The notes below the pieces were generated by a model. That model was not told where the DNA came from, did no database searches, and was given only the letters and a program-made list of their open reading frames with translations. A stretch of 54,590 nt of DNA from Gemmatimonadota bacterium. Its GTDB lineage: Bacteria > Gemmatimonadota > Gemmatimonadetes > Longimicrobiales > RSA9. Every line of letters starts with the position of its first letter. Positions within the stretch are counted from its first letter, which is position 1. This document shows, piece by piece, positions 1 to 54,590 of this stretch. The translations under genes and the position numbers were made by a program. The DNA is taken from the NCBI GenBank assembly GCA_007126035.1, contig SLCC01000089.1, forward strand, positions 1 to 54,590, read 5' to 3'.

Positions 1-53
1 CCCTCCCTTTCCCGACATTGGCAGCGCTCCCCTGAGCGGCCAGAAATTCGGGA

Positions 54-1294
54 ATGCCAAGCACGACCCTACGCCGGGAACTCCTGATCGCCTTCGCAAT
101 CGTGTTTGCGGGGGCTCTCGTCGTGGCCGTCACGGGCACGGTCCTGCTCATCCCCACGTTCGTCACGCCTGGCCGGGCCTTCCTGTTCCTGACGCTCCTG
201 GTGGTGGCGGACCTGGCGATCTTCTTCCTGTTCGGCCGCTGGCTCCTGCGCACGCGGGTCCTCTCTCCGCTGGACCGGATGGTGGACGAGGCGGAGGCGA
301 TTGCCGGTGGCGACTATGCGCGTCGGATCCCGGCGGTGGGCTACGAGGAGATGGACCGGCTGTCGGTGTCGCTGAACCGTATGGCGGAGCGGCTGATCAA
401 CCATCAGCTGGAGCTGGCTGAGAACGTCCAGAGCCTGGAGCGCACGAACCGTGAGCTGACGGACGCGCGGGACGAGCTGATCCGGGCGGAGAAGATGGCG
501 TCGCTGGGCCAGATGGCGGCGGGCGTGGCCCACGAGATCGGCAACCCGCTGGCGGCGGTCATGGGCAACGTGGACCTGCTCCGTCGCCAGGTGCAGGGCC
601 AGTACCTGGAGCTGGCGGAGGCGGCGCTGGAGCAGGTGCAGCGGATCGACCGGATCGTGAAGGGTCTCATGGACTACGCCCGTGGCCGGGAGGTCCGGCT
701 CCGCCCCCTCGGCGTGGACGAGGTCATCGTCACCAGCCTCCGCCTCATGGAGTCGCACCCCCGGTTCGACGGTGTGGCCGTGGAGACGGAGCTGGACGCG
801 GAGCTGCCCATGGTCAAGGCGGACCCGTACCAGCTGGAGCAGGTGCTGAACAACCTGCTGCTCAACGCCGCCGACGCCATGGTGGACGGCGACGAGCGGG
901 TGGTCCGCATCACCACCTCCCAGTTCACCTTCGAAGCGCCGGACATGGTGCCGGCCCGGCGCAGGGACGACCCGCCGGGGATCGACTATTCCCACCGTCG
1001 TCGCTTCAGCCAGCCCCAGCGCATACCACGGCTCCAGCCGTTCGAGGACGGCTCACGGGTGGTTGCGATCCGGGTCGAGGACACGGGGACGGGCATCCCG
1101 GCGGAGCACATCAACAGGATATTCGAGCCGTTCATGACCACGAAGGAGCCGGGCAAGGGCACCGGGCTGGGCCTGGCCATAGCCGCTCGGGTCATTGACG
1201 GCATGGACGGTACGATACGGGCCGACAACAGCGAGAGGGGAGCAGTCTTCACGATCCTGCTCCCCGCCTTTGAGGAACCAGCGGAGGCCGCCAC

Positions 1295-1298
<4 letters not shown>
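54..1298 (+). CDS. Sensor histidine kinase, PilS/NtrB-like
   Basis: Membrane histidine kinase that probably phosphorylates the sigma-54 response regulator encoded next to it. Two hydrophobic helices (about 10-33 and 42-64) are separated by a very short loop, so there is no real periplasmic sensor. A HAMP-like segment (65-115) and a coiled coil (to about 147) follow. The H-box MAAGVAHEIGNP places the phosphoacceptor at His160. The N-box lies at 261-275, DTGTGIP (G1) at 343-349 and GKGTGLGL (G2) at 368-375. About 40 extra residues, rich in Arg and Pro, lie between the N-box and G1. The stop overlaps the regulator start by 4 nt (GTGA), suggesting translational coupling. The pilus context makes a PilS-like role likely, but the signal is unknown. 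Confidence 0.9.
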
Positions 1299-2656
<1,358 letters not shown>

Positions 2657-2739
2657 GAGGCCGGGCCCCGAGCCGGCTCGTCCTCGCCTCGTCCCATCCA
2701 GCCATTCTCCTGCCCCGGGTGATCACCGATCATCCGCCC

Positions 2740-3171
2740 ATGAGACACGGCTACACGCTCTTCGAGCTGCTCACGGTGCTCCTGGTCATGGCTGTCCTGC
2801 TGGCCATCGCCGTCCCGCCAGCGGCGCACTGGCGAGACGCCGCCGCCGTGCGGGGCGCACGGGACGAGCTGGCCGGCCGGCTGGCCTGGACCAGGATCGC
2901 CGCCACCTCCCACGGCGGCGCGGCGCTGGTCCTGGACATCCCAGCCGCCGCCTACCGGATCGAGCTGGGCGACGGCGTCACCGCCCACCGGGGTGACCTT
3001 GGCCGCGGGTACGGCGTGGTCATCGAGACCAGCGCCAGTCGGGACTCGCTGGTCCTCAGGTACGACGCCCTGGGCGTGGGCCGCACCACGGGCGGCACGC
3101 TGCAGGTGAGGCGTGGCAGGGCCGCCGCCGGCCTCACCGTCAGCCCGTACGGCCGGTACCGGCGATGGTGA
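2740..3171 (+). CDS. GspH/FimT-like minor pseudopilin (cassette 1)
   Basis: Minor pilin of 143 residues. The prepilin leader is very short: MRHG, then YTLFELL, with cleavage expected after Gly4 and Glu at mature position 5. A hydrophobic helix follows (to about residue 27). The rest is a small GspH-like beta domain with no clear motifs. A GTG at 2719 is in frame upstream, but ATG 2740 gives the normal short leader, so I chose it. It is the first of four pseudopilin genes that overlap or abut, likely assembling the tip or priming complex of the type IV pilus. The assignment rests on the N-terminus and the context. Confidence 0.82.
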   Translation: MRHGYTLFELLTVLLVMAVLLAIAVPPAAHWRDAAAVRGARDELAGRLAWTRIAATSHGGAALVLDIPAAAYRIELGDGVTAHRGDLGRGYGVVIETSASRDSLVLRYDALGVGRTTGGTLQVRRGRAAAGLTVSPYGRYRRW

Positions 3172-3611
3172 CCTCCCCCGTCGTACGGCCGGGCCACTCC
3201 CTGGCCGAGCTCATCGTCGCCCTTGCCCTCCTGGGGACCATGCTCGCGGCGCTGACCGCGTCGGCGCTCCTGGCCACGGGCTGGACCACGAGCTCGGTGC
3301 TGAGGCAGCAGGCCTCGTCGATGGCCAGCACGGTGCTGGACTCCCTGGTCGCCCTGCCCGTGGAGCCCGTGGCGGGCGGCCTCCAGGCCGGGCAGCCGGC
3401 CTGGCTGATCGAGTGGGACGTGGTCCCCGACCCTGTCGTCGCCGGCGACCCGGCCCCGGGCCAGGCCGCGGGGTACAGCCGGGCAGTGGGCCTGCGGGTG
3501 ACCTCCAGGCCGCTCGGCTTCGACGTTGCCCTGGCCGAGCTGGAGGGGCTCTGGATCGCGCCGCTGCTGCCCGTCCGGTACCTGGGCGACCCGACGGGTG
3601 AGGGCCCATGA
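3165..3611 (+). CDS. PilV-like minor pseudopilin (cassette 1)
   Basis: Minor pilin of 148 residues. The type III leader motif is RPG followed by HSLAELIVALALLG, with Glu at mature position 5 and a hydrophobic helix to about residue 37. The C-terminal part is short and variable, as is usual for PilV/GspI-type proteins. The start overlaps the preceding pseudopilin by 7 nt and the end overlaps the next by 4 nt, so the four genes are probably translated as a unit. Which minor pilin class it belongs to is inferred from gene order and N-terminal type, since the body has no diagnostic motif. Confidence 0.78.
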   Translation: MVTSPVVRPGHSLAELIVALALLGTMLAALTASALLATGWTTSSVLRQQASSMASTVLDSLVALPVEPVAGGLQAGQPAWLIEWDVVPDPVVAGDPAPGQAAGYSRAVGLRVTSRPLGFDVALAELEGLWIAPLLPVRYLGDPTGEGP

Positions 3612-4327
3612 GGAACCGGAGCGGCGCCACGTCGCTGGCGGAGCTGGTCATGGTGGCGGCGTTCTTCGGGCTCGTGCTGGCCGGCATCGCCACCTTCGCC
3701 GGGCAGCAGGCGCGCCTGGCCGCGCTCCAGCAGGACAGGGTCCGGTTCGAGGACGCCGTCAGGACCGGCGAGCTGATCCTGGGCGGCGAGCTCCGGCACC
3801 TCACCGGCGACGACCTCACCGTCGGGGACGATTCCGTCCGCATCCGGGCGTTCCGCGGCGGCGGGCCCATTTGCTCCGCCAGCGGCGGGACTCTGCTCGT
3901 GGAGTACGCGGGCACGCGCATGCCCGAGCCGGACAAGGACTCGGTCCTGGTGGTAGGGCTCTACGGGGAACAGGTGGTGGCTTTCTCCTCCGCGATCCGG
4001 TCGGACCTCTGCGGTGGCTCGGTCGACCTGGCCCTGGTCGATCCGGCCGACCTGTCCGTCTCCATCGGCTCCTGGCCGGCGGTGGCGCTGGTCTTCGAGA
4101 CGGGCAGCTATCACCTGGCCGATGGGGCGGTCCGATACCGGCGGGGGCAGGGCGGCCGGCAGCCCCTGACAGAGGTGCTCCTGGGGGACATGGGCTTCCA
4201 CGGGGAGTCGGGCGCGGTGCGCGCGCGCATGGCACCTCATCCCGACTCGCTACCACGCCTGCCGCCAGGGTCGAGGTCGGCGAGGTCCTTCGTCTTCCGG
4301 AGCCTCAACAGCCCGGAGCACCGATGA
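3608..4327 (+). CDS. PilW-like minor pseudopilin (cassette 1)
   Basis: Minor pilin of 239 residues. The N-terminus MRNRSG then ATSLAELVMVAAFFG fits a class III leader with Glu at mature position 5. A long body of beta-type sequence follows; two cysteines (in PICSAS and DLCGGS) could pair. The size and the third position in the cassette match PilW/GspJ. The ATG overlaps the previous stop (ATGA) and the gene itself overlaps the next by 4 nt. It is likely a structural part of the pilus initiation complex. Sequence support beyond the leader is weak. Confidence 0.77.
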   Translation: MRNRSGATSLAELVMVAAFFGLVLAGIATFAGQQARLAALQQDRVRFEDAVRTGELILGGELRHLTGDDLTVGDDSVRIRAFRGGGPICSASGGTLLVEYAGTRMPEPDKDSVLVVGLYGEQVVAFSSAIRSDLCGGSVDLALVDPADLSVSIGSWPAVALVFETGSYHLADGAVRYRRGQGGRQPLTEVLLGDMGFHGESGAVRARMAPHPDSLPRLPPGSRSARSFVFRSLNSPEHR

Positions 4328-5349
4328 CCAACCGGCCAGGCTTCGCGCTCCTCGTATCGCTCCTGCTCACCCTGGCCCTGGCCGTGCTGGGCGCTGCCAT
4401 GCTGGTCCTGGCCGAGCGCGAGAACGAGTTGGCCACCGCCTGGACGATACGGACCAGGGCCCGGGCTGCCGCCGAGACCGGCGCCCGCGCGGCCCTCGCC
4501 GCCTGGTCGACCCGCCGCTACTCGCACCTCGCGCCGGGAGAGACGCTCCGGCTGGAAGGGTATCCGGATGACCGGGTCTCCGTCGCGATCCGCCGCCTCG
4601 ACAGCTCCATGTTCCTGCTGGCCGTCACCGCCAGCCAGCCGCTGGGCACGAGGACGGCTGCTGCCCGGGCGGCCGTCGTGGTGGCCACACTGGACGCCTC
4701 GCGGCACGTCGACGCCTTCCCCGCCGCTGCCATGGCCGGGTCCGAGGCCGTGGTCCTCCGAGGTGAGGTGGTGGCGGCGGCCGGGAGCGGTGATGCCGCC
4801 GCTCTCATGTCGCCCTCCGTCAGCATCGCCCCGGACGCTACCGTCGTCGGGTCGCCAGCAGTCATCAGCGCCGAGCCGCCGGCACTGTCGACGGTCCCGT
4901 TCCTGACGCCGGCCGTTTTGGATTCGCTGGCCACGACCACCGTGGCCGATGACCTGGTCTCGCCCCGCCCCGTCTCCGGCGGGGGCGGCTGTGTCCCGGA
5001 CCCCGTGAACTGGGGCGCGGTGTCCCCGTCCGACCCCTGTTACGACCTCACGCCCCTGGTCCGGAGCGAATCCCACCTGGTGGTCAGGGGCGGGGAAGGC
5101 CGGGGATTGCTGGTCGTGGAGGGTGACCTGGAGGTGGAGGACTTCCTGTTCCAGGGTATCATCCTCGTGCGCGGCAGCCTCACGATCGGACCGGGTGCGG
5201 CCGTGCAAGGCGCGGTGAGAGCGGAGACGCTGGAGATCGACGGCGGCTCCGTCAGGTTCGATTCCCACGCCATCGCGCATGCCCTCAACGCCGGCCCCCT
5301 CGACGCACCGTTCCGCCCCGGCCGGCGGTCGTGGATCCCGGCCTTCTGA
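4324..5349 (+). CDS. PilX/GspK-like minor pilin with conserved C-terminal domain (cassette 1)
   Basis: Protein of 341 residues starting at ATG 4324; the open frame extends upstream but only within the previous gene. The N-terminus (RPGFALLVSLLLTLALAVLG) is pilin-like but lacks the usual Glu5, as in PilX and GspK proteins. The C-terminal third has a Cys...NWG...PC segment followed by a repetitive beta region (GRGLLVVEGDLEV and IILVRGSLTI) resembling a short beta-helix. The same C-terminal arrangement recurs in the last gene of the second cassette (7316-8476). It closes cassette 1; a 194-nt gap follows. Confidence 0.75.
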   Translation: MTNRPGFALLVSLLLTLALAVLGAAMLVLAERENELATAWTIRTRARAAAETGARAALAAWSTRRYSHLAPGETLRLEGYPDDRVSVAIRRLDSSMFLLAVTASQPLGTRTAAARAAVVVATLDASRHVDAFPAAAMAGSEAVVLRGEVVAAAGSGDAAALMSPSVSIAPDATVVGSPAVISAEPPALSTVPFLTPAVLDSLATTTVADDLVSPRPVSGGGGCVPDPVNWGAVSPSDPCYDLTPLVRSESHLVVRGGEGRGLLVVEGDLEVEDFLFQGIILVRGSLTIGPGAAVQGAVRAETLEIDGGSVRFDSHAIAHALNAGPLDAPFRPGRRSWIPAF

Positions 5350-5477
5350 GCATGCCTCCACCAACTCGCAATACCGGTCTTCCAGCCTCCGAAAAGAATG
5401 TCCACTCCGGGAAAAACCTTTTCGCCAGGACGCGTCTTGAAGCACGCAAACGGTTGTGGGTAAACGATTTCAGGTCA

Positions 5478-5491
5478 GGCACGGAACTAGT
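5478..5491 (+). promoter_or_regulatory. Possible sigma-54-type promoter upstream of cassette 2
   Basis: The sequence GGCACGGAACTAGT fits the -24 element (GGCACG) with 10 nt between GG and GT, where the consensus -12 dinucleotide is GC. It therefore has one mismatch in the most conserved positions. It lies about 50 nt before the chosen start of the second pseudopilin cassette, in the only sizeable gap within the pilin genes, and a sigma-54 regulator is encoded 3 kb upstream. This is a suggestion only; such short motifs occur by chance in GC-rich DNA. Confidence 0.3.
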
Positions 5492-5543
5492 ATGTGGGGC
5501 CTGCGTCGCTAATGCTCCTGCTACTGGTCTGTCGGAGGCTGAC

Positions 5544-6050
5544 GTGGACGAAAGTCTACCTGTCGAACAAGTGCGTGGGTGGAGGGCACGGCCCGGGTTC
5601 ACCGTCGTCGAGCTGGTGATCGTGCTCATGGTCGCCGGGATCCTGGGCACCGTGACGGTGGCCCAGATATCGACCTACACGAGCCGGCGTGCCGCGACCG
5701 ACGCGCGGGACGCGTTCATCGCCGCGGCGGCCCAGGCCCGCGCGGCGGCGATCCGGATGGGCGAGGACGTGGAGATGCGGGTGGACCCCGTCAACGACCG
5801 CGTTCTGGTACTGCGTCGCCGGGACGGGTCCACGGTGATCGAGCCCCTGGACCTCAATGCCGGACCGCTCAGGGGCACGATCCTCGGGAGGGAGATCATC
5901 AGGGCCTGTTACACTTCGCGAGGTTTCATGCTGCCTTCGTGCGGCGGTACCGGCAACGCGACAGTGGGCCAGGCGGTGGATTTCCGGAGCCCGCAGGGCT
6001 CTCACACCGCTACCGCCGTCTTCACCCTGGCCGGGGCACGGCGGCCATGA
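5544..6050 (+). CDS. GspH/FimT-like minor pseudopilin (cassette 2)
   Basis: Minor pilin of 168 residues. I chose GTG 5544 because GGAGG lies at 5534-5538 with good spacing; the open frame runs back to 5331 but there overlaps the previous gene. The leader is then about 17 residues, ending RARPG, followed by FTVVELVIVLMVAG with Glu at mature position 5. The body (TYTSRRAATDARDAFIAAA region) matches the GspH/FimT family better than the first-cassette copy, and it has two C-terminal cysteines. It begins a second set of pseudopilins in the same order as the first. Later GTG codons at 5571 and 5577 are possible alternative starts. Confidence 0.8.
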   Translation: MDESLPVEQVRGWRARPGFTVVELVIVLMVAGILGTVTVAQISTYTSRRAATDARDAFIAAAAQARAAAIRMGEDVEMRVDPVNDRVLVLRRRDGSTVIEPLDLNAGPLRGTILGREIIRACYTSRGFMLPSCGGTGNATVGQAVDFRSPQGSHTATAVFTLAGARRP

Positions 6051-6439
6051 CGAGCCAGAGGGCGGGGTTCAGTCTGATAGAGGTGATCGTCGCCATGCTG
6101 ATCCTCACCGTGGGCGTGCTCGCCATGGGCGGGGCCACAGGCTACATCCTGACGCAGGTCCGGTCCGCCCAGCTGCGCACGGACCGGATGACGGCGGTGA
6201 ACCAGGCCGCCGAGCAGCTCCGCGCGATTGCCTGGAATGATCTGGAATCGGCATGCGCCGGTGACGGCTTCGACGTGCCGCCATACGCCGTATCCTGTCA
6301 CGTATCCCAGCCTCAGGGTGTGCTCCACCTGAAGCGTATCGACCTGGTGAGCACCGGCCCGGGCTTCCGCGGTGGCAGGGTCGTTCAGAGCCTGACGGAC
6401 ACGATGGTGATCGGGATCGCCCGACCGGTGGACCAATGA
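6047..6439 (+). CDS. PilV-like minor pseudopilin (cassette 2)
   Basis: Minor pilin of 130 residues beginning at ATG 6047, which overlaps the previous stop as ATGA. The leader MTSQRAG is followed by FSLIEVIVAMLILTVGVLAMG, a textbook PilV/GspI N-terminus with Glu at mature position 5. Two cysteines (about residues 68 and 82) may form a disulphide. The end overlaps the next start by 4 nt. It probably belongs with the other three cassette proteins in a minor-pilin complex that primes pilus assembly. Confidence 0.83.
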   Translation: MTSQRAGFSLIEVIVAMLILTVGVLAMGGATGYILTQVRSAQLRTDRMTAVNQAAEQLRAIAWNDLESACAGDGFDVPPYAVSCHVSQPQGVLHLKRIDLVSTGPGFRGGRVVQSLTDTMVIGIARPVDQ

Positions 6440-7308
6440 ATACTCAGCGAGAAGGCTTCACCCTGGTCGAGCTCCTGGTGGTGGCCGTGCTGGCGGTCCT
6501 GCTCATGGGCGCGGCCTACCAGTCACTCATGGTCCAGGAACGGAGCTCCCGGGCGGCCGGTCAGATGGTCAGGGGGCAGGACGCCCTGCGCGTCGCCCTG
6601 GGCGTCCTCGAGGCGGAGCTGCGGGAGGTGGTCACCCACAACGATGCCACCGGCGGCACCGACCTGCTGGTGGCTACCAGGGACTCGGTGGTGATACGGG
6701 CACAGCGCAAGCTCGGTCTGGTCTGCCGGCGCCATCCCAGTGATCGGCAGCTCGAGATCATCTCCGAGGGCGAGAACGGGGCGTTCCAGGTCGACGACTA
6801 CGTCCTCGTGTTCGCCGACGGAGACCCCACCACCGCCGCGGATGACGCGTGGTTCGCTGCCAGAGTCCACGGCACCGCCTCACCGTCGGCGACCTGTGAC
6901 TTCTTGCCGGACGCACCCGCCGCGAACCAGAGACTCAACCTGCAGCGCCCGGATGGTACAAGCCTGGACGGTACGAGGTTGAACGACGTGCTCCTCGGTG
7001 CCCCTATCCGCGGACTCGAGCGCGTCACATACGGCCTGTACGAGGCCGACGACGGTGGCTGGCACATGGGCCGGCGCCGGCACGGGACGAACGAGCTGGA
7101 GCGCCTGGTGGACGGGTTGGCCGGACCAGGCTCCGGCCTGGTCTTCACCTACCTGGACGGCAACGGCAATGCCCTGGCCCAGCCGATATCACACGCGGCC
7201 ATGCAGGGCATTGTCTCGGTGCGTATCGAGGCGGCGACGGACCCGCACCCGGGTACTGGCGCGCCAGCGACGGAGCTGACCACACACATCCATCTCCGGA
7301 ACAACTGA
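6436..7308 (+). CDS. PilW-like minor pseudopilin (cassette 2)
   Basis: Minor pilin of 290 residues. The leader MNTQREG is followed by FTLVELLVVAVLAVLLMGAAYQ with Glu at mature position 5. The body is long, as in PilW/GspJ, and has a Cys pair (LVCRRHP and SATCDF) about 50 residues apart. It shares position, overlap style and general size class with the PilW-like gene at 3608-4327, but is 51 residues longer. The next gene starts 7 nt after its stop. Confidence 0.82.
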   Translation: MNTQREGFTLVELLVVAVLAVLLMGAAYQSLMVQERSSRAAGQMVRGQDALRVALGVLEAELREVVTHNDATGGTDLLVATRDSVVIRAQRKLGLVCRRHPSDRQLEIISEGENGAFQVDDYVLVFADGDPTTAADDAWFAARVHGTASPSATCDFLPDAPAANQRLNLQRPDGTSLDGTRLNDVLLGAPIRGLERVTYGLYEADDGGWHMGRRRHGTNELERLVDGLAGPGSGLVFTYLDGNGNALAQPISHAAMQGIVSVRIEAATDPHPGTGAPATELTTHIHLRNN

Positions 7309-7315
7309 GGCCGGC

Positions 7316-8476
7316 ATGATGACTCACGGATCGGACCAGGCCAGAGATGGCTTCGCGCTACCAGCCACGCTGCTGGCCATGATCGTCATCGGCGCCATCG
7401 TCACCGGTGGCTTCTTCCTGGCCTCACAGGAGCACAACATCAGCGTCAGCACGGACCAGGGCGCCCGCGCCCTCCACGTGGCGCAGTACGGTCTCGAGGA
7501 GGCACTGGGCACATGGACCGGCGCGGACCTGGCCCGTGGCCCCGTGGCGGGGTCGGTCTACAACGGTAGCCGCGAGCTCGGAACCTACACGCTCACGCCC
7601 GTCCGCCTGGGCGATCCGGCGACGGGCAGCCGCCTCCACGCCATCATCTCCGAGGCCGAGACGGGGCGCCACCAGTACCGGGGCGCGCGGCGAGTCGGCA
7701 CGTTCGTCCGCACTTCTGCCGCCAGCCTGCCGTACAAGAGCGCGCTGTCCCTGATCGGGCAGCTGGACCGGCAGGGCGGCGCGGTGATCAGCGGAGAGGA
7801 CCAGTGCGGGGCGGAATCAGCCGCCACTGGCGTGATGGCGATCGAGGAGGGGATGGTCACCGGGTTCTACAGGGGCCAGGAGCAGATGATCTTCGGCGAC
7901 CCGCCGGCCGACTATGATGACGAGATGACCCCGGAAACGCTGAGCGATTTCGGGGAAGTGACGCTCGCGGACCTGATGGCCATGGCTACCCGCTATTACC
8001 AGGGCAACCCGGCCAACCCGCAGCACATGGCGCCCGAGACCACCACGACCGATGCGGGGACCGTCTGTGACCGGAGCGTGGACCTGAACTGGGGCGACCC
8101 GGACGAGTTTCCCGGCCCCTGCGGCGACTTCTACCCGCTCATCCACATCGATAGCGACGCGTTGCTGGACGTGGGGCGGGGGCAGGGCATCCTGGTCGTG
8201 GACGGCAACCTGACCGTGCTCGGGAACTTCGAGTTCTCCGGCATCGTGATCGTGACGGGCAGCTTCGTGATGGAGGGCACCGGCAGCAAGATCAATGGCT
8301 CGGTGATCGTCCATGGTCAGGGCGAGATAGACACGGAGAACGACCAGTCCGGTAATGCCAGGATCCAGTACGACAGCTGCAAGGTGGCAGAGGCGTTGGC
8401 GAACAACCTGCGCGTCCGTCCGCTGGCCAGCCGCGCCTGGTTCACGGACATGCCGCCGCTGCAGGCGGGTATATGA
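7316..8476 (+). CDS. PilX-like minor pilin with conserved C-terminal domain (cassette 2)
   Basis: Protein of 386 residues. The N-terminus ARDGFALPATLLAMIVIGAIVTGG is a pilin-like helix without Glu5. The motif GARALHVAQYGLEEAL after the helix is typical of PilX-type proteins. The C-terminal part repeats the pattern of 4324-5349: Cys, NWG, PC and PLI, then GQGILVVDGNLTV and IVIVTGSFVM. Two adjacent ATG codons (7316, 7319) are possible starts. It ends the cassette; a 114-nt gap with a promoter precedes pilM. The C-terminal domain has a bactofilin or beta-helix look, but its function is unknown. Confidence 0.8.
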   Translation: MMTHGSDQARDGFALPATLLAMIVIGAIVTGGFFLASQEHNISVSTDQGARALHVAQYGLEEALGTWTGADLARGPVAGSVYNGSRELGTYTLTPVRLGDPATGSRLHAIISEAETGRHQYRGARRVGTFVRTSAASLPYKSALSLIGQLDRQGGAVISGEDQCGAESAATGVMAIEEGMVTGFYRGQEQMIFGDPPADYDDEMTPETLSDFGEVTLADLMAMATRYYQGNPANPQHMAPETTTTDAGTVCDRSVDLNWGDPDEFPGPCGDFYPLIHIDSDALLDVGRGQGILVVDGNLTVLGNFEFSGIVIVTGSFVMEGTGSKINGSVIVHGQGEIDTENDQSGNARIQYDSCKVAEALANNLRVRPLASRAWFTDMPPLQAGI

Positions 8477-8509
8477 GTTCCCAGCCGTGGCCGCCGCGCA
8501 ACGGCGTCA

Positions 8510-8539
8510 TTGACAACGTCATCATGGCGGGAGTAGTCT
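8510..8539 (+). promoter_or_regulatory. Predicted promoter of the pilMNOPQ operon
   Basis: A perfect -35 TTGACA (8510-8515) is followed after 18 nt by TAGTCT (8534-8539), a weak -10. An inverted repeat ATGGCGG (8524-8530) / CCGCCAT (8549-8555), 18 nt apart, spans the -10 and the likely start point and could be an operator or an RNA hairpin. The element lies in the gap before pilM. Confidence 0.4.
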
Positions 8540-8590
8540 GCAGCCAATCCGCCATTATGGCCTCCCCCGACTCAGAACGGATCCTGTAGA

Positions 8591-9628
8591 ATGGGAATCT
8601 TCGGCCGAAGCAAGGTCACAGCTGGCCTGGACATCGGGAGCGGCTTCGTGAAGCTGGTGGTCGTGGACCACTCCCGGGGTGATCCCGAGATAGTCAAGAT
8701 CGCCACCGGTCCCCTGGTGCAAGACGCCATTGTCGAGGGCGAGATCATGGACCCGGTCCTGGTCGCGGAGACGGTCCGCACCGTCGTCGACAACGCGGAG
8801 CTCTCCCGAGCGGAAGTGGTGGCCGCGGTGGGCGGCCACGACGTCATCATCAAGAAGATCCAGATGGACCGCATGGGTCACGAGGAGGCGCGCGACCTCA
8901 TCAGGTGGGAAGCGCACCAGCACGTGCCCTTCGACATGGAGAGCGTGCAGCTCGACTTCCAGATCCTCGACCCCGATGGCTCTGGCCCACAGATGTCGGT
9001 CCTGCTGGTCGCCGCCAAGAGGGAGCTGATCGAGAACCGGCTCGCCCTCCTGGCCGACGCGGGTCTCCGCGCCGCAGTGGTCGATGTGAATGCGTTCGCC
9101 CTGCACAACGCCTTCGAGCACAGCTATCCGGACAGCATGGTAGGCGTGGTGGCGCTGGTGAATATCGGCCACGAAACCACCAACATGAGCATCATGGAAG
9201 ACGGCATCCCGGTGGTGGTCCGGGACATACCGTTCGGCTCCCGCAGGATCAGGGAGGCGCTCCAGCGGGAGCGTGGCCTGACCGCTGAACGGGCCGAGGC
9301 GGTGCTCCAGGGCGGGGAAGACGGCGTCGACCTGGAAGGCTTCGTCGCCGAGCGGGTCGACGAGCTGGCCGTGGGGATCGAGCGGGCCGTCGCCTTCATC
9401 ACCGCCCAGAGCGGAGGCGACGGCGTGGACCGGGTGTTCCTGTCCGGCGGCGGCTCGCAGGTCCCGGGCGTGGCCAGGGCCCTGGCGGATCGGCTGGGCG
9501 TGACCACGCACATCGCCAACCCGCTCGAGCGGGTGGCCGTCAGCGCGGACGTGAACCTCAAGGTGGCGGTGGACGAGGTGGCGCCCATGCTCATGCTCCC
9601 TGTCGGACTGGCCATGAGGAGAGCGTAG
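8591..9628 (+). CDS. pilM: Type IV pilus inner-membrane platform protein PilM
   Basis: Actin-like cytoplasmic ATPase-fold protein of 345 residues that binds the N-terminus of PilN and links the pilus motor to the alignment complex. The first phosphate loop AGLDIGSGFVKLVVVD lies at the N-terminus and the second GVVALVNIGHETTNMSIM in the middle. The C-terminal FLSGGGSQVPGVARALADRLG motif is typical of PilM/FtsA-like proteins. It heads the five-gene order pilMNOPQ, conserved in many diderm bacteria, with 3-nt spacing to pilN. The ribosome site before ATG 8591 is weak. Confidence 0.95.
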   Translation: MGIFGRSKVTAGLDIGSGFVKLVVVDHSRGDPEIVKIATGPLVQDAIVEGEIMDPVLVAETVRTVVDNAELSRAEVVAAVGGHDVIIKKIQMDRMGHEEARDLIRWEAHQHVPFDMESVQLDFQILDPDGSGPQMSVLLVAAKRELIENRLALLADAGLRAAVVDVNAFALHNAFEHSYPDSMVGVVALVNIGHETTNMSIMEDGIPVVVRDIPFGSRRIREALQRERGLTAERAEAVLQGGEDGVDLEGFVAERVDELAVGIERAVAFITAQSGGDGVDRVFLSGGGSQVPGVARALADRLGVTTHIANPLERVAVSADVNLKVAVDEVAPMLMLPVGLAMRRA

Positions 9629-9631
9629 ACC

Positions 9632-10297
9632 ATGATCGAGATCAACCTTCTCCCGGGATCAGATAAGCGGAAGAAGCAGCGGCCGAGCCTGGGCATCAAG
9701 CTGCCAGAGTCCATGCCGGCGGTGGACCGGCTGAACGCCTTCATCGGTGCCGCCTGGATCATCGCGCTGCTGGCGCTGGCCTGGATGTTCTTCGGCGTGC
9801 GGAGCGAGCGAGCCGATCTGGGCGTCGCCCTGGATCAGGCCGCCGCCGACTCCGCCCGCTACGCCCGTCTCATCAACGCCCAGGCGGCGCTCCAGGCCAG
9901 GCAGGACACGATCGCCCAGAAGCTGACGATCATCCAGGAGATAGATGCCAACCGCTACGTGTGGCCCCATATCCTGGACGAGATAAGTCGGGCGATGCCG
10001 CCCTATACCTGGTTGGAGACGGTGCGGCACCTGGATACCGGGTCGCTACCGGGGTTCACTGTCATGGGCAGGACCGGCAGCCTGGCTGCCCTCACCCGGT
10101 TCATGGACGCACTGGAAGCTTCGCCCTTCCTGCGCGGTATCGAGCTCGTGAGCAGCGAGCAGGCCGCGCTCCGCGGCGAGGAAGGCAGGATCGTGAACGA
10201 CTTCATCCTCACGGGACACTACCAGCATCCGCCAATCGAGATTATCGAGACCGTGCCGCTGTTCGTCGACGGCGTGCTCGATGGGGCGGAGAGGTGA
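9632..10297 (+). CDS. pilN: Type IV pilus assembly protein PilN
   Basis: Bitopic inner-membrane protein of 221 residues. The cytoplasmic N-terminus begins MIEINLLPG, the conserved PilM-binding motif. One membrane helix lies at about residues 32-52 (LNAFIGAAWIIALLALAWMF), followed by a coiled coil and a ferredoxin-like periplasmic domain that pairs with PilO. It is placed 3 nt from both pilM and pilO. The identification rests on motif, topology and order. Confidence 0.93.
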   Translation: MIEINLLPGSDKRKKQRPSLGIKLPESMPAVDRLNAFIGAAWIIALLALAWMFFGVRSERADLGVALDQAAADSARYARLINAQAALQARQDTIAQKLTIIQEIDANRYVWPHILDEISRAMPPYTWLETVRHLDTGSLPGFTVMGRTGSLAALTRFMDALEASPFLRGIELVSSEQAALRGEEGRIVNDFILTGHYQHPPIEIIETVPLFVDGVLDGAER

Positions 10298-10300
10298 ATC

Positions 10301-10909
10301 ATGGGACTACTGGGACTTCCTGACGATCCGGCCAAGCAGAAGCGCCTGCTCCTCGGAATCCTGCCATTCGTGCTGGTCGTCGGCTACTGGCACTTCCTTC
10401 ATGGCGACTACACGCACGAGGTGGAGCAGATGGAGACCCGGCTCGAGCGGCTCGAGCGGAGCAATACGCAGGCCCGGCTCCGCGAGTCAGAGGGCCGGGA
10501 GCTCGAGGAGCGGCTCGTCCAGTTCGAGCGTCACATCCTGCGCCTCGAGCAGCTCGTCCCCAGGAGCGAGGAGGTGTCTCAGCTCCTGAACCAGATCCAT
10601 CAGCGTGCGCAGCAGGTGGGCGTGGACGTGGCCCGGTTCACCCCGGGTCGGACCGACCCGGGCCCGCATTACAACCGCCGCGTGTTCGAGATGACGGTCA
10701 TGGGATCGTACCACGACATCGGCCGCTTCCTCACGGAAGTAGGCTCGCTGCCCCGGATCATCACGCCGACCGAGCTCCGGATGATCGTCAACAACAACCG
10801 ACCAGGCCCGGGCGATGGCCCCATGCTCGAGGCATCGTTCCGGATCGAGACGTACGTGCTGCCGGACCCGGCCGACCGGGTCCCCGACCAGGACAGGGTA
10901 GGTGCATGA
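10301..10909 (+). CDS. pilO: Type IV pilus assembly protein PilO
   Basis: Bitopic inner-membrane protein of 202 residues that forms heterodimers with PilN and contacts PilP. A single membrane helix lies at about 14-30 (RLLLGILPFVLVVGYWHF). A long heptad-like coiled coil rich in Glu and Arg follows (about 40-95), then a periplasmic ferredoxin-like domain (VFEMTVMGSYHDIGRFLTEV). The stop is 1 nt before the chosen pilP start. Confidence 0.93.
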   Translation: MGLLGLPDDPAKQKRLLLGILPFVLVVGYWHFLHGDYTHEVEQMETRLERLERSNTQARLRESEGRELEERLVQFERHILRLEQLVPRSEEVSQLLNQIHQRAQQVGVDVARFTPGRTDPGPHYNRRVFEMTVMGSYHDIGRFLTEVGSLPRIITPTELRMIVNNNRPGPGDGPMLEASFRIETYVLPDPADRVPDQDRVGA

Positions 10910-10910
10910 T

Positions 10911-11378
10911 ATGAGGCGCTATATACTTACGCTCGCTGCGTCGAGCCTGGCCCTGGCGCTGATGTGGAGTGGCGCGGCGGACGGGCAGGGCGCACAGCGA
11001 GCACAGAGAGCCCAGCAGGAAGGTCAACGGCCCTTGCCCGCCGCGAATGATGTGACCCTCGTCTACGAGCGAGAGGTCTTCATGTACCGTGGCGCCGGCA
11101 GACCGGACCCCTTCCGACCCCTGACCGAGGACGACGAGCTGGGCCCCCGGTTCGAGCGGCTGACCCTGCAGGGGGTGATCTACTCGAGCCCTCGGACCAG
11201 CGTGGCACTGCTGAGCGATGGCACGGGCCGGGTCTACAGGGTCAGGCAGGGCGACGTCCTGGGTAACGCGCGAGTCCTGGATATCGGGCCGCGCAGGGTG
11301 GTCATGGCCGTCGACGTGTTCGGCACGATCCGGCGGGAGACCTTGGAGCTGCAACGGAGTGGAGGGGACCGACGATGA
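10911..11378 (+). CDS. pilP: Type IV pilus assembly protein PilP
   Basis: Periplasmic protein of 155 residues that connects PilNO to the secretin. It has an N-terminal signal or anchor segment (YILTLAASSLALALMWSGA) but no lipobox cysteine, unlike the Pseudomonas and Neisseria PilP lipoproteins. The beta domain contains GRPDPFRPL and LTLQGVIYS, motifs typical of PilP. I chose ATG 10911 over an in-frame GTG at 10902 that overlaps pilO. The end overlaps pilQ by 4 nt. Confidence 0.88.
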   Translation: MRRYILTLAASSLALALMWSGAADGQGAQRAQRAQQEGQRPLPAANDVTLVYEREVFMYRGAGRPDPFRPLTEDDELGPRFERLTLQGVIYSSPRTSVALLSDGTGRVYRVRQGDVLGNARVLDIGPRRVVMAVDVFGTIRRETLELQRSGGDRR

Positions 11379-13147
11379 TCTCGATACTGGCGCTCCGCGC
11401 GCTACTATTCGCTGCCATGGCCACGGTGCAGAGCGTCTCTGTGGTCTCTTCCGGGGATCAGACCCAGGTCCTCATCGACCTGGAAGGGCAGGCTACCTAC
11501 CAGCACACCGTGCTGGAGGGCCCACCGCGCATCGTGATCGATGTGGCCAGCGCCGAGCTGCGCTTGCCACGGCCTCGATTCGAGGTGGACAGGGGCGGGG
11601 TCGCCAGGATCCGCTCCAGCCAGTTCCAGCCCGGGGTCGTACGCGTGGTCATCGACCTGGTCGAGGCCTCCGATTACCAGGTCGAGCGACGTGAAGAGAC
11701 GATCGTCGTCTCATCCCCCAATCCACGGGGCGAGTTCGAGTCCTGGAGCTCCGGCGGGGGCGGTGGGAACGTCTCTCTCGCGTCCTCCTCCCGGCCAGCT
11801 GCCCGGGATGCGGACCTCCTGGGCCACAGGGCAGCGCCTGCGACCAGCGGGACCGATCGGGCCACCACGCCTGTGCCCGTGACGCCGCCGCCAGTCGTGA
11901 CGGCGCCCGCGCCGGCCACCCCGCGGATCACCGTCGAGTTCCGCAACACGCCCATCGACGATGTCCTCGGCACGTTCGCCGACTTCTCGGCCCGCAGCAT
12001 CGTTCCGGGCTCCGGCGTCCGCACCCAGGCCATCACGGCCACGATCCAGAACCAGCCCTGGGACGAGGCCATGCGGGCTATCCTGGCCGGGCAGGGTCTC
12101 GTCGCCCGTGAGTTGCCCAGCGGGATCATCATGGTCACTTCCATGGAGGCCCAACGCCTGGTGGAGACTCAGGAGGAGACCATCACCCGGGCGTTCTCGC
12201 TCCAGTACGTATCCGCCGACTCGGTGGCGCCCCAGGTCAGGGAGCTTCTGGCGGAGACGGAAGGCAGGGCGGTGGGCACGGTGGCGGTGAACCGTGCCAC
12301 CAACACCCTGATCGTGTCCGCTCGCCAGTCGGTGGTGGACCGTCTCGACGGTCTGCTCCCAGCCCTGGACCGGCGCACCCCGCAGGTCACCGTCAAGGTC
12401 AGGATCATGTCGGTGAGCCGGACCCGCGCCCGCGACCTGGGCTTCCGGTACGAACTGATCGATGCCGACGCCCGTGGCGTGACCCGGATCGGCGACGAGC
12501 GCATGATACCGGTCGAGCCGCGGATCTCGGTTGGTGGCAATACCATCGCGGCTATCGGCAACGCAACCGTCCAGCTGCAGGAGCCCACCTTCACGGCGGT
12601 GGCCTCGCTGCTCCTCCAGCGCCACACACTGGTGGCGTGGCTCGAGGCGGCGCAGCGGCTCGAGCTCGCGGAGCTCCAGGCGGACCCGACTATCACCGTG
12701 CTCGATCACCGCACCGCCCGGATCCACGTGGGTGAGCGGACGCCCATACGGGTGGTCGACCCGGGCGCCGCGGGCGCGGAAGGGCCGCGGGCCCAGGTCC
12801 GGATCGAGGAGACGGGCGTGATCCTGGAGTTGACCCCCCACGTGGTGGGCGACCAGGTGCTCCTGAACCTCCACGCGGAACGGTCCTTCATCCAGCAGTT
12901 CACGCCGGACGGGCAGTTCGTCTTCGGCACCGCCGAGACGAACACCCAGATCCTGGTCGACGACGGGGCGACGGCCGTCATCAGCGGCCTGACCACCACG
13001 GACCTCAGGCGCACCAGGAGCGGCATACCGGTCCTCATGAACATCCCGTTCCTGGGCGCGCTGTTCCGGTTCGACTCGGTCCAGGACCAGAAGGAGGACC
13101 TGCTGATCATGGTCACGCCGCACATCGATCGGTCTCCGCTGCTGTGA
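11375..13147 (+). CDS. pilQ: Type IV pilus outer-membrane secretin PilQ
   Basis: Secretin of 590 residues forming the outer-membrane pore through which the pilus passes. A signal-like segment is followed by one AMIN domain (about 22-110, ending VERREETIVVSSP), a Pro/Thr linker, an N0/STN domain (ITVEFRNTPIDDVLGTFADF), an N1 domain (FSLQYVSADSVAPQVRELL) and the C-terminal secretin core (GIPVLMNIPFLGALFRF, then EDLLIMVTPHI). It is shorter than proteobacterial PilQ, which often has two AMIN domains. It is the last gene of the pilus operon; a strong terminator follows. Confidence 0.96.
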   Translation: MISILALRALLFAAMATVQSVSVVSSGDQTQVLIDLEGQATYQHTVLEGPPRIVIDVASAELRLPRPRFEVDRGGVARIRSSQFQPGVVRVVIDLVEASDYQVERREETIVVSSPNPRGEFESWSSGGGGGNVSLASSSRPAARDADLLGHRAAPATSGTDRATTPVPVTPPPVVTAPAPATPRITVEFRNTPIDDVLGTFADFSARSIVPGSGVRTQAITATIQNQPWDEAMRAILAGQGLVARELPSGIIMVTSMEAQRLVETQEETITRAFSLQYVSADSVAPQVRELLAETEGRAVGTVAVNRATNTLIVSARQSVVDRLDGLLPALDRRTPQVTVKVRIMSVSRTRARDLGFRYELIDADARGVTRIGDERMIPVEPRISVGGNTIAAIGNATVQLQEPTFTAVASLLLQRHTLVAWLEAAQRLELAELQADPTITVLDHRTARIHVGERTPIRVVDPGAAGAEGPRAQVRIEETGVILELTPHVVGDQVLLNLHAERSFIQQFTPDGQFVFGTAETNTQILVDDGATAVISGLTTTDLRRTRSGIPVLMNIPFLGALFRFDSVQDQKEDLLIMVTPHIDRSPLL

Positions 13148-13207
13148 GGCGGGCGCCACTCCGCGACCGGCGGAGTTGACGAACGGCCGCACATCCAGCA
13201 TGGTCCG

Positions 13208-13240
13208 GAGCCCCCGCACCGCGCGGGGGCTCACTTTTTT
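13208..13240 (+). terminator. Intrinsic terminator after pilQ
   Basis: A perfect 10-bp stem (GAGCCCCCGC at 13208-13217, GCGGGGGCTC at 13223-13232) with a 5-nt loop is followed by TTTTTT at 13235-13240. It lies 60 nt after the pilQ stop and ends the pilus operon before topA. Confidence 0.9.
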
Positions 13241-13436
13241 GGTGCCAGACGCCCGCGGAGCTTCCGCCGGGCCGGTGGGTAGAAGCCCCTCCACCAGGCT
13301 GCCCGGCGTAGCTGGCTGATTGCGCCATGGCCGTGTCCCGCGTTTTTGCGCATGATGGATCACGGAAGCGAACGCCGGCCGCGCACGGAACTGGCGGCTG
13401 GGACGCATGGTGAGGGCGGACGAGACTGGGAGGACG

Positions 13437-15725
13437 ATGAACGCGAAGAAGAAGCACCTGGTGATCGTGGAGTCGCCGGCGAAGGCCAGGACCATCGGCA
13501 AGTACCTGGGACCGGGCTACGCCGTGAAGGCGTCGGTGGGGCACGTCCGGGACCTGCCGGAGCGGGAGCTGGGGGTAAACATCGAGGCGGGGTTCGAGCC
13601 CAGGTACGTCACCATCCGGGGCAAGGGCAAGGTGCTCCGCGACCTGGCCAGGGAAGCCGCCGCCGCCGATCGCATCCTCCTGGCCACCGACCCTGACCGG
13701 GAGGGCGAGGCCATCGCCTACCACGTGGCGGAACAGCTCGGCTTCGACCCCGCCGGCAACGGCGATGGCCGCTTCCAGCGCGTCCTCTTCAACGAGGTCA
13801 CTGGCTCCGCCGTCAGGCGGGCGCTGGAGCACCCGGACCGGCTCGACATGCGGAAGGTCGAGGCTCAGCAGGCGCGCCGCATCCTGGACCGCCTCGTTGG
13901 CTACCAGGTCAGCCCGCTCCTCTGGAAGCCCATCCGCTCCGGCCTCAGCGCCGGCCGCGTCCAGACCGTCGCCCTCCGCCTCATCACGGAGCGGGAGGAC
14001 GAGATACGGGCGTTCGTGCCCCAGGAGTACTGGTCCATCACCGCCCACCTGGAGGCGGACGACCAGAAGTTCGACGCCAAGCTCCACCAGATCGACGGCA
14101 AGAAGTTCCGCCTCGAGAGTGGCGCGCAGGCTCGGAGGGCCTTGCAGGACGTCGAAGGGTTGCCCTTCGTGGTGGACGCGGTCAAGCGCCGGGAACGCGT
14201 CAAGAACCCGCCGCCGCCGTTCACCACGTCCACCCTCCAACAGGAGGCGGCCAAGCGCCTGGGCTTCAACGCCAGGCACACCATGCGCGTGGCCCAACAA
14301 CTCTACGAGGGAGTGGACCTGCCAGGCGGCGCGGCCGGCCTCATCACTTACATGCGGACCGACTCGACCCGTGTCTCCGCCGCCGCCGCCGCCGCCGCCC
14401 GCGAGCTGGTGGCCGCCCGCTTCGGTGAGCGCTACCTGCCCGCCAGGCCCAGGCTCTGGGCAGGCAAACAGCAGAAGTCGGCACAGGAGGCCCACGAGGC
14501 CATCCGGCCCACGGAGCCGGCCAGGACGCCCGAGAAGGTCAAGCGGTTCCTGGACAAGGGTCAGCACCAGCTGTACGAGCTGATCTGGCTGCGCTTCGTC
14601 GCCGGTCAGATGATGCCCGCCGTCTACGACACCACCACCATCGATTTCGACCTGGAGGGCGGCGGCCGCCGCTACCTCTTCAGGGCCACCGGCTCGGTCC
14701 TGAAGTTCGACGGCTACACCCGCCTCTACCAGGAGGCCCGGGAGGACGGCGACCACCGCACGCTGGGCGACCTGGCGCCACTCCCGGACCTGGAGCCCCG
14801 ATCCGAGGTGCACCTCCACGGTATCGAGCCGGCGCAGCACTTCACCCAGCCGCCGCCACGCTTCACCGAGGCCAGCCTGGTCAGGGAGCTGGAGCGGCTG
14901 GGGATCGGGCGCCCGTCCACCTATGCCCAGATCATCTCCACCATCCGTGACCGGAAGTACGTGGAGCTGGACCGCAAGCGCTTCGTGCCCACGCCCCTGG
15001 GAGACACGGTTGCCAAGGTCCTGGTACGCCTGTTCCCCGACCTCTTCGACGTCGGCTTCACCAGCGGGATGGAGGAGGAGCTGGACCGCATCGAGGAGGG
15101 CGACCTGGACTGGCGCACGGTGCTCGAGCATTTCTACGAGCCGTTCCAGCGCCAGCTCGAGCAGGGGGAGCGGAACAGCGGCGAGATACTCCAGTCCCTG
15201 ATGGACCTGGGCGAGGATTGCCCCGAGTGCGGTGCTGCCCTGGCCACCCGCTGGAACCGCTACGGCCGTTTCGTGGGGTGCACGGCGTATCCCAGCTGCC
15301 GGTACACCCGAGCCCTGGACCGGGAGGACCGGCCGGAGCCGGAGTCCACCGGTGAGGCCTGCCCCGAATGCCAGGGCGCCCTGGTGCAGAAGACCGGCAA
15401 GTTCGGTCCCTTCATCGGTTGCGTGAACCACCCGAAGTGCCGGTTCACCAAGCCGGTGACCATCCCCGGCCTGGTCTGCCCGGCGTGCGGGAAGGGCGAG
15501 GTCGGGGAGAAGCGGACGCGGCGGGGCAAGCCGTTCTGGGGGTGCGCCAGGTACCCTGAATGCGACTGGTCCGCCTGGGACAGGCCCGTGCCAGTGGGGT
15601 GCCCCACGTGCGAGGCGCCGTTCCTCGTGTCCCGGACCACCAGGGCCCGGGGCGAGTTCTACAAGTGCCTGGAGTGCAAGTCGGAGATGGCCATGGACGC
15701 GGTGGAGACGGGTGCGGCGGAGTGA
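13437..15725 (+). CDS. topA: DNA topoisomerase I
   Basis: Type IA topoisomerase of 762 residues that relaxes negative supercoils. The Toprim domain starts KHLVIVESPAKARTIGKYLG and contains LATDPDREGEAIAYH. The catalytic Tyr305 lies in YMRTDSTR. The C-terminus carries four C4 zinc-ribbon units (CPEC...C, CPEC...C, CPAC...C, CPTC...C). An Ala run encoded by a GCC repeat (14377-14399) follows the active site. I chose ATG 13437 because GGGAGG precedes it; an in-frame GTG at 13407 would add ten residues. The gene overlaps trmFO by 14 nt. Confidence 0.97.
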   Translation: MNAKKKHLVIVESPAKARTIGKYLGPGYAVKASVGHVRDLPERELGVNIEAGFEPRYVTIRGKGKVLRDLAREAAAADRILLATDPDREGEAIAYHVAEQLGFDPAGNGDGRFQRVLFNEVTGSAVRRALEHPDRLDMRKVEAQQARRILDRLVGYQVSPLLWKPIRSGLSAGRVQTVALRLITEREDEIRAFVPQEYWSITAHLEADDQKFDAKLHQIDGKKFRLESGAQARRALQDVEGLPFVVDAVKRRERVKNPPPPFTTSTLQQEAAKRLGFNARHTMRVAQQLYEGVDLPGGAAGLITYMRTDSTRVSAAAAAAARELVAARFGERYLPARPRLWAGKQQKSAQEAHEAIRPTEPARTPEKVKRFLDKGQHQLYELIWLRFVAGQMMPAVYDTTTIDFDLEGGGRRYLFRATGSVLKFDGYTRLYQEAREDGDHRTLGDLAPLPDLEPRSEVHLHGIEPAQHFTQPPPRFTEASLVRELERLGIGRPSTYAQIISTIRDRKYVELDRKRFVPTPLGDTVAKVLVRLFPDLFDVGFTSGMEEELDRIEEGDLDWRTVLEHFYEPFQRQLEQGERNSGEILQSLMDLGEDCPECGAALATRWNRYGRFVGCTAYPSCRYTRALDREDRPEPESTGEACPECQGALVQKTGKFGPFIGCVNHPKCRFTKPVTIPGLVCPACGKGEVGEKRTRRGKPFWGCARYPECDWSAWDRPVPVGCPTCEAPFLVSRTTRARGEFYKCLECKSEMAMDAVETGAAE

Positions 15726-17073
15726 CGAATTGCCGGTCGTGACCGTGGTGGGCGGCGGCCTGGCCGGCTGTGAGGCGGCCTGGCAGCTCGCGGAGCGAGG
15801 CCACCAGGTCCGCATGGTCGAGATGCGGCCCGCCCGCTCGACGCCCGCTCACCAGACCGAGCAGTTGGCGGAGCTGGTCTGCACCAACTCCTTCAAGAGC
15901 GACGACCCGACCAACGCCCACGGCCTGCTCAAAGCGGAAATGCGCAGCCTGGGCTCGGTCCTGCTGGCAGCCGCCGAGCTGAGCCGCGTGCCCGCGGGCA
16001 CCGCCCTGGCCGTGGACCGGGCGGTCTTCGCCCGGCACATGACCGCCGCCATGGACACGCACCCCCGGATCACGCTCGAGAGGAGGGAAGTGACGGCGCT
16101 GCCCGCCGGTCCCGCAATAGTCGCCACCGGACCCCTCACCTCCGACGCACTGGCCGCGGAGATCGGCAAGCTCCTGGGCGACGACGGCCTCGCCTTCTAC
16201 GACTCCATCGCCCCCATCGTCGCCTCCGATTCCATCGACACGGAAGTGGCCTGGTTCGCGTCGAGATGGGGCAAGGGCTCGGGGGACGACTATTTGAACT
16301 GCCCGCTGGACCGGGCGCAGTACGAGGCGTTCATCCGGGAGCTCCGCGCCGCCGACGCCTATCCCGGCCACGACTGGGAGAACATTTCATACTTCGAAGG
16401 CTGCCTGCCCGTGGAGGTCATGGCGGAGCGAGGCCAGGAGACGCTCCGGTTCGGGCCCATGAAGCCCATAGGGCTGCGCAACCCGCGGACGGGAAGGGAC
16501 CCGTACGCGGTGGTCCAGCTCCGGCGGGAGGATCGGGCCGGCCAGATGTGGAACATCGTGGGGTTCCAGACCCGGCTCCGGACCGGCGAGCAAAGACGGG
16601 TGTTCCGGATGATCCCGGGTCTCGAAAGAGCGGAGTTCCTGCGGACCGGCTCCATACACCGCAACACGTACCTGGACTTCCCCGGCCGGCTGAGCCCCTA
16701 CGGCGCTCCGTCAGCCAGACCAGACCTCATCTTCGCCGGCCAGCTCACCGGCGTCGAAGGCTACACCGAGTCGGCCGCGTCCGGGATCCTGGCCGGCTTG
16801 AACCTGCACCGGCTCGTGACCGGTCGGGAGCCTGTCGTTCCGCCGCCCACCACCATGATCGGCGGGCTGTACCGCTACCTCCGGACCACCGATCCCGCCA
16901 GCTTCCAGCCCATGAACTCGAACTTCGGGCTGCTCGATCCCCTCGCCGACCGGGTCAGGAAGAAGCCGGAGAAGCGGGCCCGCCTCGCCGAACGAGCCAT
17001 GGCCGAGCTCCAGGACTGGTGCGATGCCGAAGGCATACACCCCGTACACTCGCCCGCAGGAGCCGCCGCCTGA
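15712..17073 (+). CDS. trmFO: tRNA m5U54 methyltransferase, folate-dependent TrmFO
   Basis: FAD enzyme of 453 residues that methylates U54 in the tRNA T-loop with methylenetetrahydrofolate. The dinucleotide motif VVGGGLAGCEAAW is near the N-terminus. The family cysteines appear in LVCTNSFKSD (Cys57) and in SYFEGCLPVEVM, matching the two cysteines known to be needed in Bacillus TrmFO. The GTG start at 15712 lies within topA and has GGAG about 8 nt upstream. The topA-trmFO-xerC-hslVU order is shared with many bacteria. The C-terminus is full length. Confidence 0.96.
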   Translation: MRRSDELPVVTVVGGGLAGCEAAWQLAERGHQVRMVEMRPARSTPAHQTEQLAELVCTNSFKSDDPTNAHGLLKAEMRSLGSVLLAAAELSRVPAGTALAVDRAVFARHMTAAMDTHPRITLERREVTALPAGPAIVATGPLTSDALAAEIGKLLGDDGLAFYDSIAPIVASDSIDTEVAWFASRWGKGSGDDYLNCPLDRAQYEAFIRELRAADAYPGHDWENISYFEGCLPVEVMAERGQETLRFGPMKPIGLRNPRTGRDPYAVVQLRREDRAGQMWNIVGFQTRLRTGEQRRVFRMIPGLERAEFLRTGSIHRNTYLDFPGRLSPYGAPSARPDLIFAGQLTGVEGYTESAASGILAGLNLHRLVTGREPVVPPPTTMIGGLYRYLRTTDPASFQPMNSNFGLLDPLADRVRKKPEKRARLAERAMAELQDWCDAEGIHPVHSPAGAAA

Positions 17074-17074
17074 C

Positions 17075-18001
17075 ATGGGCACCCGGACCCCGGCCACCGG
17101 ACCACTGTACGATTACCTCCGTTACCTGGAAGAGGGACGACAACTCAGCCCGCACACAGTGGCCGCCTACCGACGGGACCTGGCCCAGTTCCAGGACTGG
17201 CTCGGCACCCAGCGAGCCGAGTGGGACTGGAGCGACGTGGATCGACTGGACCTCCGCTCCTACCTGGGATACCTGGCCCGCCTGGGGCTGGCCAGACGCA
17301 GCATCGCCCGGAAGCTGTCCGCCGTGAGATCCTTCTTCCGCTGGCTCCACCGGGAAGGCGTGGTCGAGGCGAATCCGGCCCGCACCGTACGCTCGCCCAG
17401 GGGCGAGAGGACCCTGCCGGCATGGCTGACCCGCGCCGACCTGGACCGGGTGTTCGTGTTCGCCGAGAACCGGGCCGCCGAGGGCGGCTTCACGGGCACC
17501 AGGGACCTGGCCATCCTGGAGGCCTTCTACGCTACCGGCATGCGCCTCGCCGAACTCCAGCGCCTCTCCTTGCGGGACGTGGACCTGGTGGCCGACCAGG
17601 TGAAGGTCCGGGGCAAGGGGCGGAAGGAGCGGATCCTGCCCCTGGGCTCCGTCGCCGCAACCGCCATCCGCCGCTACGAGCCCCGACGCCTCGAGGTCGT
17701 GCGGCGCTCCACACGGCCGGACCGGGACGCCCTGTTCCTGTCCGAGCAGGGACGCCGGCTCTCCACCAGACGCGTGCAGGAGATAGTGACACGATTCTTC
17801 GACGTCGTCGCCGAACCGGGCGAGCTGTCGACGCACTCACTGCGCCACTCGTTCGCCACGCACCTCCTGGACGCCGGCGCCGATCTGATTGCCGTCAAGG
17901 AGCTGCTGGGCCACGAGTCGCTGTCGACCACACGGATCTACACGCACACGTCCCGTGAACGGCTCAAGCAGGTGTACCGCGATGCACACCCCCGGGCCTG
18001 A
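17075..18001 (+). CDS. xerC: Tyrosine recombinase XerC
   Basis: Site-specific recombinase of 308 residues that resolves chromosome dimers, usually with XerD. An N-terminal SAM-like core-binding domain (GPLYDYLRYLEEGRQLSPHT) is followed by the catalytic domain. The expected residues are visible: Arg in YATGMRLAEL, Lys in VRGKGRKER, HxxR in HSLRHSFATH, His in LGHESL and the nucleophile Tyr in TRIYTH. ATG 17075 follows the trmFO stop by 1 nt. No XerD is in the window, and whether this copy acts alone cannot be seen. A phage integrase is unlikely given the housekeeping context. Confidence 0.93.
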   Translation: MGTRTPATGPLYDYLRYLEEGRQLSPHTVAAYRRDLAQFQDWLGTQRAEWDWSDVDRLDLRSYLGYLARLGLARRSIARKLSAVRSFFRWLHREGVVEANPARTVRSPRGERTLPAWLTRADLDRVFVFAENRAAEGGFTGTRDLAILEAFYATGMRLAELQRLSLRDVDLVADQVKVRGKGRKERILPLGSVAATAIRRYEPRRLEVVRRSTRPDRDALFLSEQGRRLSTRRVQEIVTRFFDVVAEPGELSTHSLRHSFATHLLDAGADLIAVKELLGHESLSTTRIYTHTSRERLKQVYRDAHPRA

Positions 18002-18025
18002 CGGGTACATGAGAGGATGGGTTCC

Positions 18026-18571
18026 ATGCAGGCACACGCAACCACCATCGTCGCCACCCGCGTCCGCGGGCAGGTCGCTCTGGGCGGTGACGGTCAGGTC
18101 ACCCTGGGCGACACCATCGTCAAGGGCAGCGCCCAGAAGGTCAGGACGCTCAGGGACGGGAAGATCCTCGTTGGTTTTGCCGGCTCCGTGGCCGACGCGT
18201 TCACGTTGTTCGAGAAATTCGAGGAGAAGTTGGAGCGCTTCCCCGGCAACCTGCGCCGCGCCGTGGTCGAGCTGGCCAAGGACTGGCGCACCGACCGCTA
18301 CCTCCGTCGCCTCGAGGCCCTGCTGGCCGTGGTCGACTCGGACCACCTGTTCCTGGTGAGCGGCGACGGGAACGTGATCGAGCCCGACGACGAGATCATC
18401 GCCATCGGCAGTGGCGGTCCCATGGCCCTGGCCGCGGCCCGGGCCCTGCGAGAGCACACGGAGATGGCCGCCGCTGAAGTGGTGCGCACGGCGCTGGAGA
18501 TCACCGGCGACATCTGTATATACACGAACCGGAACATCACCGTCCTCGAGCTGGGCGGGGAGCAAGCATGA
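18026..18571 (+). CDS. hslV: HslV, peptidase subunit of the HslUV protease
   Basis: Proteasome-like threonine peptidase of 181 residues forming a dodecamer in the cytoplasm. The conserved start of the mature protein, [10 protein letters not shown], is preceded here by five residues (MQAHA), so Thr6 should be the nucleophile after removal of a short propeptide. The motif [15 protein letters not shown] and the later [14 protein letters not shown] fit the family. I prefer ATG 18026 (GAGAGG with 9-nt spacing) to ATG 18017, which directly abuts that site. The end overlaps hslU by 4 nt. Confidence 0.95.
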
Positions 18572-20049
18572 CAGACCATCCGAGACTGGATAAACAGGAC
18601 ACACCGCCGGCAGCGGAGGACTCGCCGCCCGCGTGGCTTGACGAGCTGACTCCGCGTCAGATCGTGGCCGAGCTGGACAGCTACATAGTGGGTCAGGACA
18701 AGGCGAAGAAGGCTGTGGCCATCGCCCTGCGGAACCGCTGGCGCCGGCAGCACGCGCCCAGTGACATCCGCGAGGAGATCATGCCCAACAACATCATTAT
18801 GATCGGGCCAACGGGTGTCGGGAAGACGGAGATCGCCCGGCGCCTGGCCCGCCTCGCCGGGGCGCCCTTCGTCAAGGTCGAGGCATCGAAGTTCACCGAG
18901 GTCGGATACGTGGGCCGAGACGTGGACTCCATCATCCGTGACCTGGTAGACGTGGCAGTGAACATGGTCCGCGACGAGCGGGAGGCGGACGTGGAGGAGC
19001 AGGCCGAGGCAGGCGTCGAGGAACGACTGCTGGACCTGCTCTTGCCGCCTCCGGGCCAGCCGGAGCAGCGCGGCGAGGGTGCCAGCGTCCGCGCCTTCGT
19101 CGTCGGACCGTCCGGCCCCGCCACGGAGCAGGACGTCGCCGCCGAGGAGTCCATCGAGGAGCGACGGGCCCGGACCCGGGACAAGCTCCGCAAGCTGCTG
19201 CGGGACGGCAAGCTGGACGAGCGTACCGTGGACATAGAGGTCCAGCACGCCCCGTCCATCGAGGGCATGATGATGCCCATGGGCGGCGGCTTCGACGGCA
19301 TGGACTTCAATTTCACCGAGATGCTCCAGGACATGCTGCCCAAGCGGAAGAAGCGCCGGACCGTCACCATCCCGGAGGCCCGTCGCACCCTGCTCCAGGA
19401 CGAGCTGGACCGCCTGGTGGACATGGACGAGGTGGTGAACGAGGCCCTGGACCGGACCGAGGACATGGGGATCGTCTTCCTCGACGAGATCGACAAGGTG
19501 GTGGGCGAGCGAGGTGGGGCCGGGCCGGACGTGAGCCGCGAGGGCGTCCAGCGGGACCTGCTCCCCATCGTCGAGGGCAGCACCGTCCAGACCAAGTACG
19601 GGATGATCCGCACCGACCATATCCTCTTCGTCGCCGCCGGCGCCTTCCACGTGGCCAAGCCGAGTCAGATGATCCCGGAGCTCCAGGGCCGGTTCCCCAT
19701 CCGCGTCGAGCTGGAGGCGCTGACCGAGCAGGACTTCGTCAGGATTCTCCAGGAGCCGAAGAACGCGCTGCTCCGCCAGTACCAGGCCCTGGTCGCCGCC
19801 GAGCAGGTCCAACTCCGGTTCAGCGATGACGCCATCCGGGAGATCGCACGGATCGCCGCCGATGTGAACGAGCGGATGGAGAACATCGGGGCTCGCCGGC
19901 TGCACACGGTGATGACCACCCTCCTGGAAGATTTGCTCTACGACCTCCCGGACGCCGGCCGCCACGAGGTGGACATCGATGCCACCAAGGTCCGCGACCG
20001 CTTGCGCAGCGTCATGGAGGACGACGACCTCAGGCGGTACATCCTGTAG
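18568..20049 (+). CDS. hslU: HslU, ATPase subunit of the HslUV protease
   Basis: AAA+ unfoldase of 493 residues that feeds substrates to HslV. Walker [16 protein letters not shown] and the pore loop GYVGRDV are near the N-terminus; Walker B is [10 protein letters not shown]. The intermediate I-domain lies at about 135-285 and carries an acidic Met/Gly-rich stretch (GMMMPMGGG). The C-terminus ends RRYIL, as expected for the HslU tail that inserts into HslV. It is translationally coupled to hslV and followed by two hairpins. Confidence 0.97.
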
Positions 20050-20058
20050 GACTGCACC

Positions 20059-20130
20059 CGGTGGGACCGAGTCAGCGGTCCCACCGCGCCACACCAGGGC
20101 CTGGCACGGGTCTTACCCGTGCCAGGCCCT
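20059..20130 (+). terminator. Tandem hairpins after hslU (U-tract-less terminator candidate)
   Basis: Two perfect stems stand side by side: 10 bp (20059-20068 with 20077-20086, 8-nt loop) and 15 bp (20096-20110 with 20116-20130, loop TCTTA). Neither is followed by a T run. Their position, 9 nt after the hslU stop, and their strength suggest transcript 3' end formation or protection between hslU and argF. Confidence 0.55.
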
Positions 20131-20269
20131 GAGTCTCGCCCCCATGTGTTGCCCCCGCGGCGTCCACCCGGCTAGTTTGCTGGCGCCCGACCGCCGTTGT
20201 AGGCGCCGTCGTGCCCCAGACCCGCTCTCGACGCCGAGACTCAACGTTAACGCTCAACCCATAGATACC

Positions 20270-21178
20270 ATGAAGCATTTCCTGGCGATTTCCGATTACG
20301 AACGTGACGATCTGTACTCGTTCCTCGACCTGGCCCACCGGCTCAAGGCTGGGGAAGAGAAGGGCAAGCCGCTGGCCGGCAAGACCCTGGGGATGATCTT
20401 CCAGAAGAGCTCCACCCGCACCCGGGTATCCTTCGAGGTGGGCGTCTTCCAGCTCGGCGGCCACGCCCTCTTCCTCTCGTCCCGTGACCTCCAGCTCGGT
20501 AGGGGCGAGCCGATCCGTGACACCGCCCGCGTCATGTCCCGCTACGTGGACGGGATCATGATCCGCACCTTCGACCACAACGACGCCGTCGAGCTGGCCG
20601 AGTACGGGACCATCCCCGTCATCAACGGCCTCACCGACCTGCTCCACCCCTGCCAGGTCATGGCCGACGTCATGACCATCCAGGAAGAGTTCGGCCGGGA
20701 GCTGGAAGGCAAGAAGGTGGTCTGGATCGGCGACGGGAACAACATGGCCAACTCCTGGCTCAACGCCGCCTACCGATTCGGCCTCGACCTCCGCATCGCC
20801 ACTCCCGAGGGCTACGAGCCGGACCCCGAGATCATCGAGCGGGCCAAGGGCGTCACCAACATCCTGCTGACCAATGACCCCGTCGAAGCCGCCAAGGGCG
20901 CCGACGTGGTCACCACCGACGTCTGGGCCTCCATGGGCCAGGAGGAGGAGGCGCAGAAGCGGATGCAGGCCTTCGAGAAGTTCCAGGTCGACTCCCAGGT
21001 CATGGGCGCCGCCGACTCACGGGCCATCTTTCTCCACTGCCTGCCCGCGCACGTGGGCGAGGAGGTCTCCGAGGACGTCTTCGAGGGCGGCCAGTCAAGG
21101 GTCTGGGACGAGGCCGAGAACCGGCTCCACGTCCAGAAGGCCATCATGGCGAAGCTCATGGGAGATGACCATGCCTGA
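20270..21178 (+). CDS. argF: Ornithine carbamoyltransferase
   Basis: Arginine biosynthesis enzyme of 302 residues making citrulline from ornithine and carbamoyl phosphate. The carbamoyl-phosphate site is SSTRTRVSFE near residue 45, HPCQ follows, and the ornithine-side motifs are GDGNNMANSW, the SMG loop (DVWASMGQE) and FLHCLPA. The C-terminal WDEAENRLHVQKAIM is typical of true ornithine transcarbamylase rather than the acetylornithine variant. No clear Shine-Dalgarno precedes ATG 20270, so it may be leaderless or have an upstream start. It overlaps gcvT by 8 nt. I saw no ARG box. Confidence 0.94.
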   Translation: MKHFLAISDYERDDLYSFLDLAHRLKAGEEKGKPLAGKTLGMIFQKSSTRTRVSFEVGVFQLGGHALFLSSRDLQLGRGEPIRDTARVMSRYVDGIMIRTFDHNDAVELAEYGTIPVINGLTDLLHPCQVMADVMTIQEEFGRELEGKKVVWIGDGNNMANSWLNAAYRFGLDLRIATPEGYEPDPEIIERAKGVTNILLTNDPVEAAKGADVVTTDVWASMGQEEEAQKRMQAFEKFQVDSQVMGAADSRAIFLHCLPAHVGEEVSEDVFEGGQSRVWDEAENRLHVQKAIMAKLMGDDHA

Positions 21179-22283
21179 CCCTGCCCTGAAGCAGACACCG
21201 CTCCACGACGAGCACGTGGGCCTGGGGGGGAAGATGGTCCCCTATGCCGGCTTCTCCATGCCGGTCCAGTACCCCACGGGCATGCTCAAGGAGCACCAGG
21301 CGGTGCGCAACGACGCCGGCCTGTTCGATGTCTCGCACATGGGCGAATTCGAGATCCGGGGCCCCCAGGCCCTGGACCTCGTCCAGCACCTCCTGACCAA
21401 CGACGCGTCCAGGCTCCAGGTCGGCCAGGCCCAGTACACCGTCCTCACCAACACCGACGGCACCATCCTCGACGACTGCATCCTCTATCGCTTCGATGAC
21501 CACTACATGGTGGTGGTCAATGCCGGGAACCTGACCAAGGACAGGGCCTGGTTCGAGGCAGCGAGCAGGGGCTTCGAGGTGGAGTTCGCCGACCGGTCGG
21601 AGGCCATCGGGCTCCTGGCACTGCAGGGGCCAAAGGCACAGGCCATCCTGTCCAGGCTCACCGACCTGGACCTGGACGGCATCAAGTTCTATCACTTCGC
21701 CGATGGCACCGTCGCCGGCGTCGAGGCGGTCATCAGCCGCACCGGCTACACCGGCGAGGACGGTTTCGAGCTGTACGTGCCCGCGGCGGAGGCTCCGCAG
21801 CTGTGGCGCGAGCTCCTGAGCGTGGGCGAGGACGACGGACTCATCCCCGCCGGCCTGGGGGCGCGGGACTCGCTCCGCCTCGAAGTGGGCTACCCGCTCT
21901 ATGGCAATGACCTGGACGAGCGGCACACACCCCTGGAGGCGGGGCTGGGTTGGGTCGTAAAGCTGGACAAGGGGCCCTTCATGGGCCGGGATGCGCTGCT
22001 GCGCCAGAAGGAGGAGGGACTCCGGGAGAAGCTCGCCGGATTCGTCCTCACCCAGAAGGGCTTCCCGCGCCAGGGCTACGAGATCCGCTACCAGGGCGAG
22101 CCCGCTGGCGAGGTCACCAGCGGAGTACTCAGCCACAGCACAGGCCAGGGGGTGGGACTCGGTTACGTGGCTATCGAGGCGACGAGACCCGATACCGAGA
22201 TCGAAATCGTCATCCGCGATCGCCCCGTCCCGGCTCGCGTTGTCCGGCCTCCATTCTACAAGGAAGGGTCACTCCGACGCTGA
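21171..22283 (+). CDS. gcvT: Aminomethyltransferase (glycine cleavage T protein)
   Basis: Tetrahydrofolate-dependent T protein of 370 residues of the glycine cleavage system. It starts LKQTPLHDEHVGLGGKMVPYAGFSMPVQY, followed by GLFDVSHMGEFEIRG, both characteristic of GcvT. Further motifs are ISRTGYTGEDGFELYVP and LGARDSLRLEVGYPLYGNDLDE, plus a GcvT C-terminal barrel. GGGAG before ATG 21171 supports this start over ATG 21165. The H and P proteins are not nearby. Overlap with argF suggests co-transcription, although the two pathways are unrelated. Confidence 0.96.
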   Translation: MPDPALKQTPLHDEHVGLGGKMVPYAGFSMPVQYPTGMLKEHQAVRNDAGLFDVSHMGEFEIRGPQALDLVQHLLTNDASRLQVGQAQYTVLTNTDGTILDDCILYRFDDHYMVVVNAGNLTKDRAWFEAASRGFEVEFADRSEAIGLLALQGPKAQAILSRLTDLDLDGIKFYHFADGTVAGVEAVISRTGYTGEDGFELYVPAAEAPQLWRELLSVGEDDGLIPAGLGARDSLRLEVGYPLYGNDLDERHTPLEAGLGWVVKLDKGPFMGRDALLRQKEEGLREKLAGFVLTQKGFPRQGYEIRYQGEPAGEVTSGVLSHSTGQGVGLGYVAIEATRPDTEIEIVIRDRPVPARVVRPPFYKEGSLRR

Positions 22284-22343
22284 TACGCATGCAACACGCC
22301 GTGCTGCTCATTGCCGGACGGAACCCGCGACGGCGTGCCCACA

Positions 22344-23942
22344 ATGGCTGAACGGGTCGTGATCACAACCACCGACCTGGAGCCGGCCGTCCGGCTCCGG
22401 GACGCGTGCAGCGCCTACAAGCTACCCGTCGAGCTCCTGACACCGTCGGAAGACCTGCACGACGTGGACGAGCCAGGCCTCCTCATCCTCACCGGCGGGC
22501 TCGACCAGAAGCGGGCTGGTCGGCTCGCGGGGCAGGCATTCGAGTTGGGGCGACTCCCGGTCATCGGCCTCGCCGACTCACCGGAGACAGCGCCGCCCAG
22601 CCTCCAGCAGCGCCTGCGTCTGGCCCATGCATTCATCAAGCCGGTCGACCCGGACGAGGTGGCGCTCTCCGCCCGACGCCTCGTGGACCGTCGCAGGCTC
22701 CAGGAGCTCACCGGGATCGTGGGCGAGACGGAGGCCATGGAGGAGGTCCTGGAGCGCATCACCCAGATGGCCCCGGTCAAGTCCAACGTCCTCATCACAG
22801 GCGAAAGCGGCACCGGCAAGGAGCTGGTCGCCCGGGGGCTGCACATACTCTCGCCCCGCCGGCACCGGCCCTTCATCGCCGCCAACGTGGCCGCCCTGTC
22901 CGACACCCTCCTGGAGTCGGAGCTGTTCGGCCACGAGAAGGGAGCATTCACCGGCGCTCACGCCCAGCGGAAGGGGTTCTTCGAGCTCGCCGATCGGGGC
23001 ACCCTCTTCCTCGACGAGATCGGGGAGATGCCACTCGCCACCCAGACAAAGCTGCTTCGGGTACTGGAGCAGCGGGAGTTCATGCGCGTTGGCGGGGAGG
23101 TGCCCATCAGGGTGGATGTCAGGGTCGTGGCCGCCACCAACCAGCCGCTCCGCCAGCTGGTCGACCTGGGCGACTTCAGGCGCGACCTCTACTACCGCCT
23201 CAACGTACTCCACATAGAGCTGCCCCCGCTCAGGGAGCGACGACAGGACATACCCATACTCGTCGATGAGTTCGTCCGCGGCACCAGCACCGAGCACGAC
23301 CTGCCGCCGGTCAGCATCACCAGAGAGGCGCTCGAGCTCCTCGTCGATTACGACTGGCCGGGTAACATAAGGGAGCTCCGGAACCTGGTAGAGTCCATCG
23401 TCGTCATGATGCCGGGGCGCACAATCACACCCGCCGACATCCCACCGTCCATCCGTCGGAAAGAGCGATCCAACCTGCCGGTGCCGGTGCCGCGAGCGGC
23501 CGTACCCGCCACCACCGATACCGCCGTGAACCCGGCCCTCGAGTTCATCTTCCGGATGATCATGCAGCTGCGGATCGAGGTGGACGATCTCAAACGCGGG
23601 TTCGAGGAATACCGGGAGCGCCTGGTCTCCGGCCAACAGGAAACGGTGAGACCACCATACGTCTACCCGGCCCCACCAGTGGCGGAGCGGGCCAGGGAGC
23701 AGGGCAAGGAGCTGGAAGCGCCGCCGCCAGAGGCAGCCCCCGTCGAAGAAGAACACGAGGACGAGGCCGACGAGCAGGTGGTGGTCTTCAGGCCCGGGAT
23801 GAGTATGAAGGACCTGGAAAGAGAGGCCATCATAGCCGCACTCAAAGAAGCCGGCGGCAACCGGCGCGCCGCCGCGGACGTGCTGGGCATCGGCGAGAGA
23901 ACCCTCTACCGCAAGATCAAGGAGTACGACATCCCGCTGTAG
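22344..23942 (+). CDS. Sigma-54 activator with degenerate receiver domain
   Basis: AAA+ sigma-54 activator of 532 residues. The N-terminal 115 residues look like a receiver fold, but the position of the phosphoacceptor Asp is Thr50 (PGLLILTGG), while the conserved Lys (FIKP, Lys99) remains. The AAA+ core is intact: Walker A GESGTGKE 153-160, GAFTGA 200-205 and Walker [10 protein letters not shown] at about 221. A long Pro/Glu-rich linker with a predicted coil (residues about 375-485) separates it from a Fis-type HTH (GGNRRAAADVLGIGERTLYRKI). It probably responds to something other than Asp phosphorylation. No kinase gene adjoins it. Confidence 0.88.
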   Translation: MAERVVITTTDLEPAVRLRDACSAYKLPVELLTPSEDLHDVDEPGLLILTGGLDQKRAGRLAGQAFELGRLPVIGLADSPETAPPSLQQRLRLAHAFIKPVDPDEVALSARRLVDRRRLQELTGIVGETEAMEEVLERITQMAPVKSNVLITGESGTGKELVARGLHILSPRRHRPFIAANVAALSDTLLESELFGHEKGAFTGAHAQRKGFFELADRGTLFLDEIGEMPLATQTKLLRVLEQREFMRVGGEVPIRVDVRVVAATNQPLRQLVDLGDFRRDLYYRLNVLHIELPPLRERRQDIPILVDEFVRGTSTEHDLPPVSITREALELLVDYDWPGNIRELRNLVESIVVMMPGRTITPADIPPSIRRKERSNLPVPVPRAAVPATTDTAVNPALEFIFRMIMQLRIEVDDLKRGFEEYRERLVSGQQETVRPPYVYPAPPVAERAREQGKELEAPPPEAAPVEEEHEDEADEQVVVFRPGMSMKDLEREAIIAALKEAGGNRRAAADVLGIGERTLYRKIKEYDIPL

Positions 23943-23989
23943 TCAATCAAACACGGGATGCCTGCTACCGCCGGTCGTCGCGAACGGCC

Positions 23990-24640
23990 CTACGGACGCG
24001 CCTGCGCCCGGGCCAGCACCCTGGTGCGCTCGTCGTCCAGGCGCGGCAACACCTCCCGGTGCCAGTCGTCGCTCTGGCGGAGCCCGTACCGGAAGGTGAT
24101 GGGAAGTCCGTAGTCGAACTCAGCGGCGAACACGTATATGGCGCTCTGGGCTTGCTGTGGCTGGACTAGGTGCCGGCCCCAACCGGCGGTGAGCGGGATG
24201 ATACCGGCAGTCCGTACGGTTCGGCCCCTGTGCGTTATCTGTAGCTCTTCCGGCCGGTACTCCACGTTCGGCTGGCGGCTGAAGAAGGAGACCAGGAAGA
24301 GCTGACCCGTCTCGCCTTCCTCGAGCGCCCGCTCAACGGCGTTCCTCCGGCTCCACGCAAGGGCATGGAGCCGCTCGTACGTGTCGGGAGCCGCCAGCCG
24401 GATCACCGTCTCGGAGAGGGGCGTCACCTTCACGTGAATCCCGGCGTCGGTGATCTCCACGGAAAAGTCGTCCTGTCGGAGGCTCCCGAAGCCCACCGGC
24501 ACCAGCAGGTGCTCGTCCGCATCTGCCGGGTCCGTCTGCTCGAAGTTCGGCGGTGCGGCTGCCGTCTCCGGCGGCGGCACGGGCGAACAGGCCATGATGA
24601 CCAACGTCACAGGAAGACTCAGCGCCCAGCGAACGATCAT
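23990..24640 (-). CDS. Uncharacterised lipoprotein
   Basis: Protein of 216 residues that I do not recognise. The N-terminus [19 protein letters not shown] has a lipobox (IMAC), so Cys18 should be lipidated. A Pro/Ala linker follows, then a folded domain with alternating beta character and the phrases FLVSFFSRQPNVEYRPEEL and FDYGLPITFRYGL. No catalytic motif is seen. Its start overlaps the engB stop by 4 nt on the same strand, so it is the last gene of the tig-clpP-clpX-engB run. It converges with the sigma-54 activator across a 47-nt gap. Confidence 0.75.
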   Translation of the reverse strand: MIVRWALSLPVTLVIMACSPVPPPETAAAPPNFEQTDPADADEHLLVPVGFGSLRQDDFSVEITDAGIHVKVTPLSETVIRLAAPDTYERLHALAWSRRNAVERALEEGETGQLFLVSFFSRQPNVEYRPEELQITHRGRTVRTAGIIPLTAGWGRHLVQPQQAQSAIYVFAAEFDYGLPITFRYGLRQSDDWHREVLPRLDDERTRVLARAQARP

Positions 24641-25263
24641 GGCTCCCCCTCCGTGAGCAGTGTCTCGACGGACTCCAACAGCGCCTCCCGCCCCTCACCG
24701 GTGCGTGCCGAAAAGGGTACCACCTGATCCGGGTCCAGGCCAAGACGGTCACCGATTGCTGTCATCTGCTTCTTCCGCTGCGTCGGCTTGAGCTTGTCGA
24801 CCTTGGTCAGGGCAACAAGCGTCGGCACGGACAGCGCGGCCAGGAACTCGAGCATGCGTAGGTCATCGCCGGTGGGTCCGTGGCGAGAGTCGACGAGCTG
24901 CACTACGCCCCGCAGACCAGTCGACCCTTTCAGGTATCCTTCGATCAGCGGTTTCCAACCCTGCCGCACGGTGGCTGGTACCCGGGCGTAGCCATAACCT
25001 GGGAGGTCCACGAGGTAGAACTCCACCGGCTCGCTCGTATCGCTGCGCAGGGCGTCCACGAGGAAGAAGTTCACCTCCCGCGTCTTGCCAGGGCTACCGG
25101 AGACCCTTGCGACCGGGGACCTGGTTCGTCCGAGCAAACGGTTTATCAGGCTGGACTTGCCGACGTTGGACCGGCCGGCGAAGGCCACCTCCGGGAGCCC
25201 ACCTGGCCCCCTGGCGCCCGGGCTGGCCACGGCTCCGGCGAACTCGACCGTCCGGATCTTCAC
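24637..25263 (-). CDS. engB: Ribosome biogenesis GTPase EngB/YsxC
   Basis: TrmE-Era-type GTPase of 208 residues needed for large-subunit assembly in model bacteria. The G motifs are clear: G1 [10 protein letters not shown]3 [11 protein letters not shown]4 TKVDK and G5 FSARTGEG. The open frame runs into clpX, but GTG 25263, giving [10 protein letters not shown], has GAGG at suitable spacing and starts 11 nt after the clpX stop. Its placement behind clpX matches many genomes where engB follows lon or clpX. Confidence 0.95.
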
Positions 25264-25273
25264 GCGGTCGGCC

Positions 25274-26512
25274 TCACGCTTCCTTCTTCTTGGCCTCCGG
25301 TCTGAGCACCAGGAGCGGGGAGATCCCGTCGGTGACGCATTCCTGGGTGATGACCACCTCCCTGACATCGACTCTGGATGGGATCTCGAACATCACGTCC
25401 CGCATCATCTCCTCGAGCACCGCCCGGAGCCCTCGGGCGCCCGTCCCCCGGTTCAGTGCCCGCCGGGCCATCGCTCCTATGGCTTCGGGATCGAAGGTCA
25501 GCCCGATGCCCTCCAGCTCGAACATCTTCTGGTACTGCTTGACCAGCGCGTTCTTCGGCTCCTGGAGGATGCGGATCAGCGCGTCCTCGTCCAGCGTCTG
25601 GAGTGTGACGTTGACCGGCAGCCGCCCAACCAGCTCAGGGATGAGGCCGAACCGCAGCAGGTCGTCCGGCTCCACGTCCTTGAACGGGTCCGCCTCGTTG
25701 TGCTTCGACGCCTCGCCACCGGGCGCGAACCCGATCTGCCGCTTGCCGGTGCGGGCTTCGATGATCTTGTCCAGGCCATCGAACGCGCCACCGCATACGA
25801 ACAGGATGTTTCGTGTGTCGATCTGGATGTACTCCTGCTGCGGGTGCTTCCGCCCACCCTGCGGCGGGACGGATGCCACCGTCCCTTCCAGGATCTTGAG
25901 GAGCGCCTGCTGCACGCCCTCCCCGCTCACGTCGCGGGTTATGCTCGGGTTCTCCGATTTCCGGGCGATCTTATCGATCTCGTCCACGTAGACGATGCCG
26001 CGCTCGCACTCCGCGATGTTGAAATCTGCGGCCTGGAGCAGCCGGACCAGGATGTTCTCCACGTCCTCGCCCACGTAGCCTGCCTCGGTCAGCGTGGTGG
26101 CGTCTGCAATGGTGAAGGGGACCTGGAGAATGCGCGCCAGAGTCTGGGCGAGCAGCGTCTTGCCCACCCCGGTCGGCCCGACCAGCAGGATGTTGGACTT
26201 TTCTATCTCCACGTCGTCCAGGACACCGTGGTGGTTGATCCTCTTGTAGTGGTTGTAGACGGCCACCGCCAGGGACTTCTTCGCCTCCTCCTGCCCGATC
26301 ACGTACTGGTCCAGCGTGTCCTTGAGCTCCGCCGGCGTGGGGATGCGAGGCATGGCATCGGCTGCCTCCCGTTCCTCTTCCTCCGCCAGGATCTCGTTGC
26401 AGAGCGAAACGCACTCGTTGCAGATGTAGACGGACGGACCCGAGATGAACTTCTTCACGGAGTCCTTCGATTTCCCGCAGAAGGAACAGCGCAGGTGCTT
26501 TTCGCTCGCCAT
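25274..26512 (-). CDS. clpX: ClpX, ATPase subunit of ClpXP
   Basis: AAA+ unfoldase of 412 residues. The N-terminal C4 zinc domain has Cys9, Cys12, Cys31 and Cys34 (CSFCGKS, CNEC). Walker [13 protein letters not shown] and the pore loop [10 protein letters not shown] follow. The RKH pore motif (GGRKHPQQ) and the ClpP-docking IGF loop (RQIGFAPGG) are both present, so pairing with the adjacent ClpP is expected. It lies 23 nt downstream of clpP and upstream of engB. Confidence 0.98.
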
Positions 26513-26535
26513 GACTTCCCGCCTCGCGATCCCTG

Positions 26536-27150
26536 TTAGCTTATTTCTGCTACCGCCGCAACTTCCTTCTGGTTCGTTACGACGTTATCGATCAGCCCGT
26601 ACTCCTTCGCCTCCAGTGGGCTCATGAACCGATCCCGATCCACGTCCTCGGTGATCCGCTCGACGCTCTGGCCCGTGTGGTCCGCCAGGATCTTGTTCAG
26701 CCGTTCCCTGGCGTAGATGATCTCCCGGGCCTGGATCTCGATGTCCGCCGCCGTGCCATGGCTGCCGCCCGAAGGCTGGTGGATCATGATCCGCGAGTTG
26801 GGCAGTGCGCTCCGCTTCCCCTCGGTCCCCGCCGCCAGCAGCAGCGCACCCATGGACGCCGCCATGCCCATGCACATGGTGTTGACCGGCGCGGTCAGGT
26901 ACTGGATCGTGTCGTAGATGGCCAGCCCGGCGTAGACCGAGCCACCTGGACAGTTGATGTAGAGGAATATGTCCCGATCGGGATCGTCTGCCTGCAGGAA
27001 CAGGAGCTGTGCGATCACCAGGTTCGCCACGTTGTCGTCCACGGGCGTCCCCAGGAAGATGATCCGATCCATCAGGAGCCGGCTGAAGATGTCGTAGCTG
27101 CGTTCACCCCGGCTCGTCCGCTCGATGACGTAAGGCGGATATAAGGTCAT
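26536..27150 (-). CDS. clpP: ClpP, serine protease subunit of ClpXP
   Basis: Tetradecameric serine protease subunit of 204 residues. The catalytic triad is readable: Ser99 (GMAASMGA), His124 (IMIHQPSGG) and Asp173 (DRDRFM). The N-terminus [18 protein letters not shown] is typical; a short propeptide is possible. The gene starts 4 nt after the trigger factor stop and precedes clpX, the classic tig-clpP-clpX order. Confidence 0.98.
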
Positions 27151-27154
27151 GTGG

Positions 27155-28393
27155 CTACTTGCCTTCCGTTAGAATCGTCGAAAGCGACTTGAGATAGTCG
27201 AAGACCCGCTTCTCCGTCAGGTCGCCAGCCAGCGCCTGGAGCCGGCCCGACCGCATCAACTCCCGCCTGACCTGCGCCGCCTCCAGCTCGTTCTCGTCGG
27301 CGATCTCCTGGACGCGCGCATCGATGTCATCCTGCGTGGGCTGCAGGTTCTCAAGCTCGGCGATCCGCTCGATCAGCAGCATCCGCCGGACCCCGTACTC
27401 GGCGACCGGCCTCGCCTGTTCCTTCCCCTTGGCCAGCTCCTCCGGGTCCGTGTCCTCCGGGGCCTGTAGCAGGCTGTCGAGATATTGCTCCACCAGCGAC
27501 GGCGGAACGTCGAACGGGTTCGCCTCCAGCACCTGCTGTACCAACTGGCGACGGACCTCCCGCTCCGACTCACGTCCCGCGTCCGTCTCCAGGTCAGATC
27601 GCACCCTGGCCCGGAGGTCCTCCAGCGACTCGAACTCGCCCAGGGCCTGGGCGAATTCGTCGTCGGCCGGCGGCAGCTCAGCCCGTTCCGCCTCCAGGAG
27701 CTTCAGCCGGATACGATGCTGCCCCTCACCTTCCTCACCCTCCGGCAGCTCCACGTCGAGCTCCGTCTCCGAGCCCGGCTCCAGCGTACGGATCGCCTGG
27801 TCGATGCTCTCCAGGATCTCGCCGGCGCCCAGCGCCACCTCGTAGACCCGGGGCTCGGGTGTTTCCTGCTCGGCATCCTCCAGCGGAGAGATCTCCACTT
27901 TCGCCCGATCACCCTCGGAAGGCGGCTCCTCGATGGCGTACCAGGTCGCCCTCTGCTCCCGGAGCCGGTCGATCACGCGATCCACGTCCGCCTCGTCCAC
28001 CTCCACCGGCGGCGCCTGCACGGTGAAGCCGCCCAGCCGCGACAGCTCCACCTCCGGGCGGACCTCGAACTCCACATCGAAGCTCAGGTCCGTGCCCGGC
28101 TCGTAGTTGAGGTTGTCCACCGAGGCCTCCGAGATCGGGGAGAACCCCTGCTCCCGGATGGCCGCACGATAGGCGGTGTTGACGACCCGCTCCACCGTCT
28201 GCTGCTCGATGGACGGGCCGTACTGCTTCTCCAGCACCGAGGCCGGGACCTTGCCCTTGCGGAAGCCAGGGAGCTTCACCCGCTTCGCGATCTGGGATGC
28301 CACCGCCTGCCTCTCCCGCGCGACCTGCTCTGCCGGGACCGTGATCTTCAGCCGCCGCGACCACTCCGCCGGCGCTTCGATGTCTACTTTCAA
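27155..28393 (-). CDS. tig: Trigger factor
   Basis: Ribosome-bound chaperone and peptidyl-prolyl isomerase of 412 residues. The N-terminal domain contains the ribosome-docking signature GFRKGKVP, a divergent FKBP-like domain follows (GDRAKVEIS region), and the helical C-terminal arms end the protein. The open frame extends to 28498, but that part is tRNA-Leu read in frame. The first plausible start after the tRNA is TTG 28393, giving [15 protein letters not shown]; the ribosome site is weak. The 29-nt gap after the tRNA implies co-transcription from the tRNA promoter. Confidence 0.94.
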
Positions 28394-28422
28394 GTTCGTT
28401 CCGTCGCGATGAGGTACGATGA

Positions 28423-28504
28423 TGCGAAAGGGGGGACTCGAACCCCCACGGGCGAGCCCACGAGATCCTAAGTCTCGCGCGTCTACCAATTCCGCCACTT
28501 TCGC
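28423..28504 (-). tRNA. tRNA-Leu (anticodon UAG)
   Basis: Class II tRNA of about 82 nt on the minus strand. The acceptor stem pairs GCGAAAG with CTTTCGC, with A as discriminator. The anticodon stem CGAGA/TCTCG carries the loop CTTAGGA, so the anticodon is UAG (Leu, CUA and other CUN codons). A long variable arm (GGGC..GCCC) and a T arm GGGGG-TTCGAGT-CCCCC are present. CCA is not encoded. It lies just before tig. Confidence 0.95.
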
Positions 28505-28518
28505 GCAACCAGCAAAAA

Positions 28519-28547
28519 AATCTAACCGCGCGAGAGGGCACGATCAA
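28519..28547 (-). promoter_or_regulatory. Promoter for tRNA-Leu and the tig-clpPX genes
   Basis: On the minus strand TTGATC (plus 28542-28547) and TAGATT (plus 28519-28524) are separated by 17 nt. The predicted start point is only a few bases before the tRNA. The T run right after the -10 could also help end transcripts from htrA. Confidence 0.55.
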
Positions 28548-28623
28548 CTTCGTGGGCGACTGGGCGCCCCGTCAGCGCCGTGCAGCGACGCCCGGCCAGG
28601 GTCTGGGACCACCTCGATTCTCC

Positions 28624-30195
28624 TTATGGTACCCGGATGTTCCGGATCACCGTGCCGCCGCCCTCATGCTCCAGCAGCAGGGAGACGACGCTGCCCGATG
28701 TGGCCGATCTGATGATCCGGTCCGCTTCCGCAGCGGATGACACCGGCCGGCGGTTCACCTCCCGGATAACGAGCCCGGTGGTCACCTGTCGACGCATGGC
28801 CGGGCTGTAGGGCCTGACCGCATCGATCAGTGCGCCGTCCGGCCGGCTGAAGTTGCGCTCCTGCGCCAGGTCCGGTGTGAGGTCCACGAGATCGAGTCCG
28901 ATATCGGGCGCCGCCGGCCGTTCCGGTGCGGTCCGTACCACTCGCTGGATGCCCAGGTCCGCCTCGTTCAGGCGGACGGAGAAGCGGTGTGGCTCTCCGT
29001 AACGGATCACCTCCACGTCCACCACATCGCCCGGCCGGTGGGTGGCGACCATGCTCTGGAACTGCCCGAGCCGTTGCACCGGCTGGCCACCGATGCCGAC
29101 GATCACGTCGTGGCGCCGCAGACCCGCCTGTTCGGCGGGCGAGGTGACGGCGAAATCCTCCACCAGCACTCCGGCTATCCGGGGCAGCCCGTAGACCTCC
29201 GCGTCTTCCGGCCCCACGGCGCTGATGCTGATCCCCAGCAGCGGCCGCCGCACGTGACCGTGCTCGAGCAGGTCGACCATCACCCGCTTGGCCATGTTCA
29301 CGGGCACGGCGAAGCCGTAGCCCTGGTTGAACCCCGTCTGGCTGGCGATGGCGGTGTTGATCCCGACCACCTCTCCACGCAGGTCGACCAGGGGCCCGCC
29401 ACTGTTGCCCGGGTTGATCGCCGCGTCGGTCTGGATGAAGTCCTCGATGGCGAATGCCGCAGCCGCCTGCCTCGTCTCCCGGAGCTCCTGGCTGATCACG
29501 TTGAGCGGACGACCCACGGCGCTCACGATGCCGCCGGTCACGGTGAAGTCCAGGGTGCTGGCATGTGTGAATGCCGGGTTCCCGATGGCCATGACCCACT
29601 CACCCACCCGCACCCTGTCCGAGTCGCCCAGCGGCGCCGCCGGCAGGTCCGAGCCGTCTATCCGCAACAGGGCTATGTCAGTGGTGGGATCCGCTCCTAC
29701 CACTGTTGCGTCGAAGACCCTCTTGTCCGCCAGCGTGACCGTGATCCGACTGGCGCCCGAGATCACGTGCGTGTTGGTCAGGACCAGGCCATCGGTGGAG
29801 ACCAGGACCCCCGTCCCGCCGGTCACCCGGGGGTTGAGCTCAGGGTGGCCCTCGGGCATGCGGTCGAACCGGTCCCGCATCCGGTCGTGGAAACCCCGTG
29901 GGGTATCGTCCGCGACACGCTCCACCTGGATCCGCGCCACTGACGGTGTCACCCCTGCCGCGGCGTCGGCGAACGCAGCGCTGAAGCGACGGGCGTCCTC
30001 CAGGGTGGCCGGGTCCGGGGAGCGGGGCGGGACCTGGAGGGCAGCGGCTACGGGGGCGGCGGTACCGGCCGCGAGCCGGTAGGTATGGGTGTCACCTTGG
30101 TCCAGGGCCGCGGGCATTCTGGTGGCGGTGACCATCCCACACAGGAAGGCGACCGTGGCCAGCGTGAAGGCTCTTCCCGTGGGTATGTTACGCAT
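28624..30195 (-). CDS. HtrA/DegP-type periplasmic serine protease
   Basis: Trypsin-like protease/chaperone of 523 residues. An N-terminal hydrophobic segment (TLATVAFLCGMVTA) acts as export signal or anchor. The triad is His143 (TNTHVI), Asp173 (TTDIALLRI) and Ser265 (NPGNSGGPL). Two PDZ domains follow (about 300-385 and 415-520), giving DegP/DegQ-like architecture. The gene has its own promoter with tandem 14-bp repeats just upstream of it. It sits between dnaK and the tRNA/tig unit on the same strand. It probably removes misfolded envelope proteins. I cannot tell DegP from DegQ type. Confidence 0.93.
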   Translation of the reverse strand: MRNIPTGRAFTLATVAFLCGMVTATRMPAALDQGDTHTYRLAAGTAAPVAAALQVPPRSPDPATLEDARRFSAAFADAAAGVTPSVARIQVERVADDTPRGFHDRMRDRFDRMPEGHPELNPRVTGGTGVLVSTDGLVLTNTHVISGASRITVTLADKRVFDATVVGADPTTDIALLRIDGSDLPAAPLGDSDRVRVGEWVMAIGNPAFTHASTLDFTVTGGIVSAVGRPLNVISQELRETRQAAAAFAIEDFIQTDAAINPGNSGGPLVDLRGEVVGINTAIASQTGFNQGYGFAVPVNMAKRVMVDLLEHGHVRRPLLGISISAVGPEDAEVYGLPRIAGVLVEDFAVTSPAEQAGLRRHDVIVGIGGQPVQRLGQFQSMVATHRPGDVVDVEVIRYGEPHRFSVRLNEADLGIQRVVRTAPERPAAPDIGLDLVDLTPDLAQERNFSRPDGALIDAVRPYSPAMRRQVTTGLVIREVNRRPVSSAAEADRIIRSATSGSVVSLLLEHEGGGTVIRNIRVP

Positions 30196-30221
30196 CGGCT
30201 ATTCCACGCGGGGGTTCGTCC

Positions 30222-30251
30222 ATACTACTCTCATACCCACCCCCGCATCAA
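30222..30251 (-). promoter_or_regulatory. Predicted htrA promoter
   Basis: On the minus strand TTGATG (plus 30246-30251) is followed after 18 nt by TAGTAT (plus 30222-30227). Start would be near 30215, about 20 nt before the ATG. Two direct repeats adjoin the -35 directly. Confidence 0.45.
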
Positions 30252-30281
30252 CCGGGCCGGAAAAGGCCCGGGCCGGAAAAG
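30252..30281 (-). repeat. Two 14-bp direct repeats abutting the htrA -35
   Basis: CTTTTCCGGCCCGG occurs twice on the minus strand (plus 30268-30281 and 30252-30265), 2 nt apart with a 16-bp period. The second copy ends immediately before the -35. This looks like a tandem activator site; the regulator is unknown. Confidence 0.7.
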
Positions 30282-30389
30282 CGCGCAGGGCCATGAGGCG
30301 GGAGGGCCCCGCGGCGGGGCGGGAGGGGCGACTCGCCCTGCACCGGGTGCCCGGCGGTCGCCCTCCCTGCTGCCCGTGCTGTGTGGCGA

Positions 30390-32333
30390 CTACTTCTCTT
30401 CGTCCACTATCTCGTAGTCCGCCTCCACAACGTCCTCTTCCGGCTTGGGCTCCTCGGCCGGGCCGGGCTCGCCGGGCGCGCCAGGCTCGCCGGCCGGGCC
30501 AGGCTCGCTCGCCGCGGCCTCCTGCTGCTGGGCCTGGTACATCTGCTGCCCTGCCGCGCTGAACGCCTGCATTAGCTCGTCCCTCGCCGCGGTCAGCTCG
30601 CCCAGCTCGTCCTGCTTGAGCGCCTTCCTGGCCCGCTCCAGGGCGTTGTCGATCTGTTGCTTCGTGTCCGGCTGGACCTTGTCACCCCACTCGCCCACGT
30701 CCTTCTCCACCTGGTAGACCAGGGAGTCCAGCTGGTTGCGGGTCTCCACCTTCTCCTTGCGGGACTTGTCCTCGCCGGCATGCGACTCGGCGTCCTTGAC
30801 CATCTTGTCGATCTCCTGCTCGGACAGGCCGCCAGTGGCCTCGATCCGGATCTTCTGTTCCTTGGCCGTTGCCTTGTCTCGCGCCGTCACGTGCAGTATC
30901 CCGTTCGCGTCGATGTCGAAGGTGACCTCGATCTGGGGCATGCCTCGGGGCGCCGGCGGGATCCCGGTGAGCTGGAACCGGCCGATGGTCTTGTTGTCGT
31001 TGGCCATGGGCCGCTCGCCCTGCAGCACGTGGATCTCCACGGTGGTCTGGTTGTCCTCCGCGGTGGAGAACACCTCGTTCTTCTTGGTGGGGATCGTCGT
31101 GTTCCGCGGGATCAGCGTGGTCATGACACCGCCGAGCGTCTCGATGCCGAGCGACAGCGGGGTCACGTCCAGGAGCAGCACGTCCTTCACGTCCCCGGCC
31201 AGCACTCCGGCCTGGATGGCGGCGCCGATGGCGACCACCTCGTCCGGGTTCACGCCCTTGTGGGGCTCCTTCCCGAAGAAGTCCTTCACGATCTGCTGGA
31301 CCTTGGGGATCCGGGTCGAGCCGCCTACCAGGATGACCTCGTCCACCTGCTCGGGCTTGAGCCCTGCGTCCTCCAGCGCCTTGCGCATGGGCTCCTTGGT
31401 CCGCTCGATCAGGTCGTCCACCAGCTGCTCGAACTTCGACCGCGTGAGCGTCAGGTTGAGGTGCTTCGGACCCTCCTGCGTGGCCGTGATGAACGGCAGG
31501 TTGATGTCCGTCGACATAGTGGTCGACAGCTCCATCTTGGCCTTCTCCGCCGCCTCCTTCAGGCGCTGGAGCGCCATGGCGTCCTTCGACAGGTCCACGC
31601 CCTGATCCTTCTTGAACTCCTGGACGAGCCAGTCGATGACCCGCTGGTCCAGGTCATCGCCGCCCAGGTGGGTGTCGCCGTTGGTCGACTTCACCTCGAA
31701 GACGCCCTCACCCAGCTCGAGGATGGAGATGTCATAGGTGCCGCCACCGAAGTCGTAGACGGCGATGACTTCGTCACCCTTCTTGTCCAGTCCGTAGGCC
31801 AGGGCCGCGGCCGTCGGCTCATTGATGATGCGGAGCACTTCCAGGCCGGCTATCCTGCCCGCATCCTTGGTGGCCTGGCGCTGGGAGTCGTCGAAGTAGG
31901 CCGGCACCGTGATAACCGCCTGCTTCACCTCGTGGCCCAGGTAGTCCTCGGCGGTCTGCTTCATCTTCTGGAGCGTCATGGCCGAGATCTCGGGCGGCGT
32001 GAACGTCTTGTTGACGTTCGGCGCGTGCACCTCGACCCGATCCTCGGCGTCGCAGCGGATCTCGTAGGGGACCTTCTCCCTCTCGCTCGCCACCTCCGAG
32101 CAGCGACGCCCCACGAAGCGCTTGATGGACGCTATGGTGTTCTTCGGGTTCGTGATGGCCTGGCGCCTCGCCACCTGACCCACCAACCGCTCACCGTCCT
32201 TGGTGAACGCCACGACCGACGGTGTGGTGCGGCCGCCTTCCGCGTTCGGGATCACCACCGGATCCCCGCCTTCCATGACCGCGACCACCGAGTTCGTGGT
32301 GCCCAGGTCGATGCCTATTACCTTGTTTGCCAT
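30390..32333 (-). CDS. dnaK: Chaperone DnaK (Hsp70)
   Basis: Hsp70 of 647 residues. The ATPase domain opens [19 protein letters not shown] and contains [11 protein letters not shown] and [14 protein letters not shown]. The interdomain linker is [14 protein letters not shown], and the C-terminal tail is acidic ([16 protein letters not shown]). A Gly/Pro/Glu-rich stretch precedes the tail. The open frame begins further upstream, but ATG 32333 has GGGAG and gives the conserved N-terminus. No dnaJ or grpE is adjacent, and no CIRCE element lies in the 270-nt upstream gap. The gap downstream holds only GC-rich hairpins. Confidence 0.98.
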
Positions 32334-32538
32334 CTCGTCTCCCGGTTGATTCATTCCTGCTCTGGAACTCCGGTCGGGCACGCTGGTCGCGCCCGGTCCA
32401 GCCCGAGGGCACGTGCAACCGACATGCCGCCCGCGGGGTCCGTTTCTCCGCCATAACGGCCGCGCCTGGAGCCGACGTCTGCCGCGATGGCAGCCGGCGG
32501 GGAGCCGGATCCGTCAGGCGGTGGCGAATTCCGCCCAT

Positions 32539-32568
32539 TTGACCTGCGCGGGCCGCGCCCGGTATTCT
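32539..32568 (+). promoter_or_regulatory. Predicted promoter of the nucleoside transporter gene
   Basis: TTGACC (32539-32544) and TATTCT (32563-32568) are separated by 18 nt. The start would be near 32575, about 30 nt before the ATG. It lies in the gap divergent from dnaK. Confidence 0.5.
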
Positions 32569-32607
32569 GACCCTGCCGTCAGGGACCGACCTCGACCAGC
32601 GACCGCG

Positions 32608-34158
32608 ATGCCGCGCACGGCCAGAGTCTCGCCACCGACCATCGCCCTCTGGGCGCTGACCGCCATGATGCTCGGCGGCGGGCTGGTCGCCAGGGCGACG
32701 GCCGAGTCGCTCCCGTTTCCCGGCGTATCGGGGACGGCTCTCATCGACCCGGCTCAGGTGGCTGCGGACGACGCGCCGGGATCGGCCCCGCCGCGCGCCG
32801 GCCTGGCCGGGGCCGGAGGAGCCGGCACCACGCCCTTCTACCAGCGCCTCACGTCCGTGGTCGGGCTCCTGGCCTTGCTGGCCATCGCCTGGCTGTTGAG
32901 CGCCGATCGGCGGCTGATCCCGTGGCGGGTGGTGGCCTGGGGCATGGGTCTGCAGCTCCTGTTCGCGCTGTTCATCCTCAGGACCCCTGTGGGCGTGGCC
33001 CTCTTTGCCGGATTGAACGACGTGGTGGTGGCGCTCCTGGGCTTCGCCACCGATGGCGCCCGCTTCCTGTTCGGCGGCCTGGTGGACCAGCAGATCCCGG
33101 TGACCGGGCCTGGCGCACAGCCTGGGATGGTGGTGGAGACGGGCGCCTTCTTCGCCTTCACCGTGCTCCCCACCATCATCTTCTTCTCGTCTCTCATGAC
33201 GGTGCTCTATCACCTGGGGATCATGCAATGGGCGGTGCGGGGCATGGCCTGGGTCATGGTCCGCACCATGCGCACGTCGGGGGCCGAGACGCTGTCCGCG
33301 GCGGGCAACATCTTCGTGGGGATGACGGAGGCGCCGCTGCTGGTCAAGCCGTACATCGAGGGGATGACCAGGTCGGAGCTCATGGCCGTCATGACCGGTG
33401 GGTTCGCCACCGTGGCTGGCGGCGTCATGGCCGCCTACGTGGGCATGCTGGTAGGGTTCTTCCCGGACATCGCCGGGCACCTGATAGCCGCGTCCGTTAT
33501 GTCGGCGCCCGCGGCCCTGGTGGTGGCCAAGCTCATGTACCCGGAGCGGGAGGAGCCGGTCAGCCGCAGCGAGCTGGCGGCCCGGGAGGCCTCCGAGCAC
33601 GTCAACGTCATCGACGCCGCGGCCCGGGGCGCCGGTCTGGGCATGCGCCTGGCCTTCAACGTGGGGGCCATGCTCCTGGCCTTCGTCGCCCTCATAGCCA
33701 TGCTCAACGCCATCCTGGGCCTCGTTGCCGGTTGGGTCGGGCTCGAATCCCTGCTCCACGGCTGGGGACTCCTGGGTCCGGGGGAGCCCGTGACGCTCCA
33801 GGCCGTCCTGGGTTGGGTGCTCGCACCGCTGGCGTGGATCATGGGCGTGACCTGGGCCGACGCGCCCACCGTGGGCGCCCTCATGGGTATCAAGACCATC
33901 ACCAACGAATTCGTCGCCTACCTCCAGCTCGCCGCCATCCTGTCCGGCGAGACAGCGCTGTCGCCCCGGTCCGTCATCATCGCCACCTACGCGCTGGCGG
34001 GGTTCGCCAACTTCGGCTCGATCGCGATACAGATCGGCGGGATCGGCGGGATCGCCCCGAGCCGGCGCGCCGATCTCTCGCGACTCGGCCTGCGGGCAAT
34101 GGTCGGCGGCTCGTTGGCCGGTTTCCTCACCGCCACCATCGCCGGTATCATCCTCTGA
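32608..34158 (+). CDS. Concentrative nucleoside transporter (CNT/NupC family)
   Basis: Ion-coupled nucleoside importer of 516 residues with about ten membrane segments. Family motifs are present: AAGNIFVGMTEAPLLVKPY in the middle and KTITNEFVAYL near the C-terminus, then YALAGFANFGSIAIQIGG. Unusually, the first 25 residues resemble a cleavable signal peptide (ending ARATA), followed by a Gly/Ala/Pro-rich spacer of some 50 residues before the transporter core begins at about residue 75. The next gene is a purine nucleoside phosphorylase, so the pair should import and cleave nucleosides. Confidence 0.93.
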   Translation: MPRTARVSPPTIALWALTAMMLGGGLVARATAESLPFPGVSGTALIDPAQVAADDAPGSAPPRAGLAGAGGAGTTPFYQRLTSVVGLLALLAIAWLLSADRRLIPWRVVAWGMGLQLLFALFILRTPVGVALFAGLNDVVVALLGFATDGARFLFGGLVDQQIPVTGPGAQPGMVVETGAFFAFTVLPTIIFFSSLMTVLYHLGIMQWAVRGMAWVMVRTMRTSGAETLSAAGNIFVGMTEAPLLVKPYIEGMTRSELMAVMTGGFATVAGGVMAAYVGMLVGFFPDIAGHLIAASVMSAPAALVVAKLMYPEREEPVSRSELAAREASEHVNVIDAAARGAGLGMRLAFNVGAMLLAFVALIAMLNAILGLVAGWVGLESLLHGWGLLGPGEPVTLQAVLGWVLAPLAWIMGVTWADAPTVGALMGIKTITNEFVAYLQLAAILSGETALSPRSVIIATYALAGFANFGSIAIQIGGIGGIAPSRRADLSRLGLRAMVGGSLAGFLTATIAGIIL

Positions 34159-34227
34159 CCAGCGCAGACGACGCTACGGGTGGGCGCGGCGCGTCCGATG
34201 CCGGTCACTCACTCAGGGCTTGCCACC

Positions 34228-35040
34228 ATGACCAGAGACCCCGTACTAGCCGCCGCGGACCACCTGGAACCGCTCCTCCCCGAGCCGCCTGACATCGTCC
34301 TGGTCCTGGGGAGCGGGCTGGGCGGGCTGGTAGACGCGATCGACGATGCGGTGACGGTCCCCTACGCCGAGATCCCGGGGTTCCCGTCCGTCACGGTGAC
34401 CGGCCACCACGGTCGGCTGGTAGCGGGCCGGCTGGCCGGTCGACAGGTGCTCGCCTTCCAGGGACGCTACCACGTCTACGAAGGCCACGCCCCGGCTGTG
34501 GTGGTGCGTCCGGTGAGGGTTGCCGCCGCTCTCGGCGCTCGCGCCCTGGTCGTCACCTGCGCTGCCGGCGGGGCCAACCCATCGTTCGGGCCCGGCACGC
34601 TCATGCTCATAACCGATCACCTGAACCTCACGGGCAGGAACCCGTTGGTCGGTCCGCAGAGGCCGGAGGAGCAGCGGTTCCCGGACCTGAGCAGGGCATA
34701 CGACCCCGGGCTCCGGGCCGTGGCGAGGTCCGTGGCTGACCGGGAGGGGATCGAGCTGGTCGAGGGCGTCTATGCCGCCGTGCTAGGGCCCAGCTACGAG
34801 ACGCCCGCAGAGATCCGCATGATCCAGCGGCTCGGCGGCGACGCGGTGGGGATGAGCACGGTGCCCGAGGTCATCGCCGCCCGGGCGGCGGGCCTCGACG
34901 TGCTGGGCATAGCGCTGATAACCAATGCGGCTGCCGGCATCACCGAGCACCGCCTGGACCACCAGGAGGTACTGGACGCTGCGCGCGCCGCGGCGGACAG
35001 GTTCGGACGGCTCGTCACCGGCGTGCTGGCGCAGCTGTGA
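34228..35040 (+). CDS. Purine nucleoside phosphorylase (trimeric type)
   Basis: Enzyme of 270 residues splitting purine nucleosides with phosphate. The phosphate and sugar motifs are LVLGSGLGGL, TGHHGR and FQGRYHVYEG. The substrate region includes AAVLGPSYETPAEIRM, VGMSTVPEVIAARAAG and ALITNAAAG with the base-contacting Asn. ATG 34228 gives the usual start; earlier in-frame starts lack support. It follows the nucleoside transporter by 69 nt. Class (guanosine/inosine type) is inferred from the motif set. Confidence 0.94.
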   Translation: MTRDPVLAAADHLEPLLPEPPDIVLVLGSGLGGLVDAIDDAVTVPYAEIPGFPSVTVTGHHGRLVAGRLAGRQVLAFQGRYHVYEGHAPAVVVRPVRVAAALGARALVVTCAAGGANPSFGPGTLMLITDHLNLTGRNPLVGPQRPEEQRFPDLSRAYDPGLRAVARSVADREGIELVEGVYAAVLGPSYETPAEIRMIQRLGGDAVGMSTVPEVIAARAAGLDVLGIALITNAAAGITEHRLDHQEVLDAARAAADRFGRLVTGVLAQL

Positions 35041-35118
35041 TCTCGACAGGGTCGTCACAGGGTCCGTGGCGACCGTTCTTGCCAGACGGCGAGTGGCGCC
35101 CGACATTGGGTCATCCCC

Positions 35119-36735
35119 ATGAACCACCGGAATGCTATGGCTGCTTCAATGTCGCGGCGCTGCCTGTTCGCGCTTCTCGCGCTCCTTGCGAGCTGCGGTT
35201 TCGACCAGCAACCCCGGATGGGGGGTACCGTCACCATCGCCGCGGGGAACGACCTGGACGCGGCCAACCCCCTCGTCTCCGTCTGCGTCTGGACCAACGA
35301 GATCCTCAGGTTCGGGCTCTTTACCACGCTGGTCCGCTACGGTCCGGAGCTGGAGTTCGAGCCGTACCTGGCCCGGGACTGGGAGATGGAAGGTGACACC
35401 GCCGTGGTCTTCCATATCCGGCGCGACCTGTCATGGCACGACGGCGTCCCGACAACCGCCCACGACGTGCTGTTCACCTTCCAGCGGGCGAAGGACCCGG
35501 CCACCGGCTTTGCCAACGCCGGCGGCTACTTCTCCCACTGGCTCGAGGGCGAGGTCATCGACTCGTTCACGGTCCGCTTCCGGCTCGAGCCCCACGCCGA
35601 GCCGCTGGCCGGCTGGCCCTTCACGCCCATCATCCCCGAGCACCTCCTGGAGGAGGTGCCTGCCGCCGAGATGCGACACGCCCCGTTCAACCGGGAGCCG
35701 GTGGGGAACGGGCCCCTGCGCTTCGTCTCCCAGCGGCCCAACGACCGCTGGGTCTTCGAGGCGAACGAGGATTTCCCCGCGGATCTGGGCGGGCGGCCTC
35801 TCATCGACAGGCTGGTCTGGAGGGTCATCCCCGACAACACGGCCCAGCTCACCGAGCTCCGGGTGGGGACAGCCGACCTGGCCCTGCAGTCCCAGGCCGC
35901 TCACCTCGCCGAGTACGGGGAGCGGCAAGGGTTCCGCGTGCTGGAGAAGCCGTCCCGTCAGTTCTACTTCATCGCCTGGAACGGGCTCCGCCCACCGCTC
36001 GATGATCCACGGGTGCGGAAAGCCCTGGCCATGGCCATCGACCGGGACCGCATGATCGCAGGGCTGCGCAAAGGGCTGGCCGAGCCAGCGGCGGGGCCGA
36101 TCATGCCCTTCCACTGGTCGTACGACCAGTCGATCGGGCCGCTGCCCCACGACCCCGCCGTCGCCGTCGAGCTGCTGGCACAGGCTGGCGTGCGGGACCG
36201 GGACGGCGATGGCAGGCTCCGGAAGCCCGACGGCTCAGCCTTCGCCATCGAGCTGAAGCTGCCTGCGGGCAGCGAGATCCACCGGGACATCGCCGAGGCG
36301 GTCCGGGCCGACCTGGCCGGCATCGGCGTTCGCGTCGAGACCAGGGCCACCGAGGTCACGACCCTCTTCGCCGACGTCACCTCCCCGGATCGGCGCTTCG
36401 ATGCCGCGCTGCTGGGTTGGTCCACCGACCTGCGCCTCAACCTCCTGGACACGTTCCACTCCACCGCGCTGGCAGGTCCATACCAGTTCGCGTCCTACGC
36501 CAATACGGAGCTCGACCGGCTCATCGACGACGCCGCCACCGACCTGAGCCGTGAGACCGCTACGCCTCGCTGGCAGGAGGTGCAGCGCATACTGAGAGAC
36601 GAGCAGCCATGGACGGTCCTGTACTACCATCGTGACGGGTTCCTGGCCCGGGACGGGCTCCGGGGCGCGGACATGGATATACGGGGCGCCCTGGTGAACC
36701 TGCCCTCCTGGTGGGTGGCTGCCGATCCGGACTGA
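35119..36735 (+). CDS. ABC transporter solute-binding lipoprotein, family 5
   Basis: Extracytoplasmic binding protein of 538 residues from the peptide/nickel (SBP_bac_5) family. The signal RRCLFALLALLASC has a lipobox (LASC). The fold-typical phrases are LARDWEMEGDTAVVFHIRRDLSWHDGVPTTAHDV and VRKALAMAIDRDRMI. No permease or ATPase gene is adjacent, so it is an orphan binding protein here, and its ligand (peptide, opine or other) cannot be told. Start codons at 35119, 35137 and 35149 are all in frame; none has a clear ribosome site. Confidence 0.9.
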   Translation: MNHRNAMAASMSRRCLFALLALLASCGFDQQPRMGGTVTIAAGNDLDAANPLVSVCVWTNEILRFGLFTTLVRYGPELEFEPYLARDWEMEGDTAVVFHIRRDLSWHDGVPTTAHDVLFTFQRAKDPATGFANAGGYFSHWLEGEVIDSFTVRFRLEPHAEPLAGWPFTPIIPEHLLEEVPAAEMRHAPFNREPVGNGPLRFVSQRPNDRWVFEANEDFPADLGGRPLIDRLVWRVIPDNTAQLTELRVGTADLALQSQAAHLAEYGERQGFRVLEKPSRQFYFIAWNGLRPPLDDPRVRKALAMAIDRDRMIAGLRKGLAEPAAGPIMPFHWSYDQSIGPLPHDPAVAVELLAQAGVRDRDGDGRLRKPDGSAFAIELKLPAGSEIHRDIAEAVRADLAGIGVRVETRATEVTTLFADVTSPDRRFDAALLGWSTDLRLNLLDTFHSTALAGPYQFASYANTELDRLIDDAATDLSRETATPRWQEVQRILRDEQPWTVLYYHRDGFLARDGLRGADMDIRGALVNLPSWWVAADPD

Positions 36736-36756
36736 CCGGGGTCGGCGGTCGGTGGC

Positions 36757-37557
36757 TCAGGCCCTGGACCCGGGCACCATGTGGTTCAGCGGCCCGTGCC
36801 CGCCGCGGCCCAGGCCGGGCGCCGCGAGCATGGCCCTGTGCACGTAGTCCAGCGCCTCCATCACTGCCCCTCGCAGGTCCTGGCCCCGCGCCAGTCCCGC
36901 TGCGATAGCCGCTGACAGGCTGCAGCCGGTCCCGTGGGTGCTGGTGGTGTCGACCCGGGGTCGGCGCCAGGCGTGCACGCCGGAGCGGTCGACCAGCACG
37001 TCCACCACCTCATCCGAGCTCAGGTGACCACCCTTCACCAATGCCGCGCTCGCTCCCAACTCCAGGAGTCGCTCGCCCGCGGCCCGCATCTCCGCCTCGT
37101 CGTCGATGGGCAGGCCGGTGAGCAGGCGCGCCTCGTCCAGGTTCGGGGTGACTACCGTCGCCAGCGGCACCAGCAGCTCCCGCACCGCCCACTCCGCGTC
37201 CCGATCCAGGAGCCGGTCGCCGCTGCTGGCCACCATCACGGGATCCAGCACGTAGTTCGGCAGGGATTCGTTCTGGATAGCCGCGGCCACCGCCTCCACC
37301 AGCTCCGTCGTGGCCAGCATGCCCGTCTTGCAGCCGGTGGGCTTTAGGTCCCGGGCCACGACCTCTATCTGGCGGCGAACGATCTGCACTGGCACGGCGT
37401 GCACCCCATGGACGCCCGCCGTGTCCTGGACGGTGATGGCCGTCACGGCGGTGGTGCCGAATACGCCGAAGGCGTGGAACGTCTTCAGGTCAGCCTGGAT
37501 CCCCGCCCCGCCCCCGCTGTCGCTGCCGGCTATGCTGAGAGCCACGGGTAGTGTCAT
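36757..37557 (-). CDS. thiD: Hydroxymethylpyrimidine/phosphomethylpyrimidine kinase
   Basis: Ribokinase-family kinase of 266 residues making HMP-PP for thiamine synthesis. It opens LSIAGSDSGGGAGIQADLKTF, the substrate-binding motif. TGMLAT, DPVMVASSG and TPNLDEARLLTG follow, and the anion hole is THGTGCSLSAAIAAGLA. ATG 37557 gives this standard start; the open frame runs further upstream without support. The upstream leader has no TPP riboswitch signature. It converges with the solute-binding protein gene after only 21 nt. Confidence 0.94.
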   Translation of the reverse strand: MTLPVALSIAGSDSGGGAGIQADLKTFHAFGVFGTTAVTAITVQDTAGVHGVHAVPVQIVRRQIEVVARDLKPTGCKTGMLATTELVEAVAAAIQNESLPNYVLDPVMVASSGDRLLDRDAEWAVRELLVPLATVVTPNLDEARLLTGLPIDDEAEMRAAGERLLELGASAALVKGGHLSSDEVVDVLVDRSGVHAWRRPRVDTTSTHGTGCSLSAAIAAGLARGQDLRGAVMEALDYVHRAMLAAPGLGRGGHGPLNHMVPGSRA

Positions 37558-37598
37558 CGCTCGGTCCCCGTCTCGTGTTCGAGTGCGGAGCGAAAGTA

Positions 37599-37674
37599 GG
37601 GGTCCGCCAGCCGCGCGAACAGACTTGCTGACGGACCCCCGAATCGGCTCCATGGCCGGGCGCCTTGCCCGGCC
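37599..37674 (-). terminator. Two hairpins after the M48 protease gene
   Basis: On the minus strand downstream of the protease stop come an 8-bp perfect stem (37654-37661 with 37667-37674) and a 13-bp stem with one wobble pair (37599-37611 with 37627-37639, 15-nt loop). Neither has a T run. They resemble the hairpin pair after hslU. The second also lies in the thiD leader and could affect thiD expression. Confidence 0.45.
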
Positions 37675-37681
37675 GGGCCCG

Positions 37682-38506
37682 CTAACGCTGGAACTCCGCC
37701 GGTGGCGGCGGGAGCTGGGCTACCCGCTGCCGGAAAGCTCGGTACTCCGCGTCGGTCACCCGCAGGTTGGCCAGCTGGGCGGCTGGTATGGCGTTCACCA
37801 GCTCACGGGTGGCGGCGACGCGGGTCTCCGTGAGCGGGTGGGTGGAGAACCACTGCTCCACGCGCGATGGCGACCGCTGCCGCTCTTCCAGGAGCTTCTC
37901 GAAGAACGTGACGATCCCGCCGGGATGGATCCCGGCGCCCGGTAGCATCTGGACGGCGAGGGCATCCGCTTCCCGCTCCGCCTCGCGGCTGTGGCTGGCG
38001 AACCAGGCCGCGCCGCCCACGTCGAGCGCTACACCCGCCAGCCCCTCCGGCGCGGTGCCCAGGAGGATCGATGCCACGGCCACACCAGCCTGCGCCGCCT
38101 GCAGACGCTCCAGCATCTCCACGCTGTGACGGGCCTCGACGTGGCCTATCTCGTGGGCCACCACCCCGGCCAGCTCCGATAGGTTCTCCGTCCGCTCGAT
38201 CAGCCCGCGATTGAGGTAGATGAAGCCGCCCGGAACGGCGAACGCGTTGATCTCGTCGATGTTGACTACATGGAACGTATACGGTATGTCCCTGGCGCCG
38301 GGCTGCCTCTGGATCTGATTGCCGAGCCGGTTGATATAGCCGTGGATCTGCGGGTCATCTACGATGGGTAGCTGCCGGTTGATCTCGGCAGCGTACTGCC
38401 GGCCCATCTCGACCTCCTGCTGCGTCCCGATACCGCAGGCGGCCAGGGTTCCAGCACCGGCCACGAGCCCCAGGGCCAGAGTACGACGAAGGGTTATGGT
38501 TGACAT
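37682..38506 (-). CDS. M48-family metalloprotease lipoprotein (LoiP/BepA-like)
   Basis: Zinc protease of 274 residues. The lipobox TLAAC makes Cys24 the lipid attachment site. The zinc motif HEIGH lies at 118-122, and the third ligand is the Glu in SREAEREADALA. The motif VPGGFIYLNRGL just before it is typical of M48 periplasmic proteases that clean up outer-membrane assembly. I chose ATG 38506 because it gives a proper lipoprotein signal; the open frame extends upstream as a shadow of the divergent gene. The upstream region is shared with the RNA methyltransferase. Confidence 0.92.
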   Translation of the reverse strand: MSTITLRRTLALGLVAGAGTLAACGIGTQQEVEMGRQYAAEINRQLPIVDDPQIHGYINRLGNQIQRQPGARDIPYTFHVVNIDEINAFAVPGGFIYLNRGLIERTENLSELAGVVAHEIGHVEARHSVEMLERLQAAQAGVAVASILLGTAPEGLAGVALDVGGAAWFASHSREAEREADALAVQMLPGAGIHPGGIVTFFEKLLEERQRSPSRVEQWFSTHPLTETRVAATRELVNAIPAAQLANLRVTDAEYRAFRQRVAQLPPPPAEFQR

Positions 38507-38517
38507 GATCTCTTTCC

Positions 38518-38559
38518 GCACTCCCGGTTGGTGATACAATGTCTCTATGGCGGGAGTGC
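38518..38559. promoter_or_regulatory. Promoter with a flanking 9-bp inverted repeat
   Basis: The plus-strand extended -10 TGATACAAT (38532-38540) is enclosed by a perfect inverted repeat GCACTCCCG (38518-38526) / CGGGAGTGC (38551-38559). The arms are 33 bp apart centre to centre, about three helical turns. It lies between the divergent M48 protease and RNA methyltransferase genes. No good -35 is visible. Confidence 0.5.
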
Positions 38560-38581
38560 AATCGTTGTTCCATTCAATGAC

Positions 38582-39355
38582 ATGTTGAGCCGGGCCGAGG
38601 AGAAGCTCATCATAGGCCTTTCCCGCCGTCGCAGGCGGGAGGCCGAGCGTCTGTTCCTGGCCGAAGGTGTGAGGGTGGTCGAGGAGCTGCTGGAGGCAGG
38701 ACTGGCGCCCCGCCTCACCGTCGTCGCCCCCGCCCTGCATGATACCCAGCGGGGCGAGGAGCTGGCCCGTCGCCTGACCGCCCACACGGAAGTGCGCCAG
38801 GTTTCCGACACGGTCCTGCGACGGCTGGCCTCCACACAGACGCCCCAGGGGGTGCTGGTGGTGGCGGAGACGCCGTCCGCGGAGCTGCGGGAGCTGCGCC
38901 CCGATGCCGGTGCCACGGCCCTGGTCCTGGACGGGGTGCAGGATCCCGGCAACATCGGGACCCTGGCGCGTACCGCCGCGGCCTTCGGCTGCGAGCTGCT
39001 CGTGGCCCTGCCAGGGACGGCGGACCCGTGGAGTCCCAAGTCGGTTCGGGCCTCCGCCGGCGCGCTGTTCCGGCTGCCGGTCGCTCAGGAAGGTGTGGCG
39101 CCGGCCTGGGACTGGTTCTCCCGGCACGGATTCACGGTGCTGGGCGCCGAGGCCCACGGCCAGCCCATCTCCGCTGGCGCGCGGAGCGGCCCGGCGGCAC
39201 TTGTGGTGGGCAACGAGGGCGCAGGATTGTCAGCGGACGTTCGGGAACGGTGCCACCGGCTGGTGTCGGTGCCCATGCGCGGATCGGCCGAGTCACTCAA
39301 TGTGGCAGTGGCGGCCGCTATACTTATCTACGAGCTGACCCGGGAGCTGGGATGA
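38582..39355 (+). CDS. TrmH/SpoU-family RNA 2'-O-methyltransferase
   Basis: SAM-dependent ribose methyltransferase of 257 residues with a trefoil-knot catalytic domain. An N-terminal substrate-binding domain (about 1-95) precedes the three SpoU motifs: LVLDGVQDPGNIGTLARTA, LVVGNEGAGLS and VPMRGSAESLNVAVAAAIL. The rRNA or tRNA target cannot be decided from sequence; the architecture is RlmB/TsnR-like. ATG 38582 has no clear ribosome site and comes about 35 nt after a predicted promoter. The stop overlaps the prepilin peptidase start by 4 nt. Confidence 0.93.
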   Translation: MLSRAEEKLIIGLSRRRRREAERLFLAEGVRVVEELLEAGLAPRLTVVAPALHDTQRGEELARRLTAHTEVRQVSDTVLRRLASTQTPQGVLVVAETPSAELRELRPDAGATALVLDGVQDPGNIGTLARTAAAFGCELLVALPGTADPWSPKSVRASAGALFRLPVAQEGVAPAWDWFSRHGFTVLGAEAHGQPISAGARSGPAALVVGNEGAGLSADVRERCHRLVSVPMRGSAESLNVAVAAAILIYELTRELG

Positions 39356-40137
39356 GTGACACAGTGGTGATGGTGCTCTTCGCCTTGATCGGCGCTGTTC
39401 TGGGCTCCTTCCTGAACGTGGCGATCCTGCGCTGGCCCGCGGAGGAATCGGTGGTCCGCCCGCGCTCCCGCTGTCCTGGATGCGGCTCCGCCATTGCCTG
39501 GTATGACAACGTGCCGGTCCTCAGCTGGCTCATCCTCAGGGGCCGGTGCCGGTCATGTTCGCGGCGCATCTCGGTCCAGTACCCTGTAATCGAGCTGACG
39601 GTGGCCCTGACATGGCTGGGCATGGCCCTGTGGCAGGGGCCGGGCCTGGAGGCCGTGCGTGGCAGCCTCCTGTTCACCATTCTCCTGGGCATCGCGGTCA
39701 TCGACGCCAGGCACCGGGTCATCCCCGACCAGCTCAGCCTGGGCGGAGCTCTGGTCGCCGTCGCCCTGGCGGCGTGGCCGGGAGGCTTCCCGCTGGTCGG
39801 TGCGCTGGTCGGCGGTGTCGTCGCCTACGGGCTGATGTGGCTGGTGAAACTGGGCGGCGAGGCACTTCTCCGGAAGCCGGCCTTAGGGGTGGGCGACATC
39901 CACATGATGGCCATGGTGGGAGCCTTCCTCGGCCTGCCCGGCGGACTCCTCACCGTCCTGCTGGGTTCGGTTCTGGGTCTGGCCATAGGTGTGCCGCTGG
40001 CGGGGCTCCGCGGCGACCTCAAGGCCCTGGGCACCTACCTCCCGCTGGGTACCTTCCTGGCCCTGGGCGCGGCGGTCACCTACGTCTGGGGCGACGCCCT
40101 GCTAGCCTGGTACCTGCAAGTCGCGATGCCTGCATGA
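39352..40137 (+). CDS. Prepilin peptidase / N-methyltransferase (PilD/GspO)
   Basis: Inner-membrane aspartic peptidase of 261 residues that removes prepilin leaders and methylates the new N-terminus. The cytoplasmic methyltransferase loop has two CxxC pairs (CPGC, CRSC). The catalytic Asp residues lie in VIDARHRVIPDQL and GVGDIHMM, the latter being the GxGD motif. About eight membrane segments are seen. It should process the eight pseudopilins encoded at 2.7-8.5 kb, although it is not in that operon. It overlaps both neighbours by 4 nt. Confidence 0.95.
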   Translation: MSDTVVMVLFALIGAVLGSFLNVAILRWPAEESVVRPRSRCPGCGSAIAWYDNVPVLSWLILRGRCRSCSRRISVQYPVIELTVALTWLGMALWQGPGLEAVRGSLLFTILLGIAVIDARHRVIPDQLSLGGALVAVALAAWPGGFPLVGALVGGVVAYGLMWLVKLGGEALLRKPALGVGDIHMMAMVGAFLGLPGGLLTVLLGSVLGLAIGVPLAGLRGDLKALGTYLPLGTFLALGAAVTYVWGDALLAWYLQVAMPA

Positions 40138-40562
40138 GCGAGCCGGACGAACGTCCCCTGGGGCTGAGCCTGCTCATCTGGTTCATGGCCTTCTGGGCGG
40201 GTGCCGCCGCCCTGGTCATAGCCGTCCTGGTGGCCGGGGAAGGACCTCTGCCGCTGAGCGGTCGCGCCGTGCCGCGACAGGAGGCAATAGCCCGGATCGT
40301 TCCCATCCTGGCGCCCATGGCCCTGGCCGCCGCCGGCGCCGCGCTGGCCTTGGCCCTGGATCGGCACTGGGCCCGGTCCGCCGTGCTGCTGCCGTTCGCC
40401 CTGACTGCCGTCGCTCCCGCCTTCACCGGCGTCGCAACGTCCGTCCTCGATCTGGTGCTGGGTGTCCTGGCCCTCGTGCCACTGGTGGCCGTGTTGGTCT
40501 GGTACCTCTACTTCCGGCCCGGCGTGGTGGAATACTTCCGGCGCCTGCGGGAAGAGGGGTAG
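40134..40562 (+). CDS. Small uncharacterised membrane protein
   Basis: Protein of 142 residues with four hydrophobic segments (LSLLIWFMAFWAGAAALVIAVLVAG, then IVPILAPMALAAAGAALALAL, then SAVLLPFALTAVAPAF and VLDLVLGVLALVPLVAVLVWYLYF). The C-terminus RPGVVEYFRRLREEG resembles the tail of some PilD-adjacent or DUF-type membrane proteins, but I do not recognise a family. Its ATG overlaps the prepilin peptidase stop (ATGA), so the two are co-translated. It is real by coupling and length; the function is unknown. Confidence 0.7.
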   Translation: MSEPDERPLGLSLLIWFMAFWAGAAALVIAVLVAGEGPLPLSGRAVPRQEAIARIVPILAPMALAAAGAALALALDRHWARSAVLLPFALTAVAPAFTGVATSVLDLVLGVLALVPLVAVLVWYLYFRPGVVEYFRRLREEG

Positions 40563-40614
40563 GTGTCCGGGGCGCGACGCAGCGCCGCCGGGGTGCGACG
40601 GACGCCGGGCGCCA

Positions 40615-41154
40615 TCAGCCGGTCGGCCTGCCGATCCCCTGCGCCAGGTAGTCGCGCGACAGCTCCACGTAGTGGCCGCCTCCGGCCCGGATCCAGTCCG
40701 CCGCGGCGCCGTCCAGCTCCTTCCTCACCCGCGCCGGTGCGCCGGCCACCAGCGTCCGCGGCGGCACCTCCATCCCTGCGGGCACCACGCTGAGCGCTGC
40801 CACCAGGGATTCCTCCCCGATGATGGACCGGTGCAGGAGCACCGCGTTCATACCGATCAGGGCGCCCTGCCGGATGTGACAACTCTCGAAGACGGACCCA
40901 TGGCCAATCGTGGCGTCGTCACCGATCAGGGTCGGGCCTTCGTCGCTGACATGGACCACCACGTTGTCCTGCACGCTGGTCCGCCGCCCGACCCGGATCC
41001 CGTGCCGCGGGTGATCGGCACGGAGGACGGCGCCGAACCAGACACTGGATCCCTCGCCTATCTCCACGTCCCCGATGAGCACCGCCCCAGGGGCGATGAA
41101 CGCGCTGGGATGGATGCGAGGCGTGTTGCCGTCGAATGTGATGATGTGGGCCAT
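40615..41154 (-). CDS. Gamma-carbonic-anhydrase-like hexapeptide protein
   Basis: Left-handed beta-helix protein of 179 residues from the gamma-carbonic anhydrase/PaaY family. Hexapeptide repeats run from IHPSAFIAPGAVLIGDVEIG to IGEESLVAALSVVP. The expected zinc His residues are present at His68 (VVVHV) and His85 (IGHGS), but the third ligand position, usually the His of LHGC, is Glu90 (FESC). That makes classical zinc binding doubtful, though His93 is near. Its ATG overlaps the stop of the threonine-dehydratase-like gene by 1 nt (TGATG). Confidence 0.88.
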   Translation of the reverse strand: MAHIITFDGNTPRIHPSAFIAPGAVLIGDVEIGEGSSVWFGAVLRADHPRHGIRVGRRTSVQDNVVVHVSDEGPTLIGDDATIGHGSVFESCHIRQGALIGMNAVLLHRSIIGEESLVAALSVVPAGMEVPPRTLVAGAPARVRKELDGAAADWIRAGGGHYVELSRDYLAQGIGRPTG

Positions 41155-42176
41155 CAATCGTTCCCCAGGATCCTCGCCAGAGTCCGTCCGTCCACGTTGC
41201 CTCCGCTCACCACGATAGTGGTGGGCCCTTCCAGCGGCAGCCCCTCGAGCACTGCCGCCACGCCAACGGCGCCCGATCCCTCCGCAACGACCCGCTCCTG
41301 GTCGAACAGCAGGCGCATCGACCGCGCCACCGAACGCTCCGTAACCAGGTGCAGCGAATCCACCACTCGCCATGCCCGCTCGAAACTCTCCTGCTCCGTC
41401 TCCCCGGCCAGTCCGTCGCACAGCGTGTCCGTCACGGGGACGGGTGTCACGCGCCCCGCGGTGAACGCTGCGTGCATCGCCACGGTCTCCTCGGACTGCG
41501 CGCCCAGCACCCTCGCCCCGGTTCCCACCAAGGACTTCACCACCAGGCCCACGCCCGCTATCAGGCCGCCACCTCCCACGGGCACCACCACCGTCGTCAG
41601 CTCAGGCAACTCCTCCACTATCTCGAGTCCAATCGTGCCCTGGCCGGCCACCACCTCGGGGTCGTTGAAGCCATGGATGAACCGGGCGCCGGCCTCCTCC
41701 TCGTACGCCCGGGCAGCGGCGGCGGCGTCGTCGTAGCTGCCGGGCACCTCTCGCAGGACCCCACCAAAGGCCCTGATCCGGTTCCGCTTCGCCGATGGCG
41801 CCGATTCCGGAACGAATACGGTGGCGGTGGCGCCGTGCAACCTGGCAGCCAGCGCCACCGCCTGGCCGTGGTTGCCCGCGGAGGCGGTCACCAGGCCGGC
41901 GGCCCGATGGGCCGGGTCCACCGTCGATACGGCATTGTAGGCACCCCTGAGCTTGAATGAATTGGTGTGCTGCCAGCATTCCAGCTTGAGGTGGACAGGG
42001 ACCCCCGCGTGACGGGACAGCCACGGGGAATGTTGCAGGGGCGTTCGCCTGACCACGCGTTTGGTCCGGACCCGCGCCCGATATACGTGCGCGAGAGGCG
42101 GGTCGAACGGCTCCCCGCTCTCAGCCAGGGCGCCGCCACCGGACGCGCTGCTATCCGTCATCGCCCCCGGCGACAC
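41154..42176 (-). CDS. Threonine/serine dehydratase-like PLP enzyme
   Basis: Fold-type II PLP enzyme of 340 residues. The cofactor Lys is in NSFKLRGAYNAV, the SAGNHGQ loop follows, and the phosphate-binding loop is VPVGGGGLIAG. No C-terminal ACT domain is present, so it resembles catabolic threonine dehydratase or serine racemase rather than the regulated biosynthetic IlvA. The start may be GTG 42176 or ATG 42161. It follows the CNNM-type gene closely and overlaps the next gene by 1 nt, implying one operon. Confidence 0.9.
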   Translation of the reverse strand: MSPGAMTDSSASGGGALAESGEPFDPPLAHVYRARVRTKRVVRRTPLQHSPWLSRHAGVPVHLKLECWQHTNSFKLRGAYNAVSTVDPAHRAAGLVTASAGNHGQAVALAARLHGATATVFVPESAPSAKRNRIRAFGGVLREVPGSYDDAAAAARAYEEEAGARFIHGFNDPEVVAGQGTIGLEIVEELPELTTVVVPVGGGGLIAGVGLVVKSLVGTGARVLGAQSEETVAMHAAFTAGRVTPVPVTDTLCDGLAGETEQESFERAWRVVDSLHLVTERSVARSMRLLFDQERVVAEGSGAVGVAAVLEGLPLEGPTTIVVSGGNVDGRTLARILGND

Positions 42177-42178
42177 CG

Positions 42179-43507
42179 CTACCCGCCATCATCGCCGTCG
42201 ACCGATTGCTCCCGCCTCACGGCAGGCACGCCAGAGCCAGGCAACCTGGAGTCGTCGCCGGCCACCTCCTCCGTCCCGTCGCCCGCAGAGGTGAGTCTGG
42301 TCATGCGGGCTCGCAGGACCTGGGTCTCCGATGCGGCCAGCACCTCGATCTCCAGTCCCTGGCGCTGGAGGACCTCACCCTCCTCCGGGACCCTCCCCAG
42401 CTCGGCCATCAGATAACCGTTGAGCGACCGGTGCTCCAGCAACGGGAGGGCGGTGTTGAAGATATGGTTGATCTCCCGCAGCTCGGTATCGCCCTCCGCT
42501 ATGATCTCGTTGCGAGAGATCCGGATGATCGAGATCTCCGTCACATCCGTCTCGTCCTCGATCTCACCCACAAGCTCCTCGATCACGTCCTCCAGTGTGA
42601 CCAGCCCGTCGATCCCACCATACTCGTCCACTACCAGCGCCAGGTGGATCCGACGGTTCTGGAAATCCTGCAACAGCTTGGTCAGAGGCAGGGAGCCGGG
42701 TACCACCAGCGGCTGACGGGCCAGCGAGCGCAATGGCGCGTCCCGCTTGCCGGCGATCAGGGCCTGGTACGCGTCCCGGAGGTAGAGCACACCGGTCACG
42801 TCATCGATGGACTCGCCGTAAACCGGGATCCGGGAGTAGGGCACCGAGCCGAACTCCGGCGCGATCTCCGCCAGTGGCAGCGAGTCCTGCCAGGCGAAGA
42901 CGTCCACCCGCGGGGTCATTATGTCCCAGACCCGCGTGTCCTCGAGCCGGAAGGCACGCTCGATGATCTGGCCCTCGTGCTCATCGATGGCCCCCTCGCT
43001 GCGCCCCAGGGCCGTCAACTGGCGCAGCTCCGACTCCGTTATCTCGCTCACGGACGTGAGCCGGGGCTCCGGCAGGTTCAGCGTGATACGCTCGAGGGGG
43101 TACAGGAACGGCCGCAGGAGACGGCTGAGCCAGAGCATGGCAGGAGCTATGGCCAGGGCAAAACGGACTCCCGGCTCCGGCATGAGACGCCGGGGCCAGA
43201 GCTCGCCAACCGCCACCAGGAGGACGGTCGCCACCACCAGCGCCACCACACCGCCCCAGAACGGCCAGAGCAGGTGCCCGATCCAGTAGGACGTGGCGCC
43301 CGCCACCAGTGCGGCCAGGCCATCGCCGAACCGGAGCAGGACAAGGAGCGACCGGGGACGCGCCTGGATTTGCGCCAGAGCACCGTCCACCTGCTCCATC
43401 ACGCCGCGAAGCCTGGCGTCGCCCAGGGAGAACAACGCCACTTCAGCCGCTGTCAGAAAGGCCGACACCAGTAACGCGCCGACCAGGATGGCCCCGAGTG
43501 TGATCAC
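42179..43507 (-). CDS. CNNM/CorC-type membrane protein with CBS pair
   Basis: Membrane protein of 442 residues. An N-terminal DUF21/CNNM domain has about four hydrophobic segments (ILVGALLVSAFLTAAEVALFSL, then LWPFWGGVVALVVATVLLVAV). Two CBS domains follow (VWDIMTPRVDVFAW to IDGLVTLEDVIEELVGEIEDE), and then a CorC/HlyC C-terminal domain. The family is linked to magnesium or cobalt efflux; substrate here is unknown. GTG 43507 is preceded by GGAGGGG on the minus strand. The last 35 residues form a low-complexity tail. Confidence 0.91.
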   Translation of the reverse strand: MITLGAILVGALLVSAFLTAAEVALFSLGDARLRGVMEQVDGALAQIQARPRSLLVLLRFGDGLAALVAGATSYWIGHLLWPFWGGVVALVVATVLLVAVGELWPRRLMPEPGVRFALAIAPAMLWLSRLLRPFLYPLERITLNLPEPRLTSVSEITESELRQLTALGRSEGAIDEHEGQIIERAFRLEDTRVWDIMTPRVDVFAWQDSLPLAEIAPEFGSVPYSRIPVYGESIDDVTGVLYLRDAYQALIAGKRDAPLRSLARQPLVVPGSLPLTKLLQDFQNRRIHLALVVDEYGGIDGLVTLEDVIEELVGEIEDETDVTEISIIRISRNEIIAEGDTELREINHIFNTALPLLEHRSLNGYLMAELGRVPEEGEVLQRQGLEIEVLAASETQVLRARMTRLTSAGDGTEEVAGDDSRLPGSGVPAVRREQSVDGDDGG

Positions 43508-43931
43508 CAGCCCCTCCAGGGACTGGGAGGCTCGTCCTGTGATGTGCTCCGGTCTAGGTCCATTTCCGGCTGAAGTGGGTCGACTTCCACGCCACGTCGG
43601 TTACCGCATCAGACCCCGAACCGGGACCAGGTCGATGGCGGGCCTCGTGGCCGCTAACCTGACTTCCAGAAGATAACATAGTGCAATGTGCGCGGTATCG
43701 CTCCCCGTACCTCACAGGATCCGTCCGAGCCCACCGTATCACGCTGTTCGAATGTTGGGGTCGCCCCGGGGCAGGACAATAGCCGGATCGGCCGGACCCA
43801 TGGGAGTCGCCGGCCAGGGACGCTCCGGCCGTGTGCAGAAATGGGGAAACTCCTCGTGGCGGCAGGTTGCGTTGCTCCGCTACCAGGCTTAGGTTCCAGG
43901 CTTTGTCATAACCAGGGGGCAGTGGGAGCCA
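43508..43931. other. 424-nt intergenic region with one copy of the 49-bp repeat
   Basis: No convincing coding frame. It separates the divergent CNNM gene and ATP synthase operon, so it should hold promoters for both. I see one dispersed repeat copy (43721-43769) and only a weak candidate TTGCGT (43867) - 17 nt - TAGGTT (43890) for the atp operon. Confidence 0.6.
43721..43769 (+). repeat. 49-bp dispersed repeat, copy 1
   Basis: It begins CCGTCCGAGCCCACCGT and ends AATGTTGGGGTCGCCCCGG. By hand alignment it matches 54290-54338 at 43 of 49 positions without gaps, in the same orientation. It lies about 160 nt before the first atp gene. Function unknown. Confidence 0.8.
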
Positions 43932-44183
43932 GTGGTCGGAAACCGGCAGCCTGAGCGTCCGGCAGCGGCCGTTGCCGCCGAGGTCCTGGGCTACGTAATC
44001 ACGCTGGTCGCGAGCACGCTCCTGTTCTTGTGGCTGGGTGGCAGGGTCGATGGTTGGCTGGGAACTGAGCCCTGGTTCGCTCTACTGGGCGCGCTGATCG
44101 GGGCGGCAGCGGGGTTCTACCACATGATCCATCACCTCACCGTGGTGCCGCGGGAGCGGGACGACGGGGGGAGCGGCCGGTGA
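43932..44183 (+). CDS. AtpZ/AtpQ-like small membrane protein
   Basis: Protein of 83 residues with two membrane helices (LGYVITLVASTLLFLWLGG and WFALLGALIGAAAGFYHMIHHL). It resembles the small AtpZ/FoF1-gene-1-like proteins that precede many ATP synthase operons and are tied to assembly or cation supply. The GTG start at 43932 has GGGAG, but only 3 nt away, so the exact start is uncertain. It overlaps the next gene by 4 nt. Confidence 0.75.
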   Translation: MVGNRQPERPAAAVAAEVLGYVITLVASTLLFLWLGGRVDGWLGTEPWFALLGALIGAAAGFYHMIHHLTVVPRERDDGGSGR

Positions 44184-44536
44184 GGGCGTGGCTGCGGTAT
44201 GCGGCGGCCTCGGCGGCCATTCTAGCGGTACTCGCCCTGGGCGTGGCCTTCCTGATGCCGGGCACCCAACCCGCTGCGGTCTGGCTGGCCGCGGTCGTGG
44301 CGTTCGTGGTTCAGCTGGGCGCCTTCGCCCTGTTGTTCATAAGGCGGGGGAAGCCCTCGGGCTTCATGGTCGGCTGGGGCGGGGGCATGGCGCTGCGTTT
44401 CGTCGCCGTGGCCGGAATGGCTGCGTGGGTGTCTGTCTCGGAGCGGCATCACCCTGAAACGGCGCTGCTGAGCCTGGTTGGTTTCGTGATCGTGCTCGCG
44501 CTGGTCGAGCCGGTGTTTCTGCGGATGACTGATTGA
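44180..44536 (+). CDS. atpI: ATP synthase subunit I-like protein
   Basis: Membrane protein of 118 residues with four hydrophobic stretches. Order and size match AtpI, which helps assemble the c-ring in other bacteria. Sequence support is weak, as AtpI proteins are poorly conserved. It starts with GTG overlapping the previous stop and directly abuts atpB. Confidence 0.7.
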   Translation: MRAWLRYAAASAAILAVLALGVAFLMPGTQPAAVWLAAVVAFVVQLGAFALLFIRRGKPSGFMVGWGGGMALRFVAVAGMAAWVSVSERHHPETALLSLVGFVIVLALVEPVFLRMTD

Positions 44537-45433
44537 ATGCTGGGATCGATGAGACAGATGCTCGCGGTCGCTCAACCTCCGGAGGAGGGCGCCTTCGACA
44601 TCAATGAACTGATTATCAACTACCTCGTGGACTCGGACAAGTGGGAGTTCATGTGGTGGACGATATACCTACCCCAGTTCGAGCCGGTCCAGATCGGGCC
44701 TGTGACCATCGACTTCTCCATCACGAAGCACGTGCTCTTCATGTTGTTCGCAGCCCTGCTCGTGGCGGTGATCATCATCCCCTCAGCCCGCCATGCCCGC
44801 CGGGAGCGGGACGCGGGGGCGGTGCATGGACCTAAGGGGGCCGCCAACGTGGTGGAGGCGTTCATCCTGTTCCTCCGGGACGAGGTGGCCAAGCCCAACG
44901 TGGGCGATCACGGTGAGCGTTACTACCCGTACATCATCACGGTCTTCTTCTTCATCCTCATGTGCAACCTGCTGGGGCTGGTGCCGTGGGGGACATCGCC
45001 CACGGCGAACATATCGGTCACGGCGGCGCTGGCCATCCTGACGTTCTTCACCGTGGAGGCGGCGGGGATGCGGGACCTGGGGTTCGTCCAGTGGTCGAAG
45101 ACCATCTTCTACGCTCCCGCCGGGACCACGGGGGTGGTGAAATACGCGATGCTGGTGATCATGACGCCCGTCGAGTTCCTGGGTAAGCTGACCAAGCCGT
45201 TCGCCCTGGCCGTCCGGCTGGCTGCCAACATGACGGCGGGTAAGGCGGTCATGCTGGCGCTCACCGGGCTGCTGACCATGGCGGCCCTGGCCAACGTGCT
45301 GTGGGTGGCCCCGGCGACGGTGCTGATGGCTGTGGCCATCTCCCTGCTCAAGATCTTCGTGGCCTTCCTCCAGGCCTATGTGTTCGCGATCCTGAGCTCC
45401 GTGTTCATCGGTCTTATCCGCCACGCCCACTAG
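44537..45433 (+). CDS. atpB: ATP synthase subunit a
   Basis: Membrane subunit of 298 residues forming the ion half-channels of Fo. The essential Arg sits in FALAVRLAANMTAGKAVM; the usual His after MxAG is Lys here. The motif NLLGLVPWGTSPTANISVT is typical. An extra N-terminal stretch of about 60 residues precedes the first helix. ATG 44537 directly follows the previous stop; ATG 44549 is an alternative. A long 250-nt gap before atpE follows. Confidence 0.95.
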   Translation: MLGSMRQMLAVAQPPEEGAFDINELIINYLVDSDKWEFMWWTIYLPQFEPVQIGPVTIDFSITKHVLFMLFAALLVAVIIIPSARHARRERDAGAVHGPKGAANVVEAFILFLRDEVAKPNVGDHGERYYPYIITVFFFILMCNLLGLVPWGTSPTANISVTAALAILTFFTVEAAGMRDLGFVQWSKTIFYAPAGTTGVVKYAMLVIMTPVEFLGKLTKPFALAVRLAANMTAGKAVMLALTGLLTMAALANVLWVAPATVLMAVAISLLKIFVAFLQAYVFAILSSVFIGLIRHAH

Positions 45434-45684
45434 GGACGAGGGGAGGGGCGGTTCGAAGTTCAGGTCGTTCAAGCGGGCGACCGCGTCCGTCCGTGATGTG
45501 GCGCGGCTTCGGGAAGGGGTGCTCCACCGTTCCCGTCGTAATGTAGCCGGCGGGTGCCGGTGAGAGCCGTGGGTCCTGTGGTAGAGGGCCCTGTAGCGGC
45601 GGGCGGCGGAAGCGGACATCAAGGGGGTGTCCGGCAGAGTCGAGGAGCGGGAAACAGTGAATCCCCCGAGGGGAGGAGAACGTG

Positions 45685-45951
45685 ATGTTCCATCTTCTGC
45701 AGGTCGGGCAGGAGCTCATGATGAGCCCGGAGTACGCGCAGGCTTACCTGTCTGCCATCGCGAAGGGTTTCGGAGCGGCGCTGACCGTGATGGGTGCCGG
45801 GATCGGGATCGGCTGGATCGGTACCCAGATGACGATCAACATGGCCCGTCAGCCGGAGATCGCGCCAAACATCCAGACGGCGTCCATCATCCTGGCGGCC
45901 CTCATCGAGGGTGCCACGCTGTTCGCCCTGGTGATCATATTCCTGATCTGA
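45685..45951 (+). CDS. atpE: ATP synthase subunit c
   Basis: Ring subunit of 88 residues with two helices joined by the MARQPE loop. The ion-binding carboxylate is the Glu in ALIEGATLF. The Gln of sodium-type rings (GxGxGQG) is Ile here, and the Ser or Thr after the Glu is Gly, so a proton-driven ring is likely. ATG 45685 has AGGAG with 7-nt spacing; a GTG just before (45682) is less likely. The strong site and long leader fit the high copy number needed. Confidence 0.95.
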   Translation: MFHLLQVGQELMMSPEYAQAYLSAIAKGFGAALTVMGAGIGIGWIGTQMTINMARQPEIAPNIQTASIILAALIEGATLFALVIIFLI

Positions 45952-46024
45952 GGCAATCCGGGAGTTGGAGGGGCCGGTGGGCGCACGCCTCCGGCCGCCC
46001 CACTTCCGGGGGACACGATAAGGC

Positions 46025-46597
46025 ATGAACATGTTCTGGCTGCTGGTCCAGCAGGTGGAGGCCAGCCCTGAGATAGACGACGCACCCGGGATCTTCCAGT
46101 TGAACCTGGGCACGTCGTTCTGGACGTTCGTGATCTTCCTGACGCTCCTCTTCGTGCTGATGAAGTGGGCGTTCCCGCCCATCCTGGGCTATGCCCAGGC
46201 CAGGGAGGAGCGGATCCAGAAGGCGCTGGACGACAGTCGTCAGGCCCGTGAGGAGGCGCGGCTCGCGCTGGAGGAGCAGCGTCGTGACCTGGCCCGTGCC
46301 CGTGAGGAGGCCCAGGCCATCATAACCCAGGGCAAGCAAGACGCGGAGACGCTGCGCCAGGAGCTGTTGGCCCGGACCCAGGAAGAGCAGCAGGAGATGC
46401 TCGAGCGGGCCAAGCGGGACATCGAGCGGGAGCGAGAGCAGGCGGTGGAGTCGCTCCGGGAGGAGGCGGTGGAGATCACGATCGCCGCCACATCGAACCT
46501 GCTGCATCGCCGGGTCGATTCGGAGGAGGATCGTCGTCTGGTGCGGGAGTTCCTCGATCGCACCGAGGTGGCAGCCACGGGACCGGGAGCGTCGTAG
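46025..46597 (+). CDS. atpF: ATP synthase subunit b
   Basis: Peripheral-stalk subunit of 190 residues. One membrane helix (SFWTFVIFLTLLFVLMKWAF) at about 31-50 is followed by a long charged coiled coil (REERIQKALDDSRQAREEA to the end). An extra N-terminal segment of 30 residues precedes the helix. It directly abuts atpH, which begins at the next base. Confidence 0.95.
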   Translation: MNMFWLLVQQVEASPEIDDAPGIFQLNLGTSFWTFVIFLTLLFVLMKWAFPPILGYAQAREERIQKALDDSRQAREEARLALEEQRRDLARAREEAQAIITQGKQDAETLRQELLARTQEEQQEMLERAKRDIEREREQAVESLREEAVEITIAATSNLLHRRVDSEEDRRLVREFLDRTEVAATGPGAS

Positions 46598-47194
46598 GTG
46601 AAGGATCTGACCATAGCCCGCGGCTACGCGTCGGCCCTGTTCGAGGTGGGCGAGCGACACGGGGAGGAGGAGGCCTGCGGCCCGCCGCTGCGAGCCCTGG
46701 CGGAGATGTTCCGCGCGGATCCCCGCACCACCCGGTTCTTCGCCACGCCCAGGATCAGCCGGGAGGCCAGGCGGGAGTCGGTTCGGCGGGCCCTCGAGGG
46801 TCGGGTCCCGGAGCGGCTTCTGCATTTCGTCATGATGCTGCTGGAGAAGCGACGTCAGTCGCTCCTGCCCGAGATCTCCGACGCGTACCAGACGCTATTG
46901 GACGAGCGGGCGGGTCGGCACCGGGCCTACGTGACCATGGCGCGTGAGCCGGACCCGGCCACCGAGGTCCTGCTCGGCGAGCGGCTCTCCGAGCTGCTGG
47001 GCCAGCCGGTGAAGCCGGAGATCGGTATCAACCCCGCCATCCTGGGCGGGTTCATTGTGCGGTACGGCGACCGGTGGCTGGACGCATCGCTCAGGCGCCA
47101 CCTGGTGGCACTGAGGCGTGAGATGATACATGCGCGTCTGCCAGGATCCCTGGCGGAGTCGGCGCAGCAAAGGGTCTGGAAGGGGGAACGGTAG
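46598..47194 (+). CDS. atpH: ATP synthase subunit delta
   Basis: Stalk subunit of 198 residues linking alpha to b. The N-terminal part has YASALFEVGERHGEEE, typical of the helical domain, and the C-terminal part GGFIVRYGDRWLDASLRRHL, the conserved delta motif. It begins with GTG directly after the atpF stop and ends 6 nt before atpA. Confidence 0.94.
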   Translation: MKDLTIARGYASALFEVGERHGEEEACGPPLRALAEMFRADPRTTRFFATPRISREARRESVRRALEGRVPERLLHFVMMLLEKRRQSLLPEISDAYQTLLDERAGRHRAYVTMAREPDPATEVLLGERLSELLGQPVKPEIGINPAILGGFIVRYGDRWLDASLRRHLVALRREMIHARLPGSLAESAQQRVWKGER

Positions 47195-47200
47195 CAGGAC

Positions 47201-48805
47201 ATGGCGACGAACAAGTTTGATCTCCGCGCGAGCGAGATCAAGAAGCTGCTCCTCCGGGAGATCGAGGGGTTCGGCCAGGAGCTGAAGATCGAGGAAGTGG
47301 GCGAGGTCCTGGAGGTCAAGGACGGTGTGGCGCGGATCTACGGGCTAACCAACGCCATGGCCAACGAGATCCTGGAGGTCACCTCGTCCACCACGGGTGA
47401 CCGTGTGGCCGCCCTGGCGTTGAACCTGGAGGAGGACAACATCGGTGCGGTGGTCATGGGTGACTGGACCACGCTCCAGGAGGGCGACGCCGTGCGTCGC
47501 ACCGGCCGGGTGCTGGACATCGCCGTGGGCGCCGGCTACCTGGGCCGGGTGGTCGACCCGCTGGGCATCCCCCAGGACGGCCAGGGCGCCATCGAGACGG
47601 AGGCCCGCCGCCAGATCGACATCGTGGCGCCGGGCATCGTGCTCCGTCAGCCGGTGAAGGAGCCGCTCCAGACCGGGATCAAGGCCATCGATTCCATGAT
47701 CCCCATCGGCCGGGGCCAGCGTGAGCTGATCATCGGGGACCGGGGCACCGGCAAGACTGCCATAGCCCTGGATACGATCATAAACCAGAAGGACACCGAC
47801 GTCATCTGTATCTACTGCGCCGTGGGTCAGCGGGCGGGCAAGGTGGCGGCGGTGGTGGAGACGCTCCGTCAGCACGGTGCCATGGATTACACCATCGTGG
47901 TGGCGGCCAACGCCAGCGACCCGGCCCCGCTCCAGTACATCGCGCCCTATTCGGCCACCGCCCTGGCAGAGCACTTCATGTGGCAGGGCAAGCACACGCT
48001 GGTGGTCTACGACGACCTCTCGAAGCAGGCCCAGGCCTACCGGCAGCTGTCGCTGGTGCTCCGCCGCCCGCCGGGCCGTGAGGCCTACCCGGGCGACGTC
48101 TTCTACCTCCACTCCCGGCTCCTGGAGCGTGCGGCCAAGCTCGCCGACGACCAGGGCGGCGGCTCGCTGACGGCCCTGCCCATCATCGAGACGCAGGCGG
48201 GCGACGTGTCCGCCTACATCCCGACCAACGTGATCTCCATTACCGACGGCCAGATCTTCCTGATCTCGGACCTCTTCTATTCCGGTGTCCGTCCCGCGGT
48301 GGACGTTGGGATCAGCGTCTCGCGGGTCGGCGGCGCGGCCCAGATCAAGGCCATGAAGGCCGTGGCCGGGCGCCTCCGCCTGGACCTGGCCCAGTACCGT
48401 GAGCTGGAGGCCTTCGCCCAGTTCGGCTCCGACCTGGACGCGTCCACGCAGCGACAGTTGGCCCGCGGCGCGCGCACGGTGGAGATCCTGAAGCAACCCC
48501 AGTACGACCCCATGCCCGTGGAGCACCAGGTCATGGTCCTCTACGCGGTGGCCAACGGGTACCTGGACCAGGTCCCCATCGAGCAGATCCAGCGCTGGGA
48601 GACGGGTTTCCACGAGTTCCTGCGGGAGCAGCGGCCCGGCATCGGTCGCTCGATCCGGGACACGGGTACGCTGGCCGACGAGATGGTCACCAAGCTGAAG
48701 GCGGCCATCGAGGAGTACAACGCCCGCTTCGCCGAGCAGGCGGCCAAGGCGGCGGAAGACGCGGCCGGCGTCGCGGCGGCCGATACCGTCGGCGTGGCCT
48801 CGTAG
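47201..48805 (+). CDS. atpA: ATP synthase subunit alpha
   Basis: Regulatory nucleotide-binding subunit of F1, 534 residues. Walker A is [22 protein letters not shown] and the Arg finger region ([15 protein letters not shown]) are present. The C-terminus carries about 25 extra Ala-rich residues beyond the usual end. Family length is about 500-515. Confidence 0.98.
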
Positions 48806-48824
48806 AGGGAGGTAGCTCGAGTCC

Positions 48825-49703
48825 ATGTCCAAGACCCGGGAGATCAAGCGCCGGCTGCGGTCCATCGAGAAGACCCGCCAGATCACGCGCACCATGGAAA
48901 TGGTGGCGACGTCGAAGATGAAGAAGATGACGGATCTGGTGCAGGCGGCCCGGCCCTATTCGATGGGCCTGGAAGAGGTCATCGGCAGGCTGACGGACCC
49001 GAAGCTCCGCCAGCGGTATCCGCTGCTGCGCCAGCCGTCCAGACAGCGGCGGGCGGCGGTCATACTCCTCACGTCGAACCGGGGCCTGGCCGGCGCGTTC
49101 AACGTGAACCTGATCCGGGAGGCCCGGGAGCTGATGGGCCGGCTGGAAGCGGATGGCGTGGGGGTGGAGCTCCATGTGGTGGGCAAGAAGGGTATAGCCT
49201 TCTTCAGGTTCCAGAACCAGGAGATGGTGACGACCCGCACCGACATCCCGGACCGGCGGGAGCCGCAGCACGCCGCCTGGCTCGTGGACGAGCCCATGAA
49301 GGCGTTCGAACAAGAGGAGCTGGACGCGGTCTACGTCGTCTACTCTCAGTTCCGGTCCGCCCTCTCGATTCCGCCCGCCGTGATGCAGGTCCTGCCGGTG
49401 GAGCCGGCGAAGGCGAGCGCGCAGAGGGACGCCGACCTGGAGGCAGGCATGTACATCCTGTCTCCCGGCCCCGACGAGATCCTGAACAAGCTGCTCCCGC
49501 TCTACGTGCGTAACCGGGTCTACCGGGCGCTGGTGGAGACGTCCGCCGCCGAGCAGAGCTCGCGACGGACGGCCATGAAGAACGCCACGGACAATGCGGG
49601 CGAGATTATCGACAACCTGCGGCGCACGTTCAACCGGGCCCGTCAGGCACAGATCACCCAGGAGATCTCCGAGATCGTGGGCGGCGCCGCCGCGCTCGAA
49701 TAG
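48825..49703 (+). CDS. atpG: ATP synthase subunit gamma
   Basis: Central rotor shaft of 292 residues. The N-terminal helix REIKRRLRSIEKTRQITRTMEMVATSKM and the C-terminal SRRTAMKNATDNAGEIIDNL are the coiled-coil halves, both conserved. The central domain includes LTSNRGLAGAFN. No redox-type Cys insertion is seen. It follows atpA by 19 nt. Confidence 0.97.
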   Translation: MSKTREIKRRLRSIEKTRQITRTMEMVATSKMKKMTDLVQAARPYSMGLEEVIGRLTDPKLRQRYPLLRQPSRQRRAAVILLTSNRGLAGAFNVNLIREARELMGRLEADGVGVELHVVGKKGIAFFRFQNQEMVTTRTDIPDRREPQHAAWLVDEPMKAFEQEELDAVYVVYSQFRSALSIPPAVMQVLPVEPAKASAQRDADLEAGMYILSPGPDEILNKLLPLYVRNRVYRALVETSAAEQSSRRTAMKNATDNAGEIIDNLRRTFNRARQAQITQEISEIVGGAAALE

Positions 49704-49706
49704 TAG

Positions 49707-51176
<1,470 letters not shown>

Positions 51177-51177
51177 G

Positions 51178-51444
51178 TTGCCAAAGCAGAGCCGTCTGTC
51201 CGTGGTCGTGATCACGCCTGACGCCACCGTCTTCGAGGGCGAGGCCGAGATGGTCGTCGTGCCGGCGTGGGACGGCGAAGTGGGATTCCTGCCGAACCAC
51301 GCGCCCATGATGGCCCTGCTCGGCCATGGCGAGATGCGCGTGACGGCACAGGGTCAGTTGCTGCGCTTCCACGTGGACGGCGGGTTCGTCCACGTGGCGG
51401 CCAACCTGGTCAGCGTGCTGAGCGAGCGGGCCGAGGCGCGCTGA
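51178..51444 (+). CDS. atpC: ATP synthase subunit epsilon (short, C-terminal helices absent)
   Basis: Rotor subunit of 88 residues, starting with TTG 1 nt after atpD. It contains the N-terminal beta-sandwich (VVVITPDATVFEGEAEMVVVPAWDGEVGFLPNHAP) and stops at LSERAEAR, where the two C-terminal helices would start. Typical bacterial epsilon has about 130-140 residues. The missing part is the self-inhibitory domain, as also reported for Chlorobium. There is no frameshifted remnant downstream that I can see. Confidence 0.93.
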   Translation: MPKQSRLSVVVITPDATVFEGEAEMVVVPAWDGEVGFLPNHAPMMALLGHGEMRVTAQGQLLRFHVDGGFVHVAANLVSVLSERAEAR

Positions 51445-51512
51445 GCAGGAGGCCACCACCGGCGCTCTTCTTGCACCCGCTCCGGCCGGACCGCTGAACC
51501 CGGAGTCGCCCC

Positions 51513-52118
51513 ATGATACGGCCCGCACTCGTGGCCATGACACTATGCCTGGCTTGCTCATCCCATGCTCACGCCCAGTGGAGCGCGCCTGCGTTCATGC
51601 CGCCACGACCCGGCGACGAAATCGGCCTGTACCTCTCCAGTATCGAGAACTTCGGCGTCCAGGCCGTGTGGCGGCAGACGGGGAATCTGAACCTTGGCCT
51701 GCGGGGTGGGTGGATAGATGGCCCCACGGACGGTGGCGCGGTCGTGGCCGTGGAGAGCTGGGGCCTCCTGCTGCCCGCCGGAGTGGTCATGCCAGTGAAC
51801 GTGGCGTGGACGCTGGGGGCCGGTGCTGTCATCGACGACGGCACTTCCCTCGAGGTCCCCGTGGGAGTGTCCGCTGGCATCACCCCCGCCTTCGGACCGC
51901 TGACCGTCCAGCTCTATGCACACCCCCGCCTCGCCCTGATCATGCGCATGGGAAGAGACGAGCCGGATGAGACGGAGATCGGCGGGCTCTTCGACCTGGG
52001 AGCCGAATTCATGACCGGGGGCGGGCTCAAGGTCCGGCTGGGCGGCACGCTCGGCAGCTTCAACGCCCTGGGCCTGGGTCTGGCAGTGCCCTGGGGGCGG
52101 GGGGTCGAGATACGGTGA
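51513..52118 (+). CDS. Secreted or outer-membrane-like protein, unknown
   Basis: Protein of 201 residues that I do not recognise. A signal peptide (LVAMTLCLACSSHAHA, cleavage before QWS) is likely; LAC is not a good lipobox. Alternating hydrophobic and Gly-rich strands (LNLGLRGGWIDG, WTLGAGAVIDDG, LKVRLGGTLGSFNALGLGLAV) suggest a small beta-barrel. It follows atpC by 68 nt with GGAG before the ATG, and overlaps the PHP gene by 4 nt. Confidence 0.72.
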   Translation: MIRPALVAMTLCLACSSHAHAQWSAPAFMPPRPGDEIGLYLSSIENFGVQAVWRQTGNLNLGLRGGWIDGPTDGGAVVAVESWGLLLPAGVVMPVNVAWTLGAGAVIDDGTSLEVPVGVSAGITPAFGPLTVQLYAHPRLALIMRMGRDEPDETEIGGLFDLGAEFMTGGGLKVRLGGTLGSFNALGLGLAVPWGRGVEIR

Positions 52119-52942
52119 CGGGCGACAACGGGCGCGTCGATCTCCACCTCCACTCCACCGCCTCGGACGGCGGATTGCCGCCAGCGCAGGTGGTCGAGCG
52201 GGCCCGAGCGGCCGGCATCCAGGTGATCGCTCTCACCGACCACGATACCACGGCCGGCGTGGACGCCGCCGCCGCCGCCGCCCACGGGCAGCCGTACGTC
52301 ATACCCGCCATCGAGATCTCCGCCGCCCACGACGGTCGGGACCTGCACATCCTGGGTTACTTCATCGACACCGGCACACCTGCCCTGATCGACTACCTGG
52401 GGCGGGCAGGCACGGCCCGGGTGGACCGGATGCGGGAGATGATCGAGCGGCTGGCCTCCCTCGACCTGGCCGTCGAATTCGACGCCGTCCTCGCCGAGGC
52501 GGGACCCGACGCCGCCTCACTGGCCCGGCCACACCTGGCCCGCGCCATGCACGCCGCCGGTCACGTTGACAGCATCTCAGAGGCCTTCGATCGCTTCATC
52601 GGAGATGAAGGACCCGCGTACGTGGCGGCCCGACTCATGGACGTGCCGGCAGCCATCGACCTGGTCCACCAGGCCGATGGCATCGCCGTCTGGGCACACC
52701 CGCCCCCGGCACTCCTGCAGCCACTCCTCCCCTCCTTCGTCGAAGCCGGGCTGGACGGCCTGGAATGCTACCGCCCACGCCTGCCCGATCACGAGCTCCA
52801 GCGACTGCTCCGGGAGGTGCGCCGCCACCGGCTGGTGGCAACCGGCGGGTCCGACTGGCACGGTGACTGGCAGGGCGATCTCGGCAGCTTCCGCCTCCAC
52901 CGCCATCAGGTACAGGAGTTCCTCGAGCTGGGCGGCGTCTGA
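52115..52942 (+). CDS. PHP-domain phosphoesterase (RNase AM/TrpH-like)
   Basis: Metal-dependent phosphoesterase of 275 residues. The PHP motifs are DLHLHSTASDGGLPP, ALTDHDTTAGVDAA, EISAAHDGRDLHILGYFID and, near the C-terminus, GSDWHGD. Homologues hydrolyse 3',5'-nucleotide bisphosphates or trim RNA 5' ends; the exact substrate here is not fixed by sequence. It begins with GTG overlapping the previous stop. It converges with the RlmI-like gene. Confidence 0.9.
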   Translation: MTGDNGRVDLHLHSTASDGGLPPAQVVERARAAGIQVIALTDHDTTAGVDAAAAAAHGQPYVIPAIEISAAHDGRDLHILGYFIDTGTPALIDYLGRAGTARVDRMREMIERLASLDLAVEFDAVLAEAGPDAASLARPHLARAMHAAGHVDSISEAFDRFIGDEGPAYVAARLMDVPAAIDLVHQADGIAVWAHPPPALLQPLLPSFVEAGLDGLECYRPRLPDHELQRLLREVRRHRLVATGGSDWHGDWQGDLGSFRLHRHQVQEFLELGGV

Positions 52943-53020
52943 CGCAGCCCACTGAGAGTTGCGCACCCCGGGCCGCCCCGTCTCCGGCGACCTGACCACC
53001 CCACGGGGCCAGGCGCCCCG

Positions 53021-54175
53021 CTAATCCAGCGCTCGCAGCAACGCCCCTTTCAGGTAACCCGTCTCCGGGACCTGGAGGATCACCGGGTGGTCTCCGGCCT
53101 GGGTCAGCGGCGAGACGAGCCGCATGGTCCGACCCGAGTCGGCCGCAGCCGACACCAGCATGTCCATGAACGCGCCCGGCGCCACGTGATACGAGCAGCT
53201 GAACGTCAGCAGGTGGCCGCCCGGCTCCAGCAGTCGCATGGCCCGGAGGTTGATCTCCTTGTAGCCGGCCAACGCACGGCCCACCGTTGCCCGGTGCTTG
53301 GCGAAGGCCGGCGGGTCCAGCACGATCACGTCGAACCGGGAGCCCGCCGCCTCGAACGCCCGGAGCTGGTCGAACGCGTTCGCCTCCAGCGTCTGCACAT
53401 TGTCGTATCCATTCAACGCCACGTTCTTCGCCGCCCGGTCAAGCGCCTCACCAGACGAGTCGAGCGCTACCACCTCATCCGCTCCCGGCGCCATGTGCAC
53501 AGCGAACGAGCCGTGGTAGCAGAAGGCATCCAGAGCGCGGCCCCGGGCCAGCCGGCCGGCGAGCAACCTGTTCTCCCGCTGGTCCAGGAAAACCCCCGTC
53601 TTCTGGCCCCGCCACGGCGCCGCCAGGTATCGAATACCACCCTCCTCGACCTCCACCTCCTCAGGTACCTCTCCCCACAGCAGCTCCACCTCCACCGGAA
53701 GCTCCTCGCGAGCACGCACCCGCACGTCGTTCCTCGCCAGGATGCCACCAGGAGAAAGATGCGTCAGCAGCGCCTCCACCACCTCGCCACGGTATGCCTC
53801 CAGACCGGCCGACAGGAGCTGGACCACCACCACACCGCCAAGAACATCCACCACCAGTGACGGGAGACCATCGCCCTCACCGTGCACCGCCCGGTACGCC
53901 GAGGCCTCAATGCCACCACGTCGCCCGATGGACTCACCGATACGGTCAGCCCAGAAATCGCCGCCGATAGTCAACTCCTCCCGCGCCAACATGCGCAGCG
54001 AAATCTCCGACGACGGACTCCACAGCCCCACGCCCAGCACACGGCCAGCAGCGTCCTCCACCCGGACAGCGCCCGCGGGACAAGACGGCCGCTCCACCAC
54101 GTCGCTCCGGTAGATCCACGGATGACCACGCCGCCAACGCGCTTCGCCACGACCACTCACCACCGCTCGGTCCAT
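53021..54175 (-). CDS. RlmI-like 23S rRNA m5C methyltransferase with PUA domain
   Basis: SAM-dependent methyltransferase of 384 residues. An N-terminal PUA domain (RWRRGHPWIYRSDVVERP) binds RNA. A central RlmI/RlmK-type domain (QKTGVFLDQRENR) precedes the SAM site ALDAFCYHGSFAVHMA. The catalytic motifs are VLDPPAFAK and TFSCSYHV, where the Cys is expected to attack C5. I chose ATG 54175 (GGAGG upstream, 10-nt spacing); ATG 54208 and a GTG at 54181 are possible. Confidence 0.92.
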   Translation of the reverse strand: MDRAVVSGRGEARWRRGHPWIYRSDVVERPSCPAGAVRVEDAAGRVLGVGLWSPSSEISLRMLAREELTIGGDFWADRIGESIGRRGGIEASAYRAVHGEGDGLPSLVVDVLGGVVVVQLLSAGLEAYRGEVVEALLTHLSPGGILARNDVRVRAREELPVEVELLWGEVPEEVEVEEGGIRYLAAPWRGQKTGVFLDQRENRLLAGRLARGRALDAFCYHGSFAVHMAPGADEVVALDSSGEALDRAAKNVALNGYDNVQTLEANAFDQLRAFEAAGSRFDVIVLDPPAFAKHRATVGRALAGYKEINLRAMRLLEPGGHLLTFSCSYHVAPGAFMDMLVSAAADSGRTMRLVSPLTQAGDHPVILQVPETGYLKGALLRALD

Positions 54176-54289
54176 CGACACCAGTCCTCCATCCACTCTG
54201 ACCGCCATGACCCCGGAAAGTGCAACTCCAGGGCCCTTCGCGCGACTACCCATAGCCGGTCTCGACCGCCCGCCGACTGTTGCCCCGAC

Positions 54290-54338
54290 CCGTCCGAGCC
54301 CACCGTGGCACGCCGGTGGAATGTTGGGGTCGCTCCGG
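54290..54338 (+). repeat. 49-bp dispersed repeat, copy 2
   Basis: Same orientation as copy 1 (43721-43769), 43 of 49 bases identical. Here the inner segment forms a CCACCG/CGGTGG stem that copy 1 does not keep. It lies 37 nt before the first of two tandem outward promoters. Confidence 0.8.
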
Positions 54339-54374
54339 CCGCATGAAGAAATAGCTGCTCCCCGTCACAGGGGC

Positions 54375-54402
54375 TTGACCCTCGACCCCGATGCTCTAGA
54401 TT
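54375..54402 (+). promoter_or_regulatory. Outward promoter P1 near the window end
   Basis: TTGACC (54375-54380) with TAGATT (54397-54402) at 16-nt spacing. It is less perfect than P2, but in tandem with it and in the same direction. Confidence 0.4.
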
Positions 54403-54437
54403 CCGGGTCGCTCCGGAACAGACAGCCAACGCTGCCC

Positions 54438-54466
54438 TTGACGGATCCGGAGAAAAGATGTAGAAT
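54438..54466 (+). promoter_or_regulatory. Strong outward promoter P2 near the window end
   Basis: TTGACG (54438-54443) and TAGAAT (54461-54466) are separated by 17 nt, a near-consensus sigma-70-type promoter. Transcription would start near 54473 and leave the window. A GCCCC/GGGGC hairpin follows at 54476-54489. Confidence 0.65.
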
Positions 54467-54590
54467 GCAAGGCTTGCCCCTTTGGGGGCTGTTGATTGAA
54501 AACATGGGTGTGGGAGTAGTGAAGTAGAGCGCTTTAGGTAGACGTATTTTGGTGTGGTCGTTCTTGTTGTTTTTAGGCAGGGACAGGCCA
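54467..54590 (+). other. AT-richer untranslated leader, perhaps of a stable-RNA operon
   Basis: The last 120 bases are clearly less GC-rich than the rest, lack a convincing coding frame and lie behind a strong promoter. This resembles an rRNA or tRNA operon leader, but the operon itself would begin beyond the window and no boxA was recognised with confidence. Confidence 0.35.

Follow-up and report, generated by a model that had tools for sequence, protein, structure and literature searches.

Results and Discussion

Organization of the Locus

The window, by which we mean the whole stretch of 54,590 nucleotides analyzed from a Gemmatimonadota genome, contains two tandem fimT-pilV-pilW-pilX sets (positions 2740–8476), flanked by pilS-pilR and pilMNOPQ. 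All genes of the window listed here are encoded on the plus strand. The first two code for a PilS-like sensor kinase (54–1298; HAMP, HisKA and HATPase domains according to Pfam) and a PilR-like sigma-54 activator of the NtrC family (1295–2656; Pfam Sigma54_activat, E = 1e-72) with a GAFTGA loop in its translation. Set 1 follows with fimT1 (2740–3171), which encodes a GspH/FimT-type minor prepilin with an N_methyl match and the C-terminus SPYGRYRRW, pilV1 (3165–3611; I-type, recognized by its prepilin motif), pilW1 (3608–4327; J-type, 239 residues) and pilX1 (4324–5349; K-type capping prepilin, 341 residues). The first gene of set 2, fimT2, most likely begins with a GTG codon (about 5544–6050) behind a GGAGG sequence at 5534–5538. 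It is followed by pilV2 (6047–6439), pilW2 (6436–7308; 290 residues) and pilX2 (7316–8476; capping prepilin, 386 residues). PilV2 and PilW2 match N_methyl above the cut-off, and PilV2 matches the PilV model below it (E = 3e-9). Each set thus comprises four prepilin-like proteins in the order H-I-J-K, the last of which lacks Glu5 (GFALLV in PilX1, GFALPA in PilX2), as is characteristic of minor-pilin sets from type IVa pili (T4aP).

All eight open reading frames are intact, and their order, their span and the lengths of the two PilW-like proteins agree with a preliminary description of this DNA, which had noted the same gene order twice in succession. The same description held that both sets use identical stop-start overlaps. 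This is true for the V-W junction, which reads ATGA in both sets, but the T-V overlap is longer in set 1 (7 nt) than in set 2 (4 nt), and the W-X junction is a 4-nt overlap in set 1 and a 7-nt gap in set 2. Since such overlaps are common, they are weak evidence by themselves.

Downstream of set 2, we identified pilM (8591–9628; Pfam PilM_2, E = 2e-65), pilN (9632–10297), pilO (10301–10909) and the secretin gene pilQ (11375–13147) by Pfam, and pilP (10902–11378), which has no Pfam match, by gene order. The genome also encodes PilC on a contig designated C139, with an adjoining PilT-like ORF, which completes the components by which we recognize a T4aP machine.

The Two Sets Are Paralogous

In profile comparison, each of the four cognate pairs proved paralogous and in register, with non-cognate controls reaching a probability of at most 2%. 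The relationship is most obvious for PilX1 and PilX2, which align with a shuffle z of 25 as single sequences and with an hhalign E value of 3.6e-47 over 346 columns. PilW1 and PilW2 match with a profile E value of 2.3e-18, and their soluble parts alone give z = 4.9 as single sequences. For the FimT and PilV pairs, single-sequence pairwise alignment found no signal beyond the N-terminal helix, so that the profile step was needed. After removal of the first 30 residues, FimT1 and FimT2 still match over 107 columns (E = 4.4e-15); homology between PilV1 and PilV2 is moderate (E = 7.5e-6, probability 84%). Because an iterated HMM of FimT2 drew in major pilins, the FimT sets were defined by position beside PilW. 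Each protein resembles its partner more than any described family that we found. A sequence search of solved structures with the PilW2 and PilX2 profiles returned no credible relative.

Both PilX proteins are predicted to contain a C-terminal beta-helix. The model of PilX2 has a pLDDT of 85.7, and Foldseek matches it to ice-binding proteins; the model of PilX1 is uncertain between residues 142 and 190, and its Foldseek matches are weak. In each set, the domain exposed at the tip would be this beta-helix. A PilY1 search, run without a positive control, covered 41 relatives and 200 genomes of the phylum and found no PF05567 match in either sample.

Age and Origin of the Duplication

In phylogenetic trees, set-1 and set-2 proteins form separate clades across many genera, which argues for an old duplication. 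The trees of PilW and PilX separate the two sets in the same way, apart from a single exception in PilX; the PilW1 clade is supported at 100/100, and FimT1 of the window falls in a clade of FimT1 proteins. Set 1 occurs in 42 of 200 genomes from the phylum, all of them in two families (f1 and f2) of the order to which the window belongs. Fifteen of these 42 genomes also hold set 2, 12 of them in tandem, and the order pilS-pilR-set1-motif-set2-pilM (the motif is described below) recurs in the tandem loci. Many relatives hold only set 1 or only set 2 at this position, with pilM and its neighbourhood intact; the nearest relative by PilM (G009) has set 1 only. At one locus (L039), a 3-kb insert separates the sets. 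We considered a pilus gene at this position and rejected this assignment, since the insert carries an opposite-strand gene whose product, judged by eye, resembles a spermidine-synthase-type membrane protein. Between genomes with 68% identical PilM, both sets are about 35–40% identical, and a comparison of rates found neither set to be consistently faster.

Judged by these sequence comparisons, the whole cassette was duplicated, and the event is old, as the preliminary description had proposed from the letters of the window. Its companion statement that most pilus loci have one set is borne out in our phylum sample, where 15 of 200 genomes hold both; elsewhere, several sets per genome are known. 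Set 1 may instead have been acquired horizontally from an unsampled lineage, an origin that we consider unlikely and that would be compatible with the functional reading developed below. The confinement of set 1 to two families in the 200-genome sample would fit such an acquisition, as would the free PilW tree, which does not place set 1 beside set 2 of the same genomes. On the other hand, set 1 directly adjoins a homologous set with identical gene order, and an AU test does not reject a tree that joins set 1 with the set 2 found in its own order (p = 0.218).

A Promoter-like Motif between the Sets

The intergenic region upstream of fimT2 contains a sigma-54-like -24/-12 motif, AGGCACGGAACTAGT (5477–5491, plus strand), the place of which is conserved in relatives. 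With the window copy kept out of training, this site scored with p = 0.007, and p was ≤0.033 in nine of nine tandem loci kept out of training. Matches are found upstream of set 2, of pilA genes and of pilM in loci with set 1 only, and 67 of them lie on the plus strand versus 17 on the minus strand. Three loci (L049, L052 and L060) have the full GG-N10-GC core; the others, including the window, have GG or GT at -12, and the window copy is degenerate at this position (AGT). RpoN and the GAFTGA-bearing PilR are both encoded in the genome. A scan for sigma-70 promoters and terminators found nothing above chance. A conserved sigma-54-like motif at this junction points to separate transcription of the two sets. 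As a predicted promoter, probably driven by PilSR, it would make set 2 the first part of the pilMNOPQ operon; set 1, which lies upstream, would remain behind pilSR and would probably be read from there.

FimT and DNA Capture

The FimT proteins of Legionella (PMC8897410) and Xylella (FimT3; PMC9956873) bind DNA through the arginines of a GRxR motif. FimT1 carries this motif in its C-terminus (YGRYRRW), and FimT2 has no GRxR. The GRxR tail occurs in 23 of about 28 set-1 FimT proteins and elsewhere in only three prepilin-like ORFs (260 scanned). In a further family (f3), GRxR or GRxxR is found in the only set of some single-set genomes. The median charge of the FimT2 tail is 0 where set 1 is present and +2 where set 2 stands alone, in a comparison that is not phylogenetically independent. 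By its GRxR tail, FimT1 marks set 1 as the more promising candidate for DNA capture.

Two further markers were considered. The genome encodes ComEC and a ComEA-like protein, but we rejected ComEC as a marker for one set: almost every relative encodes it, regardless of its set, so that DNA uptake is not tied to the presence of set 1. The net charge of the whole soluble domains, taken as a sign of DNA binding, gave no useful difference.

Possible Roles of the Two Sets

The reading that we consider somewhat probable is that the two sets form alternative tip and priming complexes for one pilus, with set 1 leaning toward DNA capture. Each set would provide its own complex, assembled starting at the cap: PilX, which lacks Glu5, would cap PilW and PilV, and FimT would link this assembly to the PilA fibre. 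Both complexes would then vie for one machine and give rise to pili with different tips, with set 2 as the general assembly and adhesion set. The preliminary description had already raised the idea of one tip for adhesion and another for DNA uptake; to this still conjectural division, we can add that GRxR is almost confined to set-1 FimT and that a sigma-54-like motif separates the sets.

A more detailed version of this reading is tentative and rather less probable. Two tandem cassettes under different control would exchange the tips of one T4aP machine: set 2, driven by PilSR and RpoN, would be produced along with the machine, and the DNA receptor with its GRxR motif would belong to set 1, which is linked to PilSR. 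Adhesion and DNA capture would be split between beta-helix-capped, PilY1-free tips, and FimT2 would have given up DNA binding in genomes that also contain set 1.

It is rather improbable that the sets are functionally equivalent duplicates with the same binding targets, kept for dosage or regulation under different conditions. Both share gene order and the beta-helical type of PilX, with a promoter-like element between them, and in Myxococcus xanthus one minor-pilin cluster is enough for piliation, since cluster 1 or cluster 3 alone suffices (PMC7541494). Their old divergence, the set-specific conserved residues and the near-restriction of GRxR to set 1 speak against equivalence. We regard as more doubtful still an enlarged eight-protein tip complex in which both sets are needed and set 1 extends or decorates a set-2 core. 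The sets are indeed adjacent and collinear, and more than a third of the set-1 genomes retain both. However, either set alone appears sufficient, given the single-set relatives such as G009 with an intact pilM neighbourhood, and the conserved motif suggests separate transcription. Finally, we reject as very improbable that either set belongs to a type II secretion system (GspHIJK) or to another kind of filament. FimT2 does match the GspH model weakly (33.6 bits, cut-off 80), as PilW2 does the GspJ model (23.8 bits, cut-off 64.85), but all Gsp equivalog matches fall short of the cut-off and cover mainly the N-terminal part. The two sets share their locus with pilMNOPQ and pilSR, and the genome (98% complete) yielded PilQ as its one secretin and PilC as its one GspF-type platform protein, with no second copy of either.

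Comparison with Known Systems

More than one set per machine is already known from Myxococcus and Xylella. Clusters 1–3 of M. xanthus likewise provide several complete FimU-PilV-PilW-PilX sets that share a single major pilin and T4aP machine, and their differential regulation has been proposed to exchange tips (PMC7541494, PMC9109919). Unlike these separate clusters, each with its own pilY1, the sets described here are arranged in tandem beside pilMNOPQ, with a beta-helix in PilX and no pilY1 seen. Xylella fastidiosa also has paralogous minor-pilin sets (pilE/V/W/X-fimT-pilY1 operons) and one FimT paralogue with GRxR, which is the DNA receptor; its two minor-pilin operons act on twitching and transformation in mostly opposite ways (PMC9956873). 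These operons contain pilY1 and reside in different genome regions, whereas here the gene for the GRxR FimT opens one of the two tandem sets. The contrast between FimT1 and FimT2 resembles that between FimT and FimU of Legionella, where the DNA-binding member has a C-terminal GRxR and that of the assembly member FimU is poorly defined or partial (PMC8897410); the Legionella fimT is an orphan, whereas its counterpart here heads a whole set. ComZ from Thermus thermophilus is a tip pilin whose beta-solenoid resembles ice-binding proteins (PMC6561018); for PilX, this likeness is a prediction. The ComZ solenoid comprises about 380 residues and is inserted in the pilin fold, and the protein binds DNA, whereas the PilX beta-helices are short and C-terminal, and we found no sequence match between PilX and ComZ.

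New in the present locus are the sigma-54-like motif between the sets, the occurrence of GRxR in set-1 but not set-2 FimT, and the predicted C-terminal beta-helix of PilX. The available parts of the literature on Gemmatimonadota type IV pili and minor pilins contain no description of these sets that we could find. The PilX beta-helices suggest that the tip domain can come from the minor pilins themselves, in a phylum sample that revealed no PilY1 gene. The locus also touches on the question of how one pilus machine switches between motility or adhesion and DNA uptake: two complete, adjoining and clearly diverged tip cassettes, each found singly in relatives and one with a DNA-binding motif, allow direct predictions for each cassette.

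Two paralogous sets at one locus

The genome under study comprises 3.88 Mb and is 98% complete, and the window corresponds to its contig C134. At the window start lie pilS-pilR, as assigned by Pfam, followed by two sets of four prepilin-like genes, fimT-pilV-pilW-pilX, at positions 2740–5349 (set 1) and about 5544–8476 (set 2). Downstream of set 2 follow pilM, pilN, pilO, a gene in the position of pilP, pilQ and topA, in that order. The open reading frames agree with the gene order and sizes given for both sets in the preliminary description. Its claim that the sets share the same stop-start overlaps holds for the pilV-pilW junction (ATGA in both), but not elsewhere: fimT and pilV overlap by 7 nt in set 1 versus 4 nt in set 2, and the pilW-pilX junction is a 4-nt overlap in set 1 versus a 7-nt gap in set 2.

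Comparison of single sequences identified PilX1 and PilX2 as the only clear pair (z 25). The PilW pair scored weakly (z 4.9, helix removed), and the FimT and PilV pairs gave no signal outside the N-terminal helix. Profiles built from relatives settle what single sequences left weak, as all four cognate pairs match: PilX with E 3.6e-47 over 346 columns, PilW with E 2.3e-18, FimT with E 4.4e-15 over 107 columns after removal of the first 30 residues, and PilV with E 7.5e-6 (84% probability). With the shared helix taken out, no non-cognate control pair exceeded 2% probability. Therefore, the two sets are paralogous. Since no Pfam family covers the soluble domain of PilW1 or PilW2, the members of a pair do not lie nearer to another described family than to each other.

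Age, distribution and origin

In a tree of 100 PilW rows, 28 set-1 proteins form one clade (support 100/100) and the window's PilW2 sits in a 19-row set-2 clade. PilX proteins grouped by their neighbouring PilW show the same split with one exception, and FimT1 forms a single clade (SH-aLRT 99). Because these groupings agree, the cassettes travel as units. The separate clades across relatives also bear out the earlier proposal of an old duplication.

Among 200 phylum genomes of at least 90% completeness, PilW1 is strongly matched (E below 1e-30) in 42, every one of them belonging to family f1 or f2 within the window's order. Across the class, PilW2-type proteins occur widely. Set 2 is also present in 15 of the 42 genomes (14 strong, plus G005 with a diverged subtype), and 12 of these 15 hold both sets in tandem. 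This distribution fits duplication within the order, and a tree constrained to hold set 1 with set 2 of its own order was not rejected (AU p 0.218). We consider duplication highly probable as the origin of the two sets. A source by transfer, with set 1 arriving from an unsampled lineage, is a less likely alternative.

The pilS-pilR-set 1-set 2-pilM layout is repeated across tandem loci. Loci with set 1 only include the window's nearest relative by PilM (L116 in genome G009, 80% identity), and loci with set 2 only include the single-set family f3. In L117, L123 and L124, a distinct subtype occupies the place of set 2; its grouping with far-upstream copies in L084 and L096 suggests replacement in place. 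Three f2 loci (L126, L133, L134) deviate: they lack an upstream pilSR, and their pilX1 is directly adjacent to pilM. Elsewhere at the same Gemmatimonadota locus, L064 and L113 carry two set-2-type cassettes in tandem, and pilX is doubled in L079, L082 and L092. L039 contains a gene for a 1030-aa spermidine-synthase-like membrane protein between the sets (3545–6637, minus strand), and L047 and L048 have inter-set gaps of similar size. L056, a record titled Phycisphaerae (Planctomycetota), holds a Gemmatimonadota-type pilM locus and is probably a mis-binned or mis-named contig.

A sigma-54-like element between the sets

In tandem loci, the pilX1-fimT2 gap contains the motif TGGCAYGGAWCT(T/G/C)G(G/C), similar to the -24/-12 elements of sigma-54 promoters. 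With fifteen sites as its training set, a matrix recovers the motif in 9/9 untrained tandem loci (p 0.033 or less), including the window, where AGGCACGGAACTAGT lies at 5477–5491 (p 0.007). The same matrix gives p 0.007 for L116, and p below 0.05 before fimT1 in only 2/12 loci. Matches in 680 kb number 67 on the plus strand versus 17 on the minus strand. Sites in pilX-fimT gaps occur in the window, L039, L047, L052, L074, L081 and L101, and sites before pilM in L046, L072, L080 and L125. The motif also precedes pilA genes. In set-1-only loci it lies between pilX1 and pilM, and where such loci retain it beside pilM, set 2 appears to have been lost. The genome encodes RpoN, and PilR carries GAFTGA. 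Because the -12 part of the window copy is poor, we only infer that this copy acts as a promoter. Set 2 would then stand at the head of a pilMNOPQ operon, with set 1 ahead of it, behind pilSR.

One pilus machine

The genome encodes one secretin, PilQ, and one GspF/PilC protein; therefore, this 98% complete assembly shows no sign of a type II secretion system, and set 2 is not a GspHIJK secretion set. A single T4aP machine very probably serves both sets. All five N-methyl matches in the genome lie within this locus. The pilC gene sits at the extreme edge of C139 and is oriented outwards, C134 starts at pilS, and L116 and similar relatives carry two canonical pilin genes directly before pilS; the missing pilA was thus probably lost to the unassembled stretch separating C139 from C134. 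A PilT-like open reading frame accompanies pilC in this terminal region of C139 (1–4800).

Candidate tip subunits and a possible role in DNA capture

Both PilX proteins lack Glu5, as is expected of a capping subunit (PMC10191384). Their models contain a long alpha-1 helix and, judged by strand pattern, a predicted C-terminal beta-helix (pLDDT 85.7 for PilX2; 80.5 for PilX1, with residues 142–190 uncertain). In the PDB, PilX2 comes closest to ice-binding proteins with a beta-helix fold (best E 0.013, no match under 0.001), and PilX1 weakly matches bactofilin and ice-binding families. The solenoid of Thermus ComZ, a DNA-binding tip pilin, likewise resembles an ice-binding protein (PMC6561018); matches between PilX1 and ComZ are very weak. 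A PilY1 search of the 200 phylum genomes gave no match; no control genome matched either, so PilY1 may yet be present in them.

A GRxR motif at the C-terminus mediates DNA binding by Legionella FimT and Xylella FimT3; in FimU this motif is ill-defined or only partial (PMC8897410, PMC9956873). Set-1 FimT proteins end in (S)YGRVRR(W) or similar; GRxR occurs in 19/24 of the positional set and 23 of about 28 with further loci, the remainder having GRVSRR-like tails. The motif occurs in 1/44 set-2 FimT proteins. Among 260 prepilin-like open reading frames from all loci, it is found beyond set-1 FimT only in three f3 FimT proteins. The median charge of the FimT2 tail is 0 (near neutral) with set 1 in tandem and +2 (basic) where set 2 stands alone (p = 4e-5, a statistic that ignores relatedness and is to be read with care). 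In the f3 loci L127–L131, a stand-alone FimT-like pilin with a mostly GRxxR tail lies right before the single set, about 3.2–3.8 kb before pilM, the place of set 1 in the window's family. The genome encodes ComEC, which is near-universal among relatives, and a ComEA-like double-HHH protein on C139, about 3 kb from pilC. A DNA role for set 1 is a tentative proposal.

Several sets on one machine are already known from Myxococcus (PMC7541494) and Xylella (PMC9956873). What is new is the tandem layout, the conserved inter-set element, the partition of the motif between sets and the predicted beta-helical PilX. It is reasonably likely that the two sets provide alternative tips on one T4aP machine. 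These old tandem minor-pilin sets most likely form alternative tip or priming complexes, with set 1 leaning to DNA capture.
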